Below, in pieces: positions 1 through 64,000 of a stretch of DNA of 64,000 nt. Within the stretch, counting starts at the first letter, position 1, and the number at the start of each line of letters is the position of its first letter. A model generated the notes under the pieces. The model was not told the DNA's origin and did not search any database. It saw only the letters and a list, made by a program, of their open reading frames with translations. The stretch is taken from assembly GCA_011364925.1 (NCBI GenBank), contig RDOA01000018.1, positions 1 to 64,000 of the forward strand. Direction: 5' to 3'. Source of the DNA: Promethearchaeota archaeon. GTDB taxonomy: Archaea > Asgardarchaeota > Lokiarchaeia > Sigyniarchaeales > SOKP01. The position numbers and the translations under genes were made by a program.

Positions 1-210
1 ATTTCAAAAAAGCAAAGTATAGCAAAAAACAGTCTTACTGACATAAATAAAAAATCACAGAAGTTTGTAACTAACTTAAAGACTGCAGTGTTAATTTTGG
101 AAGGAACAAAGGCTCGTATTTTCGAAAAAATTGAAAAATTGGAGTCGGAAAAGAAGGAACTTTTGTCAAAAGTTAAAGAACTTGAAAAAGGAGGTACTGA
201 TAAAGAATGA
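1..210 (+). CDS. C-terminal end of a coiled-coil protein (partial)
   Basis: An open frame runs from the first base of the window to a TGA ending at 210, giving 69 residues of a protein whose start lies outside. The residues are almost all charged or small, rich in Lys and Glu with Leu/Ile at heptad-like spacing, so the end of the protein is probably a coiled coil. The stop overlaps the ATG of the next gene (ATGA overlap, 207-210), which indicates translational coupling with the MPN-domain gene. An AAGGAGG-type ribosome binding site for that gene lies inside this reading frame at about 188-194. Function cannot be named from this fragment. Confidence 0.75.
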   Translation: MSKKQSIAKNSLTDINKKSQKFVTNLKTAVLILEGTKARIFEKIEKLESEKKELLSKVKELEKGGTDKE

Positions 211-1586
211 ATGAGAGTAATAGCGGAAATGTAGGCGCTGGCAAAGTTTTTATAACGATGAATGCGTTTAATGACATGCTTTCACATGTTTTAAGGTTTG
301 CTGGAAATTCATTAGAGTATAACGATCAAGTTTTAGGATTTTGCATAGGAAGTAGAGATTCAAATAACAACTTAAAAGTTGACCGCGCTATTCCTATAGT
401 TCACGGCGATGTTGTCGAATTAGGATTTCCAGAAAAGATTCATAAAACTTTAGATCAAATCAAAGATGAGGCAAAACTCGAGAATATGGAAGTGTTAGGG
501 TGGTATCACAGTCATCCTAACAGTAAATCATTTTTCTTTTCTGATATCGATAAAAAAAATCATCAATATTTCCAGAATGAACAAAATCCTCACGCATTTG
601 GAATCGTCTTTGATCATTCAAAACTTCATAAAGGAAAGAAATTTGGTTTGGAAATCTTTCGATTAGATGACCCTAGGAAAGGAGAGAAGAGCAATACGAT
701 AAACATTGACTTTGAGATAGAAGTACCAAAGTCTTTGGAATTCTACAGATGGGTTCAAAAACTCGTAGAGAAAGGTCAAATGAAAAACCCTATAATTATT
801 AGAGAGAGACTAGAAATGAACGATCAGGCACCTCCCGATCTTCAAGAAATTCCAATGTCAATGGATCAACTGGAAGCTGATGTCGCAATAAAATATCCAA
901 ACATCGAACCTGTTGTAGAAGGAGTTAAGAAAGGCGTGCAGAATTTCTCTAACCTAGTGTTAAGTAACTACAAATCAGAGTTAGAGACTTGGTCCAAAGA
1001 ATTCAACGATGGAGCTCTTTTAGGTCTAAATAAGATAAGTGGTTCAATAGCACATATGAATACAGCAATAAGGAATGGTTTTGGAAAAGTTGAAAAGTGG
1101 ATAGAGCTCAACTTCAAAGAAAGAATTAACGAATATAAAGAAAGAATTGAGGGATATATAAAAGCGCGTGTTGACGGTCAAGAAGGGTTAAAAACTAATG
1201 TAAACGAAGTTAAGGAAAACTTAACAAAGGAAATAACCAAAAACTTAGAGGAAAGCATCGAATCTATAACAGTATCGATAAAGAAAGATTTGAACGAGAC
1301 TATTAATAAGCTGTATGAACTTTCAATACAAGATAAGAAGATTAAAGAAAAAATAGAGAGTTCAACCAATCAAATCTCCGAATTGTCGCAAACCGTTGAA
1401 AATCTTTCGATTGATGTGTTAAAAGGAGTCAGTGCTCTTAATCACCCCTTTGAAATCAATCTTAATACAAATTATGATAAAATCATTGCGGAACTCGAAT
1501 CATTTAATAATAACACTGCTGATCTCGAGGAACTGATAGAACGACTTCAGTCAATTATCCCTGATTTTAGGAATGTCAAAAAATAA
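207..1586 (+). CDS. MPN/JAMM-domain protein with long helical tail
   Basis: Residues about 14-150 form an MPN (JAB1/Mov34) domain, the fold of zinc isopeptidases that remove ubiquitin-like modifiers. The signature HSHPNSKSFFFSDID at residues 101-115 supplies His101, His103, Ser112 and Asp115. The loop between the second His and the Ser is one residue longer than in Rpn11. The strand that normally carries the catalytic Glu (EVxGxxxG) reads QVLGFCIG here, so Glu appears replaced by Gln41. Residues about 230-420 are predicted to be long amphipathic helices and coiled coil, unlike small archaeal JAMM proteases. It overlaps the upstream coiled-coil gene by 4 bases, so the two proteins may form a complex. 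Zinc binding looks likely; peptidase activity is uncertain. Family assignment is secure, substrate unknown. Confidence 0.85.
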   Translation: MNESNSGNVGAGKVFITMNAFNDMLSHVLRFAGNSLEYNDQVLGFCIGSRDSNNNLKVDRAIPIVHGDVVELGFPEKIHKTLDQIKDEAKLENMEVLGWYHSHPNSKSFFFSDIDKKNHQYFQNEQNPHAFGIVFDHSKLHKGKKFGLEIFRLDDPRKGEKSNTINIDFEIEVPKSLEFYRWVQKLVEKGQMKNPIIIRERLEMNDQAPPDLQEIPMSMDQLEADVAIKYPNIEPVVEGVKKGVQNFSNLVLSNYKSELETWSKEFNDGALLGLNKISGSIAHMNTAIRNGFGKVEKWIELNFKERINEYKERIEGYIKARVDGQEGLKTNVNEVKENLTKEITKNLEESIESITVSIKKDLNETINKLYELSIQDKKIKEKIESSTNQISELSQTVENLSIDVLKGVSALNHPFEINLNTNYDKIIAELESFNNNTADLEELIERLQSIIPDFRNVKK

Positions 1587-1620
1587 GCAAAAGTTAAAAT
1601 CCTTCTTTTAAAATCAACTA

Positions 1621-1905
1621 TTAAAACTGAAGCGCTGGCACTTTTGATATTTGTAATTTATATTTTGGGATGTTAGTGTTTAGACGCTTTAAGTGATTAT
1701 TTTTAGCCACAGTACTTAATATTCTTCCTATTCTATCGACTTTTATGTCGATTCCATAGTTATCTTTGAGAACTGAGTTGATTTTATAGGAAGACAAAAT
1801 TACGACATCAGAAATGTTTCGTTCAGCTAACATTTCGATACCTTGCTTAACAAGGTTTATCAAGGTTTCTTTATCTTGTTTTTCTGGTTGATTCTCCATT
1901 TGCAT
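1621..1905 (-). CDS. Small winged-helix-like protein of unknown function
   Basis: A 94-residue protein. The first 12 residues are charged and probably disordered; the rest reads as alpha helices followed by a beta hairpin. The stretch around IGRILSTVAKNNHLKRL resembles a recognition helix and wing of small archaeal winged-helix DNA-binding proteins, and the tail is Lys-rich. The start is ATG 1903-1905, with a second ATG two codons later. It is convergent with the MPN gene (34 bases between stops) and divergent from the membrane operon starting at 2053, so it could regulate that operon. No close family is recognised; the DNA-binding role is inferred. Confidence 0.6.
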   Translation of the reverse strand: MQMENQPEKQDKETLINLVKQGIEMLAERNISDVVILSSYKINSVLKDNYGIDIKVDRIGRILSTVAKNNHLKRLNTNIPKYKLQISKVPALQF

Positions 1906-2024
1906 TATTATATTATCATTGAGTCCTTTTAAATTTTAACGCATTAAATTAGTAAAATCTAGAAGAGATTGAGAATAAAAAACTATATTTTTTTCAAATT
2001 ATATACGATAATTAATAATTTTTT

Positions 2025-2049
2025 TTTTTACCAAAACATTTGGTAAAAA
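2025..2049. promoter_or_regulatory. Perfect inverted repeat, candidate operator
   Basis: Eleven-base perfect arms (TTTTTACCAAA and TTTGGTAAAAA) flank the centre ACA, ending only three bases before the ATG of the membrane-protein gene at 2053. The core TACCAAA-ACA-TTTGGTA is typical in size and symmetry for a dimeric winged-helix repressor site. Its place over the start region would let a bound protein block transcription or initiation. The binding protein is unknown; the divergent gene at 1621-1905 is a candidate by position only. Confidence 0.6.
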
Positions 2050-2052
2050 TAC

Positions 2053-4374
2053 ATGAAAATGAAAGCGAAAAAAAATATAGCTAATGTGAAAAAATCTCTC
2101 CGGAATGGCATCCGAAGAATCTTCGTGCGCGATTTATATGTGGAGGGGCAAGAACCTTCAAAGTCGTATTTTGGAGAGAAAAAGTTCTATTTACTCTATG
2201 CTATATTTTTAGCCTATTCCTTTATAATTTTAATAGGGATTAATTATCCAGGCGATTATCTTACTGTGCTTACGTTTGGGAATCCTTTTGTTTTTGGAAA
2301 CGCATTGATAGGCTTCTTTCTAGTTTTATCTATACTCTATAGCAATGATAGTATCAGAAAGTTCATTTTTGAAAAACACTCCTTATTAAAACAAAGTATA
2401 ATATATGTGCTTATAATTGCAGGATTTTACTTTCTCTTCTCGTTTGTTGCTAATGCTAATACTAATTTGATTAGTTATCTTTTAGGCTTGTCAACAATCT
2501 GGCTTATTTTATTGAGTGTTCGATTTTTTATGTATGCTAGAAAGTTTGCTACAAAAATGGAAGCAAGATTTATAACTAAATATTCGACTATACGTCGATT
2601 TTTTGCTTTTATTGTTCCTTATTTTATTTTAGCAGTGTTAGTTATAATAGCACTGTTTTATAGAAGTTTGTTAGTGTATATATCGTTAGATTTTCTTGCG
2701 CCTTACGCACCAAGTGAAGCTGTCGGGGTTTACGTTTTAGAAATGCGGTTGATTATGCCGTTAATCTATTTTAGCTTAATCTTGACATTACTATTCATAA
2801 TTTTTGAATTCGTATTTACTCGAAGAAGAGCTGAAACTAAACGGGCGGGATTATTTGACAATTACACGTTTTCGTTAATTGTATTGTTCATTTTTTTCTT
2901 TCAAGTATTTCAATTATCCTTATTTTTGGTTTTAAATCCAGCTACCGTCACAGCCTTGAAAGCTACGGTGGGAGCACGCAGTACGACGGTTTGGTTCATT
3001 TTTATCTTTGAATTTGCCGTTTCGATGTGGTTCTTATATCGCATTATTAAAAAACTAGGGCGCTCTTTGGAATGGAGATTTCTCATTTTTAAAAGAGATG
3101 GGCTTATTTTGTTGATATTAGGCTGTGAATTGGCTCAAACGCTCACTCGTTTTGCATTACAATCACAGGTTCCAAACCAAGAAATAACGACAGTAGGACA
3201 ATTCTTTATGGCAGACAAGTATGTCGTGTCTATAATAATGATTATCTTTCTTGGGAGCACCTTATTATTCTATTATTTAAAACCGCATGAAACATCCATG
3301 TTCATTCGTTTACAGAAAGAGACTGTCAATCAAGAAGAAAAGAGCATGGATATTGTCTACAAGCTAATACGCAGCGAATATATACGGAGAGGTGAAGCGT
3401 ATCCTCTTGAGATTTTGGATCGAGAGTTAATTCGGGCAACAAGGCTTTCGAAACGTAATGTATACTTCCTGGTAGAGGACTTGGCGAACATTGATATGAA
3501 TATCATTCTTACAGATAGAAGGGATCAAGATGGAAGGTTACAAAAATACATCGACTTCTCTTCAGTTCTAGAAAAATTTGATAAAAAAGCTGTGGCTCAG
3601 AAAAAAGCGAAAAAATATCTTTCTGATAGACTTTACACTACGATGACTTCGAAAAAACCAAAAAAACTTGATTTACGCGTCAGTTCAGACGAAACTAAAG
3701 CTTCAAGTCAATTCTTGACATCTCTTGCAACGGATTATACTAGAAAACAGAAGGATGAATTGTCTTTGGAGCAGAAACAAAAAGATCTTTCTGTTCCATT
3801 CATTCAAAAACAAGTTCCATCTTCCTTAAAAATTTTGATTTTAGAAATACTAAAAAAGGAATTTACATACCGAATAGAAAATCAAGAAAAATACCCTGAT
3901 TACAATTATCCTATTTCAGAAATAGCTTCCCAAATTCAACTGGAGACAAGAATAACGCCGGGTCAACTCTACCAAATATTAGAGAATATTAGTGGAAGCG
4001 ATATAGAATTAAATTTAATAGGAAATCCCGAGGAACCCGAAGATAAAAAAGTAGATTTCTTCCCAATTGCAGATGATGATTTGAGTTATGCCTTTGCTAA
4101 TTTTCGACCAGAAGTGTACAAAAAAATTCGAGTTAAAGTTTTAAAGAATTTTCTTAAGTTTTTGGGACATAAGAAAGCCAAAGGAGTATTTTCTAAAATC
4201 AGAAAGGAGATAGGAAACGAAACTGAAGAACAAAAGGCGTGGAACACCTTTTTTAAAGATCTCAACAATTACTATCCCATTTTCACTGAGGAAGTTGAAA
4301 AAGTGCAATCGAGTGTGGGACTCCTGAAGATTGTTAATGAATTTCCTAAAAAGGACATTGATATTTATCTTTAA
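2053..4374 (+). CDS. Polytopic membrane protein with large cytosolic C-terminal region
   Basis: The 773-residue protein has a short basic N-terminus, about ten hydrophobic membrane segments between residues 48 and 415, then roughly 350 hydrophilic residues. The first part of the tail (about 435-515) contains a helix-turn-helix-like pattern followed by a strand pair, suggesting a winged-helix domain. The middle is Lys-rich, and a second helical domain follows from about 590. No transporter or enzyme signature is recognised. The ATG follows directly after an inverted repeat. The MFS gene starts 9 bases after this stop, so the two are almost certainly one operon and may act together, for example a membrane sensor with a transporter (inference). 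Function unknown. Confidence 0.8.
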   Translation: MKMKAKKNIANVKKSLRNGIRRIFVRDLYVEGQEPSKSYFGEKKFYLLYAIFLAYSFIILIGINYPGDYLTVLTFGNPFVFGNALIGFFLVLSILYSNDSIRKFIFEKHSLLKQSIIYVLIIAGFYFLFSFVANANTNLISYLLGLSTIWLILLSVRFFMYARKFATKMEARFITKYSTIRRFFAFIVPYFILAVLVIIALFYRSLLVYISLDFLAPYAPSEAVGVYVLEMRLIMPLIYFSLILTLLFIIFEFVFTRRRAETKRAGLFDNYTFSLIVLFIFFFQVFQLSLFLVLNPATVTALKATVGARSTTVWFIFIFEFAVSMWFLYRIIKKLGRSLEWRFLIFKRDGLILLILGCELAQTLTRFALQSQVPNQEITTVGQFFMADKYVVSIIMIIFLGSTLLFYYLKPHETSMFIRLQKETVNQEEKSMDIVYKLIRSEYIRRGEAYPLEILDRELIRATRLSKRNVYFLVEDLANIDMNIILTDRRDQDGRLQKYIDFSSVLEKFDKKAVAQKKAKKYLSDRLYTTMTSKKPKKLDLRVSSDETKASSQFLTSLATDYTRKQKDELSLEQKQKDLSVPFIQKQVPSSLKILILEILKKEFTYRIENQEKYPDYNYPISEIASQIQLETRITPGQLYQILENISGSDIELNLIGNPEEPEDKKVDFFPIADDDLSYAFANFRPEVYKKIRVKVLKNFLKFLGHKKAKGVFSKIRKEIGNETEEQKAWNTFFKDLNNYYPIFTEEVEKVQSSVGLLKIVNEFPKKDIDIYL

Positions 4375-4383
4375 CTCAATACT

Positions 4384-5685
4384 ATGGCGTTTATTAATAG
4401 GAAATACTCACGCAGAAGGACTTTTATAGGTTTATCTTCGTTCCAGTTACTCGCGATGTTTAGACGAGGTATGTTTTACACATATTTATCCCAATATATG
4501 ATTGGATTCTTAGGTTTACCGGTGACTATAGCAACCTTATATGCGACTCTTCCGATGTTTATTAGCGTCGTATTTCAAAATTTTGTATGGGGTCCTATTA
4601 GCGATAAAACCCAAAGAAGAAGAACATTGATCATTTTAGGCGAAGTTTTAGCTGGAATTGGAACCTTAATAGTCTGGTTTATTCACTCAATATTTGTAGA
4701 TCTATTTTTAGCTGGAATTACGATTATTATTGGTTTAACTTTCATTGAAGCATTTTGGTCAATGTCTAATATCAGTTGGAGCGCTCTAATTAGCGATATT
4801 TACCCATCTAAAGATAGAAGTAAAATTATGGGACAATTAACTAGCGTAGGAGGTTTTGGAAGAATGATAGGGATCTCAATAGGATCCCTGCTTTTCATTA
4901 ACGGATACGGCTTCCGCTATGGTCCGCTATTCTTTGTTGCAGCACTGGTTATGTTTATATCTTCTATTCCTATGCTTCTAACCCCAGAAGGAGGCGTTAA
5001 TTCAGAAATAGAACCAGAAAGCGAGAATGTTCATAAAAACAATAAAGCTAATACACCACGAAAACTTAATTTTAAATTCATTTTTGTGGTTTTTATCATA
5101 TCATTAGCATTTATTAATTTTGGGCGCAATTCAATTGCCACAACTTATAGCCCTTATTTATATTTACCAGATGGATTCGCTGTCAATGACTTTTTGATGG
5201 GTTTTATTGCTAATACCCGCTCATTAGCAACATTGATTATTGGTTTTTTAGCTGGTACTTTAAGTAAAAAATTTGGACATTCTCGAGCTTTAATCTTCGG
5301 AGCGAGTTTAGCTATTATTGCTTTGGTTATAACAGGAACAACAAATAACTTAGTATTAATTTTTATTGGAAGTTTTTTTATAGGAACAGCAGAAGTTATA
5401 ATCTTAGCCTCATCTTATGTGATTGCTTCAAATTTGATACCCTATAAAGTTAGAGCAAGATTATTTGGAGCTTATAATGCAACATTTTTCCTTTCATGGG
5501 GTTTAGCAGGTACAATCATCTCTGGTCCCATAATAGATTTCCTACTCAATACTGGGTTTAACGATGTAATCTCTTTTCGAGTCGCCTTCATCGTAGGAGC
5601 TTTGATAACTGGAATTGGATTAGTTATCTTTGTGATTTTAGAAATTTGGCTTAAACCTAGAAACACAAAAACCTACAAAAATTAA
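4384..5685 (+). CDS. MFS transporter
   Basis: A 433-residue protein with twelve hydrophobic segments in two six-helix halves joined by a hydrophilic loop at about residues 200-225. The loop between helices 2 and 3 reads GPISDKTQRRRT, matching the major facilitator signature GxxxDRxGRR. This places it among secondary transporters driven by ion gradients in the cytoplasmic membrane. The substrate cannot be read from the sequence. It is the second gene of an operon with the membrane protein ending at 4374. Downstream it is convergent with the copper ATPase gene, with 38 AT-rich bases between stops. Confidence 0.88.
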   Translation: MAFINRKYSRRRTFIGLSSFQLLAMFRRGMFYTYLSQYMIGFLGLPVTIATLYATLPMFISVVFQNFVWGPISDKTQRRRTLIILGEVLAGIGTLIVWFIHSIFVDLFLAGITIIIGLTFIEAFWSMSNISWSALISDIYPSKDRSKIMGQLTSVGGFGRMIGISIGSLLFINGYGFRYGPLFFVAALVMFISSIPMLLTPEGGVNSEIEPESENVHKNNKANTPRKLNFKFIFVVFIISLAFINFGRNSIATTYSPYLYLPDGFAVNDFLMGFIANTRSLATLIIGFLAGTLSKKFGHSRALIFGASLAIIALVITGTTNNLVLIFIGSFFIGTAEVIILASSYVIASNLIPYKVRARLFGAYNATFFLSWGLAGTIISGPIIDFLLNTGFNDVISFRVAFIVGALITGIGLVIFVILEIWLKPRNTKTYKN

Positions 5686-5723
5686 AAAAATAGAAAAAAA
5701 ATATTAATTTAAATAGACTTATA

Positions 5724-8700
5724 TTACTCTATTATTTTCATATTTTTACCATGGTGTTGAGGGATTGGCTGAGTTCCGCATGATGATCCCATCCAGCAGA
5801 CTAATTGGTCATCCTCTTCATGCATCGGTTTACCACAATGTTGAGGTAAATCTTGCTCTAAACCACATTCCACACACTTTAATTTTGCCACTTTTTCTTC
5901 AACCTCTATTTTATTAATATTAACATTTAATTCCTTACTTTCGACATATTTATCTGGATCGTTCTTGAATTCCACTAAACATGAATTATTGCAGAAATAA
6001 TATTTCTTTCCTTCATACTCATACTCAATCCAATCTTCTGGTTTTCCTTTCATTCCACATACTGGATCAGTTACTAATTGTTCTTCAGAAACACCTTTAT
6101 GCATTAATTTTGGATCAATGGCATCAAACGATTTGTATTTTTCAGGATTTCGTTTAAATTCCGCTTCACAATTTGTACTACAGAAATAATAACTTTCCCC
6201 TTTGTATTTATATTCAATAGCTTTACTAGGAATAACTTCCATTCCACATATAGGGTCTGTTGCTTTTTCTTCGAGCAATAATTTCTCCTCTCTCACCTGT
6301 TGCTCAGTCTTTGGTTCATATCTTTTCAGAAGTAATGCATTAGTGACAACTGAAACGGAACTTGAAGCCATAAATACAGCAGCTAAATAAGGAGGTAAAA
6401 ATTGTCCTGTAATTACAAATAATACACCCGCAGCAAGTGGAATACCTATTAGATTATATATTAATGCCCAAAATAGATTTGTTACCATTTTCTTATATGT
6501 TTTTCTGGATAATTTAATCGCTGAAACGACATTTCGTAGATCTCCTCTCATCAAAACGATATCCGCGGTTTCAATTGCTACATCGGTACCAGAACCAACA
6601 GCTATTCCAGTATCAGCTTGAGCTAATGCAGGTGCGTCATTAATTCCATCTCCGACCATCCCTACAACTTTATCCTCAGAAGATTCTTGGAGTTCTTTAA
6701 TTGTTAAAGCTTTCTCATTAGGTAAAACCTCCGCTAAAATATGGTTCTCATCAATGTTTAATTCTTCACCAATAATTAAAGCAGTCTGCTTATTATCTCC
6801 TGTGAGCATGTAGATTTCAATACCTAATTCTCTTAAAAGCTCAAGAGCATAAGGTGCTTGATCCTTTATTCTATCAGAGATTCCTATTATTCCTCTCACT
6901 TCTTTGTCAATTGCTACAAATACTGCAGTTCTTCCCAATCGTTGAAATTCTTCAAATTTTTCATCATATTTGGAAGTACTAATATTATTATCTTCGAATA
7001 ATTTTGGACTACCAAGTATTACTTCTCGATCGTTAATTGTAGCAATAAGACCTTTACCTGGAACAGCATCAAAACTTTCCGGTGTTGTGAGAGAGAGCCC
7101 TTTTTGATTTGCTTCTTCAATAATTGCTAATCCAAGAGGATGTTCCGAACCCATTTCAGCACTTCCTGCAAAAAGTAAGAGGTCTTTTTCGGATATTCCA
7201 GTTCCTTTTAACTCTATTTCTGTAAAAATTCCAGACACTTTAGGTTTCCCCACTGTTAAAGTTCCCGTCTTGTCAAAAACTATTGTATTTACATCATTAA
7301 TTGCTTCTAATGAGTCACCACCCTTAATCAATAAGCCATTTTCAGCTCCCTTGCCCGTTCCTACCATTATAGCGGTTGGAATTGCCAATCCAAGAGCACA
7401 AGGACAAGAAATTACAACTACAGAGGTAAAAACAAGTAATGCCGTTTCAATACCCCTTTGTGCGATGAAGAACCAATAGGCGAAAGCAATCGAAGCAATG
7501 AGAATAACAATTGGAACAAAATAATTGCTTACTTTATCAGCTAATAACTGTTTTGTACCTTTTCTGGATTGTGCTTCTTTAACAAATTCAATTATTTGGA
7601 ACAACATTGTATCTTTGCCAACTTTTTCTGTTTCAATTTGTAATAGACCAGTTTGATTAACTGTCGCCCCAATCACATTACTTTCAACTTCTTTTGTGAT
7701 ATACTTACTCTCACCGGTGATCATTGACTCATCAATCTTTGACTTACCTTTTATAACTATTCCATCAACAGGAATTTTTTCACCTGGCCGTACAACTAAA
7801 ATATCACCTTTTTCAATTTCTTCGATAGGAATTTCGATTTCTTTACCATCTTTCAGTAGTGTAGCTGTTTTAGGCTGCAATCCTATTAACTTCTTGATTG
7901 CCTCAGACGCTTGCCCCTTAGTCTTATGTTCAAGATATTTCCCCACTAAAATGAAAGAGAAAATTAGACTCATAGCTTCATAAAATACATCACCATTAAT
8001 GAAGTAAGTTGTTAATAACGAGTATAGATATGCTGTGGTTGTACCTAAAACTATTAGAACATCCATATTTGCGGATTTATTTTTTAAAGATTTATATGCG
8101 CCACCCAAAAAGAATGAACCCGCCACAATGTAATTTCCCGTGGCTAATATTGATAGAATCACATTCCGTGTAAATATTGCATTTATCTGAAATGTTTCAG
8201 GAACAAGCCAATTAATTGGAGCAATAAAGGCAGAGAATACTAATGAAATGATCAAAATTCTTAGACGATATCGCATCTCTTTCTTGTGAGCTTCTATTTC
8301 TTTATCAATAGTCCCTGCAGATTTTTCGATGTTATATCCCAGTTTCTTTATCTCAGAATATACCTTATTTTCACCAATTTCCAACTCATTAAATTCGATA
8401 AATAATTTTAAAGCTTCATAATTTCCACGAATCTCATATATACCTTTAATTTGTTTTGCATCTTCAACCAATTTTGCGAATTGTTCATTTGTGATTGATT
8501 CGGTTATCTTTAAATCAATTTTCGCTAAAGATGCTTTATAACCTAAATCCTTTATTGCTTTATTAAAATCCTGATAGTTAACCGTTTTGGAGTCATATTC
8601 CACAGTTGCTTCTTCATTCGCGAAATTTACAACTGAACTATTTACACCGTCCATATTCTTCAGTTTTGTCTCTATCTTTAATGCGCAAGATGCACATGTC

Positions 8701-8747
8701 ATTCCACCGAGTTTTATTTTCATCTTTTCTTCTGTTTTTGTTTCCAT
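5724..8747 (-). CDS. copA: Cu+-type P1B ATPase with two YHS domains and a Cys-rich tail
   Basis: A 1007-residue copper-exporting ATPase. An N-terminal heavy-metal domain carries GGMTCASC (Cys18, Cys21). A second HMA-like domain at about 75-140 lacks the CxxC. The core has TGES at 344-347, the membrane CPC motif at 448-450, the phosphorylated Asp492 in DKTGT, and late-helix YN and MASSS motifs typical of Cu+ pumps. Most CopA proteins end there. This one adds two YHS (TRASH-like) metal-binding domains (about 829-875 and 892-935, each DPxCGM...YYFC...C) and a final 53 residues with six Cys and four His. The start ATG 8745-8747 has GTGATG just upstream. It is divergent from a TRASH-domain regulator. 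Role: copper efflux or metal delivery. The extra C-terminal domains probably sense or hand over copper (inference). Confidence 0.95.
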
Positions 8748-8891
8748 TTTACATCACTTTTTACTCAATTTATCACTATTGAAATTATTTGATATAGATT
8801 TTGATTATAATTTGAAATTATATCAAGTCGTTTCTTTAATACGCTCAATAAAATTTCTTTCATGGTTTCTAATCTAAAAAGTTTTAATTAT

Positions 8892-8921
8892 TATACTTTA
8901 ATATATATATTAAAAAGTATA
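8892..8921. promoter_or_regulatory. Candidate metal-responsive operator/promoter between copA and its regulator
   Basis: An imperfect palindrome, TATACTTT ... AAAGTATA, in the divergent region. TACTTT (8894-8899) and AAAGTA (8914-8919) span 26 bases. The right half runs into AAAGTATATATTTAAAT (8914-8930), which contains TATA-box-like sequence on both strands. The identical 17 bases recur upstream of the small membrane gene ending at 10074. A regulator bound here could control both directions. Confidence 0.6.
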
Positions 8922-8999
8922 TATTTAAATATTATTTTTATATTCTATAGATCATTAAATTAATTAAAGTTATTTTAGAAAAAAATAGGTATTTTCATA

Positions 9000-9446
9000 A
9001 TGGTCGAAGAAGCTGAGTTAAAAATTCAAAATCTCACAAAATTTTACATGTTGGTCCTACTTAAATCAAATGATTCAGTTACTGGGTATTTTATTCTTAA
9101 AAAACTAGCAAAGGACTTAGGCAAGACTGCTAGTCCAACATATGTGTATGATTTTTTGAAAGATCTAAAATCTCAGGGTTATGTAGAGGATGTTCCTACC
9201 TCTAAAACATCAAAACGTTCACAAGGGTTTCAACTTACGCCTCAAGGGCATGAATTTGTAGATAAAATATTCAATAGATTTAACAACTTAATTGAAGTTG
9301 CAATCCAGGCAAAGTTAGAAATTTGTGCGAGTTGTGGAGTCAGTCTTTACGATAACTATTATAGCGAGAAAATAGGAAAACAAACTCTAAATTTCTGTTG
9401 TAAGCATTGTGCAAAAGCTTATAAGGAAACGCTAAATAAGGAATAA
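9000..9446 (+). CDS. PadR-like winged-helix regulator with TRASH metal-binding domain
   Basis: 148 residues. Residues about 8-100 are a PadR-like winged helix (helices then a wing ending in LTPQGHEFV). Residues 110-148 form a TRASH-type domain, EICASCG ... NFCCKHCAKAYKE, with CxxC and CCxxC metal ligands. In archaea, winged-helix proteins with TRASH domains accompany copper ATPases as metal-responsive regulators (family knowledge), and this gene is divergent from copA with 252 bases between starts. It most likely senses copper and controls copA and perhaps the small membrane genes that follow. ATG 9000-9002 is the first good start; upstream sequence is AT-rich promoter. Confidence 0.88.
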   Translation: MVEEAELKIQNLTKFYMLVLLKSNDSVTGYFILKKLAKDLGKTASPTYVYDFLKDLKSQGYVEDVPTSKTSKRSQGFQLTPQGHEFVDKIFNRFNNLIEVAIQAKLEICASCGVSLYDNYYSEKIGKQTLNFCCKHCAKAYKETLNKE

Positions 9447-9480
9447 ATAGAAAAAAAGTAAATATTTACATTATTTATTC
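9441..9480. terminator. Nested inverted repeat between convergent genes
   Basis: Outer nine-base arms GAATAAATA (9441-9449) and TATTTATTC (9472-9480) enclose a perfect palindrome GTAAATATTTAC (9459-9470). The stops of the regulator (9444-9446) and of the convergent zinc-ribbon gene (9475-9477) lie inside the arms. The position suggests a shared bidirectional terminator. The stem is pure AT, so it would be weak. Confidence 0.4.
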
Positions 9481-9771
9481 TAGCATCAGTCCACATGAGG
9501 GACAATAGCTTCCCTTGCTATCAAGTATTTTTTCACCGCACTCTGGACAGAATTTAATAACGTTGTTCCCATTTTTATCATTTTCTGCTATTGAGGTTGA
9601 CTTTTCGGAAATTTCAGTTGTAAGATCTCGCTTAGTGCTTCTGTTCATTAAACTAAGAATTAAAATTACTGTTAAGATCAATGCAATTAATCCAATAATT
9701 AGAAAGAGTATAAAATTTCCGTTCAAACCCATCATCATACCCATTTCATCATGAAATTCGTTAAAAATCAT
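9475..9771 (-). CDS. Single-pass membrane protein with zinc-ribbon tail, Met-rich N-terminus
   Basis: 98 residues in three parts. The short N-terminus is rich in Met, His and acidic residues (HDEMGMMMG), one strong membrane segment follows at about 18-42, and a Ser/Thr-rich linker ends in a double-CxxC zinc ribbon (CPECG ... CPSCG). The Met/His/Asp cluster is the kind of sequence that binds Cu+ or Ag+, and the gene lies between the copper regulator and two further small membrane genes, so a role in copper handling is plausible but unproven. Start ATG 9769-9771; 36 bases separate it from the stop of the upstream small membrane gene. Confidence 0.7.
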   Translation of the reverse strand: MIFNEFHDEMGMMMGLNGNFILFLIIGLIALILTVILILSLMNRSTKRDLTTEISEKSTSIAENDKNGNNVIKFCPECGEKILDSKGSYCPSCGLMLE

Positions 9772-9807
9772 ACAAAATCACCCTAAAAATAAAAATTGTG
9801 TAGTTGG

Positions 9808-10074
9808 TTAATCAACTTGCCGATAATTGCCTCTTACTATTAGGTATATGATTAAACCTAATAAATTAAAAATTAAGCCGATGATTAACCAAAATTCTGA
9901 ATTCTTTATACCTCTCCTTATAGCGTCTCTATGAATATAATAAGCAATTACAACGCTTAACGCAATATAAATGATCCATCCAGAGATCATTATTAGCCAT
10001 GAAAAGGGCCCAAATAAATTAAACCACCAATCCATCATATGAAAATCATCGCTTTGAAATATTGTCAATAACAT
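9808..10074 (-). CDS. Small two-helix membrane protein, paralogue A
   Basis: 88 residues when started at ATG 10072-10074. This start is chosen because GGAGGT at 10081-10086 lies six bases upstream of it. An ATG at 10095 would place that ribosome binding site inside the coding region. Two hydrophobic segments (about 20-45 and 60-80) flank a conserved basic loop, YYIHRDAIRRGI. The protein is clearly homologous to the one encoded at 10295-10540, with the same HRDAI/HKDAI-RGI loop and GLI(I/V)YLIVR ending. The promoter region carries the motif shared with copA. Function unknown; copper or stress link inferred from context. Confidence 0.75.
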   Translation of the reverse strand: MLLTIFQSDDFHMMDWWFNLFGPFSWLIMISGWIIYIALSVVIAYYIHRDAIRRGIKNSEFWLIIGLIFNLLGLIIYLIVRGNYRQVD

Positions 10075-10131
10075 ATTTTTACCTCCAGTTTCCATAATTT
10101 TAGTAATAGAGAATATTAAGTTTTAATATAT

Positions 10132-10168
10132 TACTCTTGAATATATACGGGAAAGTATATATTTAAAT
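10132..10168. promoter_or_regulatory. Second copy of the copA-type operator/promoter motif
   Basis: TACTCTT (10132-10138) and GAAAGTA (10151-10157) span 26 bases, the same spacing as TACTTT and AAAGTA near copA. AAAGTATATATTTAAAT at 10152-10168 is identical to 8914-8930. On the minus strand this reads as a TATA-like box about 80 bases upstream of the small membrane gene start at 10074, consistent with co-regulation. Confidence 0.6.
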
Positions 10169-10294
10169 GTTGTTGTTATAAAAAGAAATAGAAACTGAAA
10201 CGCAATAAAAATGAATCTAGGTGAAGAAAAACTGTATTTAGTACTCTTTGAAATGAAAAATTTAAAAAAATGTGATTTTTAAAAAAATCTCACT

Positions 10295-10540
10295 TTAATC
10301 TTTTCTTACCTGCTTATAATTATTTCTTACAATAAGATATACAATTAATCCTAAAACATTAAGTAATAAACCCAAAGTTAACCAGAATTCAGCGTTTATA
10401 CCTCTCTTTATGGCGTCTTTATGCATATAATTAGCAATCAGAACACTAATTGCTAAATATACTATACCTCCAATAAGCATAAACACCCAACCAAACAGAC
10501 CAAATGCTCCAGAATAAAAAGGACATTGTAATAGACTCAT
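10295..10540 (-). CDS. Small two-helix membrane protein, paralogue B
   Basis: 81 residues with two membrane segments (about 12-37 and 50-70) around the loop NYMHKDAIKRGINAEFW, ending in a basic tail. It is a paralogue of the protein at 9808-10074, sharing the HxDAI(R/K)RGI loop, FWL.(I/L)GL and GLI.YLIVR. It does not have the copA-type motif in its upstream region, so the two copies may be regulated differently. The start ATG 10538-10540 follows GAGATGA. Function unknown. A tandem pair of small membrane proteins beside a copper pump might act as accessory subunits (inference). Confidence 0.72.
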   Translation of the reverse strand: MSLLQCPFYSGAFGLFGWVFMLIGGIVYLAISVLIANYMHKDAIKRGINAEFWLTLGLLLNVLGLIVYLIVRNNYKQVRKD

Positions 10541-10655
10541 TTTATCATCTCATTTGAATATTTTTTATATGTAAATGTTGCTATGTTATTCGTAAAAATC
10601 GCTATTGATAATTAAACCTAATCCTTATGAAAGTGAAAATAAGATTATAAAAATC

Positions 10656-11036
10656 TTATTTCTGTTTTTCACGATAGTTCTCAATAGCTTTTTTAAGCCC
10701 ATCTGCCGCTAGGTTGCTACAGTGCATTTTGATTGGGGGTAAACCGTCTAAAGAGACTGCAACATCATCTCGAGTAATGTTTAAACCTTCTTCAAGTGTT
10801 TTACCTTTAGCTAATTCAGTTATCATAGAAGATGTTGCGATGGCAGCTGCACATCCGAAAGTTTGGAAAGAAATATCATCAATAATTTCTTTTCCATCCC
10901 TCTCCTTCACTTTAATATATATATACATTAAATCCCCACACACGGGATTTCCGACTTCTCCCACAGAATCAGCATCTTTCATTTCTCCCATATTTCTGGG
11001 ATTTTTAAAGTGTTCCATTACTTTTTCAGAATAAAT
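10656..11036 (-). CDS. iscU: IscU/NifU-type Fe-S cluster scaffold, apparent ATT start
   Basis: Scaffold on which the cysteine desulfurase builds Fe-S clusters. Counting from ATT 11034-11036, the 126 residues carry the three ligand cysteines Cys33 (NPVCGD), Cys62 (FGCAAA) and Cys106 (MHCSNLA), plus Asp35. The first ATG (11016-11018) would give MEHFKNPRN. The codons before it read YSEKV, which completes the invariant family start MYSEKVMEHFKNPRN. An in-frame TGA lies three codons before that ATT (11043-11045), so the natural start appears to be ATT; only a weak TTGATG precedes it. The partner desulfurase gene is about 3 kb upstream on the same strand. The product is certain, the start is unusual. 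Confidence 0.9.
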   Translation of the reverse strand: MYSEKVMEHFKNPRNMGEMKDADSVGEVGNPVCGDLMYIYIKVKERDGKEIIDDISFQTFGCAAAIATSSMITELAKGKTLEEGLNITRDDVAVSLDGLPPIKMHCSNLAADGLKKAIENYREKQK

Positions 11037-11114
11037 TTTGCATCAACGCTTTTACAACTGATTATTATGCTAAGAAAGGAATTTGATAAATTATATTTTA
11101 CGATTTTGAGAAGT

Positions 11115-13517
11115 CTAATTGAGTTGCAGAAGTTTTCTCTTTATAGGCAATGAGACTTTCTCAACACCTAATTCTTTCACATATTCTACAACTTCAATAA
11201 GTTTGGTTGCTGATTGATGGAAGAAGCAAACTTCTTTTGGTTCAAGAATTTTGATCATTTCTGCAAGCTGAATCTTATCAGCGTGTAATTTTATTTTTAG
11301 TTGTGGCATAAAAGTGTTTATTAGAAATGCTCTAAAAGGAGCCTTCCACGTTTCAGAAAACTCAATCTCAGTTTCTCCGGATACTAAATCAAAGCCCGGC
11401 TGTTCGTGAATTGCTCCTGCCAGAAATACTAAATTATGAGGATTTCTACCAACAACATTGATAATATTTCTAATTAAGCCGTAGGATAAGTCGGGGGGAT
11501 GGGAGATTATTATATTATTTTTCTTTCTCAGGAAGTCTAAATCATTCTTATCAAACCATCTAAATTTAATACTGTTGAACGGATTAGCTTTGTCCCTAAT
11601 CAATCTTGATATAGGTCCATAGATGTACTCGTATCGATGATTGATGACTTGAATATTCTTTCGAACCATCATATCTACATAGATATTAGGTCGTTTAGTA
11701 TATCCTTTCCTTAATTGTAATTTTCGGAAATAACGCCAAAAAATAAGCATAAAAGTTATAGCTAAACTAGAAGGATCAGCCCCAATTAACACATTATCTT
11801 CATATTCTGCTTTCTGTTCTAAGAAAAGTATTAAGCTATGAAATTGATCAGAAATGTTTCCGTATTCCTCTTGAGCAGCAGTTCCATCAATTAGAAGATA
11901 ATCGATGGGTCGTGAGATTTGTTCTAAAAATCTTTTTGTTCCAGCAAACGGAGTAATATCATAATATGTGTAATCGCCTGTGTATAAGAATCGAAAATCG
12001 TTAGCCTTTGCCAATAACATCAAGGCCCCTGGCATATGTCCCGCGTGAAAAAACGAAAAGTAGCAATCTTTATCTTTAAATTCTATTTTATCGCCATTTT
12101 CTACATAAATTACGTTTTTTACGACATTTCGGTATTCCTCTTCTTCAATTTCCAAGCTATTTTCCTGCTTTAAGAAGTTTGAATCCCTTAAGAGGTAAAG
12201 ATCCAAGGTGATCCTGGAACAGAAAATAGGAATATCCGGATTCTCTGCTATGAGTTTTTTTAACCCTGAGACATGATCAAAATGACTGTGTGAGATAAAC
12301 ACTCCATCGATTTTTGGGATAGAAGATTTGTCTTGTTTAACGATTTCAGAATTTAGTTCTTCTTGCTCTAGATCTTCAAGTAGTTGAGGTAGATTTTGAA
12401 GATATTCTTCAATGTATTTAAAATCATCCGTTTTTTTATATTCTTGCTCTTTATCCAATTGTTCATCATTTTCCGCAGATTCTTCGCCTTCTGTTTCTTC
12501 TACATCTTCTTTCTCTTCTACAAATTCCTGTTCTTCTAACTCTTCTTGAACTTCTGGCTCAGAGATTCCACAATCTAATAAAAAGTTAAGATGTCCTATG
12601 CCTAAAATATGACAGTTGTGATTAGGTTTAAGAACAATAGGATAAATTGTTATTCTGATTTTCCCTCCATTGTCTCCATTAGAGACTGATATTTCTTTAA
12701 AGTGATCATTATCAAATTTCCTTTCGATTTTATCTATAGCTTCTGAGATTTTGCTTTTACCGACGGGAACACCAGTGATGTAAAAATACCAACCGTAATT
12801 CTTTACTAATCGTTTTAAATTTTCATACATCATGTCTCCAATTAAAGATTTAACAACGATGACTCTCTCTTTTTGATAATAAATTATTTTACCGATAGAA
12901 TTCTTCTCATTTGAGGGAACATCTTCGTTTTTGAAAAAAAAATCGTCTAATACTTCTTTAATAGGTAATTGGGGGATATTATTTGATTTAATAAGCTTAA
13001 GATATTGAAAATATTCTTTGCTGTGGTATAACGAACGCATGTGTTCTTTTTCTTTTAAGGGAATATCATTATCCTCATACCTATAAATTTCTCTTCTAAT
13101 AGTTTTTTCTTCTTTTTTAGGTTCTTTTTTAGGTTTATTTTTAGACTTATTTTTTTTACTCTTTTCTTTTTTTGTCGTTTGCGTAGGCTTAGAAATGAAA
13201 AAGAACCAGCCATAAGCACGAATTAACTCATCTCTTTTCCAGATGATATCTCGTCCTAAATTTGTAACCACAATAATGATTTTATCCTTTTGCGAATACA
13301 CGATTTTGGAGATAGAATTTTTAGTATTCTTGTTAATTTCATCATTATTTAAGAAAAAGTGATTTAAAACATCTAAAATTGGTTTCTGGGGAATATCTTT
13401 GGTTTCCATTAATTTTAATTTATCTTCATACGATTTAATTTTGTAGGAAGAGCTCAATTCTTCCCGATTTTCAAGTTCAATTACCTTGTCTAAATATTTG
13501 TATTCCTCTTTAACCAT
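11115..13517 (-). CDS. Metallo-beta-lactamase-fold (beta-CASP-like) protein with duplicated N-terminal domain
   Basis: About 800 residues from ATG 13515-13517 (a TTG four codons upstream is possible). Positions below count from that TTG. Residues 34-112 and 172-252 are two copies of an unrecognised domain with the shared pattern KxxDIPQxPIxxVLxxFF ... NSIxKIxYxQK ... YGWxFxI, joined by a very Lys-rich linker (118-145). The catalytic part begins at about 285 and has HSHFDH (His414, His416, Asp418, His419) and later HAGHMPGA, TGDYTYYD, and LHADKIQLAEMIKILEPKEVCFFH near the C-terminus, the last resembling the final beta-CASP motif of archaeal CPSF/RNase J nucleases. A 75-residue acidic insert (325-400) precedes the active site. 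Probably a zinc-dependent nuclease or phosphoesterase on nucleic acid (inference). Confidence 0.82.
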   Translation of the reverse strand: MVKEEYKYLDKVIELENREELSSSYKIKSYEDKLKLMETKDIPQKPILDVLNHFFLNNDEINKNTKNSISKIVYSQKDKIIIVVTNLGRDIIWKRDELIRAYGWFFFISKPTQTTKKEKSKKNKSKNKPKKEPKKEEKTIRREIYRYEDNDIPLKEKEHMRSLYHSKEYFQYLKLIKSNNIPQLPIKEVLDDFFFKNEDVPSNEKNSIGKIIYYQKERVIVVKSLIGDMMYENLKRLVKNYGWYFYITGVPVGKSKISEAIDKIERKFDNDHFKEISVSNGDNGGKIRITIYPIVLKPNHNCHILGIGHLNFLLDCGISEPEVQEELEEQEFVEEKEDVEETEGEESAENDEQLDKEQEYKKTDDFKYIEEYLQNLPQLLEDLEQEELNSEIVKQDKSSIPKIDGVFISHSHFDHVSGLKKLIAENPDIPIFCSRITLDLYLLRDSNFLKQENSLEIEEEEYRNVVKNVIYVENGDKIEFKDKDCYFSFFHAGHMPGALMLLAKANDFRFLYTGDYTYYDITPFAGTKRFLEQISRPIDYLLIDGTAAQEEYGNISDQFHSLILFLEQKAEYEDNVLIGADPSSLAITFMLIFWRYFRKLQLRKGYTKRPNIYVDMMVRKNIQVINHRYEYIYGPISRLIRDKANPFNSIKFRWFDKNDLDFLRKKNNIIISHPPDLSYGLIRNIINVVGRNPHNLVFLAGAIHEQPGFDLVSGETEIEFSETWKAPFRAFLINTFMPQLKIKLHADKIQLAEMIKILEPKEVCFFHQSATKLIEVVEYVKELGVEKVSLPIKRKLLQLN

Positions 13518-13620
13518 TAAATTATACAATTTTACACCAAAAAAAACAGTTTCGATTTTTTAATTTTATTTCTAAACGCCTATACGACTAGCCAAATATC
13601 CATTATTGAACTGGAGGTTC

Positions 13621-13992
13621 TCAAGCTTGTATTTTTAATTTCTTTCTATTTTCTTTCGTATCCTCGTAAATTTGCCATTTAGACACTAAATCATCTTCTA
13701 TAGTTGCTGTCCATATGGCATGATCTTTTGCTAGAGCGTCTTTTGACCAAATCGCGTAACCAATAAGAATTACTAAACTTCCTCTGGATTCTACTCTCTC
13801 AAATACATTTTTATAAGTTGGATAGTCGGTAAAAAATTCGATCCAGCCATTCACCATATCTCCATACTCATCTCCATGGCGATCGATAAAAGTGTGATTT
13901 TCAGTCATGAGGTTTCTAATACCATTGATATCATGGTCGTTGATACACTGATTAAATTGCAGAGCAGTAATTTTTGGATCTATTTTATTCAT
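13621..13992 (-). CDS. SnoaL/NTF2-like protein
   Basis: A 123-residue alpha+beta protein with the pattern of the SnoaL-like/NTF2 superfamily: an N-terminal helix (ALQFNQCINDHDINGIRNLM), TENHTFID with an Asp facing the pocket, and C-terminal strands GYAIWSKDALAK, DHAIWTATIEDDLVSKWQIYED. Such proteins form a cone-shaped pocket used for isomerisation, hydrolysis or simple binding, so the reaction cannot be assigned. It starts 12 bases after the cysteine desulfurase stop on the same strand, so the two are co-transcribed, but no functional link is obvious. Confidence 0.75.
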   Translation of the reverse strand: MNKIDPKITALQFNQCINDHDINGIRNLMTENHTFIDRHGDEYGDMVNGWIEFFTDYPTYKNVFERVESRGSLVILIGYAIWSKDALAKDHAIWTATIEDDLVSKWQIYEDTKENRKKLKIQA

Positions 13993-14004
13993 TCTTAGGC
14001 TCTA

Positions 14005-15204
14005 TTAATGGTTTTTCCCTTTTTTGAGTGGTGACATTTTCCTTAGTCTTTCTATAATAGGAGGCAATTTTTCTAAAAAGTAATCAATATCCTCTTCAGT
14101 TGTAAATCTTCCGACGGTTATTCTTAAGGAGCCGTGGGCTTCTTGAGGTTTTAAACCAATAGCTAATAACACGTGTGATGGATCTAATGATTTTGAAGAA
14201 CAAGCAGATCCCGTAGATGTTGCTATTCCTTGACCATCTAAATCTAATACCATTGATTCTCCTTCAATAAATCTTATGCCCAAATTAACATTATTAGGTA
14301 AGCGTCGCGTTGGGTGACCGTTTAGATATGAATCTTCTATATTTTTTAGTACAAAATCGATAACTTTATCCCTTAATCTTGAAAGTCTTTCAATTTCTTT
14401 TGGCATTTCTTCTTTCGCGAGTTCTACCGCTTTTGCAAAACCTGCAATACCTGGAACATTTACCGTACTCGGTCTCATATCTCGTTCGTGACCTCCTCCA
14501 AACATTATTGGCTCGATATATTTTCCCCATCCTTCTCTAATTCCTTTATTTCTAATATAGAGCATTCCCACTCCTTTAGGTCCATATAACTTATGAGCAG
14601 ATGCAGAGAGTAAATCAATATTCATCTCATTGACATCAATCGGAATTTTTCCAAACGCTTGAACCGCATCAGTATGAAAAATAACATCGTGTTTCTTAGC
14701 AATTTCTCCGATTTCTTTGATTGGCTCAATCGTCCCAATTTCATTGTTTGCAAACATTATGCTTATAAGAACTGTATTCTTTGTAATCGTCTCTTCTAAT
14801 TCTTCTAAGTTTATCAATCCTAGGTTATCCACAGGTAAGAAGGTAACATCAAAACCACTTTTTTTCAAATGCTTACAGGTATTCTCAACAGCGTGATGCT
14901 CGATGGCCGATGTAATGATGTGGTTACCTTTTTTTTGATTCTTAAGCGCAACTCCCATTAATGCTATATTGTCCGCTTCAGTTCCCGAAGATGTAAAATA
15001 GATATCGGCTCTATTGGCATTTATTATTGATGCGACGATTTCACGAGATTTTACTAATGTTTGAGCGGCTTTTTGACCAACTGAATGCAAACTTGAAGAA
15101 TTCCCGTAAGTATCCTTGAAATGAGCATTCATTTCTTCAATTACGCGTTGATCCATTGGAGTTGTAGCAGCGTAATCAAGATACACATATTTAGGTTTGT
15201 TCAT
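14005..15204 (-). CDS. iscS: Cysteine desulfurase (NifS/IscS family)
   Basis: PLP enzyme that takes sulfur from cysteine as a persulfide for Fe-S cluster and tRNA thiolation. About 400 residues. Visible are the family start YVYLDYAATTP, the PLP loop SGTEADNIA, the substrate region AIEHHAVENT, the Schiff-base lysine in SASAHKLYGPKG, RPSTVNVPGIAG, and the catalytic cysteine in STGSACSSKS within a short mobile loop. ATG 15202-15204 is taken as start because the protein then begins MNKPKYVYLDY as in homologues; an upstream TTG at 15222 is possible. With the IscU gene at 10656-11036 on the same strand, it forms a complete ISC-type desulfurase/scaffold pair. Confidence 0.95.
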   Translation of the reverse strand: MNKPKYVYLDYAATTPMDQRVIEEMNAHFKDTYGNSSSLHSVGQKAAQTLVKSREIVASIINANRADIYFTSSGTEADNIALMGVALKNQKKGNHIITSAIEHHAVENTCKHLKKSGFDVTFLPVDNLGLINLEELEETITKNTVLISIMFANNEIGTIEPIKEIGEIAKKHDVIFHTDAVQAFGKIPIDVNEMNIDLLSASAHKLYGPKGVGMLYIRNKGIREGWGKYIEPIMFGGGHERDMRPSTVNVPGIAGFAKAVELAKEEMPKEIERLSRLRDKVIDFVLKNIEDSYLNGHPTRRLPNNVNLGIRFIEGESMVLDLDGQGIATSTGSACSSKSLDPSHVLLAIGLKPQEAHGSLRITVGRFTTEEDIDYFLEKLPPIIERLRKMSPLKKGKNH

Positions 15205-15345
15205 TCTTGACCACGAATTCAAAATTGGTTTTTACTACTTTAATAAAAATTATACTTGAATTAATAATTCTTATCATTATGTTTTATATATTAAGTTAAA
15301 TTCTTTAAGAATTAAAATTTGAAATAAATTAGGAGTTGAAATTTA

Positions 15346-15900
15346 ATGCTAAAAGTTCTCTGGGCCATTACTGGTACTGGATATGTCCTACAAGAGTCAA
15401 TAGATTTGATGAAAGAGTTACAAGAAGAGTATAATGTCAATTTAACAGTAATTTTATCAAAAGAAGGAGCAGCAGTTGTAAAGTGGTATAAAAAGTGGTC
15501 AGCTTTAACTGAAGCGGTAGAAAAAGTTAAAGTGGAGAAAACACCAAATATACCTTTCTATGCGGGACCTTTACAACTTGGGAAGTTTGATTTATTCTTA
15601 TGTTGCCCCGTTTCTGCAAACTCTGTAGCCAAAATTGTGCATGGTATTGCGGACACGCTTGTTACTAACTGTATAGCTCAAGCAATTAAGGGGGGGCAAA
15701 TAGTATACATTTTTCCCTCAGATCAAGATACAGAGCCTATTGTGACTTCTCGACCAGATGGATCACCACTTGTGCTAAAAATACGAGATGTGGAACTTGA
15801 GAACATTAAGAAGTTAAAAAACATGGAAGGAATAGAAGTGATATCAGATTTTAGTGAAATTGAAAAACTTATAATTCGAAAGATTGAAGAAAACAAGTGA
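15346..15900 (+). CDS. HFCD-family flavoprotein (archaeoflavoprotein AfpA/DmrX-like)
   Basis: 184 residues of the Dfp/UbiX flavoprotein fold: N-terminal VLWAITGTGYVLQES binding FMN phosphate, the CPVSANSVAKIVHGIADTLVTN segment equivalent to the PASANT motif, and IFPSDQDTEP near the C-terminus. The domain order and length match archaeoflavoprotein A and dihydromethanopterin-reductase-like proteins, which pass electrons from ferredoxin; they are not phosphopantothenoylcysteine decarboxylase itself. AGGAG lies nine bases before the ATG. The gene is divergent from iscS and probably monocistronic. Precise electron acceptor unknown. Confidence 0.8.
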   Translation: MLKVLWAITGTGYVLQESIDLMKELQEEYNVNLTVILSKEGAAVVKWYKKWSALTEAVEKVKVEKTPNIPFYAGPLQLGKFDLFLCCPVSANSVAKIVHGIADTLVTNCIAQAIKGGQIVYIFPSDQDTEPIVTSRPDGSPLVLKIRDVELENIKKLKNMEGIEVISDFSEIEKLIIRKIEENK

Positions 15901-15985
15901 TTCATGGTTTTGGTTCTATAAGTTATATTTCGACGAGAATTAAGAAAAATTAACTTTATAAAGCATTGAGTGAATATTTTCATCA

Positions 15986-16003
15986 TTGTCAAATTTTTGA
16001 CAA
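15986..16003. promoter_or_regulatory. Inverted repeat, candidate operator
   Basis: TTGTCAAA-TT-TTTGACAA has perfect eight-base arms and ends 22 bases before the ATG at 16026. Size and symmetry fit a dimeric winged-helix repressor site just downstream of the promoter. It is not a terminator for the preceding gene because no T run follows. Confidence 0.5.
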
Positions 16004-16025
16004 AATATATAGAGTGTGAAATAAT

Positions 16026-16466
16026 ATGAGTTCAAGTAAAGTAAAATCTTCTAGTACGATTTTAAATCTTCTGGTTATTGCTATTGGAGCGATCTTTCTA
16101 TTTAAAGCAGTAATTAACTTATTGACATCATTTGGAGTAGCTTTTCCTGAATTATTGGGAGAATGGAATGATAAACTTCAAGGTGTTGCTGCCCTTGGGA
16201 GTAGTGGATTAGTTTCTCTCGTCTTAGCCTTCTGGTTTATTATTTCTGGTATAGGAATGTTTAAAGAGGCAGAATGGGCAATGGGTCAAGCATTAGTAGT
16301 TCTCAGTATAACGGTTGTTATGGGAATTGAACCAGTAATCAAATTGATATTGAATCCATCCACGTTTTCCTGGACTGATGTATCGACTATTATAGTTCTT
16401 ATCTCATTTATAGTAGGAATAGTTGGATTTATTTGGTTAATTATTACGAGAAGAAGATACGATTAA
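16026..16466 (+). CDS. Four-helix membrane protein of unknown function
   Basis: 146 residues with four hydrophobic segments (about 11-33, 56-80, 85-103, 113-138), a Ser/Lys-rich N-terminus and a basic C-terminus (RRRYD) expected in the cytosol. A Trp/Asn/Asp-rich loop lies between helices 1 and 2. No known family is recognised. A perfect inverted repeat sits 22 bases upstream of the ATG, implying its own regulation. It precedes the WD40-TIR gene on the same strand by 152 bases, which include a TATA-like TTTAAATTAA, so the two are probably separate transcripts. Confidence 0.7.
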   Translation: MSSSKVKSSSTILNLLVIAIGAIFLFKAVINLLTSFGVAFPELLGEWNDKLQGVAALGSSGLVSLVLAFWFIISGIGMFKEAEWAMGQALVVLSITVVMGIEPVIKLILNPSTFSWTDVSTIIVLISFIVGIVGFIWLIITRRRYD

Positions 16467-16618
16467 CATCTATAGAAAAATTAAAAGAATCAATTTTTTT
16501 TTCTCTTATATTATCAAGTACTAGTTTAAGTCAAGGGTTTCGTCCAAATGTTTAAATTAAATATTGGTTTATTAACAAATAAGTCTACATTTTAGAATCC
16601 AAAATATTATAATAGAAG

Positions 16619-19600
16619 GTGGTTTTCATCCAAACCGAATTGCATGATAAAAATGTTAAAGAGAATTTTGAATATCCTCAACACTTATATCCTAAAAGAA
16701 AAGGGTTAGCAAAAGCTTTTCATATGGCTCAGAGTTTTGGACACAGCAGAGATGTAACTGCTGTCGCTTTGTCTCATAAAGGTGATTATATCGTAAGCGG
16801 TTCAAAAGATAATACACTAAAAATCTGGGATTTTCCAGCTGGAAACCTGTTAAGAACAATAGAGGCACACGATCACTCAATTTTAGCGGTAGCGATATCA
16901 GTAGATGATAATTATATCTATAGTTCTTCCTCAGATAGTATAATAAAAGTATGGGGCTTGAAGAGAGGAAATTTTATAAGTGAATTAAAGGAACATACAG
17001 ATTCAGTAACATCTTTAGCTACTACACCTGATGGTAAAAACCTCGTAAGTGGTTCTAAAGATCAAACTGTTATAGTTTGGAATATTTTAAACGCAAAACT
17101 TATCCATAAATTTGAACATAAAAGCGCCGTATTGTCAATCGCAATTTCTAAAAATAACGAAACTTTGGTTTGTGGAACTGAAGATGGTATTATTAGGGTA
17201 TGGAATTTAAAGAACGGCAAGTTTGTTCGTACAATTAAAGGACATAGTGGAGCTATCAATTCAATAACCATTTCTCCCGATGGGGAATACATTATAAGCG
17301 GATCAGATGACGAAACTGTAAGAATATGGAATCTTTCAAAAGGACGCCCTTTATATGTCCTTAAAAGCCATAAAGCAGTAGTTCGAGCTGTAGCTATTTC
17401 TCTTGATGGAAATTTGATTGTGAGTGGCTCTGATGATAAAACGATAAATATATGGGATGTGTCAACAGGAGAACTCATAAGAACACTAAAAGAGTATACA
17501 GGTAAGGTCTTATCGATTACATTTTCTCCTAATGGGAAGTACATCATAACAGGTTCCGCTGATAATAACATCATGGTATGGGAGTTAATGAAAGGTAAAC
17601 TTGAATCGACAATAAGTGCACATAATAAAGGGATCAACTGTGTAGCAGTTTCTCCAAACGGCCTCTACATTGCATCTGGATCAGATGACAATACAATTAA
17701 AATTTGGGACATTAAGACTCTAAGTCTATTAAGAACGTTAACAGACCATGGAAAATCGGTTACTTCAGTTGAATTTTCGCCTGACGGGAACTTTCTTGTC
17801 AGTGGTTCTAGTGATAAAAAAATAATTATATGGGATGTACGGAAAAGTATTCCATACAGTATATTAAAGAACATCGGAAGCGTGCCAAATTCAGCTATGT
17901 TTACTCCAGAAAGCAATCAAGTAATCATGGGCTTAGACAATAATTATGTAAAAATCTGGGATATTCAAAGTAAGAGTCTAATATGGGAAGAAAAAGCTCA
18001 TAAGGGTCCTGTTACCTCAATAAAGTTCACCCCGAATGGGAGATATTTCGTAACTGGATCAGAAGACAAACACGTTTTGATATGGGACTTTTCTTCGAAA
18101 GAAGTAATCAAGGATCTCGATGGTCATAAGGGAAAAGTGTTGTCGATTGGAATTTCTCCAAATGGAGCAAATATTTGTAGTAGTTCTGACGATAAAACAG
18201 TAAAAGTATGGGACTTTTACACAGGGAACTTGGTTTCTACCATTGATAATCATGCTGATACTGTTTCAAGCGTAAGCTATTCTCCCATAGGGAATTGCTT
18301 TATAAGTACGTCAAAGGATAAAACAGTAAAAGTGTGGGATAATAGAAACGAACTAATTCAAACTTTCGAAGGTCATGGGGAAGATGTCTCTTGTGTAGCA
18401 ATTACGCCGGATGGAAAACTTGCGATAACAGGATCCCTTGATGGGTATTTAAAGGTTTGGGCCCTCACTTTTGGAGGTCTTTTTAAAAATATCAAGGGTC
18501 ATTCGCAAAATGTGAATTCGGTTGCAGTTTCAACAAGCGGTAAATTAGCGGTAAGCGGATTATCCAATAGATCCCTAATTGTATGGGATCTTTCAACCGG
18601 TAAATTGATCAAGACACTGAAAGGTCATACAGATATCATTAGTTCAGTAGCGTTTTCTCCTGGGGGTAAATTTGTTGCTAGTGCGTCTTATGACAAAACC
18701 TGTAAAATATGGGAGATCAATAGCGGTGAAACCTTATGGACTTTAAGCGGTCATGATGACGCAGTTACTTCCGTCTCTGCATCTAATGATACAAAATATA
18801 TTGTGAGTGGTTCAAGAGACAAAACAATTATTATTTGGGAGCCAAGTAGGGGAAAATTATTTAAAAGACTAAAAGGAGCTAAGAGTGCTGTTACATCAGT
18901 TGATTTTTCTCCTAATGACGAACTTATAGTGAATGGTTTAGAAGATAGTACTGTAAATATTTGGAATGTAAAAAAAGGAAAACTAATTCATACCCTAGAA
19001 GGTCATAAAGAGGTTGTTAATTCAGTTGCTTTTTCTCCCGATGGAGAATATGTTGCGAGTGGTTCTAAAGATCAGACGGTGAAGGTTTGGAAAGTTAATA
19101 CTGGTGAATTAGATTATACATTTGAAAAGATTAATAGCCCCGTTACTTCTGTATCATTTTCTTCTGATGGATTGTACGTTGCTTGTGGTACCGAAAATAA
19201 CTTTATACGAATTTGGGATTTTATTGAAAAATATCAAACTTCGTATTATTATTTATCGAAGGTTAACTCTGCAAAGTTCATACCCAACACAAACCAAATA
19301 ATTGCAGGGTACGATTCGGGAGATGTTTTAATATGGGATTTGTTAATGGAAGAACAAGAAGAACTTTTAAAAGAATTAAGAAGCAAATTAAAGAATGTAG
19401 AGGATTTAATCGTTCAAAATAATTATTCAGAAGCGATTGAACAATTAAACTTTATTTTGGAGACAGCGGATGTTTTTAACTTTGAGGATCTTAAAGCAAT
19501 AGCATTTGAGAAACTTAAAAATTTAAGGGATCCAAAAGAAACTCTAGAAGTTGTGAAAAAGATATTAGAGTTTGAGTATAATAATCAAAGAAACATAACT

Positions 19601-20305
19601 AAAGCTGAAATGGTTAATCAACTTAAGATTGAAATTTCAGAGACAGAATATTATGAAGATTTATTAAAAAATCCCTTAGATTATGAACCTTCTGAAAGAG
19701 CTCATTTAGAGAATCTAGGAACGAAAATTTTGCAAGAACTTCTTAATCCTACATTATATGCTTTAATAATGGAAAAAGGATATGATTTAATCACAGCAAA
19801 AAAGATTGGGAAGTTTCTGCAGGATCAAGGATTTATTAGAGATTTTAGAAATTTTCCGCTTGATGAAGAAAAATTCATGACTCCAAGAGAGAAATTAGAA
19901 AATTTAGTTGTATTTGTAAGTTATGCAACAGTTGACGCAGATACGTTTAAGATTGAAGAATTAGCGAAAAGGTTAAAGTCATATGAAGAAATAAAAGAGG
20001 TATTGTATTGGCAAGAACATATGACTGATAATATCATTAAATTCATGAGCGACAACCTTGGAAAATGCAATGTGGTGCTTCTATTTTGCTCTGAGACTGC
20101 TTTAGATTCTAAACCCGTTGAGGAGGAGTGGACAGCTGCTGATATGATGGGTAAACCCATTGTTCCTGTGTTTTTAAGCCCCGATCATATTCCCCCGCTT
20201 TTAAAATCAAGATTAGGGTATGAATTTGATTTAGTGGATTTCGAGAAGAATGTAATGCATATTCATAACTTAATATTGAAGAAGTGTGGATCAATTGATA
20301 ATTAG
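16619..20305 (+). CDS. WD40-repeat protein with C-terminal TIR domain
   Basis: 1228 residues. Twenty-one WD40 repeats (pattern VxSVxxSPDGxxxxSGSxDxTIxIWD, first at about 47, last near 910) are enough for three seven-bladed propellers. A charged helical linker with a TPR-like segment (YSEAIEQLNFILETAD) occupies about 915-1085. The TIR domain at about 1096-1225 starts VVFVSYATVDADTF and has the helix after strand D reading SETALDSKPVEEEW, placing glutamates 1168-1170 where NAD+-cleaving TIRs hold the catalytic Glu. No membrane segment. Start GTG 16619 follows AGAAG; the next Met (residue 36) would still keep all repeats. TIR enzymes cleave NAD+ or make ADP-ribose-type signals, often triggered by a sensor part. 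The NUDIX gene starts 101 bases downstream on the same strand. Role in defence or signalling is inferred. Confidence 0.92.
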   Translation: MVFIQTELHDKNVKENFEYPQHLYPKRKGLAKAFHMAQSFGHSRDVTAVALSHKGDYIVSGSKDNTLKIWDFPAGNLLRTIEAHDHSILAVAISVDDNYIYSSSSDSIIKVWGLKRGNFISELKEHTDSVTSLATTPDGKNLVSGSKDQTVIVWNILNAKLIHKFEHKSAVLSIAISKNNETLVCGTEDGIIRVWNLKNGKFVRTIKGHSGAINSITISPDGEYIISGSDDETVRIWNLSKGRPLYVLKSHKAVVRAVAISLDGNLIVSGSDDKTINIWDVSTGELIRTLKEYTGKVLSITFSPNGKYIITGSADNNIMVWELMKGKLESTISAHNKGINCVAVSPNGLYIASGSDDNTIKIWDIKTLSLLRTLTDHGKSVTSVEFSPDGNFLVSGSSDKKIIIWDVRKSIPYSILKNIGSVPNSAMFTPESNQVIMGLDNNYVKIWDIQSKSLIWEEKAHKGPVTSIKFTPNGRYFVTGSEDKHVLIWDFSSKEVIKDLDGHKGKVLSIGISPNGANICSSSDDKTVKVWDFYTGNLVSTIDNHADTVSSVSYSPIGNCFISTSKDKTVKVWDNRNELIQTFEGHGEDVSCVAITPDGKLAITGSLDGYLKVWALTFGGLFKNIKGHSQNVNSVAVSTSGKLAVSGLSNRSLIVWDLSTGKLIKTLKGHTDIISSVAFSPGGKFVASASYDKTCKIWEINSGETLWTLSGHDDAVTSVSASNDTKYIVSGSRDKTIIIWEPSRGKLFKRLKGAKSAVTSVDFSPNDELIVNGLEDSTVNIWNVKKGKLIHTLEGHKEVVNSVAFSPDGEYVASGSKDQTVKVWKVNTGELDYTFEKINSPVTSVSFSSDGLYVACGTENNFIRIWDFIEKYQTSYYYLSKVNSAKFIPNTNQIIAGYDSGDVLIWDLLMEEQEELLKELRSKLKNVEDLIVQNNYSEAIEQLNFILETADVFNFEDLKAIAFEKLKNLRDPKETLEVVKKILEFEYNNQRNITKAEMVNQLKIEISETEYYEDLLKNPLDYEPSERAHLENLGTKILQELLNPTLYALIMEKGYDLITAKKIGKFLQDQGFIRDFRNFPLDEEKFMTPREKLENLVVFVSYATVDADTFKIEELAKRLKSYEEIKEVLYWQEHMTDNIIKFMSDNLGKCNVVLLFCSETALDSKPVEEEWTAADMMGKPIVPVFLSPDHIPPLLKSRLGYEFDLVDFEKNVMHIHNLILKKCGSIDN

Positions 20306-20406
20306 GGTTGATGCTTTCAAGAAAAAATATAATCTTTTTTAACAAAGAAGTTTTAATATTTATTTAACAGATTTTTACAATTTGAATTAAAAGAGCGGAA
20401 TCAAAA

Positions 20407-22137
20407 ATGGAAGAAAGTTTACGATTCATATACGAGAAGGAGTATTGGTACATTAGCGCTTTCATAAACACAAATGAGTTTATTGGTGAAACAAAAGCGG
20501 AAGAAATCGAAGCGTTACTGTTGAACAGGTTAAAAAATCTTACTGAAAATGATTTAATCAAAGCCTATAACTTTTTAGATAAATACCCAAACGCTGAAGA
20601 GAAGAAGAGAACTTTAGCGAATATGGTAAAATCAATAGATATAGAATGTGATTGGGAACCCTTTTTTCAGAATTTTCCCTACACAGACGAAAAAAATCCT
20701 TATACTGAAGATAACAAGAATTTAACTTATAATACCTTGGGTTATTTTAAATTGGAAGTAGAATATTATAAAAACGAACCTTTCCATAAGGAAACTATAA
20801 CGCCCGATATATTACAGCAAATACCTTTTATTTCCATTGACATCCTCAAGGAATTTAATAAAAAAAAAGAAAACCAATACCTTATACTTGATCTTGAGAG
20901 TCCAATATATATATTTGTTATATCTAAGAAAATAAAGCCGATAGAAGTTCAATGGACTGATGAAAACATACAAAAATATAGAAAAAGCATTGGAACATGG
21001 ACACAATTATATTCGGGTCAATGGACGGATTACTCAGATGATCTTTTTAAAAGGAGAATTAAAGATAACCTAACTAATCGGTTATCAGAATTACAATACA
21101 TTGGAAGAAATTCTGGATTTATTTACATGGTTCCACAGAATTTCGAAACTGAATTCGATTATATAAATCAAGTAATATTAGATCCAACACCTAAGATAAG
21201 GGCCGTTCTTTTTGCTCTCATGTCAATTAACAATTCTCTTGACATTTTGTTTATGAAGAGGTACTCGGATGTCTTTATGGATATAAAAAAGATTGAAGAA
21301 AAAACGAATAATCTTAGATTTTTAAGAGGAATGATCCAAACTAAAATGAGCCTTATTTACAGTGAATTAGATTGGAATCCGAGAGAACATTACATTCGGA
21401 TTCTAACACATCTATTGAAGATCTTTCGCATAGAGGTAATTATTGACCGAGTAAACGACAAGTTTAAAACGCTTTACGATACATTACTGGAATTATATAC
21501 TAAAAGAAACGAAGAAAATCAAAAGAGTACTAAGAAAGCAGTTAACCTCTTGAGCGGTATATTTGGCGCTGGATTCGTAATTGATTTTGTTAATGCTCTT
21601 AGACTTGCAGCTGGAGTTGGAGATGAAGAAATTACCATCAGGATTTTATATATTACAATCTCTATAATTTTAGGAGCAAGCTTTTTCGCTTTATTTATTT
21701 ACTTTATTCTTGGGAGATTCAAGAGTAGAAAATTAAATTTTGGTCATACAGTTGATGCGGTTATCCAAGATGACAATAAAAATATAATTTTAATTAAAAG
21801 AAGATATGCTCCTTATAAAGGTAAATACGCCCTTCCTGGTGGATTTATTAAATATGACGAGGATCCAGAACAAGCAGTCATTCGAGAAGTTCGCGAAGAA
21901 ACGAATCTTGCAGTAAAAATCATCAGCAAGATTGGGACATACGATCAAAAAGGAAGAGATCCAAGGGGAAAGATCGTTTCTACTGCGTTTAAGTGTCGTC
22001 CAGTTAAAGACTTCTCAATGGCAATGGAAGGAGACGACGCTTCACGAGTAGAGGTTGTTCCTATTGACAAACTGAAAAACCTTGAGTTTGCGTTCGATCA
22101 CAACCAAATTTTAAAAGATGCAGGAATTTTAAAATAA
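20407..22137 (+). CDS. Membrane protein with C-terminal NUDIX domain, CorA-like layout
   Basis: 576 residues. Residues 1-375 are a soluble alpha/beta then long-helix region. Two membrane segments follow (about 377-400 and 409-437) with a short acidic loop, a layout like CorA-type channels although no GMN motif is seen. Residues 443-576 are a complete NUDIX hydrolase domain: LPGGFIKYDEDPEQAV then REVREETNL gives Gx5Ex7REUxEE with Asn for the last Gly. Such domains hydrolyse or bind nucleoside diphosphate compounds such as ADP-ribose. The domain is closest in style to ADP-ribose pyrophosphatase/NrtR-type NUDIX. Lying next to a TIR gene, it could destroy or sense the TIR product and change membrane permeability (inference). 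Start ATG 20407. Confidence 0.88.
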   Translation: MEESLRFIYEKEYWYISAFINTNEFIGETKAEEIEALLLNRLKNLTENDLIKAYNFLDKYPNAEEKKRTLANMVKSIDIECDWEPFFQNFPYTDEKNPYTEDNKNLTYNTLGYFKLEVEYYKNEPFHKETITPDILQQIPFISIDILKEFNKKKENQYLILDLESPIYIFVISKKIKPIEVQWTDENIQKYRKSIGTWTQLYSGQWTDYSDDLFKRRIKDNLTNRLSELQYIGRNSGFIYMVPQNFETEFDYINQVILDPTPKIRAVLFALMSINNSLDILFMKRYSDVFMDIKKIEEKTNNLRFLRGMIQTKMSLIYSELDWNPREHYIRILTHLLKIFRIEVIIDRVNDKFKTLYDTLLELYTKRNEENQKSTKKAVNLLSGIFGAGFVIDFVNALRLAAGVGDEEITIRILYITISIILGASFFALFIYFILGRFKSRKLNFGHTVDAVIQDDNKNIILIKRRYAPYKGKYALPGGFIKYDEDPEQAVIREVREETNLAVKIISKIGTYDQKGRDPRGKIVSTAFKCRPVKDFSMAMEGDDASRVEVVPIDKLKNLEFAFDHNQILKDAGILK

Positions 22138-22195
22138 AACTTATTTTTTCTTTTTTTCATTAAAAATTGATATTGAAGCTATCGAAGTTTAAGTC

Positions 22196-22636
22196 CTATG
22201 CTTCGTATTGAATAGGCTCAATAGCCCCTTCAGGACAAGATAATTCGCATTTAAGACATCCTTGACATTTGGAAATTTCACTATACTTGTATCTAATTCC
22301 AAGTTCTTTTCCCTTAACTCCTGATACATCATCTTTATAAAATAGATTTTGTGGACAAAATTTTCCGTTTTCATCTAAACATTTTTCACACAAATTGCAT
22401 TTTTCATGATCAATCTTTATACTAACCACTTGATTGGCACGTGTGATAGAAGTTACCTGAACTGCGTTTCTTGGACACACCATAACACAACTAAGGCAAG
22501 CTTTACATTTTGCGTAATCTACTTTTCGAACCCCATGCTCAAAGTAGATTGCATTAGCTTTACATGCGCGTAAGCATCGCTCACACCTTAAACATTGCTC
22601 CTGATCTATCTGAACTGGGATGAAAGTTTCTTTGAT
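22196..22636 (-). CDS. Polyferredoxin with four Cys cluster motifs, apparent ATC start
   Basis: Electron-transfer protein. The frame holds four cluster motifs in order: CLRCERCLRAC, CKACLSCVMVCP, CNLCEKCLDENGKFCP and CQGCLKCELSCPEGA, the third with a longer final spacing. The first ATG in frame (22481-22483) falls inside the second motif and cannot be the start. The frame is open up to a TAA at 22643-22645, and between them there is no ATG, GTG or TTG. ATC 22634-22636 lies eight bases after GAAGGT (22645-22650) and gives (M)KETFIPVQIDQEQC, a normal ferredoxin N-terminus. So initiation at AUC is proposed; a sequence error is the alternative. Partner oxidoreductase unknown; convergent with the NUDIX gene. 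Confidence 0.85.
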   Translation of the reverse strand: MKETFIPVQIDQEQCLRCERCLRACKANAIYFEHGVRKVDYAKCKACLSCVMVCPRNAVQVTSITRANQVVSIKIDHEKCNLCEKCLDENGKFCPQNLFYKDDVSGVKGKELGIRYKYSEISKCQGCLKCELSCPEGAIEPIQYEA

Positions 22637-22759
22637 ATGGCCTTACCTTCTCAAATTACCTATTCTAAAACTAGAAATAATCAACAAATTTTAAAATTAG
22701 GTTTTATAAAAAATTAAGTTGGTTGCTCAAAATCATAACCTAAAAAATGAGAAAAAAAA

Positions 22760-23560
22760 TTATTGAAAATACTGTGTGTATCCTTCCTTGGGACGCTCGG
22801 GGAGTTGCTGTTGATTCTGGTACTGCTGCGCTTTTTCGGCTAGTTCAAGCATTTTCGCTTTAATTTCTTTGCCTTCTTCTATCAATTTCGATGTCTCGAT
22901 GTTTAAATTGTAAATTTTATTCAATACTTCTATAATTGCTGCGGCCCCTTCTGGAGTTGGAATCTCTAATACAGGAGTGAATAAAGCATATGCTTTTAAT
23001 CTATTTGATAACGCTTCGTTTAAAACTGTAGCCTCAGCCCCTACAATTATGCCCTTTTCAACTTTTTTAAGTTCGAACTTTTCTAAAGCCTCAATCATAT
23101 CTGCTTCAGCAGCGTAATAAACTGGATAATCGTCGATTATTCCACGCTGAGGTATACCTTGAAAAATTACGACTTCTTTTGCCTTTACATCTTCAGAGAG
23201 TAGCCAATTATTAATTGTTTTAGACAAATCGTTATAAGCAGTTGCTACTTGGAAAGGTACTTCTGAGATGCCAATAATGAGATTATGCATAGGAGAGTAG
23301 TAAATTCTAAACGGATGTTTCAATACTCCTTCGTAAAACACGGAAATGGGGGGAAGATACTCACTTGTTACGAACCCTATCTCTATAATATCTGGGATCT
23401 GCTCGATTAAGGCGTTCGACACGATTGGCCCTATTAATCCAACTCCCGCAAAGCCCAAAATCATCGTTGCTCCTGGTTTGATCTCAGTTTTTAAATCCTC
23501 GATTATTATCGATGATTTTTTCCCTTTATCGCAAACATATTCTTTTTTTACCATCTTCAT
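22760..23560 (-). CDS. PAC2-family protein (proteasome assembly chaperone-like)
   Basis: 266 residues of the PAC2 family, archaeal relatives of the eukaryotic proteasome assembly chaperones. Seen are the N-terminal MILGFAGVGLIGPIVSNALIEQ loop, GISEVPFQ, VVIFQGIPQRG, the glycine-rich GIIVGAEATVLNEAL, and VLEIPTPEGAAAIIEVLN before a C-terminal helix. The tail is Gln-rich and ends QYFQ, close to the HbYX tail that docks in proteasome alpha-ring pockets, with Phe in place of Tyr. A second PAC2 protein in this window (59374-60165) ends similarly. Start ATG 23558-23560 follows GAAGGA. Divergent from the smsC gene. Function likely in proteasome assembly or activation, not proven. Confidence 0.85.
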   Translation of the reverse strand: MKMVKKEYVCDKGKKSSIIIEDLKTEIKPGATMILGFAGVGLIGPIVSNALIEQIPDIIEIGFVTSEYLPPISVFYEGVLKHPFRIYYSPMHNLIIGISEVPFQVATAYNDLSKTINNWLLSEDVKAKEVVIFQGIPQRGIIDDYPVYYAAEADMIEALEKFELKKVEKGIIVGAEATVLNEALSNRLKAYALFTPVLEIPTPEGAAAIIEVLNKIYNLNIETSKLIEEGKEIKAKMLELAEKAQQYQNQQQLPERPKEGYTQYFQ

Positions 23561-23746
23561 TTCCTTCTAAAATAATGATTTAATTGCTTTTTCTAATTAT
23601 TAATGTAAATCCTTATAATATTAATATTTTGATATCATAGAATAAAATAAATAAAAAAAACCCAAATGACTGCTTTTTAAATTAAATATTAAAAATTTGA
23701 CAGACTATAGATCATAATAATTCAATAACAATTTGAGGATTATTAA

Positions 23747-24544
23747 TTGCTATTAGAGCTTAAGGAAGTAACTATTCCAACCCTTGACCAAAAGTGTGTT
23801 ATTATAAATGAGGTTTCTTTTGGAATTAAAGAAGGTTCGATTCATGCGATTATCGGACCAAACGGTTCTGGCAAATCAACCTTAGCATATGCTATTATGG
23901 GATTAGGAAATTATAAAGTATTGCACGGGAAGATATTATTTGATGGATTTGATATTACTAATCTGAGTATTACTGAAAGGGCAAAGCTTGGAATTACTTT
24001 AGCGTGGCAAGAGCCAGCAAGAATCGATGGTTTATCAGTATACAGATATATTACACTAGGTTTGAAGGACACAACAAAAATGAGAGAAAAAGTCGTTGAA
24101 GCTTTAAATATTGTCAATTTAGAACCCGAGAAGTATATCAACCGGAAGATTGATGAATCGCTAAGTGGAGGAGAAAGAAAAAGAGTAGAATTGGCAGCAG
24201 CAATCGCAATGGAACCTCGATTAATTATATTGGACGAACCAGATAGTGGTTTAGATTTTATCGTTCTGGAGGACTTTATGAATATTTTTGAAAAGATAAA
24301 ACGGTTAAACATGACTATCTTATTAATTACTCATCGTGAAGATATAGGAATGGTAGCAGATTATGGTACGCTGTTATGGCGTGGCGACCATATTATAACA
24401 GATGTGTTTCCAAAGGTAATGCTTAGATACTGTGCCAAAGCTGGGCTTAAAGAGTTTTGTAAAAGAACTTTATTTAAAGATGGAGCAATATGCTTTGATG
24501 ACGAATATATTGATAGAATATTCAGAGAAGAAGGTGTCTCATGA
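23747..24544 (+). CDS. sufC: SufC/SmsC-type Fe-S assembly ATPase
   Basis: 265-residue ABC ATPase of the SUF system, which powers Fe-S cluster assembly on SufB without transporting anything. Walker A GPNGSGKST is at 37-45, the Q-loop region is TLAWQEPARIDGLSV, the signature is SLSGGERKRVE, Walker B is LIILDEPDSGLD, and the switch His is in LITHRED. The C-terminus has a Cys-rich extension with four Cys (YCAKAGLKEFCKRTLFKDG), longer than usual SufC. Start TTG 23747-23749 is preceded by GAGGA. The last four bases overlap the next gene (ATGA), so SufC and SufB are translationally coupled. Confidence 0.93.
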   Translation: MLLELKEVTIPTLDQKCVIINEVSFGIKEGSIHAIIGPNGSGKSTLAYAIMGLGNYKVLHGKILFDGFDITNLSITERAKLGITLAWQEPARIDGLSVYRYITLGLKDTTKMREKVVEALNIVNLEPEKYINRKIDESLSGGERKRVELAAAIAMEPRLIILDEPDSGLDFIVLEDFMNIFEKIKRLNMTILLITHREDIGMVADYGTLLWRGDHIITDVFPKVMLRYCAKAGLKEFCKRTLFKDGAICFDDEYIDRIFREEGVS

Positions 24545-25512
24545 AAAATATCGATTACCCAACAGAGATTTTGCAGAGTCTTGAAGATTATAAAATAGAT
24601 TTTCGGGAGTTTTTACCCGGACATGGCAAAGGTGCTAAACTATTATTAAACTTTAATAAAATATCTGGGATCGAGCAAGTCGATGGGATTATACTTAAAG
24701 GTCGTGAAATTCCAAACGGAATCATTGCTGATGTTCTTATAAAAAAAGGAACAAAAGTTGAAGAACCGGTTCATTTATGTTTCGGGATAAATAAAGAAAC
24801 GGGAATTCAAGAGATTTTCCCAAGAATAATCGCTGAGGATAACACGAATGTAAAAATTCAAGCTCACTGTAGCTTTCCAAACGCAGATGGGTTGACTCAT
24901 AAAATGTTTGGTCATTTTTACATAGGAAAAAATTGTGAAGTTACATACAGTGAAACTCATTACCATGGTGAGAATAGTGGAGCTTTAGTTGCTCCAGTAA
25001 GTTATATATATGTTGGAGAAAATAGTGTCTTTGAAAATAATTTTAATCTCACTAAAGGAACTCCTGGTAAGGTAAAAATCTTAATTGATATTTACGCATT
25101 GGATAATAGTGTTGTGAGATCAAATGTGAAAGCGTATGGTAAAAATAGTAAAGACTCAATTAGAATTAGAGATTCAGTATTTCTTGAAGGTGAAAATGCA
25201 AGAAGTGTAATAAAGTTGAAAGCTGCTGCGAAAGATGGAGGTGAAGTTTTAATGTACGGTATTACAGAAGGAAATGCTCCACATTGCAATGGACACGTTG
25301 AATGCAGTGAAATAGTCCTTGGGCGTGGTTCTATCTGCAGAGCTCGCCCTTTCATTAGAGCCACCGATCCAACTTCAAGCGTCTCGCATGAAGCATCTTT
25401 AGGAAGATTTCCGCAAAAATGGCTAGATGAACTTATGGCCAAGGGTTTATCCGAAGAGGAAGCAACAAATATTCTAATAGAAGCAATGCTTCAAGAAGAA
25501 GAGAAGTTTTAA
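24541..25512 (+). CDS. sufB: SufB/SufD-like (SmsB) Fe-S scaffold
   Basis: 323 residues of the SufBD beta-helix family. It is shorter than bacterial SufB (about 480), as in the minimal two-gene archaeal SmsCB systems. Characteristic stretches are SYIYVGENSVFENNFN, a long ladder of beta-helix turns, APHCNGHVECSEIVLGRGSICRARPFIRATDP with the conserved Cys/His/Glu candidates for cluster binding, SSVSHEASLGRFPQKWLDELMAKGLSEEEA at the SufC-contact end. Start ATG overlaps the SufC stop. With sufC this gives a complete minimal SUF system in addition to the ISC-type pair at 10.7-15.2 kb. Confidence 0.92.
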   Translation: MKNIDYPTEILQSLEDYKIDFREFLPGHGKGAKLLLNFNKISGIEQVDGIILKGREIPNGIIADVLIKKGTKVEEPVHLCFGINKETGIQEIFPRIIAEDNTNVKIQAHCSFPNADGLTHKMFGHFYIGKNCEVTYSETHYHGENSGALVAPVSYIYVGENSVFENNFNLTKGTPGKVKILIDIYALDNSVVRSNVKAYGKNSKDSIRIRDSVFLEGENARSVIKLKAAAKDGGEVLMYGITEGNAPHCNGHVECSEIVLGRGSICRARPFIRATDPTSSVSHEASLGRFPQKWLDELMAKGLSEEEATNILIEAMLQEEEKF

Positions 25513-25563
25513 TTATAGATATAAAAAGGTAAAAAGCATAAAAAGAAGGAATGTGATATAAAA

Positions 25564-26082
25564 ATGAGTGAAAACAAAATAAAGAAAGGAGATAAAGCTC
25601 CTTTGTTCAGAATTGATTCCTATAATGCGGGAACGGTTGATTTAGGAGAGATTATAGGAAAACAAAAGATAGTGTTAATTTTCTCGCGGTATTTTGGTTG
25701 TCCGCTATGCCAATTGGATTTAAATATACTTTTGGAAAAAGTCTCTGAGATAAAAGGTAAAGGAGCTAAGTTACTTTACGTAACTCAATCTGGTGAAAAG
25801 ATCGCGAAAGAGTATATTGAAAAATACAATATTGACTTTCCCGTAATACCATCAACCAAAGACGAATTATACGCAGACTACGGATTAGGGTTAATGACAG
25901 CTGAAGCCGTGGCAAATGTGAAAAGTAAATTTAAAGAAGCAACCAAATTAGGACTTCAACACGGAGAATATGAAGGTTGGGAGAAGCAAGGTCCAGGACA
26001 ATTCGTGATTGATGAGCAAGGAACTATAATTCACGAGAGAAAAGGATGGTTGTTGCTTCCAGAGATATTTGAAGTATTATAG
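25564..26082 (+). CDS. Peroxiredoxin-like (AhpC/TSA, thioredoxin-fold) protein
   Basis: 172 residues with the thioredoxin-fold layout of AhpC/TSA-type peroxiredoxins: KGDKAPLFRIDS at the N-terminus, IVLIFSRYFGCPLCQ with Cys46 and Cys49, KLLYVTQSGEKIAKEYIEKYNIDFPVIPS, and a C-terminal GQFVIDEQGTIIHERKG strand pair. The CxxC arrangement (GCPLCQ) marks the Prx-like/AhpC-TSA-2 group rather than classical 2-Cys enzymes, so the molecule may be a thiol reductase or a peroxidase. It lies 51 bases after sufB on the same strand, fitting protection of Fe-S assembly from oxidants (inference). Confidence 0.82.
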   Translation: MSENKIKKGDKAPLFRIDSYNAGTVDLGEIIGKQKIVLIFSRYFGCPLCQLDLNILLEKVSEIKGKGAKLLYVTQSGEKIAKEYIEKYNIDFPVIPSTKDELYADYGLGLMTAEAVANVKSKFKEATKLGLQHGEYEGWEKQGPGQFVIDEQGTIIHERKGWLLLPEIFEVL

Positions 26083-26134
26083 GGAGATTTCAAACTAATA
26101 ATTTTAAAAGTTATATGTTAAATATGATGCAAGG

Positions 26135-26779
26135 ATGAAAGAGGACAGAAAATACCAAAATTATCGTTTTAGAGGAGCGATTAATGTCGATGAAATTGAA
26201 CCTTGGTTCGATTTCGGGACAGCAAAGCCTTGGGATGATTTGGACGTACCATGGGTATTGGATAATAAGGTAAGACGAGAGATTTTAATCACGCTCGCCA
26301 AAAGCCCAAAAACTTTTGAAGAATTACATGAAAATCTTAAGTTTTCCCCAAAGCCTCTTTTAATTTCGAGAGAAGAATACGAATGTGAACTAAAATATCA
26401 ATGGATTAAGGAAACCCTCAAAAATCACTTGTTGAATTTGGAATTGTATAATTTAGTGAGAGTACAGGATAATAAGTATACAATAACTTTTCCAATTTTT
26501 CCTATGGAAACATTAAACGATATGGAAGTGTACGTTTTAAAGTTTGCGGAGAGTTGGGTAAAAGTTGTTAATGATACTAAGGAAGAAATCAAAAATCAGC
26601 TTAATTTCTACGAAGATAAAAAGAAATTATATGGTATTCTTATCGAGAAAGCACTCGAGAAACTATTTGAACTTTTAAAAAGTCAAAACCTGCTTCCTAA
26701 TGAACCAAATATTAGACTATTATGGGCAGAACAACTTAGAAGGATTAAATTTGAAGAATGGCTTGAAAATAACTTTTAA
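26135..26779 (+). CDS. Winged-helix (ArsR-like) transcription regulator
   Basis: 214 residues. Residues about 45-118 look like an ArsR-type winged helix: LDNKVRREILITLAKSPKTFEELHENL (helices 1-3), a helix ending in IKETLKNHLLNLELYNLVRV and a wing DNKYTITFPIF. The rest is a long helical region likely used for dimerisation. A Trp/Pro-rich N-terminus (residues 18-43) precedes the domain. No metal-binding Cys cluster is present. AAGGATG covers the start. It follows the peroxiredoxin gene by 52 bases and may regulate the SUF/peroxiredoxin cluster (inference). Confidence 0.75.
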   Translation: MKEDRKYQNYRFRGAINVDEIEPWFDFGTAKPWDDLDVPWVLDNKVRREILITLAKSPKTFEELHENLKFSPKPLLISREEYECELKYQWIKETLKNHLLNLELYNLVRVQDNKYTITFPIFPMETLNDMEVYVLKFAESWVKVVNDTKEEIKNQLNFYEDKKKLYGILIEKALEKLFELLKSQNLLPNEPNIRLLWAEQLRRIKFEEWLENNF

Positions 26780-26872
26780 AAAAACTTTTTTATATTTTTT
26801 TGATCTTGTTTTGTAGTTGATGAATTATACAAATTTATGTAAAATCTATTTAGTCGGCTTTTAAAGTATATA

Positions 26873-26964
26873 AAGGTATTATCTGCATATCACTAAGTTT
26901 CAATAGAACAAGAATTCTGATTTCTATATATATGTGGATATTCCAAGGCTATTATCTGAATATC
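26873..26964. repeat. Imperfect direct repeat in a 230-base intergenic region
   Basis: AAGGTATTATCTGCATATC (26873-26891) and AAGGCTATTATCTGAATATC (26945-26964) are near-identical and lie about 72 bases apart, between the regulator stop and the small gene starting at 27012. They could be tandem regulator sites. Otherwise this region (26780-27011) holds only AT-rich sequence and a TATA-like TTTAAAGTATATAAA near 26861-26875. Confidence 0.35.
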
Positions 26965-27011
26965 TACGAACTGAGAAGTAGTCGAATAAAATACGCTTTA
27001 GGTTGCCGATT

Positions 27012-27275
27012 ATGATAACTTCAAGATTTAGCAATTCTGAACCTATTCTCAATCTTAAAGATTTATTTTACGATGAAGCTGTAAAGGAAGAATTTAAGGC
27101 AAAAATTGAACAATTACCAGAAAAAAGTAAGAGATCAAGTTTAAAATTACTCGAAGAAATTCAAACCGTATTACAAAGGTGCACCCACTTAAATGAAAAA
27201 CAAAGATTAATGTATTGTGAGAGTCAGAGGTATTTTATGAAACAATATTTACGCGAGATGAATAAACAACCATAA
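27012..27275 (+). CDS. Small helical protein of unknown function
   Basis: 87 residues from ATG 27012-27014 (a TTG at 27003 is also in frame). The protein is highly charged and predicted all-helical, with no Cys pair, membrane segment or signal. Two Cys (near residues 59 and 69) are isolated. A 230-base upstream region with direct repeats suggests its own promoter. Its stop is three bases from the convergent stop of the VWA gene. No family recognised; coding status rests on the sensible composition and the tight packing. Confidence 0.55.
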   Translation: MITSRFSNSEPILNLKDLFYDEAVKEEFKAKIEQLPEKSKRSSLKLLEEIQTVLQRCTHLNEKQRLMYCESQRYFMKQYLREMNKQP

Positions 27276-27278
27276 AAG

Positions 27279-29018
27279 TTATTCTACATAATATTTTCTT
27301 ACTTCTTCTATAACTAAATTAATCAAATCTTTATTGTTTTTTATCGTGTAAAAAGTAACCTTTGATATTAAGTCTTTAAATCTTTCTTTAGGGAGATTAG
27401 CAGCACCAATGAAGAATCCTACTACTTTATGACCCTGATAAACTAAATTGAGAAGTAATTTCTTTGCGCTATTCCAATTGTAAATTCCAAAGTCAGTTAT
27501 AATGAAAACTAAGGCTTCTCTTTCTGATTTTTCACACTGCTTAACGATCGCTTCTACAGGTAATTGCGTCCCTCCTCCTTGATATCTCAAAAGAATCTGT
27601 TCTGCTTTATGATAGCTATCAGTCCAATCACATACATCTGCTCGATTAGAAAAGTTTATTACACTAAATTTAGCACCTTTATTAGCGGCAAAATGGAGTG
27701 CTGCAAACGATGCCAGTAGAGCCGTATGATAGAAACCGCTAGCTTTCTTTGCTAAATAATTCCATTTCATTGAACCTGAAGAGTCAAGAACGAGTAATAA
27801 ATCGGGAATTCGTTTCTCCACTAAATGTCCCTCTCCTAATCTTTTAGTCCATTTTCGCGTAGTTATATTTGGTATAATAATTGGGCTATTTAGCACGGTT
27901 TGAACAATATCCAATTCTTCTATAGGTTCTCCTAAGCGCCATACTTCAGGATAGATTGGAAGTTGCCCTCCAGGTTTTTCCTCATATATTTTAATTTGGA
28001 TCAAATCTTTTGCGAGTCCCCTATACCACGTTGCTAACGGATTTCCATCTATCAATATTCCTGCCTGACCAGCAGGAGCTCCAAATTCTGAGTACGGTGT
28101 TTCTTTCGCGAATTCCCCTGCTTTTTGTCTTAACTCGTCTTCATTTCCCCTATTTAACTTGTCTCGATTTTTATTTTCTAGCGGATTATCCATAACTTCT
28201 AAAATATCTTCAGGAAACTCCACAATAGAACCACCTCTCCCTTGAGATTTGCGATTAGACTTGCCATCACTTGATGATGTTCTGGGACCAATCAGCGTAA
28301 AAGTATTATTTACGAGAGTTTTTAAATGATAAGCTATTTTAGAAACTTTAACTTCCCAAAGAGTCTCATCTTCAAAATCTTTTTTTACAACATTCACAAC
28401 TCTGTTTGCTACTCCATCGACACTAGAAAGTAAATCATCTTGAGCTATTTGGGTGTCTAAAAGTTTTTCGTAGCTTCGAAAGAGGAATTTTGAAAATTCA
28501 CTCAAGTTGTTTTTAGATTTTTCTACTAAATTGTTGTATGTCTTAATAAGTTCCCAAGACATTAAATCGGGGTGCTTCTGATGAAGTTTGGTATCAATTA
28601 CAAAATCTGCGAAAATGTTTACGACAATTGGAGCGAAAATCTCGTTTACATTAATCATTGCGGCTTTTAACAGCTTGGCATTTATTAAACCGTCGTATGG
28701 AATAATTAGATAATGAGAAACCTCATGAAGCGCGATTACATAGAAGTAATCTATATAATCTTTATCTTCTATGAAAATAGGCGTGTTTGCGAGATTCATC
28801 GTGATTTTCCATTTATCTTGGGGGTCAATATAAAATCCTTCTAGATTAGTGTAATCAAAGATAAAATTAGGGCTATCCAATGGTGGGAAAAAAAAATCCT
28901 TTTGCGTTTTAGACCAAGCGGTTTTAGCTAACTCGATAATATGCTGTTCTTTTTGATTTAGAGGTTTCTCCGGGAGAGTTCTATTGAATTGAATTCTACT
29001 TTTCTTTTTTTTAGTCAT
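27279..29018 (-). CDS. VWA-domain protein with metallopeptidase-like N-terminal domain
   Basis: 579 residues. The N-terminal half contains YVIALHEVSHYLI, an HExxH zinc motif with His98, Glu99 and His102, as in DUF2201-type metallopeptidase-like proteins paired with MoxR ATPases. A low-complexity Ser/Gly/Arg linker follows. Residues about 405-579 are a von Willebrand factor A domain with MIDAS DSSGS (Asp412), the Thr of GGGTQLP and the Asp of IITDFG. MoxR-VWA pairs act as metal-insertion or protein-remodelling chaperones (family knowledge). The gene starts 16 bases after the AAA ATPase gene on the same strand. Target unknown; the linked HExxH and MIDAS suggest metal-centre handling (inference). 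Confidence 0.87.
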   Translation of the reverse strand: MTKKKKSRIQFNRTLPEKPLNQKEQHIIELAKTAWSKTQKDFFFPPLDSPNFIFDYTNLEGFYIDPQDKWKITMNLANTPIFIEDKDYIDYFYVIALHEVSHYLIIPYDGLINAKLLKAAMINVNEIFAPIVVNIFADFVIDTKLHQKHPDLMSWELIKTYNNLVEKSKNNLSEFSKFLFRSYEKLLDTQIAQDDLLSSVDGVANRVVNVVKKDFEDETLWEVKVSKIAYHLKTLVNNTFTLIGPRTSSSDGKSNRKSQGRGGSIVEFPEDILEVMDNPLENKNRDKLNRGNEDELRQKAGEFAKETPYSEFGAPAGQAGILIDGNPLATWYRGLAKDLIQIKIYEEKPGGQLPIYPEVWRLGEPIEELDIVQTVLNSPIIIPNITTRKWTKRLGEGHLVEKRIPDLLLVLDSSGSMKWNYLAKKASGFYHTALLASFAALHFAANKGAKFSVINFSNRADVCDWTDSYHKAEQILLRYQGGGTQLPVEAIVKQCEKSEREALVFIITDFGIYNWNSAKKLLLNLVYQGHKVVGFFIGAANLPKERFKDLISKVTFYTIKNNKDLINLVIEEVRKYYVE

Positions 29019-29034
29019 TTGAGCTTTTCTCTAT

Positions 29035-30762
29035 TTACTCCTCTTTTTGAATGTAATCTATTTTGTCTAATACTTCTTTTAATTTTAAAGCTTCAGAGCC
29101 CCCTGAAATTTGAATGTTAACTAGAGAATCATCGTTAGTTCCAGTAACATTAATTTCAATAAGCAAATCTTCAGTTCGAATTTGTTTAGTTTGCCTTCTA
29201 CTGAAAGCTTCTTGCAAAATTTTATCTAATTTTGGAAACTCGCTGGCGATGTCAGCCCAGATTTCTTTATGGTTCACATATTTAAAGATATAATCAGTTA
29301 CTGTTTGCTTGTATAATTCTTGATTACAGAAGTTGATGAGATAAGCTCTATTTGGAAAATCAATATCCTCTATCAAATCGTTTCTAATGTTTGCAAGGGT
29401 ATTTATATCCCCCTTTTTTGAAGCTACTTTTATTTTTTGGGCAAGATTTGAATAGCTTTTGTCCTTGATTGAATTAACAAAAGGGAGCAAATCGTTTTTA
29501 ACAATTAAATCGTTTTTCTGATAGTTTTTTAGTGTGGCTAAATCTTCATCTTTAGGTTCCCCATCTCTAAACCTTTCAGCGATTTGATAACAGATTTCAC
29601 GATTTATGTATCGTTTCTGAATTAAATCTAAAAGGCTCTGCGAAAATTCGTATGGGTTTCCCCAATATGGTGATTTTTCTAACTCTCTACTAGAATATTT
29701 AACTCTATGCGAGATTACATATGGAGCAATCGTGTTTACTATGTTGATATCTACTTGTTTAAGATTTAATAACCAAGTTAAAGCTTTAGAATATCTTAAA
29801 AGATCTTTAGCAACGCGCACGCTTAATATAGAATCAATGTTATTACACACATTCTGGTTAGTATTGAAATGACATCCTGAGCACAAACCCGTGCTTGGTT
29901 TTAGTTTTTCAGCGCTTCCTTTATCGACTCTCACACATAAAGTAAAATCTCTTATAATCGCGTGGATATAATTATTAACATTTGCATCGAATTGAATCCT
30001 ATTTACAAAGTACCAGATTTCCATTAACTCGTCGATAGTCAATATTTTAGGTACTTGTATTAGTTCGTCAAAGCCGCTATATTTTTCATCTTTTCCTTTT
30101 AAGATTAATTCTAAATCGTGACTTGAGGGCATTACGATTGGTACCGATATACCAAATCGGTCTAAGAATGGAAAGGAAAGCTCAAATGTTCCCACGTCTT
30201 GGGGATTTATAGTAGCAAATAAGCAATATTTGTCAACTGTCTTAATTTCGTCGTAATATTTAATTGAACCCTCAGCTAATAAAGATAGAAGAATATCTTG
30301 AGCGTATGGAGTTAATCGATTTACTTCATCTATAATTTTCCAAAAATTCAATACAAATTGTCTCCAAACAACTTCTTCCACACCGTCATGCATTAATTTT
30401 CCTAACTTAAGCGTACCAACTAATTTTTCTTCGGATAGTTGAGGATGTCCGCGAACGATGGAAGATTCTATATCGTTTAAAGACTTTCCAGTAAACATAC
30501 GTCCAAGAAGCTTTGTAAGACTTGTTTTTCCTCCACCGTGTCCTCCGACCAATAACATTGCTGAATTGGGGACCAGAGCATTTAACACGCATAAAGAAAG
30601 TATTTCTGGCAATGCTTTCGTACGTACCTTTTGTGTCTTTTCATCTAAGTATTTTATTTCGAGGTTTTTAGAATGGACGAATAATTGATTCGCTTGAGTT
30701 AAATTGATGATCTTCCATACTTTTTTTCTTAATATCTCTTCTTCTGTTAATTTTGTCGACAT
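29035..30762 (-). CDS. MoxR-type AAA+ ATPase
   Basis: 575 residues. Walker A GGHGGGKT at 73-80, Walker B IIDEVNRLTPYAQDILLSLLAEG, sensor 1 LFATINPQDVGTFELSFPFLDRFGI: the pattern of MoxR/RavA/CobS AAA+ proteins. A four-Cys/His segment (GLCSGCHFNTNQNVC) in the middle could bind zinc. The C-terminal 200 residues are helical and specific to this protein. MoxR ATPases remodel partner complexes together with a VWA protein, and the VWA gene follows directly, so they form one operon. Start ATG 30760-30762. Confidence 0.9.
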   Translation of the reverse strand: MSTKLTEEEILRKKVWKIINLTQANQLFVHSKNLEIKYLDEKTQKVRTKALPEILSLCVLNALVPNSAMLLVGGHGGGKTSLTKLLGRMFTGKSLNDIESSIVRGHPQLSEEKLVGTLKLGKLMHDGVEEVVWRQFVLNFWKIIDEVNRLTPYAQDILLSLLAEGSIKYYDEIKTVDKYCLFATINPQDVGTFELSFPFLDRFGISVPIVMPSSHDLELILKGKDEKYSGFDELIQVPKILTIDELMEIWYFVNRIQFDANVNNYIHAIIRDFTLCVRVDKGSAEKLKPSTGLCSGCHFNTNQNVCNNIDSILSVRVAKDLLRYSKALTWLLNLKQVDINIVNTIAPYVISHRVKYSSRELEKSPYWGNPYEFSQSLLDLIQKRYINREICYQIAERFRDGEPKDEDLATLKNYQKNDLIVKNDLLPFVNSIKDKSYSNLAQKIKVASKKGDINTLANIRNDLIEDIDFPNRAYLINFCNQELYKQTVTDYIFKYVNHKEIWADIASEFPKLDKILQEAFSRRQTKQIRTEDLLIEINVTGTNDDSLVNIQISGGSEALKLKEVLDKIDYIQKEE

Positions 30763-30846
30763 CTGGGGAATTCTCGTAAGATTTTTAATATTAAATAAAA
30801 ATCAGTTCCCTTATATAAAAATTAGTATTATTTTATTAATTTACTC

Positions 30847-31197
30847 CTAAAAATAGCCAATGTGCCCTAAATTGTTTCCCTTTTCGTCTAAGGCGAATAC
30901 TAGTCCCATTGAAAGAGGTTCCTCATCTTTATCTTTAGTAGATTTAGCAACCTTTTTGATTGTCTGTAATTTTAATATGAATGTACCCCCACATTTCTTA
31001 CACTTTATGTATATTTTACGAGTTTGTTCCTTTTCATCTTCATACTCTTCTTTCTTAAAGGGTACTAGCAAATTCACATCAGTGTTATCGCAATTTTTCA
31101 AAAAACACTGATCTAATGAAATCTTTTCCATTCCTCTTCGAGCAAGTGAGATATATGCATGAGTAGGAATTTCACTTCTTAGATCTTGTTCGACCAT
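30847..31197 (-). CDS. Hypothetical protein with possible zinc-binding Cys pairs
   Basis: 116 residues. CFLKNC (near residue 31) and IKCKKCGGTF (near residue 70) could together form a zinc ribbon-like site. Between them is a charged loop, and the C-terminal end is a strand-rich segment GLVFALDEKGNNLGHIGYF. No membrane segment. It is upstream of the MoxR gene on the same strand with 84 bases between, possibly a separate transcript. Divergent from gatC. No family recognised. Confidence 0.65.
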   Translation of the reverse strand: MVEQDLRSEIPTHAYISLARRGMEKISLDQCFLKNCDNTDVNLLVPFKKEEYEDEKEQTRKIYIKCKKCGGTFILKLQTIKKVAKSTKDKDEEPLSMGLVFALDEKGNNLGHIGYF

Positions 31198-31336
31198 ATT
31201 TAGTAAAAAAGAATATCGTAATTAACTCTTATGATTATTGAATATTGATTTTTGAATTTTGAACTTTTAATGGTTAAACTTATTTTTTTCCGAGGATTAT
31301 ATTCTTTGGAAATACTTTCATCCATGTAGAATTATT

Positions 31337-31642
31337 ATGTCAGATAACGAGGATTTCTCGGAAGAAACGTTAGAACATATTTCAAAGTTAGCGTTATTAG
31401 ATTTATCAGACGAAGAAAAAAAGAAATTAGCTAAAGAATTAAAAGATATTCTTAATTATTTTAAGAAGTTAAACGATTTGGATACCTCCGAAGTTAAACC
31501 AATGACTCATCCTATTGATGGCCTCAAAAATGTTTTCAGGGAAGATATTCCATGGAAATCGCTTTCAAATGAAGAAGCGTTGAAAAATGCTAAATATACT
31601 AAGGATGGGTATTTTAAAACTTCAAAAGTAATTAAAAATTGA
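31337..31642 (+). CDS. gatC: Asp/Glu-tRNA amidotransferase subunit C
   Basis: 101 residues matching GatC, the small helical subunit that stabilises GatA in the GatCAB complex converting Glu-tRNA(Gln) or Asp-tRNA(Asn) to the amidated form. The hallmark pattern is visible: ETLEHISKLALLDLSDEEKKKLAKEL, NYFKKLNDLDTSEVKPMTHP, FREDIPWKSLSNEEALKNA and DGYFKTSKVI at the end. gatA and gatB are not in the window. Start ATG 31337. Convergent with the unknown gene ending at 31647, with four bases between stops. Confidence 0.93.
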   Translation: MSDNEDFSEETLEHISKLALLDLSDEEKKKLAKELKDILNYFKKLNDLDTSEVKPMTHPIDGLKNVFREDIPWKSLSNEEALKNAKYTKDGYFKTSKVIKN

Positions 31643-31646
31643 TATT

Positions 31647-32663
31647 TCACTCTTTATATTCTTTATCTAAGATTTCTATTGCTTTTTCCATGTCTCTTAG
31701 TGCTTTTTTCCTCTCTTTTGGGCTCATACTATAGAAATCTTCTTCAGAATTAGTTCCAATTTTTTGGGACTCTGCCATTGCTTTAAATTTCTTATAAACT
31801 AAAGCGTTTATGTAGCGTTCGTAATGACCTAATGCTTTATTTAGATCGGGATTATCTTTAATTTGATCCCATAATTCAAGCGTTTCTAAACTCCGAATAC
31901 CGATATCTATTCTAAACCAACTAATTGGGAAAAGCAATTTCTTTTTAATACCATATTCGATAACTTTAATATTCTCCTCGTCAATGTACATTTCAGCTAT
32001 TTCATCTTTGCTGAAAACAATATTATCGCTCATAATGTACATGTTGGCGGCATTTTTTGAAGTACAAACAATTCCTACGGCAAATCCCTTAGCCAATCGC
32101 AACTTATTGATAAGATCTTCTAATTTTGAACCTTTAATGTGAACATTTGATTTCTTGGTCCCTTGAAATTCAATTTTTATTTTTGCCACATCTTGTTCAT
32201 CTATGATTATTTTAGGAAACAAATCCTTTTCTCTGGATCTCTTGTGAGCTTCCAATAATTTGTTAATAATCTCGTAATCTAATTTCAGTCCGGGAATTAC
32301 AGTAGTATTCGCATCTAAAAATGCATCTACTTCAAAATCAGCGATTCCATAAAAAATCTTTCGGTTATTGATGATCTGGTAAATGGTTTTGATTATAGCA
32401 TCTACTAATGCTTCTGGATCTTCTCGTATTGAGTCAAATTCAGTAGTGGTAAATGTATCTATACTATCTTCTAATCCCTCTTCTTCGTAAAAGGCGGCCC
32501 ACGACATTTCAGTATAGATATTGCCTTCATTATAAAAATTGTGTTCGCTATCTATACTAATAATCGACTTAGCTCCACCTATCTCCACGCCTTTTTTACT
32601 ACTTGAAGAACTAAAAATTTTTAAAGGAGGATTATAAAATTCTAGCGACAATTGAATAACCAT
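31647..32663 (-). CDS. Hypothetical protein, 338 residues
   Basis: A soluble acidic protein with no membrane segment and no Cys pairs. The N-terminal 60 residues are strand-rich with a poly-Ser turn (IFSSSSSKKG). The middle alternates helices and strands (KIIIDEQDVAKIKIEFQG, LAKGFAVGIVCTSKNAANMYIM), and the last 50 residues are helical and Lys/Glu-rich. No catalytic motif is recognised. Convergent with gatC and separated by 118 bases from the histidine-kinase gene. Possibly a cytosolic structural or regulatory protein; function unknown. Confidence 0.7.
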   Translation of the reverse strand: MVIQLSLEFYNPPLKIFSSSSSKKGVEIGGAKSIISIDSEHNFYNEGNIYTEMSWAAFYEEEGLEDSIDTFTTTEFDSIREDPEALVDAIIKTIYQIINNRKIFYGIADFEVDAFLDANTTVIPGLKLDYEIINKLLEAHKRSREKDLFPKIIIDEQDVAKIKIEFQGTKKSNVHIKGSKLEDLINKLRLAKGFAVGIVCTSKNAANMYIMSDNIVFSKDEIAEMYIDEENIKVIEYGIKKKLLFPISWFRIDIGIRSLETLELWDQIKDNPDLNKALGHYERYINALVYKKFKAMAESQKIGTNSEEDFYSMSPKERKKALRDMEKAIEILDKEYKE

Positions 32664-32781
32664 TTTTATAATGTTGCTTTAAAATATAAATGGAGTTCAT
32701 ATTATTAAATATGGGTTTTTTTAAGTGTAGAAAAGCAATAGAAAAGAAGGCAATCAAAATAATTGTTAGAGATAATAATTT

Positions 32782-35778
32782 TTAATTGATAGGAATCTTA
32801 ATTATAAATGTAGATCCCTTACCTTTTCCTTCAGATTCAGCCCAAATATCTCCTTCGTGAAGTTTAACGATCTCCTTTGATAAAAATAATCCTAACCCGG
32901 TACTTCCTACATCCATGTCAAGATCCTTTTTTAGTGGAGATTCTATTGTGCTGAATTTTTTAAAGAGATTGTCAATTTCCCGTTTTGTTAAACCTACACC
33001 TGAATCCTTTATTTCTATATAAGCAAATTGACCGTCAGAGTTTAGTTTGATTCCTATTTTTCCCTCAGAAGGTGTATATTTTATAGCATTTGATAGAATG
33101 TTTGTAATTACAAGTTCTATTCGAGATTCATCTATATCTATATTAAACTCGGGGAGGATATCAATTTCTATTTGGTGGTTACGTTTATTACTAAAATATT
33201 TCATTTCCTTAATACAATTTATAATAACATCGCTTAAATTAGTTTTACTCTTGTTGAGTTTAAATTTTTTAGATTCCATCATAGAAACATCAAGCAAATC
33301 ATCCACAAGTTTTTTAATTCTCTTAGTTCCAATGGAAGCCATTTCAAGTAGTTCTAATTGTTCAGGATTGAACTTATCTTTGTGTAAAAGATCTAACAGT
33401 TGGTACGCTCCATAAACAGTAGTGATAGGCGTTTTTAGTTCGTGAGAGGCTCTATCTATAAACTCTTTTCTCATCTCGTTTAATTCTTTTAGTTTCAATT
33501 CCAGTTCTTTCGGAACAGATATGTCGTGTACCATCACCATTAAGACGGGTCTTTCTCCTAATTTCACAAGCGTTGATTCGATTGTTGCCCATATAAGACT
33601 TCCATCTTTTTTTCTTAGTTGGATATCAATTGGATCGACTGATCCTCCGCTAGCAATTACTTTTAGCCTTTTCAGTAGGATTGGTAAATATTCAGAAAGC
33701 ACAACGTTAATCTCAGCATAGTTTTTACCGACTAACTCTTTTTTATCGTATTCAATTAGTTTTTCTAATGAAGGATTGCAGTCTTCAATTTTACCCAGAA
33801 TGTCAATCAATAAAATCGATACTGGTGATTTTTCAAATAGGAATCTATACTTTTCCTCTGATTCTCTTAATTCTTCTTTTGTTTTTTTTCTCTCAGTTAT
33901 ATCAATGTAGGATGTAAAGAAAGCTGGTTTATTTTGAAACACAATTACTTTGCTATATACTTCTAACCAAATTACACCACCATTTTTGTGAATTCCTCGA
34001 GCTTCGTAAAATTGGAATTCCTTATCTTTTTGCTGCTCCATTCTAGCGGCAATTTTAACGACTTTTTTCTTATCTTCAGGGTAAATTGTTTTTAAAAATT
34101 CTCCCGGAGCCCAACTTAACAATTCATTGATCGAATACCCTAAAATATCAGCGAGAGTTTTGTTTATGTATTTAATTTTCTCGTCTTGAATAATCGAGAT
34201 TCCCATTAAAGATTGCTCGGTGATAGTACGGAATTGTTCCTCAGATTCTTTTATTTTCTGTTCAGCTTTAACCATCTCTGTAACATCGTGGACTATGCTT
34301 CTCATCCCTACTATTTCTGATCCCTTATATATTGGGGTTGCGTTAATTGTGCCATAAAAAAAAGTCCCATCTTTTTTTCTTAACTGCATAATACCAGGTT
34401 CGACATTCCCACCCCTAAATATTAGCTTTAGGCTTTTTAAGGCTTCTTCTTTATCTTCATCACGAATAAAGTCAAATGCATTCAAACCTTTTTTAAAGTC
34501 TTCGTGTGAATATCCAAATATTTCAGATGCAATTTTATTGGTATAGACCAATTTAAAATCTAAATCAATTTCAAAAATTACTTCTGGTAACGAATTTGCC
34601 AAATCTTTATACTTTTTTTCAGATTCAATTAAATTTTGGGCAGCCTCCTTCCGTTCACTTATATCTCTCGCAATTGTAAGAATATAATTTTTTCCATCTG
34701 GATTTTTATAGAACTCAGCAGTTGTTTCCATCCAGACATATTGCCCTTTCTTATTTCTAATCCTTACTTCGATTGATTTATCTCTATTTCTTAAAGCCTT
34801 GAGGACTAGTTTAACATCGTCAGGATGAATAAGATCTGTTGCCTTTTTACCCATAATGTCTTCTGAAGAATACCCCATTATTCTTTTGTGAGCTTTTTCA
34901 TTAATATAATCAATTTTTAGGCTATGATCAACAACTGTTATTAAATCTTGGGCATTTTCTGATAATAACCTATATTTTTCCTCCGATTCCTCAACTTTTT
35001 CTTGAGCTTTCTTCATCTCTGTAATATCGTGGATTATACACCTGACTCCAATGACACTATTATCTTTAAATATTCGACTTGCGTAAACATTGGCAAAAAA
35101 GAAAGTTCCCCCTCTCTTCTTCAATTTCAAAATTAATGGTTTTACATAATCTCCTCTAAAAATCTGTTTGGTTTGTTTTAAGACTAATTCTTTATCTTCA
35201 GCAGATACGAATTGAAACATATTCATATCCTTTAACTCTTCTTTTGTGTAACCGAAGATTTTTGAAGCGATAGAATTGGTATATGTAATATTGAAAGCTA
35301 AATCGATATCAAAAATTACCTCCGGGAGAGAGTCGGCTAAAAGTCGATATTTTTTCTCAGACACTTTAACTTCTTGTTCTAAACTTTTACGCAAACTTAT
35401 ATCCTGCGTTATAACTTGAATGTAAGTTTTATTTGCAAGTTCAATTTTTGACGCAATAACATTGACCCATATGAGTTTTTTATCTCTATTATAGAGTTGA
35501 ATATCTTCTGGACCAAAAATACCTCCTTTCAATAAATGTGCAAAAACTTTCTTCATACGGGCTATTTGGTTTTCGGGGATAACAAATAATTCGGAAAAAT
35601 TGAGATTAATTAAATTTTCTCTTGGAAATCCGAAAAGATCTAATGTAGCAGTATTTACCTCGACAATTTGCCCATTATCATCTAGCAGTACGATAGAAAT
35701 AGGAGTTCTATCAAAAAGTAACTTATAATTGTCTTGAAGCAGAAATTTGATATTTGCTTTATTGTTTGGGCTAGTCAA
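32782..35778 (-). CDS. Cytosolic histidine kinase with six PAS domains
   Basis: 998 residues, no membrane segment. Six PAS domains follow one another; their starts read LFDRTPISIVLLD, LADSLPEVIFDID, LSENAQDLITVVD, LANSLPEVIFEID, ITEQSLMGISIIQ and LFEKSPVSILLID. PAS 2 and PAS 4 are very similar, as after duplication. Then come HisKA with the phosphorylated His779 in ASHELKTP and a HATPase domain with N-box TNILSNAIKYTP, G1 DSGVGL and G2 GSTGLGL. The kinase senses cytosolic signals through PAS pockets and passes phosphate to a receiver; the only receiver visible is at 38511-38876. It has no adjacent response regulator. Confidence 0.95.
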   Translation of the reverse strand: MTSPNNKANIKFLLQDNYKLLFDRTPISIVLLDDNGQIVEVNTATLDLFGFPRENLINLNFSELFVIPENQIARMKKVFAHLLKGGIFGPEDIQLYNRDKKLIWVNVIASKIELANKTYIQVITQDISLRKSLEQEVKVSEKKYRLLADSLPEVIFDIDLAFNITYTNSIASKIFGYTKEELKDMNMFQFVSAEDKELVLKQTKQIFRGDYVKPLILKLKKRGGTFFFANVYASRIFKDNSVIGVRCIIHDITEMKKAQEKVEESEEKYRLLSENAQDLITVVDHSLKIDYINEKAHKRIMGYSSEDIMGKKATDLIHPDDVKLVLKALRNRDKSIEVRIRNKKGQYVWMETTAEFYKNPDGKNYILTIARDISERKEAAQNLIESEKKYKDLANSLPEVIFEIDLDFKLVYTNKIASEIFGYSHEDFKKGLNAFDFIRDEDKEEALKSLKLIFRGGNVEPGIMQLRKKDGTFFYGTINATPIYKGSEIVGMRSIVHDVTEMVKAEQKIKESEEQFRTITEQSLMGISIIQDEKIKYINKTLADILGYSINELLSWAPGEFLKTIYPEDKKKVVKIAARMEQQKDKEFQFYEARGIHKNGGVIWLEVYSKVIVFQNKPAFFTSYIDITERKKTKEELRESEEKYRFLFEKSPVSILLIDILGKIEDCNPSLEKLIEYDKKELVGKNYAEINVVLSEYLPILLKRLKVIASGGSVDPIDIQLRKKDGSLIWATIESTLVKLGERPVLMVMVHDISVPKELELKLKELNEMRKEFIDRASHELKTPITTVYGAYQLLDLLHKDKFNPEQLELLEMASIGTKRIKKLVDDLLDVSMMESKKFKLNKSKTNLSDVIINCIKEMKYFSNKRNHQIEIDILPEFNIDIDESRIELVITNILSNAIKYTPSEGKIGIKLNSDGQFAYIEIKDSGVGLTKREIDNLFKKFSTIESPLKKDLDMDVGSTGLGLFLSKEIVKLHEGDIWAESEGKGKGSTFIIKIPIN

Positions 35779-35908
35779 GATTATTAATTTGGGAAATAAG
35801 AACTCATTTTATCTTCGTTATTTTAAATTAGTAAAGTAATAAATTCAGTATTTTTTAATATTCACTTTGTTCTCAAAGTGTATTTGATCATCTCAAAACA
35901 CATTTAAG

Positions 35909-37426
35909 TTATGATTGCTCCATACGGTACTTCGAATATTGATATAATATTTTCAAACATTTCGTTGGTGCATCCCAGAAGTCAAAAGTAGGTATATCTT
36001 GGGACAGAAATTTTTGATACCACTGATATTTATAGGGGAACGGCCCACAGAAAAATACAGGGATAGAATATTTTTTCATTAACCTTAATATTGGTTTTAT
36101 AACTGATCGCTCCAACAATAAAGTCATATCTTTAACTTTATCATCAACCACCATCCCAGAACTTTCAATAGTATCTAATACATCTGTTAGATCAAAAAGC
36201 CCCCATATTATGATACTATCCACTTCTCCCGATTTCATTAACAACTTAGGAAAGTTGTAGAACAAGTTTAAGAAATTTACATCAAACGTAACATCTATTG
36301 GATTTTTCGCGCTTGCGGTAAATGGTATTAACTCTGCAAGTTCGCTTTTTAATTGTGTGGAAAATTCTGGTACATCTAGCCCATATAGTTCTGAGGTTTT
36401 TGCCATCATCGAACCGCTACCACCTGAGTCTGTAATAATTCCTACTCGCTTACCTTTCATAAATACATTGTATTTTTGAGCAAACGATAGTGTCCTCAAA
36501 TAATATAAAAAGTCGGTAATAGAATTTGTGGGAACAATACCAGTTTTTTGAAACACAGCGTTATATATTTTCTGATTTCCGCTTAGCGATCCTGTATGAC
36601 TCTTTATCGCCCTATTTGCTGCTTTGGTACCTCCAGTATAAATTGCTACAATTGGTTTTTTAGGAGTGATCTCTTTTACGAGCTTAATAAACTCTTTCCC
36701 GCGTTTGATTTCTTCTATATAAAGTCCTATTACTTGAGTTTGGGGATCATCTTTGAGGTAATCCAAAACATCTACCATGTCAATATTTCTTTCATTTCCG
36801 ATCGATATTGATTTGCTAATTTTTACGCCCATTTCTTTAGCATGCCAAAAACATTGAGCAGCTACTGTGCCTGATTGGCTAATAATTGAAATATTACCTC
36901 TCTCTGGAATAGCATAAGGCCAAAATGTGTTAAAGTAGGCGCTTTCTTTTTCAGGAAATCGATACCACGCATTATAGATTCCAAGACAATTTGGTCCAAT
37001 AAACCGCATGTTATACTTATTAGCAATCGCGTCAATTTTTTTAGATAATTGTATACCTTCCTCGCCTATCTCTCTAAATCCACCAGAAGTGATTAGAAGA
37101 TTTTTAATTCCTTTTTCTCCACATTCTTCCATGACTTGAGGAACTACTCTAGTAGGTAATATAAGAAAAGCAAGATCGGGTATTATTGGGAGATCTCTTA
37201 CTAGTTTGTACGCTTTAAAGCCTTGAATTTTTTCTAGTCGTGGATGTATTGGATAAATGTGTTCAGTAATTCCACCACCAGCTATAATATTCCGAAGTTG
37301 CATTGAACCCATTGTAGAAAGTAAGTTATTATTTGCACCAAAAACTGCAATGCTTTTTGGATTAAGAAACTGATGTAAAAAATGATTCTCATTCATTAGT
37401 ATTTCGTTCCTATCATTCATAATCAT
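35909..37426 (-). CDS. Acyl-CoA synthetase (ADP-forming) alpha-type subunit
   Basis: About 505 residues from ATG 37424-37426. The frame stays open 41 codons further, but that extension is hydrophobic/basic and unlike the family. The N-terminal CoA-binding Rossmann domain starts PKSIAVFGANNN. Then succinyl-CoA-ligase-like domains carry SQSGTVAAQ, ISIGNERNIDMVDVLDYL, and the phosphorylated His of SHTGSLSGN; GVITDSGGSGSMMAK-like sequence follows. The ATP-grasp beta part is absent, so a separate beta subunit is needed. ADP-forming acyl-CoA synthetases make ATP from acyl-CoA in archaeal fermentation. Substrate unknown. Confidence 0.88.
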   Translation of the reverse strand: MIMNDRNEILMNENHFLHQFLNPKSIAVFGANNNLLSTMGSMQLRNIIAGGGITEHIYPIHPRLEKIQGFKAYKLVRDLPIIPDLAFLILPTRVVPQVMEECGEKGIKNLLITSGGFREIGEEGIQLSKKIDAIANKYNMRFIGPNCLGIYNAWYRFPEKESAYFNTFWPYAIPERGNISIISQSGTVAAQCFWHAKEMGVKISKSISIGNERNIDMVDVLDYLKDDPQTQVIGLYIEEIKRGKEFIKLVKEITPKKPIVAIYTGGTKAANRAIKSHTGSLSGNQKIYNAVFQKTGIVPTNSITDFLYYLRTLSFAQKYNVFMKGKRVGIITDSGGSGSMMAKTSELYGLDVPEFSTQLKSELAELIPFTASAKNPIDVTFDVNFLNLFYNFPKLLMKSGEVDSIIIWGLFDLTDVLDTIESSGMVVDDKVKDMTLLLERSVIKPILRLMKKYSIPVFFCGPFPYKYQWYQKFLSQDIPTFDFWDAPTKCLKILYQYSKYRMEQS

Positions 37427-37638
37427 TGCCAGAAATGTGAATTTTTTTAAAAGATATATTAATTTGTAAAATAACGCCCTAAATATGAGTTTTTTTATTC
37501 TATTTTTGTAAAGATTATGAGAAAGTTCTAATTGGATTAAAATTGGCATCGAATGGTCGATTGCTCCCTTTCTTCATAAATATTAAAAATAAGTTTAAAT
37601 AACCAGAGTTTATTATCTAGAAAAGTAAGGAGACGCTT

Positions 37639-38493
37639 ATGCATATTGTTGCATTATTTGGTATTGTTCTACTAATAATATTACGAATAGTTGGATTATT
37701 GGTCTCTATTGAGTTCAAATTAGAGTTTAAAGGTAATAAGTATTTAATTTTAATAATTGGGTGGTCTTTTTGGATTATAGCTGGGATAACTGCCTTGAGC
37801 GTGGGATTTATCGAAATTCCGTTTTTTAACGATTTAGTTCTGCTCATGAATGGAATAAGTTCGACGCTCGCTATGTTATTTATCTTAATTGGTCTTCATT
37901 CCTATTTCCGGAAGATTAAAGTAAAAAGTCTTATCGCCTTAAGCACAATTTTTACGATGATACCTTTAATTGCTTTCTTTTTAGGATTCTATCCTATTTC
38001 TCTTAACATTTCATTCATTTTCCTTTTTTTTGTTATATTATTTTACACTTTTTTACCTTTTGGAAGGCTTGAAGTGTTTAGAACGAAACTTACTTTCAAA
38101 TCGTTGTTTTGGTATTTGATATTAGTAATAGCTATTTCGATGATGGTAATAAGTTATGTGATTTCTGTGTTTCAGGGATATTCCTATGGCTTTTATTCTA
38201 ATGACTTCAGCATAGCAATGTTTATTAATTATTTTTTAGGTAATATAAGCACGCTTGTAATTCTAGTCTATTACATACATTTAGAATATGATATATCTAA
38301 AATCCAAAAATACGAATTAAGGGATAGATACTCTCATGATTTAGGAAATATTATTCAAGTAATTTATAGTGCCACTGATTTGACAAAAGACTCTGATGAC
38401 TTAAACAAAGATAATTCCGAGAACCTTGAATTAATTCAAAAAAAGTGCGAAGAAGCCGCAAAATTAATTAAAGATATTAAGGATACGCAATAA
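37639..38493 (+). CDS. Seven-helix membrane protein with lone H-box (no kinase domain)
   Basis: 284 residues. Seven hydrophobic segments fill residues 1-220. The cytosolic C-terminus reads RDRYSHDLGNIIQVIYSATDL and a second helix, which looks like a HisKA-type dimerisation/phosphotransfer hairpin with His233 in HDLGN. No ATP-binding domain follows; the protein ends there. It may therefore accept or pass phosphate, or only dimerise, relying on another kinase. AAGGAG precedes the ATG. The receiver gene starts 17 bases downstream, so the two form an operon and very likely a signalling pair. Confidence 0.78.
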   Translation: MHIVALFGIVLLIILRIVGLLVSIEFKLEFKGNKYLILIIGWSFWIIAGITALSVGFIEIPFFNDLVLLMNGISSTLAMLFILIGLHSYFRKIKVKSLIALSTIFTMIPLIAFFLGFYPISLNISFIFLFFVILFYTFLPFGRLEVFRTKLTFKSLFWYLILVIAISMMVISYVISVFQGYSYGFYSNDFSIAMFINYFLGNISTLVILVYYIHLEYDISKIQKYELRDRYSHDLGNIIQVIYSATDLTKDSDDLNKDNSENLELIQKKCEEAAKLIKDIKDTQ

Positions 38494-38510
38494 GTCGAGG
38501 TGGATTAAAT

Positions 38511-38876
38511 ATGGCTACGATTTTCCTCATTGATGACGATTCAAGTATTGTTACACTATTTGACAAGTTTTTAACTGTTCTTGGGCACGAAATCGTAGCC
38601 AAAGCCTATAATGGTGAAGAGGCAGTTAAACTATTTAATGAATTCCGAAAAACTCCCGATCTAATCTTAATGGATCATCGGATGCCAAAAAAAGATGGGT
38701 TAACAGCAGCAAGAGAGATTTTATCGACTAATAATAAGAGTAAGATTATTTTCTTTAGTGCGGATTATTCGATAAAAGAAAAAGCGTTAGCTTTAGGAGC
38801 AAAATATTTTTTAGAGAAACCTTTTAAGTTGGATACGCTTGTACAAGTTATTAACAAGATTATTTCTGAAGACTAG
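38511..38876 (+). CDS. Single-domain response regulator (receiver)
   Basis: 121-residue CheY-like receiver with no output domain. Acidic pocket Asp8/Asp9 in LIDDD, phosphorylated Asp55 in LILMDHRMP, Ser in IIFFSAD and Lys in LEKPFK are all present, so it should be active. AGGTGG lies before the ATG. It is co-transcribed with the 7-helix H-box protein. It probably relays phosphate within a network that may include the six-PAS kinase 2.7 kb away (inference). Confidence 0.93.
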   Translation: MATIFLIDDDSSIVTLFDKFLTVLGHEIVAKAYNGEEAVKLFNEFRKTPDLILMDHRMPKKDGLTAAREILSTNNKSKIIFFSADYSIKEKALALGAKYFLEKPFKLDTLVQVINKIISED

Positions 38877-38889
38877 AAATTATATAACT

Positions 38890-39096
38890 TTATCTCTTTA
38901 ATTCAATATCAGCAGAATAGTCTGGAATTGTTCCATCGTAACTCACAATATTTTTCTCTTTTAATTTTTTCAAAATTAATCGCACACCTTCGAATTCTTC
39001 TTGACATAGTGTTTGTAATTCCCTATAGTTCAACTTTCCCCCCTTTTCTTCCAATGTTTTGATAATGAATTCTTCCTCAATTGATAATTTTGCCAT
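38890..39096 (-). CDS. Small winged-helix protein
   Basis: 68 residues from ATG 39094-39096 (a TTG three codons earlier is possible). The whole protein is one helix-turn-helix with wing: EEEFIIKTLEEKGGKLNYRELQTLCQEEFEGVRLILKKLKEKNIVSYDG. This is the size of minimal archaeal winged-helix regulators. It is convergent with the response regulator (13 bases between stops) and follows the dUTPase gene by 41 bases on the same strand, so it may be co-transcribed with it. Target unknown. Confidence 0.75.
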   Translation of the reverse strand: MAKLSIEEEFIIKTLEEKGGKLNYRELQTLCQEEFEGVRLILKKLKEKNIVSYDGTIPDYSADIELKR

Positions 39097-39137
39097 AACA
39101 ATCAATTTACAATTTAAAATTTATAATGTAATATTCT

Positions 39138-39647
39138 TTAATTTTTACCGGTGCTACCAAATCCTCCTAAACCTCTTTCTGATTCTGGAAGTTTTTCAGT
39201 TTCAATAAATTCGTATTCATGGATTTTACCTAGAATGAGTTGACATATTCTTTCTCCTTTTCTTAAGGTTACATCATTATTAGATAAATTTACAACAACC
39301 GCCATCCACTCGTTCCTGTAACCAGTATCAATTGTGCCTGGAGAATTTACGATAGATAATCCTTCCCATAATCCTAAACCACTGCGAGGAACAACCTTAA
39401 AATAATATCCTTCTGGAATCGCTGTCGCAAAACCTAAAGGACACCCAATTCGTTCTAAAGGTTTTAGCGTATATGTCTCAGCATTAATTTCTACTAATTC
39501 TCGTTTGTCGCCTTCTTTGATGATTTTCCGAAAACCTATTATATGCGCATCAGCTCCAGCATCTCCTTCTTTTGAAGGTTTAGGTATAACAACTTCCTTA
39601 CTAAATTTTTTGAAAGGAATCTTCAATTTCTTGGTTTCCATTTTCAT
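39138..39647 (-). CDS. dut: dUTP diphosphatase
   Basis: 169 residues. Hydrolyses dUTP to dUMP and keeps uracil out of DNA. The trimeric dUTPase motifs are all visible: DAGADAHI (motif 1), VPRSGLGLWEG (2), GTIDTGYRNEWMAVVVN (3), RKGERICQLIL (4) and the C-terminal RGLGGFGSTGKN (5) that closes the active site. An insertion between motif 1 and the next strand (KIIKEGDKRELVEINAE) is a little longer than in small bacterial enzymes. Start ATG 39645-39647, with another ATG two codons in. Confidence 0.95.
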   Translation of the reverse strand: MKMETKKLKIPFKKFSKEVVIPKPSKEGDAGADAHIIGFRKIIKEGDKRELVEINAETYTLKPLERIGCPLGFATAIPEGYYFKVVPRSGLGLWEGLSIVNSPGTIDTGYRNEWMAVVVNLSNNDVTLRKGERICQLILGKIHEYEFIETEKLPESERGLGGFGSTGKN

Positions 39648-39797
39648 CTTAATTCATCTTAAATCTCAGAATATAAAAAAGAGTTGTTATTAAAGAATCA
39701 TTAAAATTGATAAGAAAAAATGTTATAAAATCATTAATCATTACCAGAACTATCACCTGAAGAATAAGCATTAAATTTATTTTGTAAGTGAAACAGT

Positions 39798-40253
39798 ATG
39801 CTTGAAACTGAAAGATATGACCCTCGATTAGATAGAGATGTATTAAAAGAGCTGTTTGAAGATTTTATTCAGAACAAGTCCTACTTCACTTCCACTTGGC
39901 AAGAGTTTGAAAAAGTGCTAAATAAAAGAATTTTAGATCTTCAATATCGAAATTCAATGATTGTTGCGAAGGAAGATGGAGTAATTGTTGGGTGGGGAAC
40001 TTACACTTTATTTGAAGATTATTTAGGTAATAAAAGAGCTCTAATACACCAAATTATGACTAAAAGAGAAGATTCTTATAGAAAGGGAATTGAAGAATTA
40101 TTAATTCGAGAATTGCAAGTATATATCAAAAGGTCTCTTGGTTTAGATAAAGTGTTCATATTATGCCAAGATTCTGACAGTGCTTTAAGAAACTTAGTTA
40201 TGAAACTCGGTGCCAAAAAATCTAAAGAATATTGGTATGAATCTAACATATAG
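39798..40253 (+). CDS. GNAT-family N-acetyltransferase-like protein
   Basis: 151 residues with the GNAT order of elements: helices, MIVAKEDGVIVGWGTYTLFEDYLGNKRALIHQIMTKRE (strands 2-4), the acetyl-CoA turn region YRKGIEELLIRELQVY (a degenerate RxxGxG/A, here RKGIEE), then LGLDKVFILCQDSDSALRNLVMKLGAKKSKEYW. The substrate is unknown. The TPR gene starts 12 bases later on the same strand, so both are one transcript. Confidence 0.75.
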   Translation: MLETERYDPRLDRDVLKELFEDFIQNKSYFTSTWQEFEKVLNKRILDLQYRNSMIVAKEDGVIVGWGTYTLFEDYLGNKRALIHQIMTKREDSYRKGIEELLIRELQVYIKRSLGLDKVFILCQDSDSALRNLVMKLGAKKSKEYWYESNI

Positions 40254-40265
40254 TGAAACCTCTTG

Positions 40266-41009
40266 ATGGATAAAGGAAAACTTATTGAAGATGCAAAAAC
40301 ACTATTGAAAAACGAAAATCATCAAAAAGCAATAGATATTTTGGAAGATTTATATAAGAAACTCCCCGATCCTGATATAAAAAAATTCCTTATTGACGTT
40401 TTGTTTGCGTATGGGAGTTATTTGAACGATGATTATGTTTTAGAGTTCGAAAAATCAATAAAGTATTTTACGAGAATATTAGAAATCGACCCAAAGAATT
40501 ATAAAGCGTACTATAATCTCGGAATCGCATATTTTAATTTGAAAAAGTTTGACACAGCTCTAGATAATTATAAAATCGCGTTATCAATTAATCCGAATTT
40601 TAAATATTGCTATTACAACATTGGTCTTGTTTATGAAGCAACTGAAAACTTTCGGGAGGCTGCGGAAGCGTATGAAAAAGCTTTGGAGATTGATCCAGAG
40701 TTTATATATGCAATACACTCACTTAAAGCCGTAAAGTTGATGTTAAAGAACTCTAAATTAATTAAAAATCAAACTCAAAATAAAAGCGACTTACTTAATA
40801 AATTGATTTCACTCCTTCGGGTCACGAGACGAATTAACCTTGAACTGTTACAGGAACTTCTAAACATAAATAAGGATACTCTTTTAAAAATCATTGTTAA
40901 TTGGGGAAATAAAAATTACTGTGAACTCGATGGGGATTACTTAATTATTAATGTAAAGAACCGAAATCAGTTTATTGAAGATTTAAATAATGGAAATATT
41001 GGAATTTAA
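40266..41009 (+). CDS. TPR-repeat protein with C-terminal winged-helix-like domain
   Basis: 247 residues from ATG 40266 (TTG one codon earlier also possible). At least three tetratricopeptide repeats are seen, two of them canonical: NYKAYYNLGIAYFNLKKF and FKYCYYNIGLVYEATENF. They lie between about 60 and 165. After a polar linker the end (LLNKLISLLRVTRRINLELLQELLNINKDTLLKIIVNW ... YLIINV) resembles the PCI/winged-helix ends of eukaryotic complex subunits. Likely a scaffolding or regulatory adaptor. Co-transcribed with the GNAT gene. Confidence 0.8.
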   Translation: MDKGKLIEDAKTLLKNENHQKAIDILEDLYKKLPDPDIKKFLIDVLFAYGSYLNDDYVLEFEKSIKYFTRILEIDPKNYKAYYNLGIAYFNLKKFDTALDNYKIALSINPNFKYCYYNIGLVYEATENFREAAEAYEKALEIDPEFIYAIHSLKAVKLMLKNSKLIKNQTQNKSDLLNKLISLLRVTRRINLELLQELLNINKDTLLKIIVNWGNKNYCELDGDYLIINVKNRNQFIEDLNNGNIGI

Positions 41010-41100
41010 TTTCATAAAACCTATAATCTTTATAAAACTAATTTTCAAATAAATAAATAAAAAAATAAGAAAAAAATTGTAAAAATAATTTAAAGATTAT

Positions 41101-41307
41101 TTATCTCTCAATCTGGAAATTTACTTGTACACGAACTCGGTAAATGAGTTTGTCCTGATCTTCTTTTACTTTCACATCAGATTCAACAATTTGGATGTTT
41201 CTGATACCACGAAGTGATTTTTTAGCTTCTTCATAAGCGTTTTTAACCGCATCAGCCCAATTTTTATCGCTTGTGGCAACTAACTGAATACTTTTATATA
41301 CAGTAAT
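41101..41307 (-). CDS. Dodecin, apparent ATT start
   Basis: 68 residues, too short and lacking a standard start, so easily missed. Translation reads (M)TVYKSIQLVATSDKNWADA ... VQVNFQIER, matching the dodecin family from end to end. Dodecins are dodecameric flavin or CoA stores. The only codon at the right position is ATT 41305-41307. AAGGTG (41315-41320) lies seven bases upstream, and an in-frame TGA at 41314-41316 rules out a longer protein. The flavin-stacking Trp of halobacterial dodecin appears to be Asn37 here, so the ligand may differ. An inverted repeat lies 27 bases upstream of the start. Confidence 0.9.
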   Translation of the reverse strand: MTVYKSIQLVATSDKNWADAVKNAYEEAKKSLRGIRNIQIVESDVKVKEDQDKLIYRVRVQVNFQIER

Positions 41308-41333
41308 TTTATTTCACCTTCTGAAATTTATTG

Positions 41334-41363
41334 TTACTAAAATCATTATTGAATTTTTAGTAA
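41334..41363. promoter_or_regulatory. Inverted repeat upstream of dodecin
   Basis: TTACTAAAA (41334-41342) and TTTTAGTAA (41355-41363) are perfect nine-base arms around a 12-base spacer, 27 bases upstream of the dodecin start. They could be a repressor site or a leader hairpin. No similar sequence was noticed beside the other inverted repeats in this window. Confidence 0.45.
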
Positions 41364-41467
41364 GACTAATTGTAATTGTTTGATATTTAAACATTTCTGA
41401 TATATTTTCTGAAGTTAAGAAATATGAGAGAAAAAAAAAGGGATTAAAAAATAACTAAAAAAATAGC

Positions 41468-42745
41468 CTATGCATCGATATTTTCGATTAAAGTAGCAAT
41501 ACCTTGACCGCCACCGACACAGGCGTTAGCTATTCCATATTTTGCTTTCTTGTCCTTTAAAATACGGGCTAATGTGCCGGGGAGTCTTATCATAGTAGCA
41601 CCAAGTGGATGCCCAATTGCTGTCGAGCCGCCCATCACATTTACTTTTTCTTCGGGAATGTTAAAGTGGTTCATACAGTTTAAAGCCACAATCGTGAACG
41701 CTTCATTAATTTCCCAGTAATCTATGTCATCAGCAGTCAATCCAGCGTGCTTTAGTGCCATTTCAGTCGCTGGTACAGGACCACGACCCATCACACTAGG
41801 ATCGACACCAGCCCAACCAAGCGAAACTATTCTTGCCATGGGCTCCAATCCTCGCTTTTTCGCCTCTTCAGCTTCCATCATAAGACAAGTTGTAGCACCT
41901 GCATTCAAGGGAGAGGAATTACCTGCTGTGATAACTCCTTCCGTAGTTCCTTCTCGTTCTTTATAACCTGTTCGACCTCCATTTTTCTCCAAATAGAACG
42001 GTTTTGATAATCTTCGCAATCCAGCAACGCTTTCAAGAGAAGACTTTCTAGCAGCCATATCCTTATCAATCATCATTGGTGCTTCGATATTCCCTTCTTC
42101 ATGCCCCTCAATAGGGATGATTTCACCGTCAAACCAGCCAGCTTCTTGGTTGTCAACAGTCAAGTTGTGAGCTCTCACTCCAAATTTGTCCAAATCTTCC
42201 TTGGTGAATGTTGGGATTTCTTCCTCGTATAATTTTTGAGCCGTTTGCAACATATTGATAGTAGTCATAATGTCATACTGCGGTCGATACCATTCGCTTT
42301 TCTTATTAATCATTTTTAAATTTGGATTAATATGCGTATTTTGCATATCAACGCGTGTCATATGTTCAACTCCACCCGCTAAACAGATTTTACTATAGCC
42401 TGTCATTATTTCCATGATTCCAACATGCATCCCAGCCCCAGCAGATCCACATTGTTTGTCAACGAACATTGCTGACACATTCACTGGAAATTCTGCTAGA
42501 AAAAGTGGAAGTCTACCGCCATAAGTCCAGTTTTCATAGACACCCATAGCAGTACCAACTGTAAATTCATCAACATCCTTTTTCTCAACACCCTTATCAG
42601 CTAATTTTTGGTCAAAAAACTTGTTCAATAATGTCGCTAATAGTTCATCGCTTCTGATTTCCCCAAAAACATCTCGTTCTGGTTGTTTTGGTCGGGATCT
42701 AGAAAAAGCTGTTCGTGCGTAATCAACTAACCAAACTTCTTTCAT
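41468..42745 (-). CDS. Acetyl-CoA acetyltransferase (thiolase)
   Basis: 425 residues of the thiolase family, which condenses or cleaves acyl-CoA units. Nucleophile Cys99 lies in VDKQCGSAGAG, the active-site loop is NEAFTIV, GGSTAIGHPLGAT supplies the His, and ANACVGGGQGIA the second Cys. All catalytic residues are present. It resembles archaeal and degradative thiolases rather than the short HMG-CoA-linked type; no DUF35 partner gene is adjacent. GAGGT lies ten bases before the ATG. The gene stands alone and has a palindrome upstream. Confidence 0.94.
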   Translation of the reverse strand: MKEVWLVDYARTAFSRSRPKQPERDVFGEIRSDELLATLLNKFFDQKLADKGVEKKDVDEFTVGTAMGVYENWTYGGRLPLFLAEFPVNVSAMFVDKQCGSAGAGMHVGIMEIMTGYSKICLAGGVEHMTRVDMQNTHINPNLKMINKKSEWYRPQYDIMTTINMLQTAQKLYEEEIPTFTKEDLDKFGVRAHNLTVDNQEAGWFDGEIIPIEGHEEGNIEAPMMIDKDMAARKSSLESVAGLRRLSKPFYLEKNGGRTGYKEREGTTEGVITAGNSSPLNAGATTCLMMEAEEAKKRGLEPMARIVSLGWAGVDPSVMGRGPVPATEMALKHAGLTADDIDYWEINEAFTIVALNCMNHFNIPEEKVNVMGGSTAIGHPLGATMIRLPGTLARILKDKKAKYGIANACVGGGQGIATLIENIDA

Positions 42746-42770
42746 TTTTATGTATACCTCTTATTTGTAT

Positions 42771-42785
42771 TATGTTAAAAACATA
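42771..42785. promoter_or_regulatory. Short palindrome upstream of thiolase
   Basis: TATGTT-AAA-AACATA, perfect six-base arms, 25 bases upstream of the thiolase start. A looser pair, GTTTTCAA (42786-42793) and TTGAAAAC (42842-42849), follows. These may be operator sequences in the divergent region shared with purE. The rest of 42746-42955 is AT-rich with no gene. Confidence 0.35.
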
Positions 42786-42955
42786 GTTTTCAATAAAGTT
42801 TTAATAATAAGTTATGAAAGTTCAAAAATATAATAAAGTTTTTGAAAACAAGCTTGTAGGACTTAAATTAGTTAAAAAATCGATTTGATAAATAGATTGA
42901 CAATTATTAAGATTTTATTAGCATCCTTTTTATTTTTGAAACATTTAGAATAACT

Positions 42956-43354
42956 ATGACTGAGACGATAGTATCAATTATTGCGGGATCTGAATCCGAT
43001 AAAGAAGTTTACGAAAAAACAGAGGAAGTTCTTAAGGAATATAAAATCCCGTATGAACTTAAAATTATATCAGCCCACCGAGATCCAGATAAGTTGGATG
43101 AGTATTTAAAAAGTTGTAAATCCTTAGTCTATATTGCCATTGCAGGTTTATCAGCAGCCTTACCGGGTGTAATTGCATCTAAAACAGAAAAACCAGTAAT
43201 AGGAGTGCCTGTGAGTGCTAAAATGGGAGGTTTAGATGCGCTCTTGTCAATTGTACAAATGCCACCTAAAGTCCCCGTGGCGTGTGTAGGAATAGATAGA
43301 GGCGAAAATGCTGCATATTTAGCCATAAGAATTCTCAATATATATAAAAAGTAG
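42956..43354 (+). CDS. purE: N5-CAIR mutase / AIR carboxylase catalytic subunit
   Basis: 132 residues of PurE, a step of purine synthesis that forms CAIR. Phosphate loop GSESDKE, the SAHRDPDKL motif with the catalytic His, [56 protein letters not shown] complete the fold. It is shorter than typical PurE (about 160) because the final helix is missing. rpiA follows with 16 bases between, so PurE and two pentose-phosphate enzymes share a transcript, a sensible link since purine synthesis uses ribose 5-phosphate. Confidence 0.93.
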
Positions 43355-43370
43355 GATAGTGGTGGTTATC

Positions 43371-44075
43371 ATGGATAAAGATTTGATTGAACTTGGAAAG
43401 AAAAACGCAGCTATACAAGCTGTTGAAGAAAATGTTAAAAAAAACATGATCTTGGGAATTGGGAGTGGCTCAACCGTAGTTTACGCGGTAAAAAAAATAG
43501 CCGAGATTAATCAACGCAACCCTTTAAATTTGAAATGTATTCCCACTTCTTTTCAATCCTACCAATTAATTGTCGAAAATGGCCTTACGCTGGTTTCCTT
43601 AGATCAGTATCCAGAGATAGATCTTGATATTGATGGAGCCGATGAAATTGATAATTCGTTAAACTTAATAAAGGGTGGAGGAGGGTGTCTAGTCCAGGAG
43701 AAAATTGTAGCATCTTGCGCTAAAACACTTATCATTATTGCAGATTTTACCAAAAAGTCTGGCATCTTAGGGGAAAATTGGAAGCGAGGAATACCAATAG
43801 AGATTATTCCAATGTCATACATTCCTGTTATGAAAAAATTGGATAAATTAGCTGGTATCCCCGTATTAAGGATGGCTCAAGCTAAAGCAGGACCAGTTGT
43901 TAGTGATAATGGTAATTTCATCATCGATGTCGATTTTGGTCAAATTAAAAACCCCGACGATCTAAATACAAAACTATTAAAAATCCCAGGTATTGTTGAT
44001 ACCGGTCTTTTTGTAGGGATGGCTTCGAAAGCGTATATTGGGCAAAAGGATGGGACAGTAGCAATTTTTGATTAG
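43371..44075 (+). CDS. rpiA: Ribose-5-phosphate isomerase A
   Basis: 234 residues from ATG 43371, chosen because GGTGG (43361-43365) lies five bases upstream; a GTG at 43359 is in frame. RpiA interconverts ribose and ribulose 5-phosphate. Motifs: LGIGSGSTVVYAV (phosphate loop), DLDIDGADEID with the catalytic acid, IKGGGGCLVQEKIVA with the catalytic Lys, and VSDNGNFIIDVDFGQI with IPGIVDTGLFVGMA. It sits between purE and rpe. Confidence 0.95.
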   Translation: MDKDLIELGKKNAAIQAVEENVKKNMILGIGSGSTVVYAVKKIAEINQRNPLNLKCIPTSFQSYQLIVENGLTLVSLDQYPEIDLDIDGADEIDNSLNLIKGGGGCLVQEKIVASCAKTLIIIADFTKKSGILGENWKRGIPIEIIPMSYIPVMKKLDKLAGIPVLRMAQAKAGPVVSDNGNFIIDVDFGQIKNPDDLNTKLLKIPGIVDTGLFVGMASKAYIGQKDGTVAIFD

Positions 44076-44108
44076 AAACAATACACCGATTTTTTCATTT
44101 TTAAGGAT

Positions 44109-44738
44109 ATGAAGAAAGTAGCAGTCTCAATACACGCACGAGACGATTTTAAACCTGAAATTATTCATGGTTTAGAAGGACTTGATTATATACATGTTGA
44201 TGTAGCAGATGGTCAATTTTCTCACATAAAAAATCTAAATCTCGACGTTTTTCGCGTCTTGAATCAATCTTACCAGACACCTATTATCGCACATTTGATG
44301 GTAGTTAATCCACTCTATTATATCGAAGAAATTATTCCATACATCGATATTTTTACATTTCATTTTGAGATCGAACGAGATCGGAAGGAAATTATTGAAA
44401 ATGTTAGACATAAGAAAAAAAGAGTAGGTTTGGCAATAAATCCTGATACCAGTATAGATGAAATTGTACCCTATCTGAAATTAATAGATTTAGTGTTAAT
44501 CATGTCGGTATATCCAGGGGGTTCTGGACAGAAATTCTTACCCCATTCAATTGAGAAAGTAAATAATTTAAAGATTTATAAAGATAAATTTAATTTCTTT
44601 ATTGATATCGATGGAGGAATTAATATTGATAACGCAAAAAAATTAGATGTAGACATCTTGAGTAGTACAAGTACAATATTAAATGCAACTGACCCTAATA
44701 GCGTTATTTCTCTTTTAAAGCATTCTGATGAGCAATAG
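44109..44738 (+). CDS. rpe: Ribulose-phosphate 3-epimerase-like protein
   Basis: 209 residues of the RPE TIM-barrel family. VAVSIHARD at the first strand, [12 protein letters not shown] with the metal-binding Asp, IAHLMVVNP for the His-Leu-Met motif, [17 protein letters not shown] and [10 protein letters not shown] with the second catalytic Asp are in place. The usual C-terminal AGSAIF becomes SSTSTI, so phosphate binding may differ. 33 bases after rpiA; its stop (44738) directly abuts the stop of the convergent FGGY kinase gene (44739). Function as Rpe is likely, but a related hexulose-phosphate epimerase role cannot be excluded. Confidence 0.88.
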
Positions 44739-46364
44739 CTAAATCTCAAAATACTTTTGTTTGAATTGTTTACGTAAATCTTCAGGATCCTCTCCGTTCT
44801 CAAGTATGAAACTTTCGTATTTTTTATAAACTTTTAGCATATCCTCATATAATTTTACATACTCTTCCTTAGGTTCAACAACAATACTAGTTTGTTTATT
44901 TAAATAATGGCTTACTAGTTCACTCCATTCGATGATTTTTCCAATAGAGTCATAATAGGATTTTGAACTTCGAAGAGCAGCTCCCAACGCTGCAGAATTA
45001 CTGGACTCAAATTGTCTAACTTTTGCATTGAAGATATTTGCTGCAATTTGTAATATTTCTAAATTATTTGAACCTCCTCCTGTAGCGTAGATTTCTTTCA
45101 GTTCCTCTTGTATCCATTCAGAATGTAGTTTCATTGATAAAAATTGGGCTTCTATTACAGCTCTTACATTTCCTTCACGATCATCTTCAGAAAATCCAAA
45201 TCGATATACTTTAGGTTTTAGTACAAGTGGAACTATTTCTGGGTAAAAGTAAGGTAGCATGAACTTTCCATGATTTCCAGGTGGTGTTTCATTTAATATT
45301 TTTGAAAAATCTTCCCATGTTAGTTCAAATTCGTTTTTTATTCTCTCTCTTGCCAAAGATCCATTTTTGTAGCAAATTAGTCCCATATAATCTCCTGTAG
45401 GAGCTCCAAAGACATGGCCTTCGCCTTTCAGGTCTATATTCAATTGCTTTAGATAAACAAAATAGGTGTCACTTGTTCCTAAGCTAATTGCTGCTTTACC
45501 CTTAGTTGTAAGCCCTAAACCAATCAAACTGTTAGGATTATCCCCGGACCACGGAATGAGGAGCGTGTCGGATGCAAAATTATATTTTTTTACAAAGTAT
45601 GGAGATATCGTACCAAGTATTTCGTAGGAACTTACCAGGGGAGGTAATTTTTCTAACAAGTTTGGAGCTGTAGCGTCCAAAGCCTTAAAATCCCATTGTT
45701 TGGTTCTAATGTTCATCAAATTCATTCCTGCTCCCTCACAATGATCTATTGGTGAATTCTTGCCCAGTAAAATGGAGGATAAAAAAGAACTCACTAAATG
45801 AATTGTTGCTGTATTGGAATAGTCCTCGTAATTTTGTTTAAAGAATTTCCTAATTTGAGGGCCAGAAAACCTTTCAAATGTATTTGAACCAGTTAACTTA
45901 ATTGTTGCCTCCATTCCTCCTAATTTCTGACGTATTTCATTGCATTCACTACTGGTGCTCGAGTCCATCCAGACTGGGCTTGTTTCTCTGGTGAACACAT
46001 TTGCTAATTGACTCGCTAAAGACTTATCTATATTTAAGTTTTTTAAAATTGGTTCAAATGATTTGTTTAAATATACTGTTCCGTGTTGTTGTCCAGATCC
46101 AGAAATCGCTTTTATCTCATCTAAAGGCAGATTATTTTTAGCTAATCGATTAAATAGTAAATCTAATGCTTCTATCCACATAAGAGGATTAGAATGAACT
46201 ACTTTTCCATCTTGACCTAAATAAACTCCATAATGAGTCTTGTAGTGAGGTAAATCTCTATCAAAATTGATACTGTAAGAGAATGTTGTCTTTCTACCTT
46301 TAAAATCCACAATAATACCTGTTAGACCTTGTGTGGAGCAGTCAAGTCCAAGAAAGTAATCCAT
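44739..46364 (-). CDS. FGGY-family sugar kinase, xylulokinase-like
   Basis: 541 residues with FGGY kinase motifs: LGLDCSTQGLTGIIVD (phosphate 1), AISGSGQQHGTVYL, VWMDSSTSSECNEI, the GxxxxG region SGDNPNSLIGLGL and IYATGGGSNNLEILQIAANI with NSAALGAAL (adenosine end). The length and the long N-terminal segment mentioning VVHSNPLMWIEALD fit eukaryotic-type xylulokinases, which phosphorylate D-xylulose to the pentose-phosphate intermediate. It is convergent with rpe and fits the pentose set. Sugar specificity not certain. Confidence 0.87.
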   Translation of the reverse strand: MDYFLGLDCSTQGLTGIIVDFKGRKTTFSYSINFDRDLPHYKTHYGVYLGQDGKVVHSNPLMWIEALDLLFNRLAKNNLPLDEIKAISGSGQQHGTVYLNKSFEPILKNLNIDKSLASQLANVFTRETSPVWMDSSTSSECNEIRQKLGGMEATIKLTGSNTFERFSGPQIRKFFKQNYEDYSNTATIHLVSSFLSSILLGKNSPIDHCEGAGMNLMNIRTKQWDFKALDATAPNLLEKLPPLVSSYEILGTISPYFVKKYNFASDTLLIPWSGDNPNSLIGLGLTTKGKAAISLGTSDTYFVYLKQLNIDLKGEGHVFGAPTGDYMGLICYKNGSLARERIKNEFELTWEDFSKILNETPPGNHGKFMLPYFYPEIVPLVLKPKVYRFGFSEDDREGNVRAVIEAQFLSMKLHSEWIQEELKEIYATGGGSNNLEILQIAANIFNAKVRQFESSNSAALGAALRSSKSYYDSIGKIIEWSELVSHYLNKQTSIVVEPKEEYVKLYEDMLKVYKKYESFILENGEDPEDLRKQFKQKYFEI

Positions 46365-46439
46365 ATTCTTCTATCGAGCATACCATTTAATGAAGTTTTT
46401 CTTTCTAATTTTGCTTGAAAAATGGGAAAAAAAAAAGTT

Positions 46440-49400
46440 TTATTCTTGAAATTTTAATGATTTACCGCAACTAGGACAGAAATTTCGTTTGGCTGTCAAT
46501 TGATACCCGCAATAGGGACAATACTGAAACGTTCTTTGTGTGTAATCCTCTGGTTCTTGACCAGAATCTTCTCCATGAGAATAGTCATAATATCCTTGAG
46601 AAGGTGTTGTTAAACGAGATTTCCTTTTTCTTCTAACTAACAGAGCGACAAGGATAATTATTCCTACAACAACTACAATCCCGATAATTGCTAATACCAA
46701 GATTAAATCTAGTTGTAAAGAGGCTTGAATTAAGAAGGCAATAATAAAATCTTCTGACGCGCCTTCGCTATCAAAAGCAGTGATCCATATTATTGATAAA
46801 TAACCATCTTGCTGTGTAGTATCGAATTGCGATGCAGTTGAGATCGCTTTAGCCCCTGTAAGAGAAGAGAAAGTCATTGTATATGGTATTGTAAACCGTC
46901 CATTATGGGTATCCGAGCTTGGTTCGTAGGTTAATTCGGAATGAATGAAAGTCCTTGGGATTATAGGTGAGATGTAGTTATTTTCAGTAACTGAGACAAT
47001 AAATAAATTCACAGAGACTTTCATTTTAGAACTGTCTTGATCCTCGTAACTAACTGAATCCGTCAGATTTATTTCAAAATCTAGCTGACGTCCTTGCGAG
47101 ACGCTATAAACATTTACGCTATCATTTGTGTATGATTCATCAAAATAGATCTTCTGTGAAGATTCTATTATTGTAAAGCTAGAAGTTTGTTCAATGAACT
47201 CGGGTGGATTATTGTTGATATTTGAGAGTAATCTAGGCGAATATGGATCGTAGTAATTAAATGTTGGATTATAAGCTAGAATGTAGAATGGTACAAAGCC
47301 GGATGGATCTGTAAATGTTGGAGTAAAGCTAGTGGAATAATTAAAAAGCGAGTTTGATAATACAAAGGTTTTATTAATCGTACCCTTCTCATTGTAATAA
47401 GAAAAGGGTACTATCGCCATGTAAGACACAACATCGTAATTTGTACCATCAAAAATAGTGGACATGTATAGCGGATCAGAACCAGAACGTTCTATGCCAG
47501 TGGTGAAAAATGTGCTTGTAAATTGGGGTACGCGAGTAGAATCGTAGTAAAGAATTTTAGAGCTTTTCTCGTAATTTTTACCGCCATATGTTATGTTTAC
47601 TCTTATTATGTAAGGTTTATCACTTGGAGTTGGCAGAGAAAAAGTTGTGTTTGTGGAGATTCCATCTGATGTCGAAATCATATCAATTGTTTGAAAGTAT
47701 CCATCGTTTTCTACTGAGACATTTAAATAAGTATTAAGATAAGCTGAGTCAATTGCTAAATCTCCAACTTGATCTTTAATTGAAGTTGTAATATTAAATT
47801 GAGGGGACGATGTCCTTTCAAACGGTAAAGATATGTCAATTGAGACATTTTCTGCACCCAAGAAATATTGCATTAGATTTCTTGTTAATTGTTGGTGATC
47901 TTGATGGTAAGACGACGAATCGTATAATTCTGATGCCCAATATAAATCGCCAAAAGCTACGAAACGACCTCCTCCGTTAGTTCGATTGTCAAATGCCGCA
48001 GCGACTGTTTTTCCATCTAAAGCAGCAATAGTTTCCGCAGATCCAGAAGTGGTTAAAGTACTTCCATATCTCCAAATAAATTTGTTGACATCCTGAAATA
48101 ATTGCGAATTATAAAAATCTGTTACGGGCTGAGAACTCACTGTTGCTCCAAGACCAATCCAAGTTTCGTCAGCAATATTTTCCTCGTTAATTTGTATTCC
48201 TAAATTAAGATGTGAAAAAAGTGCGTTAAGGTTATCTACGCACAAATCTTGGTATCTCGTTCCCAGAAATAAAATGTTACCACCAGCATTGAAATAAGTT
48301 TTCAAATTTTTAAATTCAAAAGGATTAAATGGTAGAATAGGATCTTGTAATACCACCAGATCGTATTGGGCTAAGAGTTCCTCGGTTAAGATAGAATTAC
48401 CCGTAGTTCTATTGTAATTTGGAGTCCAGAGTTCCGATAAATAATCAATCGAGATATTTAAGTTAACAATATCTCTCATCAAATTACTAAAATCCATTTG
48501 ATAGAATGAAATGCCTGAGAACCAATCGTTCAGTCCATGGTAGGATTCCATTAAGATTTTATGCTCCGGTAATCGTACATCAATTGTTGCTGTAATTGTA
48601 TCATATAACCTAACTCCGGAAGTAATGTTTATTTCAAAAATTCTTGTTCCTGGAATTGCGTCTGGATTTATTTCTACATTTAAAGTTACGGTATCTGTAT
48701 AGACGATTTGAGATTTGTCTGTGAATAATTTTATACCATCTACATGACTGGGCAAATTGATGTCTAAAGTTACATTCTCGCCGGAGATAACCGTTAAGTT
48801 AAAAAATTGTTGATCTCCTGGAAAATTTAGAAAATCATAAGGCTTTACCGGTAAGATGTTTGGAGTAATTTTAGCTATATCGTTAACATCAGAATATGTT
48901 AGATTGACATAATCTAAATACATGAGAGAGGCAGTAACATTGATTAAACCATATCCGGATTTTAAATATTCGTTGTCATCAGGATTATTAAGGTTTTGAG
49001 CTCCTTCTAACAAGGCAATTCTCGCAGTTTCAGGAGTAATAGAAGGATATGCTTGTTTTAGGATTGCTAAAGCTCCAGAAACCATTGGGCATGCCATACT
49101 TGTACCACTGAGAGGTATGTAATCACCATCACCGGGGTAGTCGAAATAATCTCCAATGTACCGATACTCGTCAGAAATTGCCGATTTTGATGCTTCCGTT
49201 GAGATAATATTTACGCCGGGAGCAACAACATCAGGGTAACTTAGATAGGATAGCGATGGTCCCCAACTACTAAAAGAAGCCAAATCATTATTGCTATCTG
49301 TAGCACCTACAGAAATAACATCGAGACCAGAAGCGGGAGATCCGCCTGAAATATAACCTGGTCCTGAATTTCCTGCAGAAGCCACGCATATGACGCCTAA

Positions 49401-50384
49401 ATCGGTGGCAGCGGAAAGGGCTTGTATAATCGGATCACTTGCAACTGGATTGTCATCACCAAAACTCATCGACAGAATGTCTGCACCTACAGTATTAACG
49501 CTCCAATCAATAGCACTAATAATATCACCTTCCTCTAATCCAGAGAGATCTCCTGATTTAGCGTTTATCAGAGAAACTCCAGGTGCTACACCTCTATATT
49601 TTCCACCCGATGCGCTTCCATTCCCTCCAATTATACCGGCAACGTGAGTTCCATGACCGTAATAATCAAAAACATCAAAAGCCGATTCGCCTGTTACAAA
49701 ACTTTGGCTAGCAACAATGTTTAGATCGGGATGTTCGTATATTCCTGTATCAATAACAGCAACTTTAACTCCTGTACCGTCGTAAGGTAAATTTTCGTCT
49801 CCTATTGCTGGTATCCACCAATTAGGGTAGCTATTAGCGCTCAAGGCACTAGATTTTGGAATTTGTCCAGGAAAAAAAGGAGATTCGTAAGTAGATGATT
49901 CATAAACCTTTTTTAAAGAAAATTGATCCGCCAAAACTCCCTTTTTAGCTAATAATTCTTTAGGATCACACTTCAGATAAACACCAGGAATAATGTCATA
50001 ATTATCTATTATTTCATAGCTGGTCAAAGTGGAAGATATAATTTTAATTCGCTCTAATTTGGAAGTATCGTCGTCAAAAAGCATGATGATTTTAATCTTA
50101 CTATCAGTATCAAATTGGTAAGATTTAAGGCTAGTAACTAAATGGTCATCAAAGAGATTATCTTGTGTAGGTAATAGTGAAGCCGAGTTAAAAATTTCGT
50201 TATTTCTACGATCTGAAGAAATAAACGACAAATCGTTGGCTTTTAACTTAATATTACTATTCTCAGAGGAGTTCACGTTTAGAATCATGCTTGTTCCGAG
50301 AAATGGGCTAATGATAGAGGTAAGCGTTAATATACCAATTAATATAAATTTAGTTTTGCTTCTAAGATTTTTCATAGTCTTCAA
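46440..50384 (-). CDS. Giant membrane-anchored subtilisin-like protease with zinc-ribbon tail
   Basis: 1314 residues. A signal peptide (about 10-33) is followed by an I9-like propeptide (95-165) and an S8 protease domain with Asp212 (VIDTGIYEHPD), His244 (YYGHGTHVAG), oxyanion Asn339 and Ser429 (LSGTSMACP). Residues about 600-820 include a Rossmann-like GATase1-type region (YDLVVLQDP, GGNILFLGTRY). Beta-sandwich segments follow to about 1225, then one membrane helix with RRKRKS after it, and a cytosolic zinc ribbon CPYCG ... CPSCG. So the protease faces outside while the ribbon faces the cytosol. Probable role in surface protein turnover. A protease plus intracellular ribbon suggests sensing or tethering (inference). 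Confidence 0.92.
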   Translation of the reverse strand: MKTMKNLRSKTKFILIGILTLTSIISPFLGTSMILNVNSSENSNIKLKANDLSFISSDRRNNEIFNSASLLPTQDNLFDDHLVTSLKSYQFDTDSKIKIIMLFDDDTSKLERIKIISSTLTSYEIIDNYDIIPGVYLKCDPKELLAKKGVLADQFSLKKVYESSTYESPFFPGQIPKSSALSANSYPNWWIPAIGDENLPYDGTGVKVAVIDTGIYEHPDLNIVASQSFVTGESAFDVFDYYGHGTHVAGIIGGNGSASGGKYRGVAPGVSLINAKSGDLSGLEEGDIISAIDWSVNTVGADILSMSFGDDNPVASDPIIQALSAATDLGVICVASAGNSGPGYISGGSPASGLDVISVGATDSNNDLASFSSWGPSLSYLSYPDVVAPGVNIISTEASKSAISDEYRYIGDYFDYPGDGDYIPLSGTSMACPMVSGALAILKQAYPSITPETARIALLEGAQNLNNPDDNEYLKSGYGLINVTASLMYLDYVNLTYSDVNDIAKITPNILPVKPYDFLNFPGDQQFFNLTVISGENVTLDINLPSHVDGIKLFTDKSQIVYTDTVTLNVEINPDAIPGTRIFEINITSGVRLYDTITATIDVRLPEHKILMESYHGLNDWFSGISFYQMDFSNLMRDIVNLNISIDYLSELWTPNYNRTTGNSILTEELLAQYDLVVLQDPILPFNPFEFKNLKTYFNAGGNILFLGTRYQDLCVDNLNALFSHLNLGIQINEENIADETWIGLGATVSSQPVTDFYNSQLFQDVNKFIWRYGSTLTTSGSAETIAALDGKTVAAAFDNRTNGGGRFVAFGDLYWASELYDSSSYHQDHQQLTRNLMQYFLGAENVSIDISLPFERTSSPQFNITTSIKDQVGDLAIDSAYLNTYLNVSVENDGYFQTIDMISTSDGISTNTTFSLPTPSDKPYIIRVNITYGGKNYEKSSKILYYDSTRVPQFTSTFFTTGIERSGSDPLYMSTIFDGTNYDVVSYMAIVPFSYYNEKGTINKTFVLSNSLFNYSTSFTPTFTDPSGFVPFYILAYNPTFNYYDPYSPRLLSNINNNPPEFIEQTSSFTIIESSQKIYFDESYTNDSVNVYSVSQGRQLDFEINLTDSVSYEDQDSSKMKVSVNLFIVSVTENNYISPIIPRTFIHSELTYEPSSDTHNGRFTIPYTMTFSSLTGAKAISTASQFDTTQQDGYLSIIWITAFDSEGASEDFIIAFLIQASLQLDLILVLAIIGIVVVVGIIILVALLVRRKRKSRLTTPSQGYYDYSHGEDSGQEPEDYTQRTFQYCPYCGYQLTAKRNFCPSCGKSLKFQE

Positions 50385-50512
50385 AAAATTAATTAGCTAT
50401 TTAATTCTTACTTTAATAGTTAAAAAACCATAATTTTTTTTAAAAACACATTATTATTTAAATCTACAGCTAACGATCTTTGATATGGCTTGAAATTGCA
50501 TTTTATAAAAAA

Positions 50513-50584
50513 GGGGCTGTGGATTAGTCGCAGATCGTTCGCTTGGCATGCGAAAGGCCGGGGGTTCAATTCCCCCCAGCTCCA
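50513..50584 (+). tRNA. tRNA-Ala (anticodon GGC)
   Basis: A 72-base tRNA. Acceptor GGGGCTG pairs with CAGCTCC and contains the G3.U70 wobble that identifies alanine tRNAs. The anticodon stem TTCGC/GCGAA encloses TTGGCAT with anticodon GGC. The T arm GGGGG-TTCAATT-CCCCC is perfect, and the discriminator is A. No CCA is encoded and no intron is seen. The D arm is irregular but acceptable. Confidence 0.95.
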
Positions 50585-50679
50585 TTATAATTTGTTAATC
50601 TCTTTTTTTAGTATTACCTGTAGAAAATTTAAATTATAAATTTACTTAAATCTAAACTAAAACTCTAGATGGTGATCAG

Positions 50680-51267
50680 ATGGAGAAAAAAAAAATTGAA
50701 GTTGGACCATATCTATACCCAATGCCTCTTGTCCTGATTGGGGCAAATGTAGGAGGCAAAGCTAATTTTATGCCTCTTGCTTGGATTAGCATGGTTGAAC
50801 ATGAGCCTTATATAATCTCAATATCGTCTTATCAAACTCATTTTACGAATAATGGGATTATTGAAAACCTAACATTTAGTATCAACATTCCTTCAGAATC
50901 TATGATCGAAGCGACTGATTACTGTGGGTTAAAAACTGGTGAAAAGATAGACAAATCCCAAGTCTTTGAGGTTTTCTATGGAGAGTTAAAGACAGCACCA
51001 ATGATAAAACAAGCACCTTTAAACCTTGAGTGTAGACTTGTAAATACAATTAACACAAAAGAATTTATTTCCACCGAATCTAAAGGACATTTTATATTTT
51101 TCGGTGAAATAATTCAAGCTTACGCTGATGAGACGTATTTAACAAATGGCATGCCTGATATTACAAAAATGAAACCATTCAGTTTAACTCAAGCTGATAG
51201 AAGTTATTGGAACATCGGAAAAAAAATAGGAAGTGCTTGGTACATAGGAAAAGATTATTCAATGTAA
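50680..51267 (+). CDS. Flavoredoxin-like FMN-binding protein
   Basis: 195 residues of the flavin reductase-like/flavoredoxin family: PYLYPMPLVLIGANVGGKANFMPLAWISMVEHEPYIISIS forms the FMN-binding strand pair, NGIIENLTFSINIPSE and DYCGLKTGEKIDK follow, and the C-terminal SYWNIGKKIGSAWYIGKDY is typical. Such proteins carry electrons to partner reductases in anaerobes. Monocistronic, with a hairpin downstream at 51314-51335. Confidence 0.9.
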   Translation: MEKKKIEVGPYLYPMPLVLIGANVGGKANFMPLAWISMVEHEPYIISISSYQTHFTNNGIIENLTFSINIPSESMIEATDYCGLKTGEKIDKSQVFEVFYGELKTAPMIKQAPLNLECRLVNTINTKEFISTESKGHFIFFGEIIQAYADETYLTNGMPDITKMKPFSLTQADRSYWNIGKKIGSAWYIGKDYSM

Positions 51268-51313
51268 AACAAGAATCATAATGTATAAATAAGTTCACCC
51301 TTGAATTTTAAAT

Positions 51314-51335
51314 TCGTGAAATTCCGGTTTCACGA
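51314..51335. terminator. Hairpin with T-rich tail, candidate terminator
   Basis: TCGTGAAA-TTCCGG-TTTCACGA has perfect eight-base arms and a six-base loop, followed by TCTTTTATT. It lies 46 bases after the flavoredoxin stop and 54 bases before the deformylase start. Read as a terminator of the first gene; an operator for the second is the alternative. Confidence 0.45.
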
Positions 51336-51389
51336 TCTTTTATTAAATGCAAACTGAAAATTATTAAAAATTATTGAATTAAAGAGAGT

Positions 51390-51896
51390 ATGGCAGTAAA
51401 AGAAGTATTATTGCTTGGAAATCCTAAATTGAGAGAAAAATCATCAAATATAAAAAGTTTTATCGGTGAATTCGAAAGTAATTTAAAGAACTTGAGCGAT
51501 ACGCTTTATTATCTCCAAAAAGAAAAGCAAATAGGCAGAGCGATTGCTGCCCCTCAAATTGGATGGTTGAAAAATGTAATATTTTACAATTTACCGGAGC
51601 GAGCTTTTTTCATGGTTAACCCAAAGATCTTGTCGAAAAGTGAGATAATGATCAGTGTATGGGATAGCTGTTTCTGTTTTGATGTGGCTTTTTTTATTGA
51701 GATTGAAAGACATAAAGAAGTAAAAATTCAGTACTTAGATAGAGAAGGTAATAAAAAAATCGAGGAATTTAATGATGATCTCTCTGAATTAGTTCAACAC
51801 GAAATAGATCATCTGAATGGTATACTCGCTACAGATCGTTTAAAAGATCCAAGAAAAATTATAATGAGAAAAGAATGGGAACGGAGGTTTAAGTAA
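51390..51896 (+). CDS. def: Peptide deformylase family protein
   Basis: 168 residues with deformylase motifs: GRAIAAPQIGW (motif 1), a divergent motif 2 WDSCFCFDV where EGCLS is usual (Cys94 kept as metal ligand), and QHEIDHLNG with His137, Glu138, His141 (motif 3). The metal site Cys/His/His and the catalytic Glu are therefore intact. Most archaea start proteins with unformylated Met, so the substrate may be something other than formyl-Met peptides. The racemase-like gene starts one base after its stop, with GGAGGT inside the def end as its ribosome binding site. Both are co-transcribed. Confidence 0.85.
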   Translation: MAVKEVLLLGNPKLREKSSNIKSFIGEFESNLKNLSDTLYYLQKEKQIGRAIAAPQIGWLKNVIFYNLPERAFFMVNPKILSKSEIMISVWDSCFCFDVAFFIEIERHKEVKIQYLDREGNKKIEEFNDDLSELVQHEIDHLNGILATDRLKDPRKIIMRKEWERRFK

Positions 51897-51897
51897 A

Positions 51898-52578
51898 TTG
51901 AAAAAAATTGGAATCTTAGGTGGTATGTCATACAAATCGACAATTAAATATTACGAACTATTTCTCCAGAAATACTACGAGAAATATCACGATTATAATT
52001 ACCCAGAAATTATAATTTATAGTCTCAATTTTCAAAAAGTAATTGATTATGAGTTGGGTGACGATGAAAGTAGCTATATTCGTTATCTCATGACTGGTAT
52101 TGAATCTTTACAAAAGGGAGGAGTAGATTTTATTGTTATGGCAGCAAATTCACCTCATGCAGTTTACGATAAACTAACGCAAAAATCGATAGTACCAATA
52201 TTGAGTATTGTAGATGCGACGGCCAAAAAAGCTCAACAAGAGAAATTGAAGAAACTTTTATTATTAGGAATCAAATTCACTATGCAAGCATCATTCTATA
52301 AAGATCATTTCGAAAAAATTGGAATCGAAGTGATAACACCTTTAGATTCTGAACAGGATATTATAGACCAAATTATTTTTGATGAATTAGTGATAGGAAA
52401 ATTTACAAAAGAAAGCAAGAATATGTTGCTAAACATTATAAGCAACTACGATGTAGATGGTGTTATTCTCGGATGCACTGAATTACCCTTGATATTACAA
52501 CAAAACGATATTAGCATAAAGTTACTTGACACAGTAGAAGTGCACATAGAAGCAGCACTAAAATTTTGCCTTAAATAA
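51898..52578 (+). CDS. Aspartate/glutamate racemase family protein
   Basis: 226 residues. KKIGILGGMSYKST at the start and GVILGCTELPLIL near the end match the Asp/Glu racemase family. The first catalytic-Cys motif, normally CNTAH, reads MAANSPHA here, so the first Cys is replaced by Ala/Asn while the second Cys (LGCTEL) remains. One-Cys members usually do not racemise freely and may have other substrates. Start TTG 51898 with GGAGGT nine bases upstream. Translationally linked to the deformylase gene. Confidence 0.85.
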   Translation: MKKIGILGGMSYKSTIKYYELFLQKYYEKYHDYNYPEIIIYSLNFQKVIDYELGDDESSYIRYLMTGIESLQKGGVDFIVMAANSPHAVYDKLTQKSIVPILSIVDATAKKAQQEKLKKLLLLGIKFTMQASFYKDHFEKIGIEVITPLDSEQDIIDQIIFDELVIGKFTKESKNMLLNIISNYDVDGVILGCTELPLILQQNDISIKLLDTVEVHIEAALKFCLK

Positions 52579-52701
52579 GCTTAAAATGCTTACGAATTAT
52601 ATATTCTAAAGTTATATTCTATAAATCTAGCAGTTTGAAAGTCTTTTTAATTCCCAAACGCTTTTAATAATTAATATAATAATGATAAAGTGGTAATTTC
52701 T

Positions 52702-54972
52702 ATGGGACGCTTTAAGCTTACCAAGATTAAATTAAAGGATTTAGCTCCAATTATTTTAGTCATGTTTTTATTATTTGTGTCAATAGCTTGCGCCAATATG
52801 TTAATCCCAAGCTATGGAGTTATCCACTTGGAGCTTGGAATTCCTGAAGCTCTTGTAGCGATTCCCGACTCGGGTTTTTTGCTAACAAGTGCTAGTTTTG
52901 CCCTAATTTGGGGGTATTTTACTGATAGAATAGATAGAACAAAAGTAATAATTGTAGGTGCCTTTTCTTGGACTTTTGGCATGATGTTGACTGGATTTTC
53001 ATCATCATTTATAATCTTATTAATTTCTAGGATGATAAGTGGAATTGGATTGGGATGCGTAATTCCCGTAGGTTATTCCATTATTTCGGATGCAATACCT
53101 CCTGATGAAAGATCAGGCTGGTTTGGAACGCTTGCAATATTGAGTTCTCTTTCAAATGGTTCGGGTCAAGCTTTATCTTCCTTTATAGGTCCAGTATTAG
53201 GGTGGAGATTCCCATTCTTTTTATTATCAGGAATATCGATCGCAATAGTGTGCGTATTGTTTTTTGTTAAAATTCCTCAACGAGGTGCGAGTGAAAGTGA
53301 ACTATCAGATTTAGTCGAATTGCATTTAGAATATAGTTACAAAATATCTAAAAAAGATTTGGGCGTAATATTGATGAAAAAAACAAACAAGTACTTAATT
53401 ATACAAGGATTTTTTGCTATAATTCCTGGAACCTTGTTCGTTTACTTTATGACATCCATGCTCTCGACTCATTATTTTACAGTTTTACCTAGCGAAATTA
53501 GGTTACAAACAGCTGCAATCTTTGCAGGTTTACTAGGTATAGGATATCTATTAGGAAACGCAATTATGTCCTATGTAGGTGATATTCTCTTCAGAAAAAA
53601 CAAAAGAAATCGGACTCGAGTAGCTACAGCATGTATGGCATTAAGTATTCCGTTCATATTTCTGACACTAGTTTTTATTCAACCCGTTAGTAGCAAAATA
53701 ATTACGAACTTAAGTTATCCTAGTCCAATCCCTCCTGGAGAAATAACAAAATATATCTTTTTAACAATCTTTGAAATATTCAAAGTATCTCCAAATTACA
53801 TCTATTATTTCATTTTTGGGTTTATAGGTGCTGTGTTAAGCACTGGTTGGGTATCAAATAAAAACGCTGTAATGGTGGATGTCAATCTTCCCGAGCATAA
53901 AGGTACAGCTACTTCATTTTTTAGTCTTGCTGAACAAGTAGGAAAAGGAGTAACACTACTACTGTCTTTCACTTTAATTTCTCTTTTTGGGAGTGTTATT
54001 AATATGATGTATTTTGCGGTATTTTTATGGGTGCCTTCTGCAATATTATGGATTTTGGTAGGAAGATCGGTTGAAACGGATATGGAATATAAAACTACAA
54101 TTCTTTCGGAACGTAAGCAAGTAAATATGTTGGAATTCATATTTGAATTGGAGATTCAAATGGATAGAGCTACCCAAAAAGTTCAAGACTCAAAATACTA
54201 CATTTTATCAAATCATTCGAAATTTAATAAACTATTAGACGATGCTATCGCGATTTTGAGTTATTGCGAAAAGGAGGGAGAATTTAGAAGCATTACGAAA
54301 ATAGAAAAACGAGCTCGCGATATGAACATCAAAGCAACATCAATTAAGAATATGGCTAACCAGATATTCAAAATTCTTGAATTAGATGATTTGTCTGCCA
54401 AAGAAATTGATATGCTAAACGAAGATTTAAGACAGATAATACTTAAAATCGCAGAAGGTGAAAGAAGCACTTTTGGAGACCTTCAAATATATTATGAAGA
54501 TGCTTATCTGAAGATAGTTGAAGCGCGGCTTTTAAGGAAAAATGATTTATTTAAAAGTATGGAAAAAGTTCTGAAAGCGGTTAAAATATACGAAAGAGTG
54601 AAAAATCTCTTGAGTGAACGGTTACAGGTCATATTAGATAATTCGGAGCTTTCTAAGGAAGATAAATTTGTGTACGATAAAGAACAAGAACTTTTAGAAA
54701 AATGCTCAAAAGCTTTAGTAGCTACAACTAGTCTGAAAGAAGAATTTGAGGGAATCTTTAAGAAGCTAGAGGAAAATGGAATTTCTGAGAAAGATTTAGA
54801 GAAAATATCTGAATTAACCCTTGAGTATAACATTGACCTCTATACAGTAATTATGGACACTTTTGGTCAAGATAGAAGGACTAAAGAGACGATTTTAGAA
54901 GTTTTAAATGAAATAGATGCAATTTTTAACGAGTATGACAAATTAAAGGAATCAGAATTGAAAGTGTTTTGA
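52702..54972 (+). CDS. MFS transporter with a long helical cytosolic extension
   Basis: 756 residues from ATG 52702 (GTG at 52690 in frame; GTGGTA precedes the ATG). Twelve membrane helices fill about residues 10-455. The loop after helix 2 reads GYFTDRIDRTKV (MFS signature) and helix 4 GIGLGCVIPVGYSIISDAIPPDERS. The tail of about 300 residues is charged, all-helical, with coiled-coil-like segments and no known motif. An ordinary MFS protein ends near 430, so this tail is an added regulatory or docking module. Substrate unknown. Confidence 0.85.
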   Translation: MGRFKLTKIKLKDLAPIILVMFLLFVSIACANMLIPSYGVIHLELGIPEALVAIPDSGFLLTSASFALIWGYFTDRIDRTKVIIVGAFSWTFGMMLTGFSSSFIILLISRMISGIGLGCVIPVGYSIISDAIPPDERSGWFGTLAILSSLSNGSGQALSSFIGPVLGWRFPFFLLSGISIAIVCVLFFVKIPQRGASESELSDLVELHLEYSYKISKKDLGVILMKKTNKYLIIQGFFAIIPGTLFVYFMTSMLSTHYFTVLPSEIRLQTAAIFAGLLGIGYLLGNAIMSYVGDILFRKNKRNRTRVATACMALSIPFIFLTLVFIQPVSSKIITNLSYPSPIPPGEITKYIFLTIFEIFKVSPNYIYYFIFGFIGAVLSTGWVSNKNAVMVDVNLPEHKGTATSFFSLAEQVGKGVTLLLSFTLISLFGSVINMMYFAVFLWVPSAILWILVGRSVETDMEYKTTILSERKQVNMLEFIFELEIQMDRATQKVQDSKYYILSNHSKFNKLLDDAIAILSYCEKEGEFRSITKIEKRARDMNIKATSIKNMANQIFKILELDDLSAKEIDMLNEDLRQIILKIAEGERSTFGDLQIYYEDAYLKIVEARLLRKNDLFKSMEKVLKAVKIYERVKNLLSERLQVILDNSELSKEDKFVYDKEQELLEKCSKALVATTSLKEEFEGIFKKLEENGISEKDLEKISELTLEYNIDLYTVIMDTFGQDRRTKETILEVLNEIDAIFNEYDKLKESELKVF

Positions 54973-54976
54973 ATTT

Positions 54977-55279
54977 TTAGTTTCCTAAAAATTCTGCTTT
55001 TAGAATTTCTTTATACTCTGCTTTTTCGTTATTTATCAAGTCATGAGTGCTTCTTCCTTTGTGATTATAATGATCAGGACTATCATTATTGGAAAATAAA
55101 TTAACTAATAAAATGAGACAATTTCTTAATTCTAAATCGTTGATTCTTTCGGAATTAAAGTTATTCATGATTTTAATAAGGAGATTGCTTAAATAAACCC
55201 TACTAAATTTAGATAGGTCGATCTCCCCTTCCTTAGATTTTTTATTGTAAAACTCTAAGATATTTGCTATGCAATCCAT
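54977..55279 (-). CDS. Hypothetical helical protein
   Basis: 100 residues, predicted all-helical, with no membrane segment and no Cys pair; the middle is Leu/Asn-rich (LRNCLILLVNLFSNNDSPDHYNH). The start ATG 55277-55279 is the only good candidate. Its stop is four bases from the convergent stop of the MFS gene. No family recognised. Confidence 0.55.
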   Translation of the reverse strand: MDCIANILEFYNKKSKEGEIDLSKFSRVYLSNLLIKIMNNFNSERINDLELRNCLILLVNLFSNNDSPDHYNHKGRSTHDLINNEKAEYKEILKAEFLGN

Positions 55280-55475
55280 TTTTGATATATTCCTATACCA
55301 TTATGAGAGTTCAAGAATTACGTATAAACATACTCTTGAAATTCTCTTAATCTTAACTATTCTTTTTATTGATACATGCTAATTCGAGTATAAAAATATT
55401 TTTAACTCCCTATTCCAAGAAATAGTGAAGAAATCACAATATAATTTGAAAGGCCCTTTACTAAGAAAAGTTATT

Positions 55476-56030
55476 TTAAATACTTACTTCAACGCTCTCT
55501 ATAAATTTGTCAATAGCTTGTTCAAGATCAATTAAATCGTCTACTTCTTTTATATCAGAACTTGCAATTCTATTTAGAAATTCTTTTAGAAGCTTTTCTT
55601 TTTCTTTATCATGCGGAAAGATTAAGCTACTTTTATAGTGTTCGTAATCTAAGATGTTAGTAAACACCAAAAATAGTATCTCTATATGACTGTATTCTAT
55701 TAAACTTAGTAATTTGTCCTTTGTAATGAGCGTTTTTGTTTGATCTTTATAAAATCCAGAGAGATCATTATAATAATTTGTTATGAGAGCAAGATTATCC
55801 AATTGAGTTTGCAGTGCAGATTGGCTTATAGGACCCTCATCACTATACATTATTTCAAAATAAGCACTAATGAAATCTTTTAATTTTTGGAGCTTTTGCT
55901 GAAAGACTCGCGTTTTAACAATTCTCGTGAACATTGGACTTTCTTTATCCTTATAAAACTTTAATTCAAATTTCACGATCGCCAAAATATCGAGAAATAA
56001 TTCCTTTATATCAATATTATCTTTTTCCAT
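55476..56030 (-). CDS. Hypothetical helical protein, 184 residues
   Basis: Starting at ATG 56028-56030 (TTG seven codons upstream also in frame), the product is a soluble, Lys/Asp/Glu-rich, all-helical protein without motifs or membrane segments. Helices such as KFELKFYKDKESPMFTRIV and EKLLKEFLNRIASSDIKE suggest a bundle. It is flanked by AT-rich intergenic regions (196 and 169 bases) and is probably transcribed alone. Function unknown. Confidence 0.6.
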   Translation of the reverse strand: MEKDNIDIKELFLDILAIVKFELKFYKDKESPMFTRIVKTRVFQQKLQKLKDFISAYFEIMYSDEGPISQSALQTQLDNLALITNYYNDLSGFYKDQTKTLITKDKLLSLIEYSHIEILFLVFTNILDYEHYKSSLIFPHDKEKEKLLKEFLNRIASSDIKEVDDLIDLEQAIDKFIESVEVSI

Positions 56031-56199
56031 TTTAAGAAAACTAAGTAGCAAGTGAATTTTTATTTCTAATATCTATTATACCTTTGGTCATATAAAAATA
56101 TAATATCTATAGAATTCTAATCTAGCAATTAATATAATTTTTGAGATTTATTAATTTTAACAAAATTCAACCTTCATAACTTCACATTGTGTCTCGGAG

Positions 56200-57189
56200 T
56201 TAATAAGTTAAAGGAAAATATCTCTGGTCTGGAATATGTTTTTTAATTTCAGACGGTTCACTACTTACTTTTCTTTTTGTTAACTTTCTAAAGAGTATCG
56301 CTCTGACATGAATCTTTAAAATCCTAATAGGTGTATGGATCATAAATTTTAGATTGTTAGAAGGATTCTGTCTGAGCTCGAGAAACTTTAAATAAAAACT
56401 TTCGGCGTCCCCTCTTTTCCTTGGTTTTTCGAAACTGATGAAATTTTGAATAATTTTTTCTAATAGTTCGGAGTTTTCAAAGCAGTAATAATTTGAGGCT
56501 TTTAACGACCATTTAATAGCCTCTAACTGATACTTTATAGAATTTAAATCTTTTATTGGCCCAATGAGTAATGCAAAGAAAGAAATGAAGAGATTCATAA
56601 CCGTACTCCTAATCATCTCGATGAATGAAATCTTAATTTTTGGTCTAAGCTCGTTTCTAAGATCTTCACCAAATAAAAGAGTACTATTTTGAATTACATT
56701 TCCTAAAACAATGTTTCGAGGCGCAAATAGCGCAGAAAAAACGCGATTTACTTGAAATATTTTGTAAAATGTCCCTTGTTCCCAGAATTTCTGTCTAGTT
56801 AAAAAGTGACTCACAAACATACCTGTTGTTTGGGATATAACATTTAAAACATCGCGAGTTAAATTTGTTGTTGGTTCTTTAAATTTATGTTTAATCTCCA
56901 ACGCGAGAAAATATCTTTCAATTTCTCTAATATGTCTGCTAGACACTCGATTTTTAAATATAAAAAGTAGATCACAATCGGACACAATCGTATTTTCTTT
57001 TTTTACTTGCTGGCTTCCAAATAAAAGAAGAGAAACAATTTTATTAATACCGATTTCCTTATTGATCAAAACAACAATATCTTTAATATAGTTCCGTGAT
57101 TGTTCATTCAAGCCCCCAAGATTTCTTGAAATGTGATATCTTATTTTATCGTTTGATTCACTGGTTTCTCTTGAATCGTATTCTTGCAT
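56200..57189 (-). CDS. Nucleotidyltransferase-fold protein
   Basis: 329 residues. The N-terminal half has the polymerase-beta-type nucleotidyltransferase motif LLLFGSQQ ... SDCDLLFIF: Gly58-Ser59 and the metal-binding Asp71 and Asp73. The third carboxylate is not obvious. The C-terminal half has a hydrophobic helix (MNLFISFFALLIGPI) and a basic end (HVRAILFRKLTKRKVSS). It is unlike toxin-antitoxin MNT/HEPN pairs, with no partner gene. Substrate unknown (protein AMPylation, nucleotide or lipid transfer possible). Confidence 0.78.
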   Translation of the reverse strand: MQEYDSRETSESNDKIRYHISRNLGGLNEQSRNYIKDIVVLINKEIGINKIVSLLLFGSQQVKKENTIVSDCDLLFIFKNRVSSRHIREIERYFLALEIKHKFKEPTTNLTRDVLNVISQTTGMFVSHFLTRQKFWEQGTFYKIFQVNRVFSALFAPRNIVLGNVIQNSTLLFGEDLRNELRPKIKISFIEMIRSTVMNLFISFFALLIGPIKDLNSIKYQLEAIKWSLKASNYYCFENSELLEKIIQNFISFEKPRKRGDAESFYLKFLELRQNPSNNLKFMIHTPIRILKIHVRAILFRKLTKRKVSSEPSEIKKHIPDQRYFPLTY

Positions 57190-57254
57190 CTTTTTTAAAA
57201 AAATTTGTGCTATAATAAAAATATAAAATGAAAATAAATATTTGATTAAAATCT

Positions 57255-59264
57255 TTATATACGATTTCCGAGGTTATAACCTCTACTTATAGCTTCCATG
57301 ACAGTTTGAGGCTTTTTGGCATCACCAAGCTTCTCAACAGGAATTTTTAAAGCATTAATCTCTTTAAAAAGCGAATCGTTGGATTTAACACCGGTTGCAT
57401 GGTAAACATAATCAACATTGTTGATTTGTTGTTCCTTATCATTAGCATCAACGAAAGAGACATAATTTTCGCCAATCTCAGTGACTTTTACACTCGTAAG
57501 TAGTTTTACTCCAAGATAATCACATTTATCTAACAAAACCCATTTCGTTGTTTTTCCCAACGCTGATCCTAACTTTAGTAATTGTTCTAAGACGGTTACT
57601 TTATTTCTCCCTTCTTGCATCATCTTTAAGGCAACTTCCGGCTCTAAAGCTTTGTATAGGGTAAGAAAATTAAACGCATCAACATTTAATGCTCCGTATT
57701 TTGCAATGTATATAGCTAATTCTATTCCTGTGGCACCCCCACCGATGATTACATTATTCTTGCCTATTGGAGCATCACCGCTAAAAACATCATTTGCCCA
57801 AAATACATTTTCTCTTTCAATACCTGGGATGGAAGGTTTAATCGGTGTGGAACCCGTTGCGACAAATACGACGTCAGGATTAAATTCTTTAACTTTGTCT
57901 ATTGTAATATTTTGTTGCAAATGAACGCTTATACCATATTTTTGAATCCAGTAAGTATAATTTTCAATCATTCTCCTAAATTCATTTCTTCCCGGTGGTA
58001 TCCAAATTATGTTTAATAACCCACCAATCTTATCATCCTTCTCGAATAAGTGCACTTCATGACCTCTCATCGCCGCAATGCGTGCTGCTTCTAACCCCGC
58101 TGGACCAGCACCGATTATCATTACCTTTTTCTTGGTCTCAAGAGGATTTAACTGAGTTTTAGCTTCTTTTCCAGCTCTAGCATTTCGTAGACAAGCTACT
58201 GATTGCATATTAAAAATTGCATCAAAACACCCTTGGTTACATCCGATACAATTCATTATGTCCCTTAATTCCCCTCTTTGTGCCTTTTTGGGTAGGTATG
58301 GATCTGCAATTAATGTTCTACCCATACAGATTGCATCAGCCTTACCCGCCATCAAAATTTGTTCAGCTAATTCGGGTGTGTTTATTCTGTTGGAAGAAAA
58401 TACCGGAATTGAAACGTTTTTCTTAATATTTTCTGCTAAATAGGAATAACAACCCTCAGGTACATCCATAGTTGTTTGAGGCGTTTTTGTTTCGTGCCAT
58501 CCTCCAGTTACATTCAAGTAATCTAAGTATTTCGAGAGTTCTTTTGCAATAACTGCTTTTTCTTTATAAGTATTACTATCAGGGACGAAATCATCTCCTG
58601 ATATCCTATAACCAAGAGGAGTATCATCTAACTTGGACTTCATTAACTCTAAAGTTTCTATAGGGAACCTCAGACGGTCTTCTAAATCTCCACCGTATTG
58701 ATCAGTCCGTTTGTTCGTTTTTGGTGAGATAAATTGAGTCATCAGATAACCAGCATTTGCGCAGACTTCTACTGCGTCAAAACCAGCTTTTTTAGCGCGC
58801 ATTCCTGCATCTACAAATGCTTGTTGTTCCGTTTTTATATCTTCAAGAGTCATCTCGCGGGGAGTTGCTTTACTAAATTTACTATACACCGCAGAGGGAG
58901 CAATAGGCGCTTTTCCAATTACTAATGGTAATGTATAAGCCCCACCATGATACATCTGAGCACAAATCTTTACATCATCTCTGGCTCCGTGAACAGCGTC
59001 CGTTAATTGTGTCAAGGTAGGTAAATAATCGTCACTATCAATAGATATCATCATCGGATGTCCTTTTGCGTAAAGATCTACGTAACATCCTCCTACGATT
59101 AACATCCCCGCACCACCTTTAGCTCTTTCAACATAAAAATCAATTAGCTTCTGAGTAATATACCCATCGCTTGCCATGTTAAGATTAATAGCGGGCATAA
59201 CAATACGATTTGAAACGCTTATCTGTCCAATCTTAAAAGGGGTAAATAATTTAAAAAACTTCAT
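57255..59264 (-). CDS. Old Yellow Enzyme-type NADH:flavin oxidoreductase (2,4-dienoyl-CoA reductase-like)
   Basis: 669 residues with the FadH-like order: FMN TIM barrel (about 1-330; SVSNRIVMPAINLN, YGGDLEDRLRFP), [4Fe-4S] motif CIGCNQGCFD with a further Cys in VACLRN, then FAD (VMIIGAGPAGLEAARIAAMRGHEVHLFEKD) and NAD (NVIIGGGATGIELAIYIAKYG) Rossmann domains. Electrons flow from NAD(P)H through FAD and the cluster to FMN, reducing an activated double bond. Substrates could be enoyl-CoA or enones. Start ATG 59262-59264. Stands alone. Confidence 0.93.
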   Translation of the reverse strand: MKFFKLFTPFKIGQISVSNRIVMPAINLNMASDGYITQKLIDFYVERAKGGAGMLIVGGCYVDLYAKGHPMMISIDSDDYLPTLTQLTDAVHGARDDVKICAQMYHGGAYTLPLVIGKAPIAPSAVYSKFSKATPREMTLEDIKTEQQAFVDAGMRAKKAGFDAVEVCANAGYLMTQFISPKTNKRTDQYGGDLEDRLRFPIETLELMKSKLDDTPLGYRISGDDFVPDSNTYKEKAVIAKELSKYLDYLNVTGGWHETKTPQTTMDVPEGCYSYLAENIKKNVSIPVFSSNRINTPELAEQILMAGKADAICMGRTLIADPYLPKKAQRGELRDIMNCIGCNQGCFDAIFNMQSVACLRNARAGKEAKTQLNPLETKKKVMIIGAGPAGLEAARIAAMRGHEVHLFEKDDKIGGLLNIIWIPPGRNEFRRMIENYTYWIQKYGISVHLQQNITIDKVKEFNPDVVFVATGSTPIKPSIPGIERENVFWANDVFSGDAPIGKNNVIIGGGATGIELAIYIAKYGALNVDAFNFLTLYKALEPEVALKMMQEGRNKVTVLEQLLKLGSALGKTTKWVLLDKCDYLGVKLLTSVKVTEIGENYVSFVDANDKEQQINNVDYVYHATGVKSNDSLFKEINALKIPVEKLGDAKKPQTVMEAISRGYNLGNRI

Positions 59265-59373
59265 TTTAGTCTTATTTCCTCGAATTTAATGTAATTTAAT
59301 TTAATATGTAAAATCATCCATAAGCAAATAAATTTTAACTTTTAGCATCAATTGAAAAAAAAATGAATTAAAA

Positions 59374-60165
59374 TTAACGGAAATACGAATCAGTACTTCG
59401 ATCTTCTTGAGGACCCGCCAAAAATTGATTTGCTTGCTTTTTATATGTATCAAGTATGTGTTCCATTTCATCAATCTTTGAATTCAATTCATCAAAATTC
59501 ATTTCTATATCAAAATAATCCTTCAAGATGATAAGTAAAGCTTTAGATGCGCGAGGATCTAGAGCCATCATTGGTAAAGGTAAAGTTTCCGCTAACAAGC
59601 ATACACCTGGGGCATAACCTTTTTGACCTGCCCACGCGGGCAAAATCCCATTCGCTCCAGCTATGACACCAACATCCATTAGGAGAGTATTGTCAAACTT
59701 GAGAAAAGAATCAATAATGTTTTGATCTGTTCCGCACACATGGACCATGGGTACATCTCTTATTTTTTCAGTAACCATAGCGCCCGCACTAATATACATT
59801 TTTATTTTACTGTTTGTCAATCTATCCATTTCTCTACAAAATTTATCTGAAAAATCAAATACCCCTAGTGATGTTTGAGGTTGATAATTTGCAGTTAGAA
59901 TAAATAAATCTGACTTCTTTTTTTCTTTTCTGGATTTAAAATACACTTTAGCAGAGGGAAGCTCTAATTTTCCTTTTTCAACATTCGATTTTGGAGGAAA
60001 ATCGTTATACTCAATATCTAAAAATTCTTTAGCGTTAATTGAGTCTTTTATTGATGTGATCGCTAATTGAGCTACTAAAGCAATTCCAGGCCAGCCAATT
60101 AACACAATTGGGTCTTGTAGTTCTTCAGGATTTAATTCAAACTTTTGAGTTATGTTTATATTCAT
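59374..60165 (-). CDS. PAC2-family protein, second copy
   Basis: 263 residues of the PAC2 family: PIVLIGWPGIALVAQLAI, YNDFPPKSNVEKGKLELPS, FILTANYQPQTS, MYISAGAMVTEK, GVIAGANGILPAWAGQKGYAPGVCLLAETLPLPMM and a C-terminal helix. It is only distantly related to the copy at 22760-23560. The end reads STDSYFR; both PAC2 proteins therefore end in Tyr-Phe-X, a possible proteasome-docking tail. It lies 15 bases after the zinc-ribbon membrane protein gene, so the two are co-transcribed. Likely proteasome assembly or regulation. Confidence 0.85.
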   Translation of the reverse strand: MNINITQKFELNPEELQDPIVLIGWPGIALVAQLAITSIKDSINAKEFLDIEYNDFPPKSNVEKGKLELPSAKVYFKSRKEKKKSDLFILTANYQPQTSLGVFDFSDKFCREMDRLTNSKIKMYISAGAMVTEKIRDVPMVHVCGTDQNIIDSFLKFDNTLLMDVGVIAGANGILPAWAGQKGYAPGVCLLAETLPLPMMALDPRASKALLIILKDYFDIEMNFDELNSKIDEMEHILDTYKKQANQFLAGPQEDRSTDSYFR

Positions 60166-60180
60166 TTTATATTACCACCT

Positions 60181-61188
60181 TTAATTTTTTACCTCGAAAT
60201 CTAATTTTTGCCCACAATGCATACAAAATTGAAATTTCAAACGCATATATTTTCCGCAGAATGGACAGTAAATACCAGGTCCGCTGATTATTTCTTTTTG
60301 AGGTACCTCGTATTCCTGAGAAGCTTCTTGATAAGGAGTTTGGTACTGTAAATATTGATCTTTTCTTTCTTTCAAGTGGGCAAATAATGGAGTCAATAAA
60401 CAAATCAATAATGGTGTAAAAAACACTTGAACAAGATTTATAACAAGATCGAATAATATTATCATTCCATAATTTCTAGTAGACGGATTATACCAAGAAA
60501 TACTACTCTGAAAAGGTGTGAGGTTTAAAATCATCTGATATCCCGTCTCGCAAATCAATATTATGAGATTATTAACAACTAAGATCCCGATAATTTTCCA
60601 GAACTCCCCTTTCGCCAAAGATTTAGCATCTCTTATCCTATGATTTGAATCGCTAGAATGATAGGTAAATATATATAAGATGAAAAATCCAAATATGATG
60701 ATTCCAGGTATCAAAACCATCAATCCGGCAGAATATAAAACCCCTAATAATAAGATTACCATCAGAATTCTTTTGTTTAAAGCTTTTCTTAGTTCAGGGA
60801 ATAGTTTCATAGCTCTACCAACAAACTTATTATAGAGATAATTACTCACTAAGCAGATTGCTATTACATTGAATAGATTAGGAATAAGTACCGCTAAAAA
60901 AAAACTTAAAAACCCTGAAGCTAAGTATCTTCCTATAAGCATGAATTCAGCATATGTTATATCAGAAGGATTTTTTGAAAGGATTGTATCTATTGTTGGG
61001 GTTAGCGTTGTAAATTGCCAATCGAAATCCACAGTTAATAAATCTGTAATGATTAAACCAATTATATAAAGTAAACCTAAAGGTAAGATTAGAGTTAGAT
61101 TTTTTCCAAACAGACGAAATCCTTCATACAGAATCTCATTAAATCGTTTATTTGAAATTCTGTGAAGATTTGGATAATTATCTGACAT
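60181..61188 (-). CDS. Membrane protein with C-terminal zinc ribbon
   Basis: 335 residues, about six membrane segments between 30 and 275, and a hydrophilic tail ending in a double-CxxC ribbon CPFCGKYMRLKFQFCMHCG. The TM part resembles the loose glycerophosphoryl-transporter/DUF-type membrane proteins only in layout; no signature is recognised. It precedes the PAC2 gene by 15 bases on the same strand. The ribbon faces the cytosol if the N-terminus is inside. Confidence 0.75.
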   Translation of the reverse strand: MSDNYPNLHRISNKRFNEILYEGFRLFGKNLTLILPLGLLYIIGLIITDLLTVDFDWQFTTLTPTIDTILSKNPSDITYAEFMLIGRYLASGFLSFFLAVLIPNLFNVIAICLVSNYLYNKFVGRAMKLFPELRKALNKRILMVILLLGVLYSAGLMVLIPGIIIFGFFILYIFTYHSSDSNHRIRDAKSLAKGEFWKIIGILVVNNLIILICETGYQMILNLTPFQSSISWYNPSTRNYGMIILFDLVINLVQVFFTPLLICLLTPLFAHLKERKDQYLQYQTPYQEASQEYEVPQKEIISGPGIYCPFCGKYMRLKFQFCMHCGQKLDFEVKN

Positions 61189-61315
61189 AATTTTTATTAT
61201 TTTTCTAATTATTTATAATTTTTTGAACCCATCTAATTTTAAGGATCCTTCATTAATTTTAAAGTAGGAATAGAAAAAGATTTAAAATGCTATAATTATT
61301 ATTTAACTACCGGTT

Positions 61316-63223
61316 ATGTACTCGCAACAGCCACCTACTCGCCATATTCCAGGATTTCTATCGTATATAGATTATTTTTCTACGAAAAAATCAGCCTATG
61401 TATTATTCTTCAGTGTACCCGGTATCATTAGTATTTTATCGTTCATCTTAAATTCACTTTTTACCAATATATGGAATTTTTTTTATTTATCTAATTTATT
61501 AATTACAATTTACTCCACTTCTGGAGGAGCTGTACTAGTATCGATTTTATTTTACTCAAAAAAATCTCCTCTCTTGTCGCTTCCTCCAAAAGGATGGGCG
61601 CTTCAGATGAACGCTCTTTTTACGGGACTTATGGGACTTTCACTATTAATTGGGCAAACAATTTCGATTTTTCTAAGAAATGCTGCATTTCAAGAAGTAT
61701 TTCTCATTCTTGGTACCATTATTTCCTTTATCATCACATATGTGGTTTACTTTTCTTTCACAACGGCAGGAAAATATGGTAACTTCATATTAGCTCTTGT
61801 ACAACCTGCTATTGAAATTACATTCTACAGTATCTTTGCATCACAGCTTCCCTTTTTATTCTTCATTAGAGCTATGTTATTTTTTATTATATGTGCGATA
61901 ATATTTGCAATACCCTACGCAAGAAGTTTATCTCGAGTAGATAGTGTGTATAGAGAAGCAACAGGAATAGGGGGATATCCATTTATTAGAGCTTTTGTTC
62001 TCTCAATGTTGACAGAGGGAAATGATGATTTGCTTGAAAGTTTTTTTGATAAAGTCGGAGTTTATTCAAATGTAAAAATTCAATATTTAGCAATAAGGAG
62101 TGAGAGGGAAAAAGAGTTGAAAGGATTATTTATTATACCACAAGTTCATTTTGGCCCATTTAAAACATGTGGGTCCTCGGATTTGCCAGCTTACATTTAC
62201 AATGCGTTCAAAAATATTAAAGGTGCTACAGTTTATCACACAACCAATGACCACGCCCAAAATCTTACCTCTCAGAAAGAACTCGATAAAATTTTAAGTA
62301 AAATAAAAGACGATGTAAAAAATTTTCAGGAAAATGCAGAGATCGAATGGATCAAAGAAGTGAATACGACTGCGAGAAATATGTCTAATTCTGCGAAGTT
62401 ATTAGGTATCGACATAAACAATGTTGCGATTGTGTTTTTAACAAGGCATCCGTTACCTTCTGATGACATTGAAATGGAGGTAGGAGAAGAAATTAGAAGA
62501 ATTGCTAAATCGAAGGGTTATCGAGAAATAATCATTATAGACTCGCATAATTCTATAATTGGAGACGAGGTTTTAATAAGGAATAAATCTATTGAAGCAA
62601 GGGATTTAATCTCTGTTTCAGAAAAATTTTTGACCTCTAATAAAGAAAATAAATTTTCAAACAAAATTGTCGTTCAATATGGCGTTGCTAGAGATTTAAT
62701 GCTTGAACATTCAGAAAAAGATGGTATAGGAACAGGAGGTTTAGTAGTCCATCTTTTTAAAGATGTCATTACAAATCAAAAAACAGCATTCATTCACTTT
62801 GATGCGAATAATGCTTATGTAGATATTCGTTCGTTCGTACTTAATAAATTACAAAATAGAGGTATTGAATGGGGAGAACTAACAACTTCGGATTCGCACA
62901 CTGTAGCAAGACAGTTTTCTCCGAGAGGATATAGTCCTCTTGGTGATAAGATCACATTGGAAACGATTTTAGATAAAATAGATAAATTAATCCTTGAAGC
63001 GGAAAACGACTTAGAAGCTGTTGAATTTGCTTACTACGACTCGATTGTTGAAAACATAAAAATATGGGGGGATCCAAAGTATTTCAATGTGATTATGAAC
63101 ACTTTGTTTAAATGTATAAAAGTATCTCAAGGTTTATTCACTTATAGTTTAATAATTCCCGCGTTATTTTCAATGATTCTACTTATATTCTTTTATCGAA
63201 TCACATTTAGCACAGTTCTTTAA
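61316..63223 (+). CDS. DUF2070-family membrane protein
   Basis: 635 residues. Seven or more membrane helices in residues 20-210, a soluble domain of about 370 residues, and a final hydrophobic helix (605-630). The soluble part carries HFGPFKTCGSSDLPAYIYNAF, YHTTNDHAQNL, HNSIIGDE and SDSHTVARQFSPRGYSPLGD, whose His and Asp residues suggest a metal-dependent pocket. The layout and these motifs fit archaeal DUF2070 proteins, which have no known function. Start ATG 61316. Followed by the small GTPase gene 97 bases downstream (to its likely ATG). Confidence 0.75.
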   Translation: MYSQQPPTRHIPGFLSYIDYFSTKKSAYVLFFSVPGIISILSFILNSLFTNIWNFFYLSNLLITIYSTSGGAVLVSILFYSKKSPLLSLPPKGWALQMNALFTGLMGLSLLIGQTISIFLRNAAFQEVFLILGTIISFIITYVVYFSFTTAGKYGNFILALVQPAIEITFYSIFASQLPFLFFIRAMLFFIICAIIFAIPYARSLSRVDSVYREATGIGGYPFIRAFVLSMLTEGNDDLLESFFDKVGVYSNVKIQYLAIRSEREKELKGLFIIPQVHFGPFKTCGSSDLPAYIYNAFKNIKGATVYHTTNDHAQNLTSQKELDKILSKIKDDVKNFQENAEIEWIKEVNTTARNMSNSAKLLGIDINNVAIVFLTRHPLPSDDIEMEVGEEIRRIAKSKGYREIIIIDSHNSIIGDEVLIRNKSIEARDLISVSEKFLTSNKENKFSNKIVVQYGVARDLMLEHSEKDGIGTGGLVVHLFKDVITNQKTAFIHFDANNAYVDIRSFVLNKLQNRGIEWGELTTSDSHTVARQFSPRGYSPLGDKITLETILDKIDKLILEAENDLEAVEFAYYDSIVENIKIWGDPKYFNVIMNTLFKCIKVSQGLFTYSLIIPALFSMILLIFFYRITFSTVL

Positions 63224-63319
63224 GTTACTCTAGCTAATTTCGTGATCATATGATCTGCATATTATATGGATATATCTAACTTAAAATCCATTTTTTTTTT
63301 TAAAAGTATTCTTTTCGTA

Positions 63320-63868
63320 ATGAATTTAGATATGTTGAGTTCAGAGATCTCAAAATTGATGAAGGTGACGTTCATTGGATCGCCAGCAGTGGGGAAAACT
63401 ACGATGTTAAGACTACTTTCTAAAGATATAATTGATAAATTTTATTTTCCCACCCATGGTTTTGACTTAAAGACGATTAAATTGGATGATTATCACATTA
63501 GGATATGGGATTTTGGAGGACAACAAAGTTATTTAAAAACATATTCACGAGATTATTTGCTTGGCTCAGACATCCTTTTTGTAGTGACTGATTCTACACC
63601 AAGGAATGTTTTGAAATCTAGAGAGTTGATCAATTACGCAGCACACTTCGTCGATCAAGACTGTCCTGTTGTTGCTATAGCAAATAAACAAGACTTAACA
63701 AAAAATGATGGTCGAATGACTCCCGACAGAGTTGAAGCACTTCTTCGTGTTAAAACTTATGGACTGACAGCGATAAATCCCGCTGAAAGAACAACTTTAG
63801 TAGAAATTATAAGAAAAGAATTAAATAAAATTGTAATAAGAAAGAGGGCAGAAAAGAATGAAATTTAA
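63320..63868 (+). CDS. Small GTPase, Arf/Ras-like
   Basis: About 182 residues from ATG 63320. Other in-frame ATGs are at 63266, 63332 and 63359; the last begins right at the G domain. G1 GSPAVGKT, switch II DFGGQQ with the catalytic Gln, G4 NKQD are clear, and G5 is less obvious (LTAINP). The DxGGQ switch II makes it closer to Arf/Galpha-type and MglA-like GTPases than to Rab. Such proteins are much expanded in Asgard archaea. No lipidation Cys at the end; the C-terminus is basic and could meet membranes. It overlaps the next gene by 11 bases. Confidence 0.93.
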   Translation: MNLDMLSSEISKLMKVTFIGSPAVGKTTMLRLLSKDIIDKFYFPTHGFDLKTIKLDDYHIRIWDFGGQQSYLKTYSRDYLLGSDILFVVTDSTPRNVLKSRELINYAAHFVDQDCPVVAIANKQDLTKNDGRMTPDRVEALLRVKTYGLTAINPAERTTLVEIIRKELNKIVIRKRAEKNEI

Positions 63869-64000
63869 TGAGGAAGAACTTTTCGGCGCGGCTATGATTG
63901 GATTTGATATTTTAGATGGCCCTTTCCTTAAATGGAAAAAAGAATATGGAAATACTACAAATCTGATGAAATTAGATGACTTTGCTATGACTTTTTACTT
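63858..64000 (+). CDS. Unknown protein, cut by the window end (N-terminus)
   Basis: ATG 63858 lies inside the GTPase gene (11-base overlap) and opens a frame that is still open at 64000. GAGGGCAG upstream can serve as ribosome binding site. The visible residues (MKFNEEELFGAAMIGFDILDG, then PFLKWKKEYGN) resemble the first strands of longin or roadblock-type proteins that act with small GTPases; this is a weak impression. The overlap argues for a functional partner of the GTPase. Confidence 0.6.
   Translation, partial: MKFNEEELFGAAMIGFDILDGPFLKWKKEYGNTTNLMKLDDFAMTFY

Follow-up and report, generated by a model that had tools for sequence, protein, structure and literature searches.

A gene for a TIR protein lies within 1.1 kb of 13 of the 14 TIR-linked-type loci that encode a NUDIX membrane protein in Lokiarchaeia, compared with none of the 37 loci of a larger paralogous group (group B). 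One such locus is located in the window, the whole stretch of 64,000 nucleotides of a Promethearchaeota archaeon that was analysed; its closest named relatives mark the genome as an Asgard archaeon of Lokiarchaeia type. The initial annotation had proposed here a WD40-TIR protein and a membrane NUDIX protein acting as a pair, and had set adjacency in related genomes beforehand as one of the observations on which the proposal would stand or fall. The link between TIR and NUDIX genes was conserved beyond this genome, while the pair itself gave way to three genes, to TIR partners of any kind and to a variable gene order. We put at about 50% the probability that the locus is a Thoeris-like NAD-signalling cassette of Lokiarchaeia, in which TIR sensors would signal to one NUDIX-gated membrane effector. 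Given the conserved TIR/NUDIX link and a NUDIX domain of the ADP-ribose type, a NAD-derived signal or product would be the natural common currency.

The three-gene cassette and its proteins

Comparison of the window with related genomes showed that the insertion at this site is a precise three-gene cassette, located between a flavoprotein gene that ends at position 15900 and a ferredoxin-like gene whose 3' end is at position 22196. The site is empty in at least 10 other genomes of the same genus, where the flavoprotein and ferredoxin-like genes adjoin, a few tens of bases apart. The exact content of three genes (small membrane protein, WD40-TIR protein and NUDIX protein) was found in the window and in G008, the left half of the cassette is visible up to the contig end in G013, and its right half or the shared right flank is visible in G021 and G002. 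Other genomic sites hold the NUDIX/TIR module in G019, G020 and G054. The features of the window locus are as follows.

15901..22195, no strand assigned: three-gene insertion (cassette) between the flavoprotein gene and the ferredoxin-like gene
16026..16466, + strand: cassette gene 1, 146-aa multi-pass membrane protein with about four strongly hydrophobic segments
16619..20305, + strand: cassette gene 2, 1228-aa WD40(21)-helical linker-TIR protein
16736..19393, + strand: 21 WD40 repeats, about residues 40-925, presumed sensor or scaffold part
19904..20284, + strand: TIR domain, residues 1096-1222, assigned by Pfam TIR_2 and alignment
20407..22137, + strand: cassette gene 3, 576-aa membrane NUDIX protein (clade A), 101 bp 3' of the WD40-TIR gene
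20407..21534, + strand: N-terminal alpha/beta domain and long helical stalk, residues 1-376
21535..21723, + strand: two transmembrane helices predicted from hydropathy, about residues 377-404 and 408-439
21742..22134, + strand: NUDIX domain, NrtR/NadM-like, residues 446-576
21841..21909, + strand: NUDIX box GFIKYDEDPEQAVIREVREETNL, catalytic residues intact
21955..21969, + strand: RDPRG motif, residues 517-521
22090..22101, + strand: AFDH motif, residues 562-565

Wherever the 5' flank of the WD40-TIR gene can be seen, the 146-aa gene, whose product matched no family in a Pfam search, lies immediately next to it; this holds for G015 too, whose NUDIX gene is located away from the small gene and the WD40-TIR gene. 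It belongs to one unit with the WD40-TIR and NUDIX genes.

Both reading frames of the originally proposed pair were located exactly at their coordinates, on one strand and 101 bp apart. The count of 21 WD40 repeats was also recovered: the repeat ends follow a period of 40-42 residues, with 20 repeats found by pattern and one more, skipped by it, at an 84-residue gap, and the Pfam WD40 match had an E value of 1e-210 over 19 stretches. To judge from the sequence, there is room for three seven-bladed propellers. The TIR domain matched Pfam TIR_2 above the curated cut-off (E 3e-13, 51.9 bits), whereas a PDB sequence search with this domain alone gave no match at E 0.1, so that its identity rests on Pfam and on the alignment. 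The glutamates that the initial annotation had placed at the catalytic position were confirmed; the putative catalytic residue (about residue 1170, nt 20126-20128) is in helix C (alpha-C), in the context ..VEEE-W.., and the conserved alpha-C glutamate is kept in 18 of 18 aligned TIR domains from neighbouring or orthologous proteins. As expected from the family, TIR domains with this glutamate probably cleave NAD+.

Residues 1-444 of the NUDIX membrane protein matched no Pfam family, and their AlphaFold model had a mean pLDDT of 88.9. The models made both membrane segments helical (model helices 342-401 and 409-443), in agreement with hydropathy, so the two-helix membrane part held while its description as CorA-like was weakly borne out. 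CorA structures were the top fold matches of the N-terminal and membrane part, but with E values of 0.009 or worse and a TM-score of about 0.2, and the N-terminal domain, used as a profile against the PDB, gave chance-level matches only. The GMN motif, which in CorA channels stands at the end of the first transmembrane helix (TM1), is missing from the window protein and was absent at this place in 52 homologues, the TM1 region of the window protein reading FGAGFVIDFVNAL. Membership of the CorA family was rejected on the lack of both a family match and this motif. The topology was retained as a lead (an alpha/beta domain, a long stalk helix running into TM1, and TM2 near the C-terminus), and kinship with CorA is only suggestive. 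The window protein carries an extra NUDIX domain after TM2, and the fold matches are not significant.

Within the searches made, the NUDIX membrane protein family was found in Asgard archaea only. Its N-terminal and membrane part also occurs without NUDIX in other Asgards, which weighs against the proposed signalling cassette; there, five loci of such homologues showed no TIR profile match and no evident SIR2 neighbour; among the NUDIX-less homologues, only the related G074 and G077 loci have an adjacent SIR2 protein.

TIR genes beside NUDIX membrane genes

The sample comprised 117 relatives, in which the full NUDIX membrane protein was split into clade A, with 64-80% identity to the protein of the window, and the more distant paralogous group B, with about 40-52%. 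The 14 TIR-linked-type loci are 13 clade-A loci, 12 of them with a TIR gene, and a distant copy in G068 flanked by two TIR genes; a group-B copy of G003 that adjoins the clade-A copy of the same genome was set aside from the 37. The first 60 neighbourhoods retrieved and a few later ones were examined, several of which are cut by contig ends, and TIR genes were counted with Pfam TIR_2 and a custom profile, by which divergent TIRs may be missed. The difference in TIR adjacency between the TIR-linked type and the paralogue gave a Fisher p of 3e-11, a value that is descriptive because the two groups were drawn after identities and neighbours were known, and that comes from genomes which are not independent. 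Much of the clade-A evidence itself comes from a single genus and a relative of that genus, and this kinship inflates the independence of the counts.

The sole clade-A locus with no nearby TIR gene is that of G053. The NUDIX gene of G015 lies in two pieces on separate contigs (residues 1-485 where the first contig ends, 445-575 where the second begins), and its adjacency to a TIR gene, which lies beside the second piece, is presumed. The neighbouring TIR of G010, which appears degraded, is a 104-residue open frame inside a longer stretch that matches. The TIR and NUDIX genes were found in at least six arrangements, which fall into the following classes.

Tandem, TIR upstream: window, G008, G021, G002 and G003
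Convergent: G019, G010, G015 and G023
Divergent: G064
Flanked by two TIR genes: G020, G054 and G068

The partners are also varied, namely WD40(21)-TIR, a 543-residue TIR protein with one propeller, a 1424-residue protein joining a right-handed beta-helix to a TIR domain, a zinc-ribbon-like TIR protein and small TIR proteins. The NUDIX protein is thus tied to TIR proteins in general and not to WD40-TIR specifically. A fixed two-gene operon was rejected on the variation in order and strand, and pairing of every homologue of the NUDIX protein with a TIR was rejected on the group-B count.

A functional link could be lacking altogether if mobile TIR genes had inserted beside the NUDIX gene by chance, and the varying gene order and the one clade-A copy without a TIR neighbour would fit such a history. 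We regard it as very improbable. The genomes hold 2-8 TIR_2 matches in 2.3-3.9 Mb, which leads to a chance expectation of about 0.9% per locus, or about 0.13 of the 14 loci, against the number observed and its complete lack in the paralogue. Hitch-hiking is likewise disfavoured, because the arrangements number at least six and the paralogue provides a control within the same genomes. The WD40-TIR and clade-A NUDIX proteins co-occur in 10 of 13 genomes versus 1 of 104, and G010 and G015 carry both although adjacency of the two was not found there. On a tree of 52 proteins, the TIR-neighbour label required three changes versus about 12 in shuffles.

The NUDIX domain and NAD metabolism

A full NUDIX domain had been claimed for the membrane protein, and the Pfam NUDIX match (E 2e-20, residues 448-570) bore this out. 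The NUDIX box GX5EX7REUXEE is intact, with an N replacing the G in the last EEXGU position. The RDPRG and AFDH motifs, a signature common to NrtR- and NadM-type NUDIX domains, are near-invariant in 54 homologues and aligned with PDB entries 3i9x, 2fml, 2yyh and 3gz8. NadM-Nudix and the ADPR-responsive repressor NrtR were the closest curated relatives, and NrtR solved with ADP-ribose (3gz8) was among the top matches of a structural search. Its fold and motifs assign the domain to the ADP-ribose type (NrtR/NadM-like), as a putative binder or hydrolase.

The choice between binding and hydrolysis bears on the main alternative, in which the NUDIX membrane protein would break down TIR-made ADP-ribose into AMP and ribose-5-phosphate, so as to protect the cell or end the signal, and would be membrane-bound for another reason. 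No clade-A copy that spans the catalytic residues has lost them, and most of group B retains them as well, which makes a purely enzymatic role possible, in line with the clearing function that the initial annotation had also offered; NadM-type NUDIX domains are ADP-ribose pyrophosphatases, and the position of the paralogue beside nadA, described below, fits NAD recycling. Clearance would not, however, require membrane helices or an N-terminal domain that is both large and conserved, and free-standing NUDIX domains 42-56% identical to this one are already present in most of these genomes. Moreover, the homologues L107, L109 and L110 of the Sigynarchaeota branch have lost the acids of the NUDIX box while retaining RDPRG and AFDH, which indicates that ligand binding can persist without hydrolysis, as in NrtR, whose NUDIX domain lost catalysis (PMC6800001). 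We consider clearance unlikely, though it is the rival that weighs most.

Group B is located head-to-head with nadA, a gene of NAD synthesis, at a distance of 71-186 bp in about 14 genomes, and this ties the family of NUDIX membrane proteins to NAD metabolism. In G003, G053, G054 and G064, clade A is itself found at this nadA locus or next to it. Both positions would also suit a role in NAD homeostasis, with the TIR protein as a regulated consumer of NAD+ and the NUDIX protein sensing ADP-ribose and adjusting transport or NAD synthesis outside immunity, and so would the housekeeping genes that surround the NUDIX/TIR loci, where a defence island was not seen. Against this stand the patchy cassette, the exchange of TIR sensors and the cluster of G068, where a SIR2-TPR gene lies beside the TIR genes, all of which look like a conflict system and would lend an immune role indirect support; we judge homeostasis rather improbable. 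The pairing of the paralogue with nadA suggests a route by which a protein of NAD homeostasis could have been recruited into a TIR system.

Proposed mechanism and known systems

In the signalling cassette that we favour, the WD40 propellers would keep the TIR domain in check up to the arrival of a trigger; the single propeller, the right-handed beta-helix or the zinc ribbon would be the sensor parts in related loci. The triggered TIR domain would then act on NAD+ to give ADP-ribose or a relative. The two-helix membrane protein would bind this nucleotide through its NUDIX domain, which would face the cytosol, and binding would change the membrane part, leading to a pore, a channel or disruption. 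The intact NUDIX active site may slowly hydrolyse the nucleotide and so return the system to rest, in the manner of ancient TRPM2 channel-enzymes, and a single effector could serve one or two different TIR sensors. We infer the NADase activity, the ligand, the gating, the trigger and the immune role from the domains and their linkage. What the initial reading of NAD-derived signalling keeps is the conserved linkage and an ADP-ribose-type NUDIX domain; the fixed pair or operon fell away, and the kinship with CorA is no more than suggestive. Bacterial, plant and animal immunity share the theme of a TIR signal that is received by a nucleotide-binding effector.

In Thoeris, a single effector works with one TIR protein or with several, and ADPR is the ligand of the TM-macro effector (PMC11204291). 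The cassette resembles the TM-macro type (ThsB TIR and ThsA) in that probable TIR enzymes adjoin a membrane protein with two transmembrane helices and a putative ADP-ribose-recognising domain, and in that one effector gene is adjoined by one or more TIR genes. Unlike ThsA (SIR2-SLOG or TM-macro), its putative sensor domain is a NUDIX rather than a macro or SLOG domain, and it has a large N-terminal domain of CorA-like topology and an extra small multi-TM gene. The PADLOC scan matched no Thoeris model to the window proteins and no ThsB model to the window TIR, while the TIR adjoining the G020 homologue was above the Pfam ThsB_TIR cut-off. A literature search of partial coverage returned no paper that brings NUDIX together with TIR domains of Asgard archaea or Lokiarchaeota, the main text of a survey of Asgard defence systems mentions neither Thoeris nor NUDIX (PMC11291487), and no Thoeris system with NUDIX is described in PMC9503650 or PMC10250203. 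That related membrane proteins adjoin other TIR proteins as well suggests a system of NAD-derived signalling or defence that has not been described.

The TRPM2 chanzyme of a choanoflagellate has an active NUDIX domain, gating by ADPR and slow removal of the ligand (PMC11479946). Like the TRPM2 channel-enzymes (NUDT9-H), the cassette protein sits in the membrane and carries at its C-terminus a cytosolic NUDIX domain that is akin to ADP-ribose hydrolases and has intact active-site residues, but it has two transmembrane helices and an unrelated N-terminal domain in place of the TRP channel fold. It shares NUDIX sequence and fold with NrtR and NadM-Nudix, along with a paralogue adjoining a NAD biosynthesis gene, but is membrane-anchored and carries neither a DNA-binding nor an adenylyltransferase domain. 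We tentatively propose, at somewhat less than even odds, a class of Asgard TIR signalling in which one membrane channel-enzyme gated and reset through its own NUDIX domain, serving interchangeable TIR sensors and descended from the nadA-linked paralogue, would be a prokaryotic counterpart of ADP-ribose-gated TRPM2. If true, this would provide a new class of sensor, a NUDIX reader, for NAD-derived signals in the archaea closest to eukaryotes, and a parallel among prokaryotes to the TRPM2 channels that ADP-ribose gates.

On the side of the sensor, TEP1 and NWD1 are WD40-containing proteins with DUF4062 TIR-like NADases (PMC13174449). The window protein similarly joins a putative TIR-like NADase to WD40 propellers as the presumed sensor, but its TIR domain is at the C-terminus and it is devoid of a NACHT/STAND ATPase.

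TIR partners of the clade-A genes

Apparently degraded TIR copies were found beside clade-A NUDIX genes (those whose membrane proteins are 64-80% identical to that of the window) in the related genomes G010 and G064 (L070:10917-11330 and L072:5097-6473), which suggests that the TIR partners of these genes undergo turnover. At L074:10957-15231, a gene divergent from a clade-A NUDIX gene encodes a TIR protein of 1424 residues with right-handed beta-helix repeats.

Paralogue B at the nadA locus

The gene of the more distant paralogue B (group B, about 40-52% identical) was located head-to-head with nadA (quinolinate synthase), at a distance of 71-186 bp, and was accompanied by a downstream hexapeptide-repeat protein gene at L082:5089-7807 and about 13 other loci; this arrangement suggests that the paralogue B membrane protein takes part in NAD homeostasis. 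In G037 and G030, the nadA locus carries a free-standing NUDIX domain (L180:6755-7213 and L181:6517-6942) in the position that the membrane NUDIX protein has in related genomes. The group-B gene of G009 is interrupted by an in-frame stop (L091:10740-12431) and adjoins a candidate transposase gene.

Variant NUDIX proteins and SIR2 neighbours

Three homologues of the Sigynarchaeota branch (L107, L109 and L110) retain the RDPRG and AFDH motifs while the acids of the NUDIX box are gone, and are predicted from these motifs to be a natural binding-only variant. At L121:1-5460, two TIR genes flank a divergent NUDIX membrane protein and a SIR2-TPR gene adjoins; this cluster is possibly NAD-centred. 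A NUDIX-less homologue of the N-terminal/membrane part is encoded 15 bp from a SIR2_2 protein gene (L172:1684-5853 and L173:1-2441), whose product was a ThsA-like SIR2 match in PADLOC.

What the first reader, a model, noticed from the sequence alone, without database searches (positions are those of the whole stretch)
41101..41320. Dodecin gene with ATT start behind a good Shine-Dalgarno, missed by standard ORF rules
A complete 68-residue dodecin is encoded, AAGGTG lies seven bases before ATT, and TGA lies three codons upstream of it, so no other start is possible without losing the first strand. This is the clearest of the three non-AUG cases.
Basis: seen in the sequence. Interest (0 to 1): 0.7.

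Follow-up and report, generated by a model that had tools for sequence, protein, structure and literature searches.

The report
Lokiarchaeal genes starting with AUU
In this Asgard archaeon the dodecin gene really does begin with ATT instead of ATG, relatives share this unusual start, and so does the gene for the protein that polices start codons, which hints at a built-in self-control of translation.

Summary
The dodecin (- strand, 41101-41307; Pfam PF07311) has no ATG, GTG or TTG at its 5' end; ATT sits seven bases after AAGGTG. It is not an assembly error: 9 of 17 same-genus genomes with a dodecin have ATT or ATA at that column and 8 have ATG. The ATT/ATA group is under strong purifying selection. 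It is not isolated. In 26% of the host genome, SD-anchored ORFs lacking a canonical start carry ATT/ATA/ATC at the start position in 19 of 36 cases (3.7 expected). The window's polyferredoxin, an MGMT, a FAD-synthetase-like gene and a longin-like gene (ATT or TTT) show conserved non-canonical starts in the genus. The gene of aIF1, the factor that rejects non-AUG starts, itself lacks any canonical start in 34 of 83 assessed Asgard loci (23 of 29 in this family), while aIF1A has one in 30 of 30. Best reading: SD-assisted AUH initiation, with aIF1 probably autoregulated as bacterial IF3 (infC, AUU) is. AUH initiation is strongly supported by sequence; control by aIF1 is inferred and unmeasured.

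The parts
41101..41307 (-). dodecin CDS read from ATT (68 codons plus stop)
   Evidence: orthologue start column
41305..41307 (-). ATT start codon
   Evidence: ATT or ATA in 9 of 17 same-genus genomes with the gene, ATG in 8
41315..41320 (-). Shine-Dalgarno AAGGTG, 7 nt before ATT
   Evidence: SD 5-mer upstream in 9 of 9 distinct ATT/ATA dodecins, 6 of 24 distinct ATG dodecins
41314..41316 (-). in-frame TGA overlapping the SD; excludes any upstream start
22196..22636 (-). polyferredoxin CDS read from ATC; second non-AUG gene of the window
   Evidence: start column ATC/ATT/ATA in 15 of 18 close orthologues
22634..22636 (-). ATC start codon of the polyferredoxin
22645..22651 (-). Shine-Dalgarno AGAAGGT of the polyferredoxin
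41468..42745 (-). upstream neighbour, thiolase-like acetyltransferase with ATG start (named by eye from its sequence, not searched)

Best explanation
The dodecin is translated from AUU (initiation most likely with Met), with the ribosome positioned by the AAGGTG Shine-Dalgarno. It belongs to a set of roughly dozens of genes in this lokiarchaeal genus that use AUU, AUA or AUC (rarely UUU/UUC) behind an SD. Such starts should be weak and sensitive to the stringency set by aIF1. Because the aIF1 gene itself starts at AUU/AUC/AUA/CUG in many Asgard families, aIF1 most likely limits its own synthesis (excess aIF1 rejects its own start; a shortage relieves it), and dodecin and the other AUH genes are expressed under the same threshold. 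Shown by sequence: absence of canonical starts, conservation of the AUH column, purifying selection, strong SD. Inferred: that initiation occurs there, that Met is inserted, and any control by aIF1.
For: Dodecin column ATT/ATA in 9 of 17 genus genomes, named MAGs of several studies among them; pN 0.037 against pS 0.631 among the nine, start codon excluded. SD duplex stronger for ATT/ATA than ATG dodecins, -8.5 vs -5.2 kcal/mol, 9/9 vs 6/24 with an SD 5-mer. Polyferredoxin 15 of 18 AUH; longin-like 18 of 18 genus loci ATT or TTT while 6 of 6 other-family loci have ATG/GTG/TTG; MGMT AUH at the column in 13 of 17, 7 with no upstream canonical codon; FAD-synthetase-like 13 of 19. Host census, 1.018 Mb: 19 AUH of 36, expected 3.7, p 2.9e-10; control distances 2-7 of 30-38. 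aIF1: no ATG/GTG/TTG before the Zn motif in 34 of 83 assessed loci, 23 of 29 in the host family, no ATG in any of those 29; aIF1A canonical in 30 of 30. aIF1 of the host has about 195 nt of upstream non-coding sequence and a divergent neighbour, so no upstream gene to couple to. Other archaeal aIF1 destabilises initiation complexes on non-AUG mRNA (PMC6237735, passages).
Against: No protein, RNA or ribosome-profiling data. Eight genus members use ATG for the same dodecin, so AUU is not required. An unconditioned SD census shows only a weak AUH excess (ATT 21 vs 14.5, ATC 10 vs 5.1, ATA 14 vs 9.4 expected), and at GGT+stop ORFs the AUH count at the start index is 11 of 46 against 2-9 (mean 5) at six other indices. 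Another genus of the same family (G034, 200 kb) gave 0 AUH of 4 and another family (G042) 1 of 7, so outside the genus mainly aIF1 and the polyferredoxin of one further genus show it. The host aIF1 start lies 14 nt from its SD core rather than 10-12 (inspection). The aIF1 loci are not a random sample.
Confidence: 0.65

Rival explanations
1. Lax initiation without regulation: this lineage simply tolerates AUH starts when the SD is strong, and they drift in and out.
For: ATG and ATT/ATA alternate among close relatives of the dodecin (tree); the genes have mixed functions; AUH starts come with strong SDs.
Against: aIF1 stands out against aIF1A in overlapping sets of genomes (34/83 vs 0/30, Fisher p 3.6e-6, not corrected for relatedness); the polyferredoxin column never shows ATG in 18 close orthologues.
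Confidence: 0.3
2. Sequencing or assembly error at the start codon.
For: Window and relatives are mostly metagenome assemblies (record titles).
Against: Same codon class at the same column in nine species from several projects, and in five further genes.
Confidence: 0.01
3. Another start is used: GTG inside the SD followed by a frameshift, or an internal codon.
For: GTG occurs inside AAGGTG, with GTG AAA TAA or GTG AAT TAA/TGA in most AUH dodecins. In six MGMT orthologues an in-frame GTG lies three codons upstream, and in four FAD-synthetase-like orthologues an out-of-frame ATG precedes an A-run.
Against: The out-of-frame GTG lies in the SD itself, and the short-frame stop is absent at that place in L008/L041; no canonical codon before index 46 in the host; an internal start there would remove most of a 68-residue protein.
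Confidence: 0.04
4. A dedicated initiator tRNA (or Ile-tRNA) reads AUH starts.
For: The tRNA survey found only 24 genes, many with introns, so an extra one could be missed.
Against: The one initiator-type tRNA seen has the usual CAT loop and the GGG/CCC stem, as in outgroups; UUU starts would need yet another reading.
Confidence: 0.05
5. The dodecin is a dying pseudogene that lost its ATG.
For: No canonical start; two relatives have a broken or unresolved frame (L056, L029/L057).
Against: Open frame in all nine AUH species, pN/pS 0.06 at pS 0.63.
Confidence: 0.01

Closest known systems
Bacterial infC (IF3), AUU start, autoregulated (E. coli ATT, Streptomyces ATC; PMC5472188, passages)
   Same: The gene of the start-codon fidelity factor has a non-AUG AUH start, which makes negative feedback possible.
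   Different: The factor here is aIF1 (SUI1 family), not IF3, in Archaea; the feedback is not measured; other AUH genes accompany it.
Streptomyces sigR, GTC start repressed by IF3 (PMC5472188, abstract start and passages)
   Same: An ordinary gene placed under the fidelity factor through a rare start codon.
   Different: One gene there; here a set of genes, with AUH codons and strong SDs, and no experiment.
Eukaryotic eIF1 autoregulation through an AUG in poor context (as cited in PMC6237735, passages)
   Same: Homologous factor (SUI1), possible control of its own initiation.
   Different: The eukaryotic gene keeps AUG; the host family has no ATG at all before the Zn motif.
Dodecin family (PF07311)
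   Same: Whole-length profile match; best solved relative 3onr.
   Different: Non-AUG start; flavin binding not examined.

Membership tests
Dodecin (PF07311) | profile match over the curated cut-off, full length | tested here: met
   64.1 bits against 22.5, profile 1-64 of 64
Dodecin (PF07311) | flavin-stacking tryptophan (recalled feature of flavin dodecins) | not tested
   only a solved relative was found, the site was not compared
infC-type self-limiting initiation factor | gene encodes the start-codon fidelity factor | tested here: met
   PF01253 match, single copy in the host; the function is known for other archaeal aIF1 (PMC6237735)
infC-type self-limiting initiation factor | its own start is not AUG, GUG or UUG | tested here: met
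   host and 22 further loci of the family; 34 of 83 assessed Asgard loci
infC-type self-limiting initiation factor | excess factor represses its own translation through that codon | not testable with these tools
   needs reporters or factor titration
infC-type self-limiting initiation factor | homologue of IF3 | tested here: not met
   the protein is SUI1/aIF1; it may work like infC but is not a member
eIF1-type autoregulation | AUG in poor context as the sensor | tested here: not met
   no in-frame ATG before the Zn motif in any of 29 host-family loci
Non-AUG (AUH) initiated gene | conserved AUH codon at the orthologous start column with SD and no canonical alternative | tested here: met
   dodecin; polyferredoxin
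Non-AUG (AUH) initiated gene | N-terminal peptide or ribosome footprint at the codon | not testable with these tools
   no such data available here

The most novel reading that the evidence does not exclude
Asgard archaea control translation through a start-codon thermostat: aIF1, whose own gene starts at AUU/AUC/AUA/CUG, sets its level by rejecting its own start, and a set of AUH (even UUU) started genes, dodecin among them, is turned up when aIF1 is scarce. The self-control of eukaryotic eIF1 would then have a prokaryotic forerunner, convergent with bacterial IF3.
Probability: 0.45. Interest if true: 0.9.

Novelty: new variant of a known kind. Interest (0 to 1): 0.78.

Why it matters
Gene finders that accept only ATG/GTG/TTG would miss or truncate dozens of genes here, including a core initiation factor. 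If aIF1 limits itself through a non-AUG start, the logic known for bacterial IF3 and eukaryotic eIF1 is present in the archaea closest to eukaryotes, and start-codon stringency before scanning evolved becomes testable. Conserved AUU/AUA/AUC, and probably UUU, starts in an archaeal genus were not described in anything listed by my literature searches (open-licence papers only).

Tried and rejected
Assembly error, pseudogene, frameshift from the GTG in the SD, and a changed initiator tRNA were considered and given low weight (see rivals). An unconditioned SD-anchored codon census was too noisy, because few genes of this organism have an SD; conditioning on the absence of canonical starts sharpened it. 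Widening the spacing to 10-14 nt diluted the signal (11 of 32, expected 3.3). A rule of 'AUH whenever SD' fails: many SD genes start with ATG. For the polyferredoxin I dropped 11 distant or paralogous loci (L099-L109) and one truncated locus (L097) before counting, 18 of 30 loci kept. For aIF1 I dropped four of 87 loci: three where no Zn motif was found and one partly masked. In one search ORFs containing N were dropped (5,220 N in the sample); a few of the 19 AUH ORFs look spurious by eye (short ones) and were kept in the count. The SD/anti-SD energies use a recalled archaeal 16S 3' end, and sequences related by descent were counted apart. The Fisher and Mann-Whitney tests are not corrected for relatedness.

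Full report
Observation. On the - strand the window reads AGAAGGTGAAATAAAATTACTGTATATAAA. The stop TGA lies inside the SD, two codons (AAT AAA) follow, then ATT. The frame is a complete dodecin (PF07311, E 1.5e-17), single copy in the host genome, and holds no ATG/GTG/TTG before codon index 46.

Relatives of the dodecin. One search covered 58 genomes; 42 have a dodecin, among them 17 of 24 of the host genus. At the column of the ATT these 17 have ATT in 7, ATA in 2 and ATG in 8. Of the 30 loci given: 9 AUH, 15 ATG at the column, 4 ATG one codon upstream, 1 TTG, 1 unresolved frame (L029). Of the 29 named genome-contig loci, all titled Lokiarchaeota or Lokiarchaeia MAGs: 8 AUH, 19 ATG, 1 broken frame (L056), 1 unresolved (L057); they largely repeat the same genomes. 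The nine AUH sequences differ at pN 0.037 and pS 0.631, start codon excluded: an old, constrained gene. In the tree ATG and AUH species are interleaved, so the codon has changed more than once, or the 67-codon tree is not resolved.

Compensation by the SD. Every distinct AUH dodecin has an SD 5-mer (9 of 9; mean duplex -8.5 kcal/mol), against 6 of 24 distinct ATG dodecins (-5.2; Mann-Whitney p 0.0002, Fisher p 0.00013). MGMT shows the same (12 of 12 against 1 of 6). The longin-like gene and the FAD-synthetase-like gene differ in energy only (p 0.035 and 0.008), not in SD 5-mers. Sequences are related by descent, so these p-values are indicative.

Other genes. The window's polyferredoxin (22196-22636, -) has ATC; among 18 close orthologues the column is ATC 3, ATT 11, ATA 1, TTT 2, and one uses ATG two codons upstream. 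The longin-like gene of contig C20 (named by eye) has TTT in 8 and ATT in 10 of 18 genus loci, and ATG (4), GTG (1) or TTG (1) in 6 of 6 loci of other families. A methylguanine methyltransferase has AUH at the column in 13 of 17 genus loci; 6 of these also have GTG three codons upstream. A FAD-synthetase-like gene (Pfam CTP_transf_like) has ATA or ATC without alternative in 13 of 19 genus loci; in four of these an out-of-frame ATG followed by an A-run leaves a slippage alternative.

Census in the host. In 1,018,127 bases (26% of the genome, 1,010 ORFs) I took ORFs with an SD core 10-12 nt upstream of a codon and no ATG/GTG/TTG from the upstream stop to 12 codons beyond. Of 36 such codons 19 are ATT/ATA/ATC (expected 3.7, p 2.9e-10) and 5 are TTT/TTC. 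Other distances gave 6 of 38, 2 of 36, 2 of 35, 7 of 33, 6 of 31 and 4 of 30. The first 618 kb gave 11 of 16. A different family (G042, 220 kb) gave 1 of 7 and another genus of the host family (G034, 200 kb) 0 of 4 at a wider spacing. Members by Pfam: two MGMT genes, universal stress protein, TetR regulator, D-aminoacyl-tRNA deacylase, thioredoxin-like protein (TTC); by eye a small GTPase. Weaker results are told under evidence against.

aIF1. Looking for the cause I examined the fidelity factor. In the host its frame reads AAAGGTTGTGA AAA AAG AGT ATT AAA GAC GAC GAC ATT TGT, with no ATG/GTG/TTG before the conserved Zn-type cysteine motif. A divergent small GTPase gene lies upstream and about 195 nt of non-coding sequence separates them. 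I collected 87 aIF1 loci: the best-scoring ones returned by two searches plus 30 that I chose to cover genera and families, so not a random sample. 83 could be assessed: 34 have no canonical codon before the motif, 19 only GTG or TTG, 30 at least one ATG. In the host family it is 23, 6 and 0 of 29. The candidate start is ATT, in one case ATC, at one column through most of that family. In other families it is ATA behind AGGAGG (f12, f13), ATA (f2, f5, f7) or CTG (f8, f25), by inspection. A paralogous aIF1 in G004, G012 and G018 has an in-frame GTG inside its SD. The control factor aIF1A has ATG, GTG or TTG in 30 of 30 loci.

Initiator tRNA. The pattern GGGCTCATAACCC finds one initiator-type tRNA in the host and matches in 19 of 57 other genomes (exact match only, so absence means little). 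Its body is like that of outgroups, with CAT. Nothing suggests a recoded initiator, but the tRNA list is incomplete.

Mechanism. Shown by sequence: AUH columns, missing alternatives, constraint, strong SD, and the aIF1 anomaly. Inferred: initiation by Met-tRNAi on AUH, helped by the SD, and rejection by aIF1. In other archaea aIF1 destabilises initiation complexes on non-AUG mRNA (PMC6237735, passages read). IF3 does so in bacteria and its gene infC starts with ATT in E. coli and ATC in Streptomyces, with autoregulation; Streptomyces sigR (GTC) is repressed by IF3 (PMC5472188, passages). A review notes that SDs are not prevalent in the lokiarchaeon Prometheoarchaeum (PMC7531240, passage), which fits the rarity of SD-anchored starts here. 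I therefore favour a self-limiting aIF1 with a set of AUH client genes, and give the regulatory part about even odds.

Novelty. Seven searches of an open-licence library listed no paper, by title and start of abstract, on AUH starts in Asgard archaea or on a non-AUG aIF1 start; I read passages of five papers only. The kind (non-AUG start of an initiation factor) is known from bacteria; the factor, domain and breadth are new to me.

Noticed in passing
L229 (host contig C44) and L228, L230, L231, L233, L235, L236: The initiator-type tRNA of the host and several genus members diverges after the anticodon stem where others run straight into the T arm, suggesting an intron in or near the T arm.
   Followed up: partly
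L079:18383-19027 and orthologues L130-L137: TTT stands at the start column of a longin-like gene in eight genomes, ATT in ten; a UUU start would be stranger than AUU.
   Followed up: partly
L247, L253, L255: G004, G012 and G018 hold a second, diverged aIF1 whose SD contains an in-frame GTG.
   Followed up: no
L058 and L056: The dodecin of one relative matches in two pieces with an insertion, and that of another has a broken N-terminal frame.
   Followed up: no
L124:13291-13623 and L123:2232-2816: Two MGMT-type genes on host contig C21 both have AUH starts.
   Followed up: partly
L413 (host contig C112:21310-21873, - strand): A small GTPase (by eye) with ATT behind GGAGGAGGT and no canonical start nearby.
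   Followed up: no
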